Virus record (IMG/VR): IMGVR_UViG_3300038426_000008
Span: 1-30,905 of that record
Origin: a virus
Reading direction: 5' to 3' (one strand)
Length of the DNA: 30,905 nucleotides
Made by a program: the position numbers and the translations under genes. Below, in pieces: positions 1-30,905 of the stretch. The notes under the pieces were generated by a model. It made no database searches, was not told where the DNA came from, and saw only the letters and a program-made list of their open reading frames with translations. How positions within the stretch are numbered: position 1 is the first letter of the stretch; each line of letters opens with the position of its first letter.

Positions 1-641
1 GCCGCTTGTGAATTTAGGGTGGCGTATTCAACTATGAAAAGAAGCTGTAGAGCTGAGAGGGCTTGTATATTCATCAGCTCCCAACCAGTGTCCCGGGCTT
101 CTGCATATGAACGGGCAAGTGTATTCGTTGTGAAGGTAGTCGGCGGCACTCCTGCTACGGAGTCCATCATTAGCGTAGTCGGATCCCAGTACCCCTCAAA
201 TGCGCTTACATAAGCATAATCGACATAGTTTCCGTCAACATTAAAAAGCGGATGAACATCAGACTGTGCCATTGTGTGCGCCGGTGCAATCCCTGTGGTT
301 TGTATCGTCACCCCTATATCACTAGTTTCACCGATATAGTACCGCGCTTGACCACCATTATAATCACTTGGGTCTGTAAAGAATAAAAATTGAGGGATTT
401 GCACCATAACCTGCCCGAGATTAGTACTGGTATCTGAATAACATCGCGTACCCCAATTTGTAGTCACTGTGCCGTCATCGTAAACGTTCACGCGCTGCAT
501 ACCTGCCCATGGGCCAAATGTATTAAAAGGTGTGCCAGCACTAACAGGCCCGGTGTAGGTGGAGTGAGTACCGTCAATCCCGATTCTAGTCAATGTAGGT
601 GATGATGCGTTCCCTGCCCAGTTAACCCCTATTACTGTCAT
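1..641 (-). CDS. Tail-tip / receptor-binding protein, C-type-lectin-like family, truncated by window edge
   Basis: The frame is open from an ATG at 639-641 to base 1, giving 213 codons with no stop, so the 3' end lies outside the window. An AGGAGAA Shine-Dalgarno site sits just before the ATG, and the gene begins 9 bases after the stop of the preceding one. The translation is a paralogue of the 604-residue protein encoded at 650-2464: LTRIG appears in both, PWAGMQRV matches PWSGMRRV, and FIVEYATLNS matches YLIEYASLNS in the same order and spacing. It is therefore probably a second copy of the same tip adhesin fold. The family resemblance (C-type-lectin / formylglycine-enzyme-like fold at phage tail tips) is inferred from the complete neighbour. 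Host receptor binding is an inference from position at the distal end of the tail operon. Confidence 0.75.
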   Translation of the reverse strand, partial: MTVIGVNWAGNASSPTLTRIGIDGTHSTYTGPVSAGTPFNTFGPWAGMQRVNVYDDGTVTTNWGTRCYSDTSTNLGQVMVQIPQFLFFTDPSDYNGGQARYYIGETSDIGVTIQTTGIAPAHTMAQSDVHPLFNVDGNYVDYAYVSAFEGYWDPTTLMMDSVAGVPPTTFTTNTLARSYAEARDTGWELMNIQALSALQLLFIVEYATLNSQA

Positions 642-649
642 GTTTTCTC

Positions 650-2464
650 CTAATACTTGTAATACGAAATCGGCGGTCTGATGTACTGCAACCTTGTTCC
701 GGTCGCTGCATCGGTTGAGCTATACCCGAATGTAACATCTTCAGAGAATATTCCGCTGCCGAGGCCGCTATTATAACAACCCGAAACTCTTGGGAATCTA
801 GGTGCTGAGTAATTGCCAACTACATAAGCCGCGCACATGTAAGAGGTTAATGTGCCACCCATTTGGTACTTTTCAAACTGCCAATTATCGTCCTGATACG
901 ACGCCCAGCCTGTCGGGTACATTGGATTGCCGCTCGCTGTAGCCGCTGAGTACGTCGTCTGCACGTAAGGCCACTCCATTATTCCCGCTACGTTTATCAG
1001 CTCTAACGTTGAACCTGACATCACCTTTGCAGTGCCAGCTACTGCTGAGATACATACATAATAAGAATAACTCGACCCAACGCTGAGATCAATATCTGTA
1101 AAGGTAGGAGCTACGGTTTCGTTTGTATTTGTACTCGGGGGGTAAAACGTACCCTGCCAGATGAGTGAGTCGTATGTGCCTGGAGGAGAACCCGCAGCCG
1201 GGGCGGAACCACTGGCTAGTGTTCGGTATATCGCTATATTAACGCCATCTGCATGCGAGCCCCCCCAGGGAGTAGTATTGTTTTGGAATGTTATCGATGC
1301 GGCAACCTGAATCTGGACATTCGTCGTAACAATCGTTGATGCAAGGCCAGTCGATGCGTATGATGTGCCGCTTGTAGAATAGTTAGCACCTAGCGTTCCT
1401 GTGGCATATGGAGTTCCGGTAATGACTTGGTCTGTTACATCCGATCCTGTAAAATTTACCCAGATAGTCCTATCTGTATTTATGTTTATCGCATCGAGCA
1501 TCGTGTGAACGTTGCCCCAGAGGTTTTCTATTCCCCTATAGGACATTGCATATACTGGGTTGCTGCTTACGGTATTACATCGTACCTGTCCGCTAGAATT
1601 TCCGAGGTCATAGCTATGTAAGCTATTCGCATTCACATCTATTGATGATGTCCAGCCAGTTTTTTCTACCGCAGTATCGTTCGTTATCCCTGCGCTTAGG
1701 CCGCCTTGAGCTGTTGACTGAGAAGGCAGCATGCTATTTAATGAAGCATATTCGATAAGATAAAGCAGTTCTAGTGCATTCCACGTCTGCCAATCGAGCA
1801 AGCCAAAATCATACACGTTCGTCTGCCCGGCTATCGTGCAGTTCAATCCTGTGTTCGATGCATAACTCCTAAACGTTGCCCGCGTCTGTCCCGTTGAAGG
1901 GGTAACATTTGCGACGCTATCGAGATTAGGATATGCCGCATTTAATCTCGGATCAATATATGAGTCATACGCTCCAACGTAAATATAATCAAGAATATTT
2001 GCAGTGGTTCCACTTTGACCGCGCAGGAACGCCGGGTGTAGTGTATAACCATCTATCGGGAAGGGACTGATCCAATACTGCCAAACTCCCTCTGTTGGTG
2101 TATTCCTAAGAATTGAGTACCAAAACTTAGGTATTTCTACCATTATTAGGTTAGAACCAGTAGTTGACTCGTTGAACGTACTATTCCCAGCCCCGTCAAC
2201 CTCGCCATGAGCAGAGACATAATCCCCGTTGTGGTTCAATTCAACTCTTCGCATACCACTCCACGGTAGGTAGTTATCAAAATCAGAGGTGTAAACCGAA
2301 TATGTTGCGGTTGCCGCTGATGAGGTATCTACCTCTAATCCAACAGCATCACCTATCCTAGTTAAACAAGCCACTGGATCTGAATTTGAGGTATCCCACT
2401 GAACCCCAAAGCAAAGATTTGGTCGATAAACGTCAAAATTGTTATATCTGATTCCGATAGTCAT
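650..2464 (-). CDS. Tail-tip adhesin with C-type-lectin-like domain and FN3-like insert
   Basis: This 604-residue protein begins at an ATG that overlaps the stop of the hub gene by ATGA. Residues 300-335 hold YRGIENLWGN, the pattern seen in the C-type-lectin / formylglycine-generating-enzyme fold of many phage tip proteins. The last 50 residues (RVSGCYNSG at 559-567, then TGTRLQYIRPP at 588-598) resemble the conserved end of that fold. Residues about 380-490 look like a beta-sandwich, FN3-like insertion (YRTLASG, YYVCISAVAG) splitting the lectin domain. The N-terminal third is shared with the truncated neighbour at 1-641. Position after Dit and hub genes suggests a receptor-binding role at the tail tip. 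The lectin-like C-terminus is also the site mutated in diversity-generating retroelement targets, but no reverse transcriptase or template repeat is visible here. Fold is inferred by motif; binding partner unknown. Confidence 0.7.
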   Translation of the reverse strand: MTIGIRYNNFDVYRPNLCFGVQWDTSNSDPVACLTRIGDAVGLEVDTSSAATATYSVYTSDFDNYLPWSGMRRVELNHNGDYVSAHGEVDGAGNSTFNESTTGSNLIMVEIPKFWYSILRNTPTEGVWQYWISPFPIDGYTLHPAFLRGQSGTTANILDYIYVGAYDSYIDPRLNAAYPNLDSVANVTPSTGQTRATFRSYASNTGLNCTIAGQTNVYDFGLLDWQTWNALELLYLIEYASLNSMLPSQSTAQGGLSAGITNDTAVEKTGWTSSIDVNANSLHSYDLGNSSGQVRCNTVSSNPVYAMSYRGIENLWGNVHTMLDAININTDRTIWVNFTGSDVTDQVITGTPYATGTLGANYSTSGTSYASTGLASTIVTTNVQIQVAASITFQNNTTPWGGSHADGVNIAIYRTLASGSAPAAGSPPGTYDSLIWQGTFYPPSTNTNETVAPTFTDIDLSVGSSYSYYVCISAVAGTAKVMSGSTLELINVAGIMEWPYVQTTYSAATASGNPMYPTGWASYQDDNWQFEKYQMGGTLTSYMCAAYVVGNYSAPRFPRVSGCYNSGLGSGIFSEDVTFGYSSTDAATGTRLQYIRPPISYYKY

Positions 2465-3816
2465 TTCAGTGGCCCCCCCATATTTCGTATCTGTCTTGTA
2501 GCTGCTAGTGCTCTCCTGTTCGGTGTGCCGCCGCTCCGTGAGAATAGCATTTGGTCTGAGATCGTCGGTATTATGCGTTCTCCGTCGGTTGGTGTTACGG
2601 TGATGTTTATTTCTCTTATTATGTTATTTTGCTGAAGGTCCCCACCTGTGATTGTCAAAGGAGTCGAACCGATGTCAACAGTCACTATATCTCCAAGATT
2701 AAAGTTATCCATAAACTGTGGGCCTTCATAAGGAAGTAAATAGATTTTAGCGTTCATTTGGTACGACTCTTTAGAACATGCTATAAGCGCCTGATTCTGC
2801 ATCGCGGCCATTATCGCAAGTTCCTGGTCAGAGCTTCCACTAGAGCCTGATGTATTGCCACCATAATCGCAGAAGTCTTCTCGTCTCCCGTACATATCCG
2901 CGCTTGTCTCGTTTAGGATCTCCGTGTACATCCGGTAACACATATCCGTCGTTTGGCCGTTCCCGCCTGCGTTATAATTCGGACCGCCGCACATTATGTA
3001 ATTAGCCTGTGGTAATGCTTCCGTGTAATCGAATTTGCTGATTGTACCTAATTCAGTTCCAAAAACCGCCTGGTCTGTCTTATCAGTTGGTTCGTACCAG
3101 GAGTAGAGGAGTCGTGTTGATGCATCTTCACTGACTTGTTTGATTCCAAAACTTTCAGTGATCACTAAATCCGTCTGAGCCGCTAATATATCCTGACACG
3201 CTTGGAACAGGTTTTGAAACCGTCCTTGATACGTAACTTGACTCCCGCGCTGTTGGTCTGGAGCTGTATCGAAATAGTTTAACCTACGATAGGGTAAAGC
3301 CCACGGGCCTAAATTATAATTAACATAATAGCTGAGACAGCTCTCAGCGGGTCCAAGTACAACATCACACGCCACATCAGCATTGCCGCTCCACCAACCT
3401 GTACTTGTGTCATAGTCGCTAGACGGATCAGGCCATAAGTCTCTTATGCGTAAAAACGATGAATCGCTTTCTCCCGTTAATGTTACTGTATCAGTAAAAC
3501 CATCATACACTCTTTCCGCTGATATGATAATACCGCTAAGCAGAGCGTTTTCTAGTGATGAGTTGTTCCGTATAATGATGACGCCAAGCGGTGCGCCGAG
3601 TTCACCACAACCGCCAGAGGGGACTAGCATGGAACCGTATATGCCCTGGAGTTGCCATCGATTGACGAACTCTGCTGTGGGTAGTGTGAGCGACCATGTG
3701 GAGATATCCCCCCACTTAAGATCGAGCGTCAGTTGTGTCCAATCAGATACCAGATCCATTCGCTGTAGATTGCTGCCGCGTGTCCATATGTCATACGTGG
3801 CTGCGGGGAACTCCAT
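2461..3816 (-). CDS. Tail hub / tail-associated protein, ReqiPepy6 Gp37-like family
   Basis: This 451-residue protein lies directly after the distal tail protein gene, 7 bases beyond its stop. The opening residues (WTQLTLDLKWGDISTWSLTLP) and the later GDIVTVDIG near the C-terminus match the pattern of siphovirus Gp37-like proteins, which are the hub ('Tal'-like) proteins that close the tail tube below Dit and carry the receptor-binding parts. The middle has the YQGRFQNLFQACQDIL helix and the SKFDYTEALPQANYIMCGGP segment typical of the family. No peptidase domain is seen, and the length fits a hub without lysin extension. It overlaps the next gene by four bases, implying coupled translation with the tip adhesin. 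The family assignment is made by recognition only. Confidence 0.75.
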   Translation of the reverse strand: MEFPAATYDIWTRGSNLQRMDLVSDWTQLTLDLKWGDISTWSLTLPTAEFVNRWQLQGIYGSMLVPSGGCGELGAPLGVIIIRNNSSLENALLSGIIISAERVYDGFTDTVTLTGESDSSFLRIRDLWPDPSSDYDTSTGWWSGNADVACDVVLGPAESCLSYYVNYNLGPWALPYRRLNYFDTAPDQQRGSQVTYQGRFQNLFQACQDILAAQTDLVITESFGIKQVSEDASTRLLYSWYEPTDKTDQAVFGTELGTISKFDYTEALPQANYIMCGGPNYNAGGNGQTTDMCYRMYTEILNETSADMYGRREDFCDYGGNTSGSSGSSDQELAIMAAMQNQALIACSKESYQMNAKIYLLPYEGPQFMDNFNLGDIVTVDIGSTPLTITGGDLQQNNIIREINITVTPTDGERIIPTISDQMLFSRSGGTPNRRALAATRQIRNMGGPLK

Positions 3817-3823
3817 ATTACTT

Positions 3824-4678
3824 CTAAACTCCTAGATATTTGTTAACCCATCGAACGCGCAGTTCGGTGTTTGCATCGCTGTTCGTGAATATAGGCACAA
3901 TCTCATTCGGGCCGGGTACAAGTGGGAATAACTTTGAATCAGTCGTCAGGTTGCCATAGTCAACGGTCACATGGTTCCGTAATACATTATGGTTTCCAGG
4001 CCGGGTATCTAAATAAACTCGCTGTGAAGTCGGCACTGTCTCTTGCAGATCGAATAACGCTCCTGTCGTTAGATTCTGTATCTCGCACTCAGTAAATGCC
4101 CCAGTTAGACTCCACACCGGCCACGCTGGAACATCGCCTTCGTTATATAGAGTTATCTTAGAGTTTATGCTGCTCTCTCCGATTTCGCCTGCGGTTGCGT
4201 TTAACCATACTTCATTCTCAAGTGGATCATACCAATACGGATCAAATGCAGTAAACTCAGGGGAGAACATATAAAACACAGAAGGATACGCCGTATCCGA
4301 CGTTTCCTGGAACCCCATACCGTCGCTGTAATAAAGATTAATCATCCGTGTTTTACCGTCAGCAGTTACCACTTTTAGTTTCCCTGAACCGAGGTCATAA
4401 GAAAAGGCGTTGTTTAACGCACGTAAGTTCTCGCGCACGTTTTCTATGCTGGAGCCCATAACCTTTATAGGAAGATCAATAACTCGCGGAGCTGTCTGCT
4501 TTATACGAAGTACCTGTCCAGGGTAGGTGTAAACATATTCAGATGTATAATTGTAAGGTGGCATCCAGCGGCCATTAACACCCCAGAGGACATCATAATT
4601 AAGGTGATCGGTTAAGTCAATGGAACCGCCGTCGCCTCGTATGAAGTAAATTTTATCAGTTGTTGGCACTAGTACCAC
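3824..4678 (-). CDS. Distal tail protein (Dit-like, siphovirus tail component)
   Basis: This 284-residue protein begins at a GTG inside the end of the tape-measure gene (10-base overlap); a second GTG three codons on is an alternative start. An N-terminal beta domain with IKQTAPRVIDLPIKVMG followed by RENLRALNNAFS is characteristic of siphovirus Dit proteins, in which that stretch lines the hexameric ring. The FSPEFTAFDPYWYDP segment in the middle is also typical. The C-terminal half (residues about 160-284) has the galectin-like second domain, including ending motif LRVRWVNKYLGV. Dit forms the ring joining the tail tube to the hub. Location between tape measure and hub is the canonical one. 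Confidence 0.85.
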   Translation of the reverse strand: MVLVPTTDKIYFIRGDGGSIDLTDHLNYDVLWGVNGRWMPPYNYTSEYVYTYPGQVLRIKQTAPRVIDLPIKVMGSSIENVRENLRALNNAFSYDLGSGKLKVVTADGKTRMINLYYSDGMGFQETSDTAYPSVFYMFSPEFTAFDPYWYDPLENEVWLNATAGEIGESSINSKITLYNEGDVPAWPVWSLTGAFTECEIQNLTTGALFDLQETVPTSQRVYLDTRPGNHNVLRNHVTVDYGNLTTDSKLFPLVPGPNEIVPIFTNSDANTELRVRWVNKYLGV

Positions 4679-7600
4679 CCGTTCTGCATGAAGTCATTAC
4701 GCTTTATTTGTTTTACAACCTGGTCAGCCATCTTACGAACCGCTACTGCATTCTCATCGCCTGATACTTTCATGTTGATTGTGTACTGGTTGCCTAACGC
4801 ATTGGCTCCTTTCTTTAACGGAATAACCGCTTCTGGACCCCCTTCACCTAACCGTGAAACTATCGGAGCTGTAACGATGCCGCCGTGTTGCAGTCCCATG
4901 CCGCCGCCCATCATACCCATAGCTCCACTCATGACGCTTCCAAAACCACTAGCGATCTGACCTAGATCACCGAACATCGCATCCCAATCGATAGGGGCTT
5001 TTGTTGAGTGGGTGATGAAATATGAACCGCCATATCCAAACGAAGCCTCAGTAGGTTGTTTTTGCTCTTGTATCGTGTTGCCAATCCACGTAAACAAGTT
5101 AACGATCCCAGTGATAATGCCAATTATACCGCTGAATATCCCTCCTATACCTCCACCTCCACCGCCGCTACTGCTGCCTCCGAGTAACGATGCTAGGCTG
5201 GTGATAGAGTTTGATACCTTATTACCGGCATTATTCACAGTGTTTCCGAGATTTTGTGCGTTGTTATTCTGGCTCGCGAGTAGGGTGTTTGCGTTTAGAG
5301 TGGCATTAGACTGAGTTCCCGTTCCAAGAGTTAAGAGGCCAGATATTACACCCATCAGACCGCTGCCTGCTGTGGACGCAAGACTCGCAACGCCGTCGAA
5401 TATAGACTTCCCTGAGTTTATCTGCTGCTGCCCCCAGTTCTGGAGCTGCGACACTACAGAATTTGACCCTATCGGTGTGCCTTGTCCCTGTAACGCAGTG
5501 ATAATCTGAGGCGTACCGGTATCCTTTTCTATTCCTGCTTTTGCGTTTGATGGATAATAATCAAGATTGGTAAGTACTCCTCCGAATCGTACAGGGAGTT
5601 CTTTAAGGCTTTCCTGTGCGCTCATTAAACCAAAGAGAGCATCTCCAACTGAGCCTATTCCTTTGGTTACAGTATCGACAAGACTGCTGATATTAGACAT
5701 CAAGGACTTCTGAGCGTCAGCAGCACTCTGCGCCGTCTGCGCGGTATTGGCAGCGGTTTGGGCATCATACGCCGCTATCGCATTAGTCGCATCGGTTATA
5801 TCTGACGCGGACTTACCAAATTGAGGATAGAACTTATTAACTAAATCAATCTCTTGCTGCAACGTGGCAGTCGATTGTTTTGTGTTTTCCGCAAGCTCGG
5901 TCAAGTAAGCTATCTGTTCGTCGGCGGTCTGATAATACCATTTTCCGTTTTGGAGCCACGCGCCAGCGGTTGTTGGGGATGCCCCCCCTGCCTGATAGCC
6001 GCCCGGGATGGCTGGTAGTAGCTTTGCCAAGTTCTGTAGCGCAGTGTTCGCGTCTATAGTAGAGCTTGCAGCTTTTCCAAATTGAGGGTAATACGTATTA
6101 ACAAGGTTGATCTCTTCTTGCAGTTCTGCGTTCGTTTGCTTCGTCTCTTCTGCAAGTACAGTGAGTTTTAAGATCTCCTGATCGGCAGTTAGTTTGGGAT
6201 CGTAATATTGACTAGAATCAGTTGGAAGGGTCGGACTCGTTCCACCCGGCCCAACTAGATTCATAGAACCCGGAGCTGGTATTATACCGCCGCCTGCCAT
6301 TCTCGGAAGTGCATTTAATACTGCAGGATGCACTCCCCACCACATATCACTAGGTATAATCGCTTCTGATCGTCCGCCTTCTCCTACTATAACAGGAATT
6401 CCGCCGCTCCGTGAGCCGACTAAAGACCCAGCGGCGGCGCTATTACAAGGAGTGCCGTTAGAAAGACATAATCCACAGCTACAACAAGAGCGGTTATCTG
6501 GCTCAGGACAGAAGAAATAACCTGGGGGACAAGTGCAGCTACCATCCGGCCCTGTTGGTTTGGGGCCTATATCCCCCATAAGGCCGCCGCCCTGCATTCT
6601 TGGTATAGAGCCGCCTACGAGTAGTCCTCTTGCTGCTGGGAACGGGTTTTCATAAGTGCTGAAATTCCCCGAGGGCGACGGGCCTTGCATCACTGTGGCC
6701 TTCGGATACGTATCCATCAAATTTCTACAAATCTCACAATTTGTACCCGTTGGGTCGCTGAGCCAAAGCGTTTGCCCCGCTCCCTGTCCGGTCGTGTCTA
6801 CAGTCTGGCCCTTTGCGCTCTGTTGGTTCGCTGGCGGACTAGCTTTACCTAAGGACAAGATTGTAGATGCTACCTTATCAAAGAACGATTGAGCAGCATT
6901 TATCATCACTCCACCTAACCCACTGAGCGCAGTCGTCATCTTAGACATCCATGTAGAGTTAGAGATAAAGTCAGCGGCGGCAGTCCATAACCACGAAGCT
7001 AGACCAAGAAGTGCGGCGGCCATCTTGGTGGCCCATGTTGCATTCGTAACGAAATCAACCGCTGCTGTCCATAACCACGAACCCAAGCCAACTAGAGCGG
7101 CAGCTAGCTTAGAAGCCCACGTACTGTTAGTAACAAAATCAACGGCGGCAGTCCACAGCCACGAACCTAGACCTACAAGCGCCGTTGCTAGTTTGGAGGC
7201 CCATGTTGTGTTAGCCACAAAGTCTGAGGCCGCTGTCCATAACCACGAAGCAAAGCCGGTTAGTGCGGCAGCGATTTTAGTTTTCCACGTTGCATTAGAT
7301 ACGAAGTCCTCTGCTGCCTTCCATAGCCACGTGCCGAAACCTACGAGTGCAGTTGCGAATTTACCCGGTAAGCCCGTAAAGAACGGAATCGCATCTTTAA
7401 GTAACCACGAGCCGAAATCAGTGAGGGCAGATTTAATCGCCGAGCCTAACCCCCCTGCAGCCCCACTAAGAGTACTACCAGCCCCACTAAGCGCACTACC
7501 TACAGTTCCTGCTGCCCCACTAAGCGCACTACCTACGCCACTAGCAGCCCCTCCGAGCATACCGCCGACACTGCCTAATCCCCCTAAGACAGAACCCCCA

Positions 7601-10600
7601 ATCCCGCCGAGTACGTGCTTGATTGCCTCGCCAAGTGTACCAAGAGCTTGGCCCCAATCTACTTTCTGGAATCCCTGTATCAATGATTGCCCAAACGCAG
7701 GGAGTAGGACGAACATTAGCTGGAAAATCTGAAGCCAGTTAACCATTCTAAACAGCTGGAGGATCGTCTGCAAGAACGATGAGGCAGAACCGGCCAATGT
7801 TTTAAATAATCCAGCTATCGCATCACCCCAGTTTATTTTTGATACTGCACTTCCTATGCCGCCGAGCGCACCCGCGAGCGTGCTTGGTAAGTTAGTAAAA
7901 GCACCGGCAACCGCGTGCATTAACGGACCGGAAATCATCTTATTGAATACAGCACCGTAGTCAACTTTCTCAAGAGCAGCGATTAACGCGGTTCCTATTT
8001 TGTAGAATATCTCAGGAGCGATTTCTGCAAGCTTCTTAAGCACATCACCGAGTTTGCCAGCAATGTCAGGTCCTGCTTTCTGTACGCCTGACGAGAGGCT
8101 TTTGCTCATGCCGTCCGATACTTTTGCTCCGGCTGATCCTCCACCTCCGCCGCCTGTAGTCGTGCCAAACAGTGAATCAAATACACTACCTATAGCATTG
8201 ATAAGTCCGGTGACAACCGGCGTCCAGTCTGTATTCTCCAAGTTGGTGAGCCACGTCGAGATAGTATTGTCAAGGGAGTCGAGCATGTTATAGAACAGTT
8301 GACCCCAGTCAATATTGGCAAGAGCACCAAACGCACCGACTAACGCGGTTCCTATGCCGGAGAGGCCGCTGAGTATAGAAGAGCGAACAGAGATACCTAT
8401 GTTATATACACTAGCTAACCCGCTTACGATTGAATTAGCAACACCACCCCAGTCAATAGTCGTAAGGGCATTAATAATAGAAGAGCGAACAGAGGTCCCT
8501 ATATTATATATACTCCTCAACCCGCCCATAATAGCATTGCCGATCGTACCTGCTGATTCCTGGACAGACGTAACCATCTTGCCTGCCCACTCAGACCAGT
8601 TGAAATTCATTAAGGAGTTGATCGCGCCTTGGAAGCCGGTCTTGAGCAGGTCCCCAACTTTGGCGAAGTTGCCGCCTACCAACGCGCCGATGATGTCTTT
8701 AACCCATCCGAATATCTGCTTGAATGTGTCAAGGATGCCGCCGATCATGCCTCTAAACGTGCCAGATGTTGCGTATAATACTGCAAATATTCCTACAACA
8801 GCAGTCAATGGAAGTACTAGACTAGATGCTACTTCTAGAACTGCACCTAGTCCACCTTCAATACCGAGTGCTCCTGCAGCAGCTTCGCCAATCCCTCCAA
8901 CGAGTCCGGTTATGGGAGCTAAGATACCACCTAACGTGCTAGATATGCTAGTGAAAATAGTTGATAATAAACCTGCGGAACCTGCCGCCTCTTCTAGTTC
9001 TGGGGCAACTTCTCCGGCTTCTGTAGCTACACCCTCAGCACCGGCCAGCTCTTCACCTTCTGCTGCCACTCCACCTACTTTGCCGCCGCCAGGAACGCCC
9101 ATCTTCTCTTCAGCACCGACAGCAGCGGTTTTATCAAGATCACCCAGACTTTTATTTGCTTTCAGTGACGCTAAATCAACGCCTGAAATCTTTTCAATAA
9201 GTCCCCCGAACTTACTACCTAGTCCTCCAAGTTCGCCGCCTATCTTAGAGAAAACCATATTCATTGCAGCTAATCCACCAACAAGTATGGGGGCTCCTAA
9301 GGCGATAAGCTGGATCGGCGCGGGTATCGCTGCGAATACCTTAGCTAATGTACCTACAATGCCAATAAGAGGTTCAGCGGCAGTTAGTACATTTTGTAAG
9401 ACGTTTATAAGGGTTATACCAATAGGGGCGAATGCTACAGTCAGGGAGTTCTTAAGGCGATCTATCTGCTCCCCCATAGTTTCATAGCCTTCTCCGGCTT
9501 TCTCAGATGCTCCCTTGCTGTTCGTGATAGAATCAATTAATTTATCATTGTCTAACTTCCCAGCTTTGGCTAAAGAAGAGAAATTATCAACGCTTTTACC
9601 GAGCAGCTTTGTTTCATCTGCAGTGAGCGTGCCTTTCTTTGCGTCCTCCACCATATCGCCCCAGAACTTTGAGGAACTTTCATGTGCTGCAGTAGCCGCT
9701 TTGGTTATACCTTGAAGGACTGTACTGACCTGCCGCGCTGGGATACCCGCTTGACTTAGTTGCGCAATAAGGGCTATCTGTTGCGGGATCGACATACCCA
9801 TCTTTGTCATTGAAGTTGTTGCTTTGTCAAAGATAGGGGCTATTTTACCGACCGCTACGCCTGTATTTTGGAATGCAGCAGTCATCATATCGGATAGTTC
9901 TGGCATATCCATTACGGGCTTGTGCATTCCAGTTAAGCCGAGATTGGCAGCATTGAGTGCTGTCGTGAAGGTAGTTATGTTTGAGGTAGCACTTGTGCCA
10001 GTTGCTATACTATAGTCAATTACATCCGTGGCGGCGTCTTGTAGTGCTTGGCCTTGTAGCCCTAATTTTAATGTTAACGTATCGATGACACTTGTGACTG
10101 TCTCAGCACTTTCTGGCACATTCGCAAAAACGCCGCTCCAAACGCCTTCTAAGGTCTTTAATTGTTCGCCTTGCACCCCCGTCGCCTTTGCCATTGTATT
10201 GTATGCATCTTGGACGCTTTCTCCTGCCTTGACGCTGAAGGCAGTCACCGCTATGGCAGCACCACCCAAACCTGCGGCTGCTAGATTTCCTAAACCACCA
10301 AATGAACTACCTAAACCCGTGGTCTTAGAGGCTGTGCCTTCGAGGTCGCCGCCCAAGTTTTTCGCCTTGCTCGACGTACCTTCAAGGTCGCGGCCTACTC
10401 CACCTAGCGATGTGCTTAATCCAGTCGCTTTAGACGCAGCACCTTCTGCTTTGGTTCCTAAATCTTCGGTTGCAGTAGCTGCGTCCTGAGATGCGCTCTT
10501 GAAACCCCCAAGTGAGGACGTTGACGAAGTTAAAGAGGTAGTAAGACCTTCGGCTTTAGTCCCGGTCTTATCGAGAGAAGTAGTAAGGTTATCCGCTTCA

Positions 10601-10827
10601 GAAGCGGTTCCCTTAAAAGCAGTTGCGTTTGAAGCTAGGTTAGAAGATAATCCCTGGGCCTTAGTCCCAGTCTTATCAAGCTCAGTGCCGAGTTTATCAA
10701 CATCGCTAGCCGCGCCTTTAAAAGAGGTAGATAACCCACTGGCTTCGGTTTTAGCGCCAGCTATCCCGGTCTTTAACCCCTCGGTGTTGGCGGTGATTAA
10801 AACTTCTAAAGTATCCAGGAGGGTCAT
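4669..10827 (-). CDS. Tail tape measure protein, 2052 residues
   Basis: It is by far the longest gene in the window and follows the tail-assembly chaperone with an ATGA overlap. The N-terminus has repeated Thr/Ser/Gly-rich segments (LDKTGTKAQGLSS, LDKTGTKAEGLTT), then a TP901-type core with hydrophobic segments such as IQLIALGAPILVGGLAAM. Residues 1160-1330 carry a Trp-rich tandem repeat. Residues 1364-1461 hold ten cysteines, eight within 31 residues. The typical C-terminal tape-measure motif occurs twice: VGEGGRSEAIIPSD near residue 1480 and LGEGGPEAVIPLKKG near the end. Two related helical segments (QEEINLVNTYYPQFGKAAS and QQEIDLVNKFYPQFGKSAS) lie between. The protein sets tail length; at about 0.15 nm per residue the tail would be near 300 nm (inference). 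Confidence 0.93.
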   Translation of the reverse strand: MTLLDTLEVLITANTEGLKTGIAGAKTEASGLSTSFKGAASDVDKLGTELDKTGTKAQGLSSNLASNATAFKGTASEADNLTTSLDKTGTKAEGLTTSLTSSTSSLGGFKSASQDAATATEDLGTKAEGAASKATGLSTSLGGVGRDLEGTSSKAKNLGGDLEGTASKTTGLGSSFGGLGNLAAAGLGGAAIAVTAFSVKAGESVQDAYNTMAKATGVQGEQLKTLEGVWSGVFANVPESAETVTSVIDTLTLKLGLQGQALQDAATDVIDYSIATGTSATSNITTFTTALNAANLGLTGMHKPVMDMPELSDMMTAAFQNTGVAVGKIAPIFDKATTSMTKMGMSIPQQIALIAQLSQAGIPARQVSTVLQGITKAATAAHESSSKFWGDMVEDAKKGTLTADETKLLGKSVDNFSSLAKAGKLDNDKLIDSITNSKGASEKAGEGYETMGEQIDRLKNSLTVAFAPIGITLINVLQNVLTAAEPLIGIVGTLAKVFAAIPAPIQLIALGAPILVGGLAAMNMVFSKIGGELGGLGSKFGGLIEKISGVDLASLKANKSLGDLDKTAAVGAEEKMGVPGGGKVGGVAAEGEELAGAEGVATEAGEVAPELEEAAGSAGLLSTIFTSISSTLGGILAPITGLVGGIGEAAAGALGIEGGLGAVLEVASSLVLPLTAVVGIFAVLYATSGTFRGMIGGILDTFKQIFGWVKDIIGALVGGNFAKVGDLLKTGFQGAINSLMNFNWSEWAGKMVTSVQESAGTIGNAIMGGLRSIYNIGTSVRSSIINALTTIDWGGVANSIVSGLASVYNIGISVRSSILSGLSGIGTALVGAFGALANIDWGQLFYNMLDSLDNTISTWLTNLENTDWTPVVTGLINAIGSVFDSLFGTTTGGGGGGSAGAKVSDGMSKSLSSGVQKAGPDIAGKLGDVLKKLAEIAPEIFYKIGTALIAALEKVDYGAVFNKMISGPLMHAVAGAFTNLPSTLAGALGGIGSAVSKINWGDAIAGLFKTLAGSASSFLQTILQLFRMVNWLQIFQLMFVLLPAFGQSLIQGFQKVDWGQALGTLGEAIKHVLGGIGGSVLGGLGSVGGMLGGAASGVGSALSGAAGTVGSALSGAGSTLSGAAGGLGSAIKSALTDFGSWLLKDAIPFFTGLPGKFATALVGFGTWLWKAAEDFVSNATWKTKIAAALTGFASWLWTAASDFVANTTWASKLATALVGLGSWLWTAAVDFVTNSTWASKLAAALVGLGSWLWTAAVDFVTNATWATKMAAALLGLASWLWTAAADFISNSTWMSKMTTALSGLGGVMINAAQSFFDKVASTILSLGKASPPANQQSAKGQTVDTTGQGAGQTLWLSDPTGTNCEICRNLMDTYPKATVMQGPSPSGNFSTYENPFPAARGLLVGGSIPRMQGGGLMGDIGPKPTGPDGSCTCPPGYFFCPEPDNRSCCSCGLCLSNGTPCNSAAAGSLVGSRSGGIPVIVGEGGRSEAIIPSDMWWGVHPAVLNALPRMAGGGIIPAPGSMNLVGPGGTSPTLPTDSSQYYDPKLTADQEILKLTVLAEETKQTNAELQEEINLVNTYYPQFGKAASSTIDANTALQNLAKLLPAIPGGYQAGGASPTTAGAWLQNGKWYYQTADEQIAYLTELAENTKQSTATLQQEIDLVNKFYPQFGKSASDITDATNAIAAYDAQTAANTAQTAQSAADAQKSLMSNISSLVDTVTKGIGSVGDALFGLMSAQESLKELPVRFGGVLTNLDYYPSNAKAGIEKDTGTPQIITALQGQGTPIGSNSVVSQLQNWGQQQINSGKSIFDGVASLASTAGSGLMGVISGLLTLGTGTQSNATLNANTLLASQNNNAQNLGNTVNNAGNKVSNSITSLASLLGGSSSGGGGGGIGGIFSGIIGIITGIVNLFTWIGNTIQEQKQPTEASFGYGGSYFITHSTKAPIDWDAMFGDLGQIASGFGSVMSGAMGMMGGGMGLQHGGIVTAPIVSRLGEGGPEAVIPLKKGANALGNQYTINMKVSGDENAVAVRKMADQVVKQIKRNDFMQNGWY
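6445..6537 (-). other. Cysteine-rich segment inside the tape measure
   Basis: Residues 1431-1461 of the tape-measure protein contain eight cysteines in the pattern C-x-C-x6-C-x7-CC-x-C-x2-C-x6-C, including CTCPPGYFFC and CCSCGLC. A further CEIC pair lies at residues 1364-1367 (6727-6738). The rest of this very long protein is nearly free of cysteine. The segment is flanked by Gly/Pro-rich linkers and a VGEGG motif, which makes it look like an inserted module. Confidence 0.75.
6949..7332 (-). repeat. 84-bp tandem repeat coding for Trp-rich 28-residue units in the tape measure
   Basis: The TW codon pair recurs with its Trp at 6949, 7033, 7117, 7201 and 7285, and the WLW motif recurs at 6985, 7069, 7153, 7237 and 7321, so both markers keep an exact 84-base period through five copies. 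A consensus unit reads TWASKLATALVGLGSWLW followed by TAAVDFVTNS. A sixth, diverged unit with GSWLLKD follows at about 7405, six bases out of register. Copies differ at many third positions, so the repeat is old rather than freshly expanded. Confidence 0.9.
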
Positions 10828-11009
10828 CTAGCTTTCTTGGCTTCCTGCTCCATCTGTTTGCGTGCCTTAGCTTCTTCTTCCATTCGTACGCCGAGGTAGA
10901 CCCGCCACATCATCTGCTCCTCGGCGGTCGTTTCTGTGAGGAGTTGTCTGACAGTTATTTTTAATCGGTCAGCCAGGTCAAAGATGAACCTCAGCCACGT
11001 GTTTTGCGA
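10824..11009 (-). CDS. Tail-assembly chaperone C-terminal extension, reached by -1 frameshift
   Basis: The -1 frame relative to the chaperone gene is open across its stop and continues 61 codons to a TGA that overlaps the tape-measure start. It encodes TWLRFIFDLADRLKITVRQL followed by LTETTAEEQMMWRVYLGV, which is the typical C-terminal 'T' part of lambda gpGT-like and related tail-assembly chaperones (helices, then T-AEE--W--Y). There is no upstream ATG or SD for it, only internal Met codons after the conserved part has begun. Ribosomes must slip between the -1-frame stops at about 11030-11035 and the zero-frame stop at 10991-10993. The only perfectly re-pairing site is U_UUU at 11009-11012 (codons AAT TTT CGC). 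Slippage there would give a 227-residue fusion. The site is not a standard heptamer, so the exact position is uncertain. Confidence 0.75.
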   Translation of the reverse strand, partial: SQNTWLRFIFDLADRLKITVRQLLTETTAEEQMMWRVYLGVRMEEEAKARKQMEQEAKKAR

Positions 11010-11506
11010 AAATTCGCGCGAGCCTGCTTCACCTCATCAGCGGAAAGTCCTGAGAGCCTGTCTGAAACTGAGCCGAGGAAGTCTATTGTACCCGGGTGTT
11101 TGCTCGCGAGCATGTCATGGTCGGCTCTTGTAAAGAGCTTTGACCCGGTTTCTGGATCGAAAGCGCAGTAGATAACTATCTCAATATTACTCCACTGTCG
11201 GATTACACCAGACGGCGCACCGTCTTTGAATTGAAGTTGTACGCTCTGTTGTAACTCGGCCCAGTCGCCTGCTGTGAGTGACTTCATCAGGATCTCTACT
11301 TCGTCTCCTCCATCACCCCACCACGGCACTCGAACAAGTTCTTCACGTCGATCGTTAACGTTAAGTATGCGGTCACGTAAGGACAATCGACTAGCTGGCT
11401 TCGCTTTGATCTTATTTTGCTCTTCCATCATTCTCTGCTCCTCTAGCTTCTTTTGCTTTTTAGGGCATTCAGGACAATCCTCATTATCTTCAATTTCTTT
11501 CTTCAC
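10991..11506 (-). CDS. Tail-assembly chaperone (gpG-like), zero-frame product
   Basis: This 171-residue protein starts at a GTG preceded by AAGAGGG and lies between the tail tube and the tape-measure gene, the fixed place of the tail-assembly chaperone in siphoviruses. The N-terminus is charged and has a CPECPKKQKK stretch; the body includes VEILMKSLTAGDWAELQQSV and FTRADHDMLASKHPGTIDFL, resembling the chaperone family (short helical proteins with a polar alternation). It ends with LSADEVKQARANFRKTRG, the normal place for a programmed frameshift. The chaperone and its longer frameshift form would coat the tape measure and recruit tail tube protein. Confidence 0.8.
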   Translation of the reverse strand: MKKEIEDNEDCPECPKKQKKLEEQRMMEEQNKIKAKPASRLSLRDRILNVNDRREELVRVPWWGDGGDEVEILMKSLTAGDWAELQQSVQLQFKDGAPSGVIRQWSNIEIVIYCAFDPETGSKLFTRADHDMLASKHPGTIDFLGSVSDRLSGLSADEVKQARANFRKTRG

Positions 11507-11528
11507 AGTATATCCCTCTTAATTAGTT

Positions 11529-12338
11529 TTAACCGGCCTGAACCACCGGGCTCAAATAATATTCGTTTCCTGGGTTTGTAACGCCTGTGCGATAGATCAT
11601 ATGACCGTCTGCGTCAATCGTGCCTTCCCACTGAACGGTTTCACCAACCACGTCGCCAGTGATTATCTTGATCGCGTCCTCAGAAACCTTTGCCCACGCC
11701 ATAAGACTTGGTTGTGGGTTCCCTGCGATGCTCCAAAACTGCGCGACGGTTACTATGTCAGTCGCTACGATGTCGCTAAAGTACTGGTTGTGGCCTGTCT
11801 TAGTCGGATCTTGAACATAGATCTGCGTTGGTTGTGCGGGTGACGAGGCTTCGTCTCCGTAAACTAATGTCGGGTCGTAAAAGTTGGTCATCGTCCCTTT
11901 TGCATCGAGCTGCACTCGCGTTCGCGCTACGAATTGCATCATGAGCGTTGTGACATCGACGTTCTTAGCGTCAACGGTAAGGTCGTATTCTTTACAGGTT
12001 AAGAACAACCTAAGTGGAAGGTAATACCCCGCCGAGACTTGGACATCAACTCCTACGCCGAGTCCGGTTGGCCATGTAACTGGGTTCGCAGTGATGACCC
12101 CACCTAAACGGTCGAGGAAGTAGTCTGTTCCGAGCGTCAAATTGGCATAATGTCCACCAGAGTTGCCCTGAACCGTTACGGGGTCAAGTGCGCTCAGACA
12201 TGCGTTAATCGCTGGTGATCCGGGCCATACGATATAAAATGTTTTTTCGTCGGTCGTCGTTGTACTCAATGGTGTAGTAATAGCAACAGCAGGAGCGCTC
12301 AAATAAAGAGCCCCTGCTAATGCTGCTGTAGCTGCCAT
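11529..12338 (-). CDS. Second tail tube protein (long paralogue)
   Basis: This 269-residue protein has a strong GGAGGTGAAT Shine-Dalgarno site. Residues 121-157 (TVDAKNVDVTTL, then FVARTRVQLDAKG and TNFYDP) align with residues 52-87 of the 162-residue protein encoded just upstream at 12386-12874 (TVDGKNVDVTTL, AVARLHVQVDSK, TGFYDE). The C-terminal IKIITGDVVGETVQWEG also matches TKVITGDVDQITIQLEG. Compared with the short paralogue it has an N-terminal extension of about 70 residues with a beta pattern (LTLGTDYFLDRLGGVI), similar to Ig-like add-ons. The hydrophobic start (AALAGALYLSAPAVA) looks like a signal peptide but the cytosolic assembly of tubes argues against export. It could be a minor tube or a decorated tube subunit. 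Confidence 0.7.
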   Translation of the reverse strand: MAATAALAGALYLSAPAVAITTPLSTTTTDEKTFYIVWPGSPAINACLSALDPVTVQGNSGGHYANLTLGTDYFLDRLGGVITANPVTWPTGLGVGVDVQVSAGYYLPLRLFLTCKEYDLTVDAKNVDVTTLMMQFVARTRVQLDAKGTMTNFYDPTLVYGDEASSPAQPTQIYVQDPTKTGHNQYFSDIVATDIVTVAQFWSIAGNPQPSLMAWAKVSEDAIKIITGDVVGETVQWEGTIDADGHMIYRTGVTNPGNEYYLSPVVQAG

Positions 12339-12385
12339 GTTTATTTATTCACCTCCGTTTTCGCGGCTCATCGTTAGAGCCTCGA

Positions 12386-12874
12386 TCACGCTGTGAGTTG
12401 CGCTATTGGGCCGTTCCCTTCGAGCTGTATTGTGATCTGGTCCACATCTCCGGTGATTACTTTGGTGGCAATCTCAGACGGTAGAACACACTGTTTCCAC
12501 CCGACACTAGCTGAACCAGTAGGTTCGTATTTCAGCATGAGTGGAGCAGTCGTCGGGTTTGACGCTAGTCCAAGAAGCCACGTCCAGAGAACATCCTGTC
12601 CGGTTGTATCAGTCTCATCGTAGAACCCCGTAAGGGTGTACTTTGAATCGACTTGAACGTGCAGTCTCGCAACGGCGTTTACACCGAGCGTAGTAACATC
12701 CACGTTTTTACCGTCAACTGTTCCATCTGCTTCCTTTAAACTCATTACTGAGTACCACTCAGCGGGATCGCTCAGACTTGGCGTTTCGCCTGTCCAACTT
12801 GGCACTCCATCTGCTGGGGTGTATGTTCCAACACCAACAAGGACTGTTCCTAAATAGCCTGCAGTAGCTGGCAT
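12386..12874 (-). CDS. Major tail tube protein
   Basis: This 162-residue protein begins at an ATG with AGGAGAA ten bases upstream. Its position after the tail terminator and before the chaperone and tape measure fits the tail tube subunit. The beta-rich sequence with DGKNVDVTTLGVNAVARL, VDSKYTLTGFYDE and the closing VITGDVDQITIQLEG follows the pattern of siphovirus tube proteins with the HK97 gp6/lambda gpV-like fold (strand, loop, helix, strands). It shares a core with the longer protein next door. Being the shorter, compact form it is the better candidate for the main tube. Tube role is inferred from synteny and fold pattern. Confidence 0.75.
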   Translation of the reverse strand: MPATAGYLGTVLVGVGTYTPADGVPSWTGETPSLSDPAEWYSVMSLKEADGTVDGKNVDVTTLGVNAVARLHVQVDSKYTLTGFYDETDTTGQDVLWTWLLGLASNPTTAPLMLKYEPTGSASVGWKQCVLPSEIATKVITGDVDQITIQLEGNGPIAQLTA

Positions 12875-12878
12875 CTTT

Positions 12879-13205
12879 TTACAATTCTCCTATTTTATCT
12901 ACTTGCGCCCTAAAGGTCATTGGCGCTTCTTCTTCTTTAGCCTCAGCGGTAGGCTCCATTTCTGGTTCCACTGCTAACTGAGGCGTTTCAACTACCTGTC
13001 CGTTCACTACGGAAATTGCTGTCTCCTTTTTCTGATCATCGACAACTACATAGTCACCGTCACCTACGCGGAATTTAACCGTAGTGTGCGTGACATCTCC
13101 GAATCCCTTAAACGAACGATAGGTAATTTCTTCACGTTTCCCCTCTTTTACTCGAAAAAGATGAAGGGGGGGAACTGTGATCGGTACTTCAAGGTCTACT
13201 CTCAT
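12879..13205 (-). CDS. Unknown small protein between tail terminator and tail tube genes
   Basis: The chosen ATG at 13203-13205 has AGGAGA five bases upstream; a TTG at 13223 would add six residues but lacks a ribosome site. The 108-residue product begins MRVDLEVPITVPPLHLFRVK, has a basic-aromatic beta segment (EEITYRSFKGFGDV), and ends in an acidic tail (EPEMEPTAEAKEEEAP) followed by MTFRAQVDKIGEL. I do not recognise the family. Such small proteins at this position in siphoviruses are often tail accessory factors, but no function can be given. Confidence 0.7.
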   Translation of the reverse strand: MRVDLEVPITVPPLHLFRVKEGKREEITYRSFKGFGDVTHTTVKFRVGDGDYVVVDDQKKETAISVVNGQVVETPQLAVEPEMEPTAEAKEEEAPMTFRAQVDKIGEL

Positions 13206-13215
13206 TTGGTTTCTC

Positions 13216-13656
13216 CTAGACAATCTGTGCTTTAATCCGATACGTTGCCGTCATTCTCCTGATCCCCTTTTCAGGATCGGGAATCGGGCGAGGGCCGGTC
13301 GCTTCGTGAACCATCGCAAAGTTCACGCCGTCATAGCTGAGAGGGGTCGGATTTGTAGGGGACTGGTTTAATATCGTTGTTATCCTGTCGAATATGTTGG
13401 TCGTCTCGCTTTCGCCAGGCTGATTACTCCAAACGTTAACATCCCAGAGCATATCCTTCCCCATGTGTCCGAGCGTATCAAAGAACTGGCTGGTAGCCTG
13501 TTGAAAGGTAATATAGGGAAACATAGCATTTGGATCTGCTTCGTAGTTCCAAACTCCTGCGCTGCCGTCTTCCTGTGCGGTAAGGCTGATAATGTCACAA
13601 TCATTTGAGAGAAGTGTTTGTATCGCTGTTTGCGTGGCCCAGGAGAGATTTGTCAT
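13216..13656 (-). CDS. Tail terminator / tail completion protein (DUF3168-like)
   Basis: The 146-residue protein starts at the base next to the stop of the gp10-like gene. The N-terminal helix (WATQTAIQTLLSND) followed by IISLTAQEDG, the PYITFQQATSQFFDTLGHMG segment, DMLWDVNVWS, and a second helix TTNIFDRITTILNQ match the DUF3168 / gp17-like tail terminator pattern. The final strands (RRMTATYRIKAQIV) are typical. The protein would form the ring that ends tail tube growth and docks the tail to the head. Order (stopper, gp10-like, terminator, tube) supports this. Confidence 0.8.
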   Translation of the reverse strand: MTNLSWATQTAIQTLLSNDCDIISLTAQEDGSAGVWNYEADPNAMFPYITFQQATSQFFDTLGHMGKDMLWDVNVWSNQPGESETTNIFDRITTILNQSPTNPTPLSYDGVNFAMVHEATGPRPIPDPEKGIRRMTATYRIKAQIV

Positions 13657-14055
13657 TTAGGCGCTCCACAGTTCTTTGATCTGTTTAGCTATCTTTTCGC
13701 TGACGCTTGCATCGTGCATTACTTCCTCAGCCGATGGCCGCAGATATGGTTGAGCCGCCATCTTCCGAGTCCCCATCTCAACGTACGTCGCATATACTAC
13801 CTTCTCGCCGCCTGCTACAACGTGTGCGCTGCCAAGAACTGCGCTACCGCTCTCTCCGTGTTCGACTAGAATGGACTCCTTTAACGCTCCAGTCCTAACG
13901 GGAACCTTCTCTTTCGCCTTTGCCACTATCGCTTCTGCAATGTCTAGTGTAGTCTTGGATGAGAGCTCAGATCCCGACGCACCGCTGAACATCTTTGTGA
14001 GTTTTATGTCAAGCTTGTCAAGACCTTTTACAGTTGTTTTAATGCTATTAGCCAT
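13657..14055 (-). CDS. HK97 gp10-like neck / tail completion protein
   Basis: The chosen ATG at 14053-14055 is preceded by GGTGGAG; a TTG ten codons upstream (14085) has no ribosome site and overlaps further into the stopper gene. The 132-residue product contains KAKEKVPVRTGALKESI and YATYVEMGTRKMAAQPYLRP, the two signature segments of the HK97 gp10 family. It ends KQIKELWSA. It sits between the stopper and the tail terminator, the usual place, and overlaps the stopper gene by eight bases. Confidence 0.9.
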   Translation of the reverse strand: MANSIKTTVKGLDKLDIKLTKMFSGASGSELSSKTTLDIAEAIVAKAKEKVPVRTGALKESILVEHGESGSAVLGSAHVVAGGEKVVYATYVEMGTRKMAAQPYLRPSAEEVMHDASVSEKIAKQIKELWSA

Positions 14056-14461
14056 CGAACTCCACCTCGTCCTGCCCTTGTCCAAGAATCCCAGGCTCGT
14101 ATTCTTTACACGTAATTTCTAAATGATGGTTCAACATACCAGGGTTGTCAATATCTAGTATAGTTACGATATGAGTGCGTCCTTCTTTTGTGATTGATAG
14201 TCTGTCTCCTCTCTGGATGTCTGTACCCGGGTACGTGTAGAACATATGCGTCATCCCTGCCACGTGTTTCGCGCCTCGCGCCGTCTCTTGTGGATGTGGT
14301 GCAGCGATTAAGAACCCTGGTAAAGCTGTATTAATCTCACCCCAGTCTGTAGTAAAGCCGCCACCTCCGTCAGGCGTTAGGACTTTTCTTTCCTGGAGGA
14401 ACGTGTCAGGTAGCATCCAGCTTGAAAGCATCTGCATTGGGTAGGCGCTAAGTCTTGGCAT
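14048..14461 (-). CDS. Head closure protein (stopper, SPP1 gp16-like)
   Basis: This 137-residue protein overlaps the end of the HNH gene by 14 bases. The pattern DTFLQERKVLTPDGGGGF, then GFLIAAPHPQETARGAKHVA, YTYPGTDIQRGDRLSI and a final HHLEITCKEYEPG fits the stopper family: a small beta-barrel that closes the head channel beneath the adaptor. Its place ahead of gp10-like and terminator genes agrees. Family assignment by pattern. Confidence 0.75.
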   Translation of the reverse strand: MPRLSAYPMQMLSSWMLPDTFLQERKVLTPDGGGGFTTDWGEINTALPGFLIAAPHPQETARGAKHVAGMTHMFYTYPGTDIQRGDRLSITKEGRTHIVTILDIDNPGMLNHHLEITCKEYEPGILGQGQDEVEFDG

Positions 14462-14774
14462 CTCTGGATTTCACGCTCTTTGGTCGGTTTTTAAATTTGT
14501 TTAACCAAGTAGGAGCATCAGTACGCACGTCTACATTCCAACTGAAGTATGAACCGAGATGACCGAATGTTCTATGGCATTCTACCCCGTAACTTCTGGA
14601 TTCACACAACGTTATTAGGTTTGATTCGTCGAGTTCGAGGTCTGGCCGTAAGTGAGAGGGTACGACATGATGTACGTTGATCTTAGCTGTACCTCCGCAC
14701 GCTTCACAGGTCGGATGGTTCTCTAAGTGTTCTTCCCTGATCTTAGGCCAAAGTGGCGATCGTTCGTGCTTCAT
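14448..14774 (-). CDS. HNH endonuclease
   Basis: This 108-residue protein starts immediately after the stop of the 398-residue head-surface protein. Two zinc-binding pairs are visible (CEAC at residues 23-26; C57 with C66), and the HNH residues are H35-H36 in INVHHVVPS, N52 in ESNLITLCE and H67 in VECHRTFGHLG. HNH nucleases in this part of a phage genome can be homing enzymes or packaging-associated nucleases; this one lies in the connector cluster, away from any terminase visible here, so a free-standing homing or nicking nuclease is at least as likely. All key residues are intact. Confidence 0.88.
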   Translation of the reverse strand: MKHERSPLWPKIREEHLENHPTCEACGGTAKINVHHVVPSHLRPDLELDESNLITLCESRSYGVECHRTFGHLGSYFSWNVDVRTDAPTWLNKFKNRPKSVKSRDAKT

Positions 14775-15971
14775 CTAGTTTGTAACAAGGTACACTCTAA
14801 TTACGCCAGTATCACTTCCAAAGGTCGTGGTCTGAGCGTAACTTATCTTAAACGAGTCACTTGCTACAAACGTATTCTGTAGCGTTGGCGCTGCTGATTG
14901 AGTTGTAACTTGGTACAGTGTATCCGTATTAGCGATTGCAAGCGTCACCGTTGCCGGGCCTGCTGACTGAAGTATTCCCGCTGTGCTTAAAGTAAATGTA
15001 AGCGTTCCTACGCCTGAGCTACCGCCTGCCGCAGTTGATACTATGCCATAGACCTTTACTATCGAACCGATAAACCCGAACGGAATGCCTGAGATAACAT
15101 CTTTGCTTGCCGTCAGGCCGCTATACTTTATCTCGTATGGTCCGATTACGTTCCCTTTCACACCTGCTGCGAGCTGTCCGCCGGTGATGCCCGCGCTAGC
15201 GGATAGTTGGGACCCGGTTATTGCTGCGTTTGATGCCAACTGTGAGCCTGCGATAGCAGCATTAGAAGCTAATTGTGAACCAGCGATATTAGCAGTTGCT
15301 GAAAGTTGTGAGCCTACAATCGCTGCTGTATCGCTTAATGACGCGTGTGTGAACGTCTTAGCAACCGTTACCGATTCAGTAACTGCGGTAGATGCAAGCT
15401 TTGCGTTCGTCACCGCTCCCGCTGCGAGCATCCCAGTCGTTATCGAGAGTGGGTCTATCCCCGCGCCGTTCTCCGTCTCTCTGGAAATTGACGGGAAGAA
15501 GTATATGTCTCCGTTTGCTCCAGAAGATGACTTTGACGCCACCACTCCGACCGGCTGTTGCATCGTTCCCGCTGTAGTCGGCGCGGTGAATGTGATCGAC
15601 CCTGACGTACTCAGGTATGCAATATCCCCAACTGTCCGAGCAGACGTGTCCATGAACCGCACCATAGCGATGCCGTTCACATAGCCGTCAGTTCCGTCAG
15701 CGATAGTGCTAAGCACGACAAACTGTGCCTGCTTAGTAGGATCCGTGTTATCCGCAGCTGCGATTGTCGGATAGTTTGAGTTATAATAAAATCCGTTTAT
15801 GTAGACAAGCGTTCCCGCTGTTAAAGGGCTGCCTGTCGCGTTATGCACCGGAACGCATACCGCGTTTACCGGCTTGACAAGTAGTGAACCTGTCGCTTCG
15901 TCGATTAGATCTCCAGCCTGTATTGCGTTGCCACTAGATGACCTAAGTTCTTTAAGACCTACCCATTGCAT
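14775..15971 (-). CDS. Head-surface / fibre-like protein with 11-residue repeats
   Basis: The ATG at 15969-15971 follows a strong GGAGGAGG ribosome site. The 398-residue protein has three parts. Residues 1-165 form a beta domain (LIDEATGSLLVKPVN, VVASKSSSGANGDIYFF), resembling phage decoration or fibre base domains. Residues 176-270 contain ITTGMLAAGAVTNAKLAS, common in phage fibres, then four 11-residue repeats of the type GSQLASNAAIA. Residues 275-398 form a beta domain almost the same in pattern as the last 124 residues of the decoration protein at 17913-18719; both end in VTN/ITN. This suggests a trimeric, fibrous protein attached to the capsid. The exact location in the virion is inferred. 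Confidence 0.75.
   Translation of the reverse strand: MQWVGLKELRSSSGNAIQAGDLIDEATGSLLVKPVNAVCVPVHNATGSPLTAGTLVYINGFYYNSNYPTIAAADNTDPTKQAQFVVLSTIADGTDGYVNGIAMVRFMDTSARTVGDIAYLSTSGSITFTAPTTAGTMQQPVGVVASKSSSGANGDIYFFPSISRETENGAGIDPLSITTGMLAAGAVTNAKLASTAVTESVTVAKTFTHASLSDTAAIVGSQLSATANIAGSQLASNAAIAGSQLASNAAITGSQLSASAGITGGQLAAGVKGNVIGPYEIKYSGLTASKDVISGIPFGFIGSIVKVYGIVSTAAGGSSGVGTLTFTLSTAGILQSAGPATVTLAIANTDTLYQVTTQSAAPTLQNTFVASDSFKISYAQTTTFGSDTGVIRVYLVTN
15162..15314 (-). repeat. 11-residue (33-bp) tandem repeats in the head-surface protein
   Basis: Residues 220-270 read as successive units GSQLSATANIA, GSQLASNAAIA, GSQLASNAAIT, GSQLSASAGIT and a partial GGQLAAG. The regular Gly-Ser-Gln-Leu start and small residues in each unit suggest a triple-stranded helical or beta shaft joining the two globular domains. 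Confidence 0.9.
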
Positions 15972-16002
15972 GGGCCTACCTCCTCCTTGATTAGTTAATT
16001 AA

Positions 16003-16275
16003 TCAGCTATGATTTGAGTTGGTCGTATTGTGCCGCGCCAGCTTTTTCATAGCATCCACGTAAACATAATTGAGCGTTCCATTTCCGATATAATTGTCAG
16101 CGATCACCGCACCGTACCCAGTTGCAGTATCAATGGCAGTTATCGCCGCAGCGACTTCATTTTCTGAGTACACTACTTTAAGAGGCTGTTTCTTAGGCTC
16201 TGGTTTAGGTTCAGCTCTAGGTTCCGCTTTAGGTTCGGGTTTAAGCTCGAACTTCTTTTCTTTCTCTTTGACCAT
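16003..16275 (-). CDS. Small protein with a Lys/Pro/Glu repeat and a helical C-terminal domain
   Basis: This 90-residue protein starts at an ATG preceded by TTGGTAACAAGAAT. Residues 1-33 are a KPEPKAEPRAEPKPEPKK-type repeat, an extended charged linker. Residues 34-80 (VVYSENEVAAAITAIDTATG, then ADNYIGNGTLNYVYVDAMKK) form a compact domain I do not recognise. It lies between the adaptor and the head-surface protein, so a minor head or connector role is possible. No function is assigned. Confidence 0.65.
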   Translation of the reverse strand: MVKEKEKKFELKPEPKAEPRAEPKPEPKKQPLKVVYSENEVAAAITAIDTATGYGAVIADNYIGNGTLNYVYVDAMKKLARHNTTNSNHS

Positions 16276-16314
16276 ATTCTTGTTACCAAAAAAATTTTAG
16301 GAGTTACTAACGGA

Positions 16315-16701
16315 TCACCACGTCCGATCGCTCCACATCCCAACCCTGATCTGCCTCGGTGTAGGCTTCTCATCTTCTTGTGGTTCAGTACCTCCGAAGT
16401 AAGGAGTCGCCTGCCGAATCGCCATCTCCTTCATATCCTTGGAGAGTTGCAGGAAGTGGTCGTACCTCTGTTGGTACGCCCCACCCCATGCGCCTACTTT
16501 TTCCTCGGTTGTCGGAGCGAAGCGGGCGGCAAGAGTGTTCGCCGCTACTCCCGCCGCCCAGAAGGGGTTGAAATAGGTTGATGTTATAGAGCAAATCTCT
16601 TCATCTGAAAGGAGCTGGTTGTTCGTATCGGTATCGCCGATGTAGAATCTCACCTGGTCCTTCAGTGAACTTGTTGGATCGCCGCTATAACTCCACGTCA
16701 T
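16315..16701 (-). CDS. Head-tail adaptor / connector protein (gp6-like)
   Basis: This 128-residue protein follows the major capsid gene by 25 bases. The N-terminal DQVRFYIGDTDTNNQLLSDE is the signature of head-tail connector proteins of the HK97 gp6 / SPP1 gp15 type: a helical adaptor that binds below the portal. Helices follow (WAAGVAANTLAARFAP, GGAYQQRYDHFLQLSKDMKE). Length and place fit the family. Confidence 0.85.
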   Translation of the reverse strand: MTWSYSGDPTSSLKDQVRFYIGDTDTNNQLLSDEEICSITSTYFNPFWAAGVAANTLAARFAPTTEEKVGAWGGAYQQRYDHFLQLSKDMKEMAIRQATPYFGGTEPQEDEKPTPRQIRVGMWSDRTW

Positions 16702-16726
16702 TTCTCTGCGCTCTCTACGCTACGCC

Positions 16727-17899
16727 TTACTCCCAGGTTGACGAAACACAGCCGCTTAGGAAGTAACCGAGATCCTGAGCGATTAGCTCCATGCCCATCG
16801 CCATCTCAGCTTCCATCCTCATTGCGCGTCTCCACTCCATGCGGAAGTTTCGCACTGCAAACCAGCCAGCTCCACCAGAACCCACGATGTCCTGATACGG
16901 CCCACCAGAGCTGAGGTATCCGTTCCATCCGAACGTGTATCCAGCCGAAGGTGTCAATATCGAGGGGGTTGGGTTGCTGTAGCAGAGCAATGCGTCTTTT
17001 CCATACGCAAATCCCATGCTTGGCGTGGCAGAGCCTTCCTGAGCCGAGTTCACCACACACATCGGGATGATGACCCTGTCAATAGAAAGCACCTGAGCAA
17101 GTGCCTGCTCACTGATGATTGCCGGGCTGCCTGGAGTTCCACCGTATTTGATTCTTTCTAGGATCTCAGGGTGAACGATCAGCGCTTCGTAGACTTCTGG
17201 CCCGATCACAAGAGTGTTCGGCACGTAGCCAGTAGCCATCGCCATCTCAAGCCTGTACTTCCGTATATCCTCGATAGGAGTTGAGTTCACCTGGTCGTCC
17301 CAGTACACGAAGTTCGGGGACCCACCGTATGCGCCGCCGGTCACTGTGTTGGTCCATACGTCCGTAAAGTAATTATTTACGAACTGCATCTCCCTTGCGA
17401 GTAGAAGCTTCTGCGTCAGGAACAACGAAATATCCCGCTGCATGTTCAACGGAGCATCGGCGTTAGCCGCAACCGCGTCACCGAGGTCAACATGCAATCC
17501 CCACACGTCGCACATGTAGGTATTTGTCATCTTGAGCCCGTAGCCGGTTCCGGTTGTCTCAGCACCGTCTAGCCGTACTTGAGCCTCATTCGTGAACCAG
17601 TAGTCTTTAGTGTACGAGACGTAGTAATCCGATTTCTTCATCACAGGGATGAGCGGAAATATCTCGGCTGCTCTAAAGTTGGTTTGAGACTGTATGTACG
17701 CAATAGAGAACATCGTGTTCGGGACGTTCACGTGTACATCGAAGACCGTAGGTTGAGCTTTTCTAAGAGTTACCTCATTAGGCATTGTCCATGCTTCGTA
17801 GGGGCTCTCGATAAGTCCAGCTTTGGTAAGCCTTTGGGCTGCTCCATAAACACCGAGGTTCGGAGTCGGGGTCGCAAAGTTTCTGTAATTTGTTGCCAT
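16727..17899 (-). CDS. Major capsid protein (HK97 fold)
   Basis: This 390-residue protein has AGGAGAAG upstream and follows the protease, scaffold-like and decoration genes, the canonical order. Segments typical of HK97-fold coat proteins with the Mu-like/GPE pattern include AAEIFPLIPVMKKSDYYVSY, the long helix-strand run LTQKLLLAREMQFVNNYFTD, IEDIRKYRLEMAMATGYVPN with NTLVIGPEVYEALIVHPEIL (spine helix and A-domain), and FRMEWRRAMRMEAEMAMGME near the C-terminus. There is no long N-terminal delta domain, consistent with a separate scaffold-like protein upstream. Confidence 0.9.
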   Translation of the reverse strand: MATNYRNFATPTPNLGVYGAAQRLTKAGLIESPYEAWTMPNEVTLRKAQPTVFDVHVNVPNTMFSIAYIQSQTNFRAAEIFPLIPVMKKSDYYVSYTKDYWFTNEAQVRLDGAETTGTGYGLKMTNTYMCDVWGLHVDLGDAVAANADAPLNMQRDISLFLTQKLLLAREMQFVNNYFTDVWTNTVTGGAYGGSPNFVYWDDQVNSTPIEDIRKYRLEMAMATGYVPNTLVIGPEVYEALIVHPEILERIKYGGTPGSPAIISEQALAQVLSIDRVIIPMCVVNSAQEGSATPSMGFAYGKDALLCYSNPTPSILTPSAGYTFGWNGYLSSGGPYQDIVGSGGAGWFAVRNFRMEWRRAMRMEAEMAMGMELIAQDLGYFLSGCVSSTWE

Positions 17900-17912
17900 T
17901 TTTGTACTTCTC

Positions 17913-18719
17913 CTAGTTCGTGATTATGTGAACCTCGATCACGCCCGGGTCACTCGTAAACGCTGTACTTATGTTGCTGTGGATCGTCAGTGTGTCTCCA
18001 GCTACGAACGTATTTTGCTTCGTAGGTGCGGCCGACTCTGCAACAACCGTTCCTGCTGCAGTCGAAGCGGCTACCGCTAGCGTAACTGCTGAGCTGTTTG
18101 CTGCTTCTACTTGTCCCGCAGTACTGAGCACAAAGTCGAGCGTTCCTGCGCCTGAGCTAACGCTTGTTGCCGTAGTGTACAGTCCATAAACACCTACTAT
18201 TGTGCCGTTAAACCCAAGCGGGAGTGATGCATAGACGTTGTGTGATCCTGTGCTAAGGCACATTACCCCGAGCTTGATCCCGAACATTAACTGTCCGGCT
18301 CGGTAATACGTCCCCTGCGTTCCCCGCGTTATGAGGCTAACCTCTGCAATATCGTTCGCGGCTGCCCACGGACCTGCTGCAGTTGCCACTACAACATCCG
18401 ACCCATAGGATGCCGTACCGAGGCGACCGTAAGCATCAGCGACTTTCAAAGGAACGCCGTAGTTAGCAGACGTGCTCGCCATCACTGCTTTACTGTGACC
18501 TATCTCTCTGACTACTGCAATATCTCCCTCTGCCGGGTCGTTCTGTAGAATCCCCCACATTGGGTTGCCAGTGCCGCAGATGTGCATTGTCCCATCAGTG
18601 TACATATACACCGCTCGGAATTGTGCTGAGTATCCCGTAGCTTCCAGAATAGTCGTGGTTGCTGAAAAGTCCTGACCTGCCACGTATGACATGTCAAGTA
18701 CTGGTACATCTCCTGCCAT
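17913..18719 (-). CDS. Capsid decoration protein (DUF2190-like) with duplicated C-terminal domain
   Basis: The ATG has GGAGGTAGG upstream. The N-terminal 140 residues resemble DUF2190-type decoration proteins (GILQNDPAEGDIAVV, then VPLKVADAYGRLGTASYG), which usually lie just before the major capsid gene as here. Residues 145-268 are a second beta domain (LPLGFNGTIVGVYGLYTT, GAGTLDFVLSTAG, APTKQNTFVAGDTL, SDPGVIEVHIITN) that recurs as the C-terminal domain of the protein at 14775-15971. The protein probably binds the outside of the capsid and shows the C-terminal domain outward. Decoration role is inferred from context and family pattern. Confidence 0.75.
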   Translation of the reverse strand: MAGDVPVLDMSYVAGQDFSATTTILEATGYSAQFRAVYMYTDGTMHICGTGNPMWGILQNDPAEGDIAVVREIGHSKAVMASTSANYGVPLKVADAYGRLGTASYGSDVVVATAAGPWAAANDIAEVSLITRGTQGTYYRAGQLMFGIKLGVMCLSTGSHNVYASLPLGFNGTIVGVYGLYTTATSVSSGAGTLDFVLSTAGQVEAANSSAVTLAVAASTAAGTVVAESAAPTKQNTFVAGDTLTIHSNISTAFTSDPGVIEVHIITN

Positions 18720-18720
18720 A

Positions 18721-19731
18721 TTACCTACCTCCGGCCATCAGGTTTCGCTGAAGGACCTGGTTGTAGCCTTCTGGGTCACTGTGTACGACATCGGTATACG
18801 CTTGCTCGTACGTCAACGCCCCGGCACTCTTCTGTACTCGTTCCTGAGCCAATGCATCCCACCGTGTAAGGGGATCCGATGCGTCAGCTTCTAAAGCACT
18901 GCCGTATTCAGCAAAGAGGCCGCCTTTTTGTAGCATTTCCTCGTGAGAGTCAAGCAGGTGGATAAAGGACTTGAAACCGTTTTCGCTAAGCTTGTCCGCT
19001 GCTTCTTTCATCAGAGGCACGAAGTCAGCTCCTTTAGCAATGTGCGTGTACTGCGCTGCCTTCTGGACAAACACCCTGTTTCGGTTTTCCTCTTCCATCT
19101 TTCGGATACGCTCATCTTTCTCTATGAGCTCTCTCCAAATCGGTCGGACGGCCTTTTGCACATCCTCTGGAAGCAGGTCAATATCTTCCTCTTTCTCAAT
19201 TCTTTCGAGGGCTTTTTCTATATGTTTCTTCATTTTACTAGCCTTGGACTTCTTAGCGCCATCACCGTCGCCGTCACCATCACCGTCGCCGTCACATCCA
19301 TCGCCGTCGTCGTCATCGTCCCCATCGCCATCTTTCCCTTTCGCGGCTTTGGCTTTCTGGAAACCTGAGAGAGCAGCGATTCTTTCAAAAACGTCATCTG
19401 GAAGAACGTCAGCGGTACTCTTGGTGAGCTTCACGATGCCCGTGAGGGCTTCGATCGCTTCAGGTGGCAGCCCTTTGAATTCCTTTTGTATAACTTCGCC
19501 ATCAGTGGTGTCCTGCTTGAGGACGTCGATAGCGAAGGCTGCTTCTGTATTTTGATCCATAAAATTAGATCCCGGTGTACGCTTATTCGCTGATTTAACC
19601 AAGTGAAGCTGTTTCCGGTTTGCACCCCGGGTTACGAGATGCACGCTCTCTACTTTGGTATCGGTCAGCTCAGTATCTTTTTGAAGATTAGCAAAGCTAG
19701 GTGCGTCATTTGTATCTACGTTATCGTTCAC
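18721..19731 (-). CDS. Scaffold-like head assembly protein with acidic Asp/Gly tract
   Basis: The start is a GTG with AAGG nine bases upstream; the first ATG in frame lies 57 codons later. The 336-residue protein begins with VESVHLVTRGANRKQLHLVK, a segment found in XkdF-like proteins just after the protease core. Residues 134-158 form an Asp/Gly tract coded by 19258-19332. Residues 160-225 are a strongly charged helix (KMKKHIEKALERIEKEEDID), as in scaffolds, and the C-terminus (SAGALTYEQAYTDVVHSDPE) resembles the end of prohead protease/scaffold proteins. It follows the protease gene by 18 bases. A scaffold role is inferred. Confidence 0.65.
   Translation of the reverse strand: MNDNVDTNDAPSFANLQKDTELTDTKVESVHLVTRGANRKQLHLVKSANKRTPGSNFMDQNTEAAFAIDVLKQDTTDGEVIQKEFKGLPPEAIEALTGIVKLTKSTADVLPDDVFERIAALSGFQKAKAAKGKDGDGDDDDDGDGCDGDGDGDGDGDGAKKSKASKMKKHIEKALERIEKEEDIDLLPEDVQKAVRPIWRELIEKDERIRKMEEENRNRVFVQKAAQYTHIAKGADFVPLMKEAADKLSENGFKSFIHLLDSHEEMLQKGGLFAEYGSALEADASDPLTRWDALAQERVQKSAGALTYEQAYTDVVHSDPEGYNQVLQRNLMAGGR
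19258..19332 (-). repeat. Low-complexity Asp/Gly tract in the scaffold-like protein
   Basis: Twenty-five codons (residues 134-158) code almost only for Asp and Gly with one Cys. The DNA reads as repeated GTC/GCC/ATC triplets on the plus strand. Alternating Asp-Gly runs can bind calcium, but this is an inference; it may only be a flexible acidic linker. Confidence 0.85.
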
Positions 19732-19749
19732 TCGCGCCTTGGTTCTCTT

Positions 19750-20115
19750 CTAAGTACGCTTTACGCGCACACCTGTTCCATCGATGCTGTATGCACCGAA
19801 TTCACCGCTCTGCGCACGCTGCCAAAGAGCATCGTTCAAAGCGGTAAACAGCACCCAGGAGCCTTTTCGTATATGTTCGCCATCGACGACCATATCAACG
19901 GGCGCGATGAAGCTCTCCACAGGCGTCGCCTCGGACTGACTCACCAGTTTTTCGTGATGGGTTCCGATCCTGCCACTGTTAGCGAGGTAATCATGCGCGA
20001 CTTTACGCAGTTCATCGGGACGTATATAGTCCCCTTGCGTATCAGTCTTGCAGACCTCGCCAGAGTTGCAGGGTTCGTACACAACACCCCACACGAGATG
20101 GTCTGTCCCTTTCAA
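19750..20115 (-). CDS. XkdF-like prohead protease domain (probably expressed by -1 frameshift)
   Basis: The recognisable core reads HLVWGVVYEP, YIRPDELRKVAHDYLANSG, VESFIAPVDMVVDGEHIRKG, GSWVLFTALNDALWQRAQSG and FGAYSIDGTG, the pattern of the XkdF-like serine protease domain used for prohead maturation. The given start is a TTG without a ribosome site, and family-like sequence (WHYTARLLKG) lies upstream of it. The frame is open back to 20241, overlapping the end of the glycosylase-like gene, with no ATG, GTG or SD. At 20229-20235 a slippery heptamer would bring ribosomes from that gene into this frame. I therefore think the true product is a 617-residue fusion and the free TTG product may not exist. 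A homopolymer sequencing error could give the same picture. Confidence 0.75.
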   Translation of the reverse strand: MKGTDHLVWGVVYEPCNSGEVCKTDTQGDYIRPDELRKVAHDYLANSGRIGTHHEKLVSQSEATPVESFIAPVDMVVDGEHIRKGSWVLFTALNDALWQRAQSGEFGAYSIDGTGVRVKRT

Positions 20116-20225
20116 CAGGCGGGCCGTGTAGTGCCAGGCCGCTGCTTGTTTCTTTATCGGTTCAAAATTCGTTTGTGAGTATTTAAGTATTTCTTGTACT
20201 TTAGCTTGTACCTGTGGACGCCTTA

Positions 20226-21602
20226 TCAGTTTTTTCGGTATCTAGCTTCAAGAGCCTTTGACACCTGTAACCTCTTTCGTGCGAATTCCTCATCAGTCCT
20301 CCACGTGCCTAGTGAGTTTGGATGAGGCATCGTGAACTCAACGTCCCTTTCCAATGCTTTCTTGACTGTATGACCTAAAGCTATAATCGGGATCTTACGC
20401 TTTGACTTAGATTCTACCTTAGCTATCTCATCCCTGAACCAGGGTTGCCACGCTTCGATCTCATCAGCCATTGGTTCTCGGACTTTTCCATCATCTTCTT
20501 TGAGGAGTTGTGGCACTAGAGGTACAATAGCTATATCTTCCCTTGTCAGTCCTAAAGGAGTTAGGTACTCGTCATTAAATATCTTGCCAGTAGCTCCTAC
20601 TAACGCTGACTTTCTGATTGACTCAACTACTCCTGGCGATGCAATAACGAAGGTAAGGATAGGCCGCTTTCCGATGTGAGTTATTACATCAGTTTTTTGG
20701 AGGCTCTTCTTATTCTTCAATTTCATGCAGTTGGCTTTAACCTTTTCGCAGTCAGCATCAGCCTCTTCAGCGGTTTCCTTCTTAACGCTTTTCTCTGCTT
20801 GGTTCTTTTTATCCTCATCGGATGCTATTGCGTCAACAGTATTAAAGTGGCATTTCTCTAGGTCTTCATCGCTTGGTTTATCTGACTTCTTTGTATCATC
20901 TGACCTAGAAGCTAACTCCTGTTTTATCTTAGATTTGAACGTGTCCATGTCAGCTTGGGTAAAGCCTTTGAGTGTATTTCCCGCTCCCTGGTGCTGTGCA
21001 AGCCGCCAGTTATAGGTCGTTAAGTCTTTCGTGCTCTTTCCTTTTATTTCAGCCGCGAGCTGTGCCATTCGGCTGTCAGATACTGCTTTTTCAACTTCTT
21101 CTTTACTCATCTTCTTTTTACTCGTTACATTAGGTGTTGCATTAGGTGTTGCGTTAGATGTTTGAGCTCCACTACCCGTAGTCTGATTCTCACACGTTTC
21201 ATCCCCTGGCGCACATGCGCTTTGATTATTCTGGTTACCCTGTAGTTGCGGCGGGCTTGGTGGAGTTAAGTCATCCTGTGTAGTCATTGGTGTGGCCTGT
21301 GGTATTGGCGTGATATTGGAAGGAAGTGGTTGCTTTTCGACTCCCTGCTCTGCGTTTACGTCTGCTTGTGTAGCTTGGGCTTGACGTGCCTCTGTTGCTG
21401 CTTGCGCTGATTCGGATTGTGCTTGAGCAGCGGCAGCAGCGCGTGCCTTACCACTTGCTTTTCCACCAGCGCGAGGTAGGGCTTGCCTGTGTAGGTTGTC
21501 CATCACATGCGGGGGAACGTATTGTCTCACCGCCTCTAAAAGTTCTGAGATATACTCCTGTGAGTACTCTTTTGGTTTCGCTTCCTTTTCTATTTCTTCC
21601 AT
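20226..21602 (-). CDS. Head assembly protein with C-terminal uracil-DNA-glycosylase-like domain
   Basis: This 458-residue protein has AAAGGTAACAA upstream of its ATG. Residues 1-160 are helical then low-complexity (Ala/Gln, Thr/Pro; ATPNATPN). Residues 165-235 look like an unknown helical domain. Residues 305-456 resemble the uracil-DNA glycosylase superfamily: LTFVIASPG (motif 1 position), SALVGATGKIFND, YLTPLGLTREDIAIVPLVP, PIIALGHTVKKAL, and MPHPNSLG (HPN at 427-429, the place of the catalytic-loop H-P-S motif). Activity is not certain: the motif 1 residues differ from the usual GEAPG/GxDPY. The gene ends in CGA AAA AAC TGA, a slippery heptamer directly before the stop, leading into the protease frame. 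Its place in the head operon suggests packaging into the prohead. Confidence 0.7.
   Translation of the reverse strand: MEEIEKEAKPKEYSQEYISELLEAVRQYVPPHVMDNLHRQALPRAGGKASGKARAAAAAQAQSESAQAATEARQAQATQADVNAEQGVEKQPLPSNITPIPQATPMTTQDDLTPPSPPQLQGNQNNQSACAPGDETCENQTTGSGAQTSNATPNATPNVTSKKKMSKEEVEKAVSDSRMAQLAAEIKGKSTKDLTTYNWRLAQHQGAGNTLKGFTQADMDTFKSKIKQELASRSDDTKKSDKPSDEDLEKCHFNTVDAIASDEDKKNQAEKSVKKETAEEADADCEKVKANCMKLKNKKSLQKTDVITHIGKRPILTFVIASPGVVESIRKSALVGATGKIFNDEYLTPLGLTREDIAIVPLVPQLLKEDDGKVREPMADEIEAWQPWFRDEIAKVESKSKRKIPIIALGHTVKKALERDVEFTMPHPNSLGTWRTDEEFARKRLQVSKALEARYRKN
20229..20235 (-). other. A_AAA_AAC slippery heptamer, candidate -1 ribosomal frameshift site
   Basis: Read on the minus strand in the glycosylase-like frame the codons are CGA AAA AAC TGA; the heptamer A AAA AAC fits the X_XXY_YYZ rule exactly. 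A one-base backward slip moves reading to CTG ATA AGG CGT, which is the protease frame, open for 159 further codons. No strong hairpin or well-spaced internal SD is evident nearby, though AAAGG lies about 19 bases upstream. Confidence 0.7.
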
Positions 21603-21630
21603 CTTTGCGTTGTTACCTTTCCTTTAATTC

Positions 21631-23649
21631 TTAAACATAAAACGGCCTGAATGTCACCGTGAATTCTTCAACACCTTCATCATCAACTCTCATAGTGATA
21701 AAATGATAACCGGAATGATTAGGCATCCTCTTTGATCTCATCCATCTGGATTGCGTTGATAGTGCTCCACCACTTACCGCGTGAATATGACGCTCAAAGA
21801 AGTACCCTTGTTTGTGAGCATGCCCCATAAGCAACACTTGTGGTTTGTCTCCTCCAGTAAAGCTCTCTATCAACTTTTGAATCCGATAACTATTGTGCGT
21901 CCAGAGCGTTTTCCCGTTTCTTCTAACTAAAATAAGTCCGTTGGGAACTTCGCAGCAATATACGCGCCCTGTATAGTGAACAATCGATGGTGCTGTATTA
22001 ACGGTCGGTGTTGTTTGCACAGAGGTTATAGTAACCGTGTCACCCCCCCTCGTGAACGTTATCTTGTAGCCTAATTTAATCGCAATTTCTGAAAAATCCT
22101 CTAATAATCTTTTGCTTATTGATCTATAACCGTACCCATTTGGAGAGCGCCATCCATCTCCAGATATCATGGTTTCAAATACGATCTGCAAAACGGAAGT
22201 ATCACAATCCTTCAACCATTTTGGAAGATATTTATTAGCGCTTTTATGCCCACACTCTGCCTTTAAAAAGTCTGCTAGTTCTCCACTATGTATTGTTATA
22301 CCTTTCTTAGACGATCCATAGCTACAACCCAATCGGTCTGCCAAATCAATCATTGCAGAATAGTTCTCAGGGTTGACATTTTTATATTGAGATAACGAAA
22401 CGTAATATTTTCTTGCGTGACCTTCAGTTACATACCACGCTATCAGTTCTGCAATATCGTCAATCGGAACGTCGCCGAAATGATATGATTTGACTCCTGG
22501 ATTCTTAGACTCTCTTGGAATGATAGCAACGGTTTTTGGGGTTTTTCCGTCCCACCCATTTGAGACTTGTGTAAACTGCCATTTTTGTCTGCCGTATTCG
22601 TTAACGATATCGATTGCATCTTTCCTATGCCAATTGGTGTTTAATCTAATATGGGATTTTGTAGGATACTTCAATGATTCCAATCGTTTGTAAGTAGCAC
22701 ATTCAGAAGCCCTCGTCCACATACCATGACTAGGCGTTACTAAACAATCTATGGTTCTCGCCTTGAAGTGAACCATTCCTCCATCATAATACTCATCGGT
22801 GATATGTGTTGGATTCTGCCACTCAAATACGTGGTCAGACTTCCTCATCGTTGCAACGCGATCTGTCTTTTCTAAATCCTGGAACAGTTTCCAGCCGTCA
22901 CTGGTCATTATCTCCGTTTTATCATCAAAGCAGGTCGCATAGCTAGATCCGTCCTCACCATGAAAGACACGAATTATTACTCCGCCGATTTCTATATCCC
23001 CTTCATCTCTGCCTATGTATTCCATATTCGGGACAGCTTCACATACGTCTTGTACAATATTTGCACCCACTATCTCGTACCACCTGTCATGATTGCCGCT
23101 GATTAGATACGTATGAAAAGGGATTTTAGATAGTTGTGTTTCAGCATACGCTTTCTGTGCCTCGTATCCAATGTCTCTTAGTTCGTAGATCAGATTGTAC
23201 TTACGTACATCCATGCCATGAGTCAAATCTCCACCAAACACGACGAACTGAGCCTTTCGCTTTTTGCATGTGTGTATGAAATCATCTAGGAATTCCTCGT
23301 GATAGTAGATGCTTGACATATGGGAATCGGTAAAATATCCAAATCGTATTTCCTCTCCTGCATGGCTTAAGGTTACTTTAGGAGCCCCTACAGAAAACGG
23401 GTCAACGCTTTTACCTTTAGATAATGCTTTTAGCTCTTCGTGGGTGTATCGTTCTCCGATCCCTTCTAAATATCTGGCTTGGCGTTTTTCTCTTCTATCT
23501 TCTCGCTGCCATTCGGTTTTATAGTCACGTTCTCTTTCACGGTTATTTGAGTGGTACTTCTTGCCTTCTTCCCGGCAGGCATCGCAGGTTTTGTATGCTT
23601 CTGATTCGAGTGCGATTGGTTTATTACAGCGGGAGCAAAGTCTTGTCAC
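21631..23649 (-). CDS. Metallophosphoesterase interrupted by an intein
   Basis: The start is a GTG with GAGGTGAG upstream. The 672-residue precursor begins with a zinc-ribbon-like stretch (CSRC at 5-8, CDAC at 23-26). The calcineurin-like phosphoesterase motifs follow in order: FTDSH (D108, H110), GGDLTH (D141), GNHD (186-188), VFHGED (H230), and GHAH (609-612) beyond the intein. Residues 240-586 form an intein; the spliced protein would be 325 residues. All metal-binding residues are kept in the exteins. It lies between portal-associated genes and the head protease, unusual for a nuclease or phosphatase, so a DNA end-processing or assembly role is only a guess. It may be a DNase/phosphodiesterase of the phage phosphoesterase family. 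Confidence 0.88.
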   Translation of the reverse strand: MTRLCSRCNKPIALESEAYKTCDACREEGKKYHSNNRERERDYKTEWQREDRREKRQARYLEGIGERYTHEELKALSKGKSVDPFSVGAPKVTLSHAGEEIRFGYFTDSHMSSIYYHEEFLDDFIHTCKKRKAQFVVFGGDLTHGMDVRKYNLIYELRDIGYEAQKAYAETQLSKIPFHTYLISGNHDRWYEIVGANIVQDVCEAVPNMEYIGRDEGDIEIGGVIIRVFHGEDGSSYATCFDDKTEIMTSDGWKLFQDLEKTDRVATMRKSDHVFEWQNPTHITDEYYDGGMVHFKARTIDCLVTPSHGMWTRASECATYKRLESLKYPTKSHIRLNTNWHRKDAIDIVNEYGRQKWQFTQVSNGWDGKTPKTVAIIPRESKNPGVKSYHFGDVPIDDIAELIAWYVTEGHARKYYVSLSQYKNVNPENYSAMIDLADRLGCSYGSSKKGITIHSGELADFLKAECGHKSANKYLPKWLKDCDTSVLQIVFETMISGDGWRSPNGYGYRSISKRLLEDFSEIAIKLGYKITFTRGGDTVTITSVQTTPTVNTAPSIVHYTGRVYCCEVPNGLILVRRNGKTLWTHNSYRIQKLIESFTGGDKPQVLLMGHAHKQGYFFERHIHAVSGGALSTQSRWMRSKRMPNHSGYHFITMRVDDEGVEEFTVTFRPFYV
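21892..22932 (-). mobile_element. Intein with LAGLIDADG homing endonuclease (347 residues)
   Basis: Junctions are clear: extein YAT precedes Cys240 (codon 22930-22932) and the last residues are THN (586) followed by extein Ser587. Splicing blocks: A, CFDDKTEIMTSDGWKLF; B, CLVTPSHGMW with T305 and H308; F/G, RVYCCEVPNGLILV and LWTHN. Between them two dodecapeptide motifs of a DOD endonuclease are present, LIAWYVTEGH (402-411) and VFETMISGDGW (490-500), with acidic residues E409 and D498 kept. Thus both splicing and homing look intact. The insertion point is in a conserved motif just after active-site H230, as usual for inteins. Confidence 0.93.
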
Positions 23650-23663
23650 GTCTCACCTCATTT

Positions 23664-23948
23664 TCAGTCGCATGAAATCGGAGGTTCATCATAACATGCA
23701 ATTACCGGGTCCTCCGTATCTACGTCTCTAGGCCATGTTTTTGCTATATAAATCTCTTTAATGCGTTGATCGTGGTAACATTTCATCGCGTTATATGGAT
23801 GCACTAGCTCAACTGATGGCATCATTACAAGATACCCTAACCTACCGGCATAACGAACGTTTAATGTATCCCAGTCAGGCTCATTGCCTCCGTCCCATTG
23901 ATAAACCAGACGGTATAATTCGTCTGATCTAAACCTCGCTAGATTCAT
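23664..23948 (-). CDS. Unknown 94-residue protein
   Basis: The ATG at 23946-23948 lies two bases after the stop of the 56-residue gene; an in-frame TTG at 23972 would add eight residues and overlap that gene. The product begins MNLARFRSDELYRLVYQWDG and includes RYAGRLGYLVMMPSVELVHP and a Cys-containing end (ACYDEPPISCD). No family is recognised. It precedes the phosphoesterase by 14 bases in the same operon. Confidence 0.65.
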   Translation of the reverse strand: MNLARFRSDELYRLVYQWDGGNEPDWDTLNVRYAGRLGYLVMMPSVELVHPYNAMKCYHDQRIKEIYIAKTWPRDVDTEDPVIACYDEPPISCD

Positions 23949-23950
23949 TT

Positions 23951-24121
23951 TTAAAAGAAATCCTTTAGCCAATCGTTCAGGCTTTCACGTCCTTCAAGCT
24001 GTAGCCAGTCTAATGTTATTTGGAAGATAAGATCCTCGTAATCCTTTTCTTCCAGCCAAGGGTGTCTTTTTCGTGCGGCGTCTAAGGCTTGGATTGTTTC
24101 TTTTTTTAAGTTGATGTTCAT
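23951..24121 (-). CDS. Small helical protein, 56 residues
   Basis: An ATG preceded by AGGT opens a 56-codon frame ending TAA, two bases before the next gene. The product starts MNINLKKETIQALDAARKRH and ends LNDWLKDFF; it is charged and mostly helical (LEEKDYEDLIFQITLDWLQL). The pattern resembles short ribbon-helix-helix-like or adaptor proteins, but no family is claimed. Dense packing with neighbours supports it being coding. Confidence 0.6.
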   Translation of the reverse strand: MNINLKKETIQALDAARKRHPWLEEKDYEDLIFQITLDWLQLEGRESLNDWLKDFF

Positions 24122-24150
24122 ATTTAACCTAGCTTAATTATAATGAATCA

Positions 24151-24972
24151 TCACTTCTTAACCCGCTTCTCCGGTTTCTTAGATGCCGCCATTCTAAAGA
24201 ACTCAGCCTCTGATACAGGAGCACCACCGAGCGTGAATCCTTCGTCCTTAAACAGCGCCCCCATCTTGGGAAGCGTCGGCGGCGGGTTGGCATTTATTAG
24301 GCTATGTGGGTTTGATGAACTTGTTTGTTGTCGTCGTTGGTTTATGCTGCTTAAACGTTTTATCAGCTCGTCGTCTTCTGTAGGTTCAGGGCGGTGAGGT
24401 GTTTCCACCATCATAGCTCTTTTCGTATCATCACGACGTTCCATCTCCTCTTCATGTAACGTCAACAGATAATCAAGCGCAGTGTCATCGTTTATCGGCA
24501 GTTTTGAATACACCGCTTTTTCTGCTGCTGTTACGCCTGGCCGGTCAAGTAACGATGAACGCATGCCGTCTTTCATTGAGTACCAGTGGACGAGCATATC
24601 TCCAACTATCTTAAGAGTGACTGGTTTGAACGTGCGACGCTTTGAGGCTTTTTCCATCTTCTTGGTAGCTTCTTCGATAGTCCTGAGCTCTGCTTCTTCC
24701 TGCAGTGCGGTTAGCGCACTCGTTGGAGCAGGCGGCGTTTTAGTCAGGCGTTCAAGAAAGCTGCTTACTAGAGTCTCATCTGATTTTGGTTCTTCTTGCA
24801 GTTCTTCGGGTTCAGCTCCTTGGACTACATCAACGACTACAAACTCGCTTTCTTGTTCTTTAAGATCTTTGCGGGGTAGATCTTTCCATTCAGGCGTGTC
24901 TGCTGCTTTAAGCAATTCTTCTTCTTTCGATTCTTTAGGTTTCTTTTCTTTCTTTGATTTGGCTTTAGGCAT
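24151..24972 (-). CDS. Charged helical protein of unknown function in head operon
   Basis: The ATG follows a strong AAAGGGGG site, and the gene begins 11 bases after the 44-residue membrane protein gene. The 273-residue product has a Lys/Glu-rich N-terminus (MPKAKSKKEKKPKESKEEEL), a central helical region (EEATKKMEKASKRRTFKPVT, then IVGDMLVHWYSMKDGMRSSL), and a Ser/Pro-rich C-terminal third ending KKPEKRVKK. No domain is recognised. Composition and place after the portal would suit a scaffold-like or minor head protein. Confidence 0.7.
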   Translation of the reverse strand: MPKAKSKKEKKPKESKEEELLKAADTPEWKDLPRKDLKEQESEFVVVDVVQGAEPEELQEEPKSDETLVSSFLERLTKTPPAPTSALTALQEEAELRTIEEATKKMEKASKRRTFKPVTLKIVGDMLVHWYSMKDGMRSSLLDRPGVTAAEKAVYSKLPINDDTALDYLLTLHEEEMERRDDTKRAMMVETPHRPEPTEDDELIKRLSSINQRRQQTSSSNPHSLINANPPPTLPKMGALFKDEGFTLGGAPVSEAEFFRMAASKKPEKRVKK

Positions 24973-24983
24973 CTAATCCCCCT

Positions 24984-25118
24984 TTAAAAATGCAATATGA
25001 AATGCGCTATCAGTACCCAGATCACAGGATACACGAAGAGCATAAATAAAGCAAACAGCGCGTTCCTTGTAGTATTCGGATCTGGGGTTTGTTCTATATC
25101 ATTCCATTCGTCTAACAT
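24984..25118 (-). CDS. Small single-pass membrane protein, 44 residues
   Basis: The ATG overlaps the end of the 47-residue coiled-coil gene by seven bases and has GGGAG upstream. The product begins MLDEWNDIEQTPDPNTTRN and continues with one hydrophobic helix, ALFALFMLFVYPVIWVLIAH, ending FILHF. One transmembrane segment with a short acidic outer part is clear. It could be a small membrane-associated factor, but a function such as holin cannot be claimed. Overlaps on both sides and good ribosome sites support it. Confidence 0.65.
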   Translation of the reverse strand: MLDEWNDIEQTPDPNTTRNALFALFMLFVYPVIWVLIAHFILHF

Positions 25119-25255
25119 TTCAACTCCCTAAACGGACAGTTATCGATATGGTGTTTTATTTCCCGTCTCAGTTCTTTTATTTCATCCTTAAGCTTCCTGA
25201 TCTCCTGCTCAATTTCAGGTTCGGTCAGGAATTTAACATGAAGATTAGCTGGCAT
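25112..25255 (-). CDS. Small coiled-coil protein, 47 residues
   Basis: The ATG at 25253-25255 lies inside the end of the portal gene (11-base overlap). The product begins MPANLHVKFL and has a heptad-like charged helix (EIEQEIRKLKDEIKELRREI) before HHIDNCPFRELKC, with two cysteines near the end. It resembles short coiled-coil accessory proteins; no family is recognised. The overlap with both neighbours suggests translational coupling. Confidence 0.6.
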   Translation of the reverse strand: MPANLHVKFLTEPEIEQEIRKLKDEIKELRREIKHHIDNCPFRELKC

Positions 25256-27059
25256 TTGATCGCTTCTTTTTCTTCTTTTTAGGTTGCGTCCCTTGGACGT
25301 ATGCGACTGAGAACTCTTCGCTCGGCTTATTCACGTGTACATCGCCTACTGAAGGTTGGCTCTTTTGTGTTTTCTTAGCGGCCACATCAGCACCTAACTG
25401 GCTATATGTACTCGGGAACCCGCGAGGAGGCGTGCCACGGTAAGGTGTCTCTTCGTTAATAGGTTGACTACGTTCTCTAGCTCGAGCTGCGGTCTGTCCA
25501 GGCAGTAGTGAATCAACCGGCGTTGCAGTCTCGCCCTCGGGTTCAGGTTCCTTCGGCAGGTGTACCAGATCCCATAGGGCGTTTCTAAAGGTTACATCGT
25601 CCGGTATTGGAACACCGCCTCTAGCTACGTTATTCAGGAATGTACCTACATCGTTAATCTCAGCAGATGCTACATCGCCGTGTACTAGTTTAGGTAAAGA
25701 CTCCGGGTTTATATCAGGATTTAATTGAGCTAATCTAGGAACTGCATAACTGTTGAATACCTGGCAAATTGAATCGAGTATAGCAGATATTGAAATCGAA
25801 AATAGATTATTCCTAGTTTCAGCAAGTGCATATGATCCTGTAGTGTCCTGGCCGAGCATAAGAAAATCAGCGAGTACTGTCATAGCTATCCATTTCGAGA
25901 ACATCTGGATAATGCTGACAATATCAAATTGTCTCTGTGATTGTGGGCCTGCTAGCTCTAGGCTATACATTGGACCGCCACCCATGTCTGCTGGATAGTT
26001 GTTTGATGGCAAGAGTATGCCCTCATCCTGGTTACGCTTTAGGTTGCGAACAACGCGCTTTAGCATGTTATTCATTGCTACAGATCGGGCATCGATTCCA
26101 GTTAATACCTCACCAGGAGCACGTAGGATCGGGACGCCAGCCAGGTCGCGTTCGAGCCCAGTCATCATAATCTCTTCCGCTAATTTTTTGAACATATACG
26201 TCCGGTATGCTCCACGTAATAGAGAGACACCTTCTGGGTTGCCTTTGCGTGGCTTGACTCTAAACAACAACAGCTTTTCTATCGGTATTTCGGTGATCCT
26301 AAAGTGAGGCGGTGCGAGCTGTCTAAATCCTCTTATTCCGCCGTTAACGTCAAAGTCCCAATTCAATAATGTTTCCTGTGCTCTGGTAGCGAACTTCCTC
26401 CATCCGATTCTACCATCGTCATAGTTACTATCAAGCGTTGCGTCTTCTGGATGTGGGCCTTCTCGTTTCTTATACACGATTTCAGCGAGATGATACCCGA
26501 ATATGAACATGCTCAGTATCTCAGAGAGCAGATCATTTGGATTGACGCTCATATCTTCCCAGCATTGCTCGTAAAACGTCAGTGCTTTTAGATCCTCTGG
26601 AGTCTCGCCGTCGGTTTCCCACCAAAGGTTTACCGATCTACATGACATTTCAACCGCGTAAAAGATACTTGATATGACGGCATCCATCATGTACATTTCT
26701 TTGTACATACGAACGCCGCGAGTGTATTGGAGTTCAGTCAGCCATTCCTCATACACGTAGGGAGGAATGTACATTAAGCCGGTAGTGCCGTACTCTGCGA
26801 AGTAGTTTAGATTAGCTGGTGCAGCGGGTGATGAGGGGCCTATTCCCATAAGATCGCCTGAGCCTAATGTGGGTAAACCCTGGGTAGTGAACGGCATCTC
26901 TTGAAGATCGATAAGTTTCTTTATTGTCTGTTGCTCAGACTTGGAGAGCTTTGAAAATGCGTTTTGCTCTGCTTCACTAAAGGATGTGATCCCGTTAGGA
27001 GGACTTTCGGGGAATGATGTTATCCCATTAGGTTCAGTATTATTCTTTTTTCGAGCCAT
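25245..27059 (-). CDS. Portal protein (DUF935 / Mu gp29-like)
   Basis: This 604-residue protein starts at an ATG preceded by AAGGTAACAATGCTATA. Portal features are: KEMYMMDAVISSIFYAVEMS near residue 120, ILSMFIFGYHLAEIVYKKRE (wing/stem start), WDFDVNGGIRGFRQLAPP, LLLFRVKPRKGNPEGVSLLR with the adjoining GAYRTYMFKKLAEEIMMTG helix, and WIAMTVLADFLMLGQDTTGS with YALAETRNN, the hallmark of the DUF935-like portals. The C-terminal 100 residues are low-complexity and end in a Lys-rich tail (KKKKKKRSNAS). It would form the dodecameric vertex for DNA passage; the terminase is outside the window. Confidence 0.9.
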   Translation of the reverse strand: MARKKNNTEPNGITSFPESPPNGITSFSEAEQNAFSKLSKSEQQTIKKLIDLQEMPFTTQGLPTLGSGDLMGIGPSSPAAPANLNYFAEYGTTGLMYIPPYVYEEWLTELQYTRGVRMYKEMYMMDAVISSIFYAVEMSCRSVNLWWETDGETPEDLKALTFYEQCWEDMSVNPNDLLSEILSMFIFGYHLAEIVYKKREGPHPEDATLDSNYDDGRIGWRKFATRAQETLLNWDFDVNGGIRGFRQLAPPHFRITEIPIEKLLLFRVKPRKGNPEGVSLLRGAYRTYMFKKLAEEIMMTGLERDLAGVPILRAPGEVLTGIDARSVAMNNMLKRVVRNLKRNQDEGILLPSNNYPADMGGGPMYSLELAGPQSQRQFDIVSIIQMFSKWIAMTVLADFLMLGQDTTGSYALAETRNNLFSISISAILDSICQVFNSYAVPRLAQLNPDINPESLPKLVHGDVASAEINDVGTFLNNVARGGVPIPDDVTFRNALWDLVHLPKEPEPEGETATPVDSLLPGQTAARARERSQPINEETPYRGTPPRGFPSTYSQLGADVAAKKTQKSQPSVGDVHVNKPSEEFSVAYVQGTQPKKKKKKRSNAS

Positions 27060-27074
27060 TATAGCATTGTTACC

Positions 27075-27212
27075 TTAAACCTCATTTTTGTACCTAGCTT
27101 TACGCATAATCCGTTCAAGCTCCGACCGCACCTTAGAACTGTTCGATTTACAGTTGTAACACCACTCATCCTTTAACGAGCACCAGCTTCGGCAGCTTGG
27201 GTCTTGTTTCAC
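27075..27212 (-). CDS. Small zinc-ribbon-like protein, 45 residues
   Basis: A GTG start 17 bases after the previous stop opens a 45-codon frame that ends 15 bases before the portal ATG. The product contains C7, C11, C18 and C21 (SCRSWCSLKDEWCYNC), a plausible zinc-binding set, then a basic helix (KVRSELERIMRKARYKNEV). There is no clear ribosome site, so start and expression are uncertain. It fills what is otherwise a gap between two genes. Confidence 0.5.
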   Translation of the reverse strand: MKQDPSCRSWCSLKDEWCYNCKSNSSKVRSELERIMRKARYKNEV

Positions 27213-27228
27213 TTTTCATCAACGATCT

Positions 27229-27573
27229 CTATAGTAAAGTGTAATTCTTCTGCACGCACAGCAGGCCGTTTGCTTCTATGGTGTGAACCCCACTTAGTAC
27301 CATCTCAAGTTGATGCGTGTACTGAGTCGGGGTGATGGTAGACGTGTCGGTGAATACAAGAGTAACTGCAACCTGTCCATCTGCGGGAGTGCCTAGTGCT
27401 ATTCCGTTGCCCAAGGTTTTTGGCATTACGACTCCTGTATCAATATTCCACGCTGACCATGCGAATGTAGCATGCGTGATGTCAACAGCTTTTCCGCTTG
27501 AGTCAGTGATAACAAAGGGGATGATGATGCCGTCGCCTTGGAATATAGTTCGGTTTATGGTTTGGAGTGTCAT
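27229..27573 (-). CDS. BppU-like beta-domain protein, 114 residues
   Basis: The ATG overlaps the preceding stop by ATGA. The product begins with a strand-rich segment (GDGIIIPFVITDSSGKAVDI followed by THATFAWSAW) of the type seen at the N-terminus of phage baseplate upper proteins: an extracellular-type Ig-like domain with a 'DxxGxxVDIT' turn. It ends with YTHQLEMVLSGVHTIEANG and a final strand. The two genes upstream code for similar domains. A role in a tail- or head-attached adhesion complex is inferred. Confidence 0.6.
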   Translation of the reverse strand: MTLQTINRTIFQGDGIIIPFVITDSSGKAVDITHATFAWSAWNIDTGVVMPKTLGNGIALGTPADGQVAVTLVFTDTSTITPTQYTHQLEMVLSGVHTIEANGLLCVQKNYTLL

Positions 27574-28163
27574 CGTCTCCTCCTTTTGCTTTTAGACGTG
27601 TCTCTAAGCTTATTCCACAGGTCTTTCGGCAGGATATCAACCGGGGCATTTGATGGTAGAACTATACCCTCATCATATCTCGTAATTCGAGGCGCTGGCG
27701 GCGTTGCTAATGCATTCCACGTTTCAGAGTCATAGATTGAAAACGAAGCAGTATTATCATCCAACGGGTAAACCACCTTCTGAATCCCATTGAGTACAAC
27801 ACGTACTTCATACGTGTACGTACCCGGGACAAGCGTTGCTGCATCTGCTTGAGTAAAGTTAAGGAGTATCGCACAAGGTACAGTTGAAGTGCTCGCAAGC
27901 GGATTTACCGATAAAGAAATATCTGAGGCTAGTATCGGCGTTGGGCCGGTATCTTTCGTAAGTATCGGGACCGGACTTGTCCCAGTAGTAAAGACGGTGA
28001 GTATCACCTGGGCAGTTCCAGCTGACGTTCCAGCGGTAGCAGATGAATATGTTTTTCCTCCATTCGTCAGGTCTTTCGCATCATTGTGATGTCTGCTGGT
28101 AACAATTACACAGTGAGTATAACTCTCCCCTACCCTAAAATAAAAGTCGTCTATTGTAGGCAT
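27570..28163 (-). CDS. BppU-like beta-domain protein, about 197 residues
   Basis: The ATG at 28161-28163 overlaps the previous stop (TAATG) and has GGGGGA upstream; an alternative ATG five codons earlier (28178) is possible. The product starts MPTIDDFYFRVGESYTHCVI, has repeated beta segments (SSATAGTSAGTAQVILTVFT, TYTYEVRVVLNGIQKVVYPL) and a basic C-terminus ending KSKRRRR. It belongs with its two neighbours to a cluster of single Ig-like domains of the BppU N-terminal type. The basic tail is unusual and could bind DNA or another protein. Confidence 0.6.
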   Translation of the reverse strand: MPTIDDFYFRVGESYTHCVIVTSRHHNDAKDLTNGGKTYSSATAGTSAGTAQVILTVFTTGTSPVPILTKDTGPTPILASDISLSVNPLASTSTVPCAILLNFTQADAATLVPGTYTYEVRVVLNGIQKVVYPLDDNTASFSIYDSETWNALATPPAPRITRYDEGIVLPSNAPVDILPKDLWNKLRDTSKSKRRRR

Positions 28164-28816
28164 TAGAATATCCCCCATACAACTGAATCTACGTGTATCG
28201 TAGCTTCCGTCCCCGCTGACTCTGATGGCGGGATTATTAGGTTTCCAGTTAGTACTACTTCTTGGGTACTGTCGCCAAAGACAATCCGAATCTCATAGCC
28301 ATACGTTACCGTTTCTGTTTGTAGTCCTACCCCGAATGCTGGGGATGTGTCATCTGGAGCGAACGGGATAAGAAACTGAGGCACGGCGATTTGTGTGACC
28401 GTTGATGTATCTGCTAAAGGATACTCATTTTGCAGGTTAGCGGTCATGGTCATGAGCGTATCGCTTTGCATCGCCCCTATTACTGCAACTTCACCAATGC
28501 CCGATATTGTATCCAGAATATACACTGTCCCCCCCAAAATAAAGCCGGTTGTACTAGCGACGGTTATAATGGGCTGGCCTGCATACGCTGTCGCAGCAAG
28601 GGTAGTATTGATCCCCCCACCGTTTCCAGTCGCGTTAATTATTGTGATCGTACTATCGATATACCGTTTGCGCAGCATTATCCTCGTAGGGCCGCTTGCC
28701 TGCCATATAATATCGATAACTGATGTCAGGTCAACGGGCGCGGGCGGGACTTCGGTATTCAGAAGCGTAACCGCTTCAGACATTGACGTTCCAGCGGTTA
28801 TTGTAATATCTGTCAT
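28163..28816 (-). CDS. BppU-like beta-domain protein with an inserted beta domain, 217 residues
   Basis: The gene follows the 635-residue protein by 34 bases. Residues 1-55 and 140-217 (PPAPVDLTSVIDIIWQASGP; VTYGYEIRIVFGDSTQEVVL) form the same Ig-like pattern as the neighbouring proteins. Between them, residues about 75-140 (AAATAYAGQPIITVASTTGF-like run, GEVAVIGAMQSDTLMTMTAN) form a separate beta domain often found in phage structural proteins. Place and fold suggest an adhesin or baseplate-like component. No precise function. Confidence 0.6.
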   Translation of the reverse strand: MTDITITAGTSMSEAVTLLNTEVPPAPVDLTSVIDIIWQASGPTRIMLRKRYIDSTITIINATGNGGGINTTLAATAYAGQPIITVASTTGFILGGTVYILDTISGIGEVAVIGAMQSDTLMTMTANLQNEYPLADTSTVTQIAVPQFLIPFAPDDTSPAFGVGLQTETVTYGYEIRIVFGDSTQEVVLTGNLIIPPSESAGTEATIHVDSVVWGIF

Positions 28817-28850
28817 TTCTTACCTCTTCTCCTTTTAGCCTTTTAGCATT

Positions 28851-30758
28851 TTAGTATTGTTCTCTAATTGCAGTGAGCATGCCATTATTCCTCGATACCG
28901 CCGTCAATGGTATAGACTCAGGCAATGTGGCGCTGAGTAACTCGATTTTCTTGCGATGTGGTATATTTATCGTACCTGTAGCTGTCGTGGCGGTTGGGGT
29001 CTTTAATGTAGTCGCAACCGTCGTTTGAGCCATTGCAGTTATTTCAGTCGTTCCACCCGGCGCGGTAAGCACCATAGCTACGTTCTGTGACGGGGCATGT
29101 GTGGCCGTTGTGGCAGTAGGCGCGGTAAGCAGTACATTTGAGACTCCAGAAACAACGGGAGCGTTTGTCGCTGTCGTAGCTGTCGGTGCTGCGAGCGCGA
29201 CTTTACGGCCCCCGGGTACAATAAGCGACGGCGCGTTTGTTTTCGTACTTGCTGTAGGAGCTTTGAGTGTGGTAGCCTGAGCAAAGGTCGGCTCGTATGT
29301 TGCAGTCGTTCCACCCGGCGTAGTGAGTACCATAGCTACATCTTTTGTGGGTGCGTTTGTTGTAGTACTTGCCGTTGGTGCTGTGGTGAGGGCGGTAGTC
29401 AGTTGGAACGTCGGAACGTTTGTAGTAGTTGTAGCACCGGGCGCGGTAAGCGTAGGTGCTATACCCACCGTTGGGGCATTGGTTGTAGTACTTGCCGTTG
29501 GCGTGGTTAGTGAGACAGGTATATTAGTCGGGATGCCCAGAGCAATATAACAAACCTGCGTGGCGTCGGTTGTGGTATCTGCGCTCCATACTGTATTAAA
29601 TTGACCAAATGAGAATCCGTTTATTGGCGCAGCGACATCTGTTGTTCCTGCGCTGGCGTTGTCTACTATAATAGCATTCGTAGCATCGTTGTAATTGTAA
29701 CCTTCCCCCTGCCCTTGGTCTCTCGCATAGACTGTAACCCCATTATTGGTTCCATCACTTCCACCAAATGTAAATCTAATGCCGGTTTGCTCTGATGCGT
29801 TTGCAGGATAGCTATCAGTCGTGGCAAGTACTGCCATCGGTGTGGTTGTCGGCGTAGCTATTGTGTCCGTAACTGCGGCTGTTTGCGCGGTTTTTGCGTG
29901 GTTTCCAACGAGAGAACTGAAACCTGTAGTTCCTGCTATTGCGAGGGAATAATAATAATGAGACGTGCCGCCGTTCACAGTCCAATCGACCGTGAAACCG
30001 TTTGAGTTTATACTAACAAACGATGCTTCATCGACGATACTTGTCCCAGTACCTGAGTCTGTGATACAAGCACTGGTAGTCTGAATCCTGCCGACGGAAT
30101 TGTACCTTGAGTCGCCCCCGGACTCATAAGTATAGTTGCACCACTGGTTACCGTTAATATCCATAGCGCCGAACATAAGTTGAACGTTAGACTCACTTAC
30201 AGGGGGGGCATTACTACTTATATCAGCGATATGGAGAACGCAGTTCGGTTTAAACGACGTGCCGTTTAATATTACAGACTGGTTTCCTGTTGCCGTATTT
30301 GATTGCCACTGCGTTACGCTGGCCCCGGTTATGTCAGAGCCGCCGAGAGCGAGGTAGTAGATTGTACACGAGTTTGTTGGTGTGGAGCTATACGTTATTG
30401 TAAATCCGTTTGAGGTAAAAGATACGGATGCAGCTTCTAACACTATACCCACATAATTGAAGCTGTTGTAGAGCACCAACGGAAGCGCAGCGTGGTAGCG
30501 GGATGCGTACTCCCCGAAACTATTAATATGTGATGACCCACAAACGGTTCCATATTGCATACCGCTTGCGTTGTTCGCCGCAAATCCGATAGCGGTTCCA
30601 ATATAATTACCACTACCCAACCCCCCACTCCATTCTGATGAGCCTTGGAATGTAGCCCACAGTATCAAGGCTTTAGGAGTAAAACTAAGGCTGGATATAG
30701 TGTCAGTTGTTCCTGACGTTGTATTGTTGAAGTTACCTACATGCGAAAGAACCGTCAC
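28851..30758 (-). CDS. Putative fibre-like protein with Thr/Ala/Pro repeat region, 635 residues
   Basis: It starts at a GTG overlapping the previous stop (GTGA). Residues about 1-270 and 280-410 are two related beta domains (SFTPKALILWATFQGSSEWS and FKPNCVLHIADISSNAPPVS; FTFGGSDGTNNGVTVYARDQ), of a type seen in phage fibre or neck proteins. Residues about 415-600 carry a repeated TAPTASTTTNAPT motif. The last 20 residues, IPLTAVSRNNGMLTAIREQY, match the end of the gene upstream. The long repeat region looks like a shaft or mucin-like linker. Function in adhesion is inferred. Confidence 0.6.
   Translation of the reverse strand: MTVLSHVGNFNNTTSGTTDTISSLSFTPKALILWATFQGSSEWSGGLGSGNYIGTAIGFAANNASGMQYGTVCGSSHINSFGEYASRYHAALPLVLYNSFNYVGIVLEAASVSFTSNGFTITYSSTPTNSCTIYYLALGGSDITGASVTQWQSNTATGNQSVILNGTSFKPNCVLHIADISSNAPPVSESNVQLMFGAMDINGNQWCNYTYESGGDSRYNSVGRIQTTSACITDSGTGTSIVDEASFVSINSNGFTVDWTVNGGTSHYYYSLAIAGTTGFSSLVGNHAKTAQTAAVTDTIATPTTTPMAVLATTDSYPANASEQTGIRFTFGGSDGTNNGVTVYARDQGQGEGYNYNDATNAIIVDNASAGTTDVAAPINGFSFGQFNTVWSADTTTDATQVCYIALGIPTNIPVSLTTPTASTTTNAPTVGIAPTLTAPGATTTTNVPTFQLTTALTTAPTASTTTNAPTKDVAMVLTTPGGTTATYEPTFAQATTLKAPTASTKTNAPSLIVPGGRKVALAAPTATTATNAPVVSGVSNVLLTAPTATTATHAPSQNVAMVLTAPGGTTEITAMAQTTVATTLKTPTATTATGTINIPHRKKIELLSATLPESIPLTAVSRNNGMLTAIREQY
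28975..29515 (-). repeat. Thr/Ala/Pro repeat region in the fibre-like protein
   Basis: About eight degenerate copies of a unit such as LTAPTATTATNAPT occur, some separated by VAMVLTAPGG. On the plus strand this shows as recurrent GTTGTAGTACTTGCCGTTGG-like runs. Variable copies suggest recombination-driven length change. Confidence 0.85.
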
Positions 30759-30905
30759 GAAATGACCTCGCTAATCGCAGTAAGTACCCCGCTGTTCTTC
30801 GATACCGCTGTTAGGTGTGGGATTTTAAGGTCGCACGTAGCGCGAAGTCCCCCAGTAACTACGGGTTTTATGGCTGTGATTCCCTCAGTCTTTTTCGATA
30901 CTCCT
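30755..30905 (-). CDS. C-terminal end of an upstream fibre-like protein (truncated by window edge)
   Basis: The frame is open from the right window edge to a TGA at 30755-30757 that overlaps the next gene's GTG. The last 49 residues contain IPHLTAVSKNSGVLTAISEV, which matches IPLTAVSRNNGMLTAIREQY at the end of the 635-residue protein encoded next. A related half-motif (GVSKKTEGITAI) lies 30 residues before, so the end is itself a repeat. The rest of the gene is outside the window. Confidence 0.7.
   Translation of the reverse strand, partial: GVSKKTEGITAIKPVVTGGLRATCDLKIPHLTAVSKNSGVLTAISEVIS

Follow-up and report, generated by a model that had tools for sequence, protein, structure and literature searches.

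We propose that a small group of peat-soil viruses produces its head protease only as a C-terminal extension of a UDG-like protein, through programmed -1 ribosomal frameshifting at the heptamer A_AAA_AAC. On the basis of sequence comparisons we give this reading a probability of roughly three in four. The window, which is the whole 30,905-nt stretch of virus record IMGVR_UViG_3300038426_000008 analysed here, carries a head module on its minus strand that runs from a portal gene (25245-27059, identified by profile matches) through a metallophosphoesterase gene (21631-23649), a 458-codon ORF (20226-21602), the protease frame (19750-20241) and an acidic scaffold-like ORF 3' of it (18721-19731) to the gene for the major capsid protein (16727-17899; phrog_1005, E = 3e-66; PF03864). 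The protease frame thus sits between the portal and capsid genes, as XkdF-type head proteases do. It would be entered from the 458-codon ORF by a shift of one base backwards at the end of that ORF, where the slippery heptamer directly abuts the stop codon.

Genes on either side of the junction

The protease frame consists of a variable linker followed by an XkdF-type (Peptidase_S78_2) domain, and ends at a TAG (19750-19752). It matches PF14550 with an E-value of 2.2e-25 (89.5 bits against a cut-off of 24, covering profile positions 11-124 of 126) and the phrog_3017 head maturation protease with an E-value of 1.7e-27. By these profile matches the frame encodes an XkdF-type head protease, and proteolysis of head proteins is its predicted activity. 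Neither the window nor the relatives of 53 kb and 58 kb, contigs that may be incomplete, contain another PF14550 match; PF04586, the other phage S78 family, is absent from the same set. AlphaFold models of the protease (pLDDT 35) and of the UDG-like domain (pLDDT 46) were too poor for a fold search.

The first-pass annotation of the window had stated that no ATG or GTG precedes the conserved core of the protease, and the statement can be widened: between the heptamer and the first TTG of the frame (20113-20115, minus strand) there is no ATG, GTG or TTG in any lineage, except within an insert peculiar to one of them (L005, described below). That TTG is invariant, but it falls within conserved family sequence (AAAWHYTARL-L) and is itself preceded by the invariant QAAAWHYTARL, in agreement with the earlier remark that family-like sequence begins upstream of it. 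The TTG is therefore unlikely to be the protease start. The linker that follows the heptamer in this frame reads QVQAKVQEILKYSQTNFEPIK. Upstream of the TTG the -1 frame has pN/pS ratios of 0.33-0.89, calculated from few sites and with some pairs near 1, and its insertions and deletions come in multiples of three.

The product of the 458-codon ORF has a conserved N-terminus, a variable middle and a C-terminal domain (approximately residues 300-458) that resembles the UDG superfamily. It had been called glycosylase-like, and the resemblance stands, if weakly: the PF03167 match is marginal (E = 2.7e-5, 24.7 bits against a cut-off of 24.3), matches to the NCBIfam type-4 UDG and UdgX models (E of about 1e-6) fall far below their curated cut-offs, and a profile match to the UDG of PDB entry 4zbx has E = 3.9e-4. 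Motif 1 (GEAPG), however, lacks its acidic residue in all members that have the region, which read IASPG or AASPG. Glycosylase activity is therefore doubtful and we make no claim of enzymatic activity; the UDG-like domain may be an inert structural domain. From its place between the portal and capsid genes we infer that the upstream protein is a head protein. It had also been cast as a packaged scaffold, a role that it may or may not have; a separate scaffold-like ORF lies downstream (18721-19731). The middle of the UDG-like ORF has been exchanged between lineages, L003 and L006 carrying a different module, AHGKQDAPVA...SYYKDIGEDAPDN.

Several other features of the neighbourhood deserve description in their own right. 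At the start of the scaffold-like ORF stands a motif, VHLVTRGANRK, that has its counterpart at the N-terminus of phrog_3017 protease-scaffold proteins; it looks as if the protease part had perhaps been separated from an ancestral gene and then been joined to the upstream ORF. The protease stop is followed in the same frame by the scaffold ORF in the window; read-through of that stop was considered and dropped, as the arrangement is not conserved in L003. The metallophosphoesterase gene (21631-23649, minus strand) contains an intein-like insertion (CFDDKTEIMTSDGW...LWTHN|S), and its homologue in L003 and L005 has no such insertion and reads GSSYAT|SYR without interruption. In the L006 lineage the UDG-like ORF is preceded by an HNH-endonuclease-like ORF (L006:2053-2664), which takes the place that the metallophosphoesterase gene has in the window.

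Conservation of the junction among divergent relatives

The upstream ORF ends TAC CGA AAA AAC TGA (minus strand). The heptamer (20229-20235) lies in the 0-frame phase required for tandem -1 slippage and abuts the TGA stop (20226-20228), as had been noted at first sight, and the -1 frame that slippage would reach is indeed the protease frame. That frame is open from 20241 to the TAG at 19750-19752, a span of 163 codons of which 159 follow the shift. Reading after slippage continues CTG ATA AGG CGT..., and the computed fusion (...EARYRKN-LIRRPQ...protease) has the 617 residues first estimated. The two ORFs overlap by only 13 nt, with the heptamer inside the overlap and correctly phased (CGA AAA AAC). 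Without exception among the lineages, a TAG lying 6 nt 5' of the heptamer (20242-20244 in the window) closes the -1 frame, and the 0 frame ends at the TGA or TAG that abuts the heptamer, so that the shift must fall within the 13-nt sequence ATACCGAAAAAAC (20229-20241, minus strand). The heptamer AAAAAAC is not rare by itself, occurring four times in the window against 5.9 expected; chance does not account for where it lies, for its phase or for how well it is conserved.

To be recoverable by comparison, a recoding site must persist in sequences that have otherwise diverged, and the relatives of the window have diverged a great deal. A related-locus search gave 14 loci, and a scan of the whole IMG/VR viral collection for the junction DNA pattern gave 14 contigs from 14 metagenomes, all of them members of this group. 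They form about five sequence lineages: the window itself, L003/L004, L005, L006-L011 with L014, and L012. The upstream ORFs of the relatives are 56-61% identical to that of the window, and their synonymous sites are near saturation (pS 0.68-0.78 relative to the window), which is what makes invariance at the junction informative. All 14 junction contigs carry A_AAA_AAC with six A's directly before the stop, every junction consists of GCTAGATACCGAAAAAACT followed by GA or AG, and the 13-nt shift window is identical in all lineages.

Constraint on this block is visible at the level of codon choice. When only codons that encode the same amino acid in three lineages are considered, the upstream ORF has 11 identical codons among its last 13, where about three are expected from the background of 24% in the rest of that ORF (binomial P = 6.8e-6), and no other 13-codon stretch of the ORF has more than six identical codons. 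The differences that do occur respect both frames. In L003/L004 the stop is TAG instead of TGA, and the overlapping -1 codon changes from CTG to CTA (Leu to Leu); the change is silent in the -1 frame and both readings are therefore preserved. The linker after the heptamer is highly variable, always by whole codons. In L005 about 75 extra codons lie in frame between the heptamer and the protease, and the site is intact; this insert (L005:2658-3380, -1 frame) carries a GGPGSGPHPG motif and a weak winged-helix-like match to DUF5697 (E = 0.006). Comparison among lineages indicates that both frames are under purifying selection. The alignment of relatives proposed in the first-pass annotation thus found the heptamer, the two frames and the abutting stop conserved across divergent sequences, in support of a frameshift that fuses the upstream ORF to the XkdF-type protease.

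The same comparison disposes of the simplest explanation, that an A is missing from what is really an in-frame fusion gene through sequencing error, or that the locus is a pseudogene. A homopolymer run does lie exactly at the frame change, but the run has six A's in 14 of 14 assemblies from 14 metagenomes and about five diverged lineages, with seven A's in none of these independent sequences, and selection on both frames speaks against decay; error or decay is excluded or very unlikely.

No provirus was found among genome contigs, searches that took the capsid protein, the upstream ORF or the UDG-like domain of that ORF as query returned matches from the same group only, and a tblastn search of phage records with the upstream ORF returned no match. 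The family is therefore narrow, and no intermediate state, whether an in-frame fusion or a protease with its own start, is seen within it. Relatives that encode the protease with a start of its own, which had been named beforehand as evidence against a frameshift, do exist, but only among distant cultured phages and never among group members. In a set of 14 such phages (13 regions plus RDJL Phi 1 gp71) annotation places the XkdF-family domain within an ordinary gene with its own start in every case, often as the N-terminal part of an in-frame protease-scaffold protein, and none of the 14 is annotated as frameshift-joined.

The 5' hairpin and competing explanations

Immediately upstream of the heptamer lies a potential RNA hairpin, GGURUC-AAA-GGCU-CUYGA-AGCU-A-GAUACC (20237-20265, minus strand), whose 3' end is 1 nt from the first A. 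The same minimum-free-energy structure, at -10.8 kcal/mol, was obtained for all seven sequences folded, and only two of its positions vary, one in the stem, where G-U alternates with A-U, and one in the loop. Its stability is moderately unusual, in that 1.3% of synonymous recodings fold equally well, and it shows a modest excess over shuffled sequences (z-scores of -0.7 to -2.5). In a sequence from the same virus as L003 (L017:4950-5065), UUACAGGUG, which forms the 5' arm of the hairpin, is also perfectly complementary to a downstream CACCUGUAA, so an alternative structure around the slippery site is possible in that lineage.

Stimulatory elements are common at -1 frameshift sites but do not strictly define them. 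Here the only conserved flanking features are the abutting stop and the 5' hairpin. No downstream pseudoknot or stem-loop is shared among lineages; a stem 3' of the site can form in L006-type sequences only. Another block, with little synonymous change and lying about 75-130 nt downstream, was a candidate 3' stimulator but was rejected, its excess being weak (P = 0.015) and its position shifted by more than 200 nt in L005. Shine-Dalgarno-like stimulators of -1 shifts are spaced 9-14 nt from the site (PMC5009743), and none is found at that distance upstream of the heptamer.

Conservation of the hairpin is not simply explained by slippage on the ribosome, because an element 1 nt from the heptamer should already be inside the ribosome. 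It is a point in favour of transcriptional slippage, in which RNA polymerase, helped by a hairpin in the nascent RNA, would add an A on the A6 run; the share of mRNA with seven A's would then yield a nearly identical fusion, with RKK-L at the junction instead of RKN-L. A hairpin adjoining the homopolymer is the arrangement known from stem-loop-dependent slippage in Roseiflexus IS630, and a stem-loop also lies 5' of the A9 run of IS1447 (PMC5009743, PMC6211511); the lack of a conserved 3' ribosomal stimulator fits as well. However, a run of six is short: in IS1447 no frameshift product came from constructs whose run had six A's or fewer, and the run had to reach seven (PMC6211511). Nor does the polymerase model require the invariant terminal C, the phase of the heptamer or the abutting stop. 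For these reasons slippage on the ribosome is favoured as the most likely route, and slippage by RNA polymerase is less likely and, as an account of the locus, improbable.

Less probable still is independent synthesis of the protease, by internal or coupled initiation at the CTG overlapping the TGA, at an AUA codon or at TTG 20115. A CTG does overlap the stop in most lineages (CTGA), and the invariance of TTG 20115 could be read in the same sense. In L003/L004, however, the overlap is CTA, which removes the CTG as a possible start there, and we regard this start as excluded or very unlikely. Initiation at the TTG would cut off the conserved QAAAWHYTARL, upstream in-frame candidates are lacking outside the L005 insert, and initiation of any kind gives the invariant heptamer and 13-nt window no reason to exist.

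There is only a slight chance that the conserved block of about 40 nt is kept for another purpose, for example as an RNA-processing site or a phage promoter, with the frameshift incidental. The synonymous constraint does span the hairpin as well as the heptamer, but the block is unique in the window and has no match in Rfam, and the protease frame would still be left without a start.

Proposed mechanism and comparison with known systems

Under ribosomal frameshifting, most ribosomes would read CGA AAA AAC and halt at the abutting TGA or TAG, releasing the 458-residue protein, while in a minority tRNA-Lys and tRNA-Asn would move back one base in tandem, and reading would go on through CTG ATA AGG... 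to give the fusion of about 617 residues. The abutting stop and the conserved 5' hairpin may set the efficiency of the shift. The fusion would supply protease at a fixed substoichiometric ratio, the upstream protein would probably carry its fused protease into the procapsid, and the protease would later release itself.

The site has precedents. A_AAA_AAC is a natural -1 site in tail genes of an archaeal tailed virus (HCTV-2) and on mammalian ribosomes ranks with the heptamers that shift most readily (PMC5009743). In E. coli it is a weak shifter compared with A_AAA_AAG (PMC5009743). A slippery site directly before a TGA has been predicted in the tail genes of phage KL1 (PMC3483164).

Tailed phages and herpesviruses have to bring a small number of molecules of a dangerous protease into the procapsid at the correct moment. 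They are known to do so with separate genes, with nested genes or by fusing the protease to the scaffold. If the proposal is true, a protease fusion made by frameshifting would mean that the solution of retroviral Gag-Pro has been reached independently, and it would explain why automated annotation would assign a false TTG start or miss the protease. A recoding review lists phage frameshifting in tail chaperones, capsid extensions and cro (PMC5009743), and a frameshift-made prohead protease was not found in the open-licence literature. The invariant cassette is a small, defined element, and a single junction residue (RKN-L or RKK-L) separates ribosomal from polymerase slippage. More tentatively, this cassette, some 40 nt long and made up of the 5' hairpin, a single base, A_AAA_AAC and the stop, with no conserved 3' stimulator, might by itself suffice for recoding and govern how the head protease of a tailed virus is delivered, acting either through a nascent-RNA hairpin and transcriptional slippage or through the 5' hairpin and abutting stop on the ribosome; it would then be a Gag-Pro-like switch that arose independently in a dsDNA virus.

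The gag-pro junctions of MMTV and HTLV use A_AAA_AAC. As in retroviral Gag-Pro(-Pol) (MMTV, HTLV; PMC5009743), a slip close to the 3' end of an ORF for a structural or assembly protein would yield a minor product with a maturation protease at its C-terminus; here, by contrast, the virus is an unrelated DNA virus, the protease has an unrelated fold, the partner is UDG-like and not Gag, the stop directly follows the heptamer and there is no conserved 3' pseudoknot. Slippage at an RNA hairpin in Roseiflexus IS630 and IS1447 likewise joins a stem-loop immediately 5' of a slippage-prone run to a fused product, but the present run has only six A's, ends in an in-phase AAC and abuts a stop.

Among phages, the tail assembly chaperones of tailed phages (lambda G/GT) are also a low-ratio -1 fusion serving virion assembly, but they are tail genes and encode no protease. 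The virus described here has a separate tail-chaperone-like pair before its tape-measure gene, in which an ORF at 10991-11518 overlaps a -1-frame ORF at 10824-11033 (minus strand); their overlap (10991-11033; AATTTTCGCAAAACACG) shows no standard heptamer. The head-gene frameshifts of T3/T7 gene 10, Lactobacillus A2 and Listeria PSA/A118 similarly produce a minor C-terminal extension, but theirs is Ig-like or structural and not a catalytic protease. The XkdF/phrog_3017 head maturation proteases of cultured phages belong to the same protease family and occupy the same place in the head module. The logic of the arrangement resembles that of Gag-Pro, and by this analogy the viruses of this group would have put a known mechanism to a new use.

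Follow-up and report, generated by a model that had tools for sequence, protein, structure and literature searches.

A LAGLIDADG intein in a phage metallophosphoesterase gene, with close relatives at two registers 12 nt apart

Gene cluster and host phosphoesterase

The window, meaning the whole stretch of DNA analysed, is 30,905 bases long and comes from a virus record. Tail proteins are encoded at its left end and the tape measure protein at 4669-10827. The metallophosphoesterase (MPE) gene lies in a structural-gene cluster, between the genes of the portal (25245-27059) and the major capsid protein (16727-17899) as recognised with Pfam and PHROGs, which agrees with the head-operon setting of the original prediction. 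No tRNA was found in a tRNA search of the window. The ORF after the MPE gene (20226-21602, minus strand) has a long low-complexity N-terminal part and a C-terminal match to the uracil-DNA glycosylase superfamily, marginal in score (24.7 against a Pfam cutoff of 24.3 bits) and unusual within a head-gene cluster. The ORF upstream of the portal gene, at the expected place of the large terminase (28851-30758, minus strand, 635 aa), has no match in Pfam or PHROGs at E 0.01.

The precursor ORF (21631-23649) starts with GTG and consists of 672 codons and a stop; it and all its parts described below are on the minus strand. PF00149 (Metallophos, calcineurin-like MPE) matches the precursor flanks with 32.5 bits, above the Pfam cutoff. 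The N-extein (239 aa, 22933-23649) contains an N-terminal CxxC..CxxC segment followed by MPE motifs I-IV, and the C-extein (86 aa, 21634-21891) holds motif V. All motifs of a calcineurin-like MPE are present: FTDSHM, GGDLTHG, SGNHDRW, FHGEDG and GHAH. The motif IV histidine, H230 (22960-22962), is equivalent to H228 of the intein-free relative L018, which is invariant in 30 of 30 proteins in a structure alignment of hand-picked MPEs; GHAH (21814-21825) is placed as motif V by sequence and by the same alignment. The insertion lies, as had been proposed, just past H230, between motifs IV (FHGEDG) and V (GHAH), and the precursor so interrupted is probably inactive before splicing.

The spliced enzyme was modelled on L018 (pLDDT 81.5). 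The model is alike in fold and motifs to Mre11/SbcD and to the exonuclease subunit DP1 of PolD (PDB 4hd0, 6knb, 5ihe), at an identity of only 10-17% and a TM-score to the query of at most 0.55 among the matches listed. With the intein removed, the product should be a metallophosphoesterase of 325 residues that belongs to the Mre11 / PolD-DP1 type. Given the resemblance to the PolD subunit and Mre11, a role at DNA ends or in DNA repair is a fair guess. The loop holding the intein sites (residues 231-240) has a low mean confidence of about 59 in the L018 model; its geometry is therefore left out of all claims.

The small gene directly upstream of the MPE gene (23664-23972, minus strand) is 89% identical in amino acids to the gene preceding the MPE gene in the phage of contig L005 (L005 3975-4262), the same phage as L004. 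A search of the close relative L019 gave no match to this gene. Outside the MPE gene and this small gene, the L005 phage has nearly no DNA similarity to the window; the sole further similarity in the stretch compared is one 69-nt piece. The small gene and the intein-bearing MPE gene, about 2.3 kb in all, have the look of a module that was exchanged. The neighbourhood searches covered 37 loci in one case and 8 loci in another. A scan of genome contigs with six MPE inteins gave 17 pattern matches, none confirmed, and hence no relative; the scan thus pointed to no cultured bacterial host or prophage.

Structure and class of the intein

The insert is, with near certainty, a full-length intein. It comprises 347 aa (21892-22932, register b) with a HINT domain and a LAGLIDADG endonuclease, and is in frame, stop-free and missing from homologues in which the flanking residues are kept. 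Cys240 starts at 22932, Asn586 ends at 21892 and Ser587 follows, exactly as predicted; removal of 347 from 672 residues leaves 325. Block A (22891-22932) comprises Cys1 and CFDDKTEIMTSDGW and reads CFDDKTEIMTSDGWK. Block B, VTPSHGMW (22708-22749), contains T66 and H69, the latter invariant in 40 of 40 inteins aligned. DOD motif 1, ELIAWYVTEG (22420-22452; also given as ELIAWYVTEGHA), and DOD motif 2, LQIVFETMISGDG (22153-22191; also given as VFETMISGDGW), have one acidic residue each, E170 and D259, as in LAGLIDADG endonucleases; D259 is invariant in the same 40 inteins. Blocks F and G, RVYCCEVPNGLILVRRNGKTLWTHN, occupy 21892-21966 and are followed by Ser+1; up to the splice junction, the segment preceding this S reads VYCCEVPNGLILVRRNGKTLWTHN.

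Class 3 inteins carry a WCT triplet at B12, F4 and G5, according to a passage in PMC5050341. The splicing residues of the window intein are complete for class 1: C1, T66-x-x-H69, N347 and S+1. Counted by the intein block numbering, F4 is Cys, G5 is Thr and B12 is Met71, with Trp one residue further. Class 3 is ruled out, B12 being Met71 rather than Trp, and class 1 therefore fits better.

The splicing half of the insert matches PHROG families with inteins (E 2.6e-11). The families over the insert are thymidylate synthase, ribonucleotide reductase and PhoH, and the location of the matches suggests that these models contain inteins. A profile of 40 hand-picked relatives matches the inteins PI-PkoII, TliVMA and AceL NrdHF in the PDB (best E 5.8e-15). 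The single window protein has no match among PDB sequences, and the window intein alone has none in Pfam at 0.01; among the members of the 40-intein alignment, LAGLIDADG_3 is found in 32 and Intein_splicing in 15. In the predicted fold (pLDDT 92.4), a HINT domain with a LAGLIDADG insertion, the top structural matches are TliVMA and PI-SceI (best E 1.8e-16). TliVMA, PhoVMA, PI-SceI and PI-PkoII (PDB 7qss, 7qsu, 7qst, 1vde, 2cw7) have the same architecture but reside in other host proteins and are 10-14% identical to the window intein in structural alignments. The intein matches are far beyond chance. On the splicing blocks, the two DOD motifs, the HINT fold and the PDB and PHROG matches, the complete intein with LAGLIDADG endonuclease described in the original prediction is confirmed. 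The endonuclease region is under purifying selection (dN/dS 0.09-0.12 in six of six pairs).

Judged from its sequence, the intein is predicted to splice, cleave DNA and home. For cleavage and homing the signs are indirect: sister alleles with and without the intein, the purifying selection and a 3' tract common to two of the inteins. Self-excision would be post-translational and would proceed by attack of Cys1, a branched intermediate on Ser+1 and cyclisation of Asn347; the LAGLIDADG domain would cleave copies of this gene that have no intein, and the intein would then be copied into them. In itself the window intein is of an ordinary kind; the overlapping registers described below are the actual finding.

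The wider intein superfamily is present in many phage genes, and the junctions often end in WSGN or WCGN. The five inteins found in phosphoesterases of the HGEDG type have THN at their end, with His in the penultimate position.

Registers, empty alleles and phylogeny

Among the loci compared, the a/b/c region is read through without an insert in 77 of 93 distinct MPE-like ORFs; two of the 77 (L220 and L224) bear an intein elsewhere; the insert is thus not a conserved normal domain. The remaining ORFs are occupied at register a (3), register b (6, from 4 distinct phages) or register c (1), or do not match the pattern (6). Intein-free L018, L019 and L020 read HGEDGSSYATSYRVQKLIESFTGG without interruption, with the junction HGEDGSSYAT-SYRVQK; the uninterrupted YATSYR junction anticipated for such homologues is thereby found. 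The L019 phage has no intein, and at the nucleotide level its genes for capsid and portal and those downstream share 79-82% identity with the window. The window and the L019 phage are a near-matched occupied/empty pair. L360 and L361 are intein-free relatives, 62% identical to the L215 phosphoesterase; L360 reads HPGGGTAYALSYKMQK uninterrupted, and L215 and L360 are a further occupied/empty pair.

The flanks in register b are HGEDGSSYAT before the intein and SYR after it (window, L004-L006); in register a they are HGEDGS or HGEDGN before it and SYAxSYR after it (L007, L008-L012, L013). The more distant phosphoesterases L148 and L215 are occupied in register b, with the intein between HPGGGxAYAL and SY. 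Register b is represented by the window and three other phages, register a by three phages. Register a (22944/22945) and register b (22932/22933) are separated by the four codons S-Y-A-T (22933-22944, 12 nt), as read from the junction codons, and the spliced protein is of equal length from either register. Since Cys1 and Asn-Ser are present, junctions are placed without choice, and registers were assigned from the junctions prior to tree building. Inteins of 77-83% amino-acid identity occur across both registers. It can be held with high confidence that close intein relatives are displaced by exactly 12 nt, or four codons, in one gene.

The target HGEDGS-SYAx-SYR contains an SYxxSY pseudo-repeat. 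Of 66 empty HG-type proteins, 62 have Ser at the +1 position of register a and all 66 have it at that of register b; both registers offer Tyr at +2. The supposition that HPGGG-type phosphoesterases never have Ser at +1 of register a was wrong, since 9 of 11 have it; both occupied proteins of this type, L148 (SAYAL) and L215 (TAYAL), are without it. In the close clade, b inteins are found in SYAT alleles and a inteins in SYAV or SYAI alleles (2 vs 2). The empty sisters of both close-clade b inteins read SYAT, and that of the register a intein L028 reads SYAV. That register choice follows the allele type, SYAT or SYAV, is only suggestive with so few cases. Hybrid junctions, which would make the spliced protein four codons longer or shorter, are absent from the occupied loci compared.

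A third site, register c, which corresponds to 21864/21865 of the window, is 27 nt downstream of b. It is occupied in L026 by a different intein of 267 aa, in the context SYRIQKLIE-intein-SITGG, the intein running from C to N; it matches the window intein family weakly, chiefly over the first 70 residues. The L026 intein lies at 5739-6539 of its contig and is without a clear Pfam endonuclease match; a fragment of it is also found in L104.

The extein tree comprises 71 ORFs in 61 distinct rows. Repeats and partial copies (L002, L010, L021, L022, L023, L027, L035, L088) were excluded, as were L089 (<250 aa) and L215 (found later). Occupied/empty sister pairs are the window with L018 (100/96), L004 with L036 (100/99) and L028, the same contig as L007, with L030 (100/96). 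Of the four a/b rows in the close clade that are occupied, three thus have a supported empty sister; L008 and L026 have no firm placement. The supported sisters indicate frequent gain or loss of the intein, as expected of a homing element.

Intein trees were built with 12 and with 13 hand-picked outgroup inteins, and the register argument is based on seven distinct MPE inteins. All seven a/b inteins group in a single clade (100/99), which excludes the 13 relatives hosted by other proteins. Monophyly of all b inteins is rejected (75 log units worse, p-AU 1.4e-6), as is monophyly of all a inteins (28 log units worse, p-AU 0.007). A clade of the window and L004 is compatible with the data (p 0.226), and the order of the window, L004 and L028 is not settled. 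Neither register is a clade, and the starred branches require at least two register changes. One site does not correspond to one clade, as it would in an allelic set, and registers a and b interleave.

The 3' tract of the intein (21892-22059) is one that the window and the L004 phage, both register b, have come to share recently. It differs at 7 of 168 nt, against 181 of 873 nt before it, i.e. 4% against 21% (Fisher p 1.2e-8, an optimistic value, given that scanning was used to select where the tract starts). The breakpoint is near nt 890-899, with a permutation p of 2e-4, which is unaffected by the scanning and is the lowest possible with 5000 permutations. A similar 3' drop is seen in none of the other five pairs among the four close inteins. 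Informative two-against-two sites among these four number 30, 28 and 29 in total and are uneven along the length. In the C-terminal splicing part, dS is 0.19 for the window and L004 and 0.95-1.52 for other pairs. The shared tract is a recent exchange, not a product of protein constraint.

Origin of the two registers and comparison with known inteins

The best explanation overall is probably that of a homing intein whose family has been displaced in frame along the SYxxSY pseudo-repeat. The family would change register when the repair that accompanies homing stays in frame but goes out of register. Since both registers have Ser+1 and Tyr+2, the spliced protein would be identical either way and neither insertion would be selected out. 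Flanking homology for repair would be retained, unlike in ordinary ectopic moves. An a-type donor has no S-Y-A-T to the left of the intein, and therefore those codons would most likely have been supplied by the empty recipient allele. Off-register homing is the preferred cause of the displacement, though put at somewhat short of an even chance. Against it, hybrid junctions, which sloppy recombination is at times expected to leave, are absent from the occupied loci compared, and independent entries by related inteins would yield the same register table. Such entries are the main rival, doubtful but a serious contender: the gene would have been invaded several times by inteins whose endonuclease targets lie 12 nt apart, without any move in place. 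Empty sisters of three of the four occupied close-clade a/b rows show that entries or losses are frequent, as this rival expects, and the distribution of b in SYAT and a in SYAV/SYAI alleles looks as if targets differ, at 2 vs 2 only. It is opposed by the union of the seven MPE inteins in a single clade, outside which 13 relatives in other genes fall, and by the 77-83% identity of enzymes across registers, each of which would need to evolve a target shifted by 12 nt.

Less is to be said for the other readings. An intein serving as a regulatory switch, with the MPE silent until an infection condition permits splicing, is improbable; the site between motifs IV and V and the probably inactive precursor would suit it, but most homologues, including the closest relative, are without the intein, and it occurs sporadically, like a selfish element. 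Every relative is from metagenome contigs, and the two registers of an ordinary allelic intein might in principle be an artefact of assembly or junction assignment. This is highly improbable, as junctions are fixed by Cys1 and Asn-Ser, register a recurs in five contigs of one phage, L007 and L013, and register b recurs in the window, two near copies, three L004-type contigs, L148 and L215; recurrence of both registers in separate contigs rules out an assembly artefact. The chance that the insert is a normal phosphoesterase domain retained in the protein is practically negligible: its splicing and endonuclease regions are both conserved, as a retained domain would be, but 77 of the 93 ORFs are without it, their flanks still in register, and related inserts are present in other proteins with unrelated flanks.

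According to the relevant passages of PMC1635734, it is very difficult for inteins to move to new sites and such moves are likely very rare, with ectopic cases allowed; homing requires flanking homology, so that allelic inteins are expected to form groups of their own. The overlapping, interleaved registers, together with the empty alleles, make the way in which inteins arrive at new sites directly testable. If true, off-register homing would be a stepwise route for inteins to colonise new sites. It is tentatively suggested that inteins can change site by in-frame off-register homing, with an empty allele supplying the codons moved across.

Related arrangements have been described. TerL1-a and TerL1-b (PMC5050341) are likewise nearly superimposed, at sites one residue apart in one phage gene; their host is the P-loop of the terminase, and the passage concerned states neither close kinship nor interleaving of the two groups in a tree. 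MCM-a to MCM-d of Haloarchaea, in the part of PMC10643990 that treats them, are likewise four close sites with LAGLIDADG endonucleases and sporadic gain and loss, but are treated there as separate, co-occurring inteins, with no in-frame 12-nt register change described. No report of one intein family interleaved between two close registers was found in the open-access PMC literature, which is a weak absence.

The rarity of a phosphoesterase as intein host, part of the original prediction, is weakened by a passage of PMC5050341 that lists 37 inteins in RDF proteins of mycobacteriophages, which are putative calcineurin-like MPEs; those inteins lie at another motif. Intein, endonuclease and location thus hold as predicted, host rarity is weakened, and the two registers and the third nearby site had been missed. 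The same passage reports splicing for the RDF intein of Bethlehem gp51, and the RDF inteins of cluster A1 mycobacteriophages described there likewise have a phage calcineurin-like MPE as host and an insertion beside a conserved MPE motif. Their site, placed from the match breaks to Bxb1 gp47 in two-piece records, is at about residue 96, by GNHD (91-94); the window site is after motif IV and so is a different allele. No MPE inteins other than those of mycobacteriophage RDF proteins were found in print in the open-access PMC literature, and the a/b insertion points seem new for MPE inteins. A fourth site, d, at MPE motif III, is occupied by inteins of the same superfamily in L220 (5001-6014) and L224 (5001-6023). 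Its context is ITGD or LTGE, then CHEGW, and it lies near the match breaks in the mycobacteriophage RDF genes.
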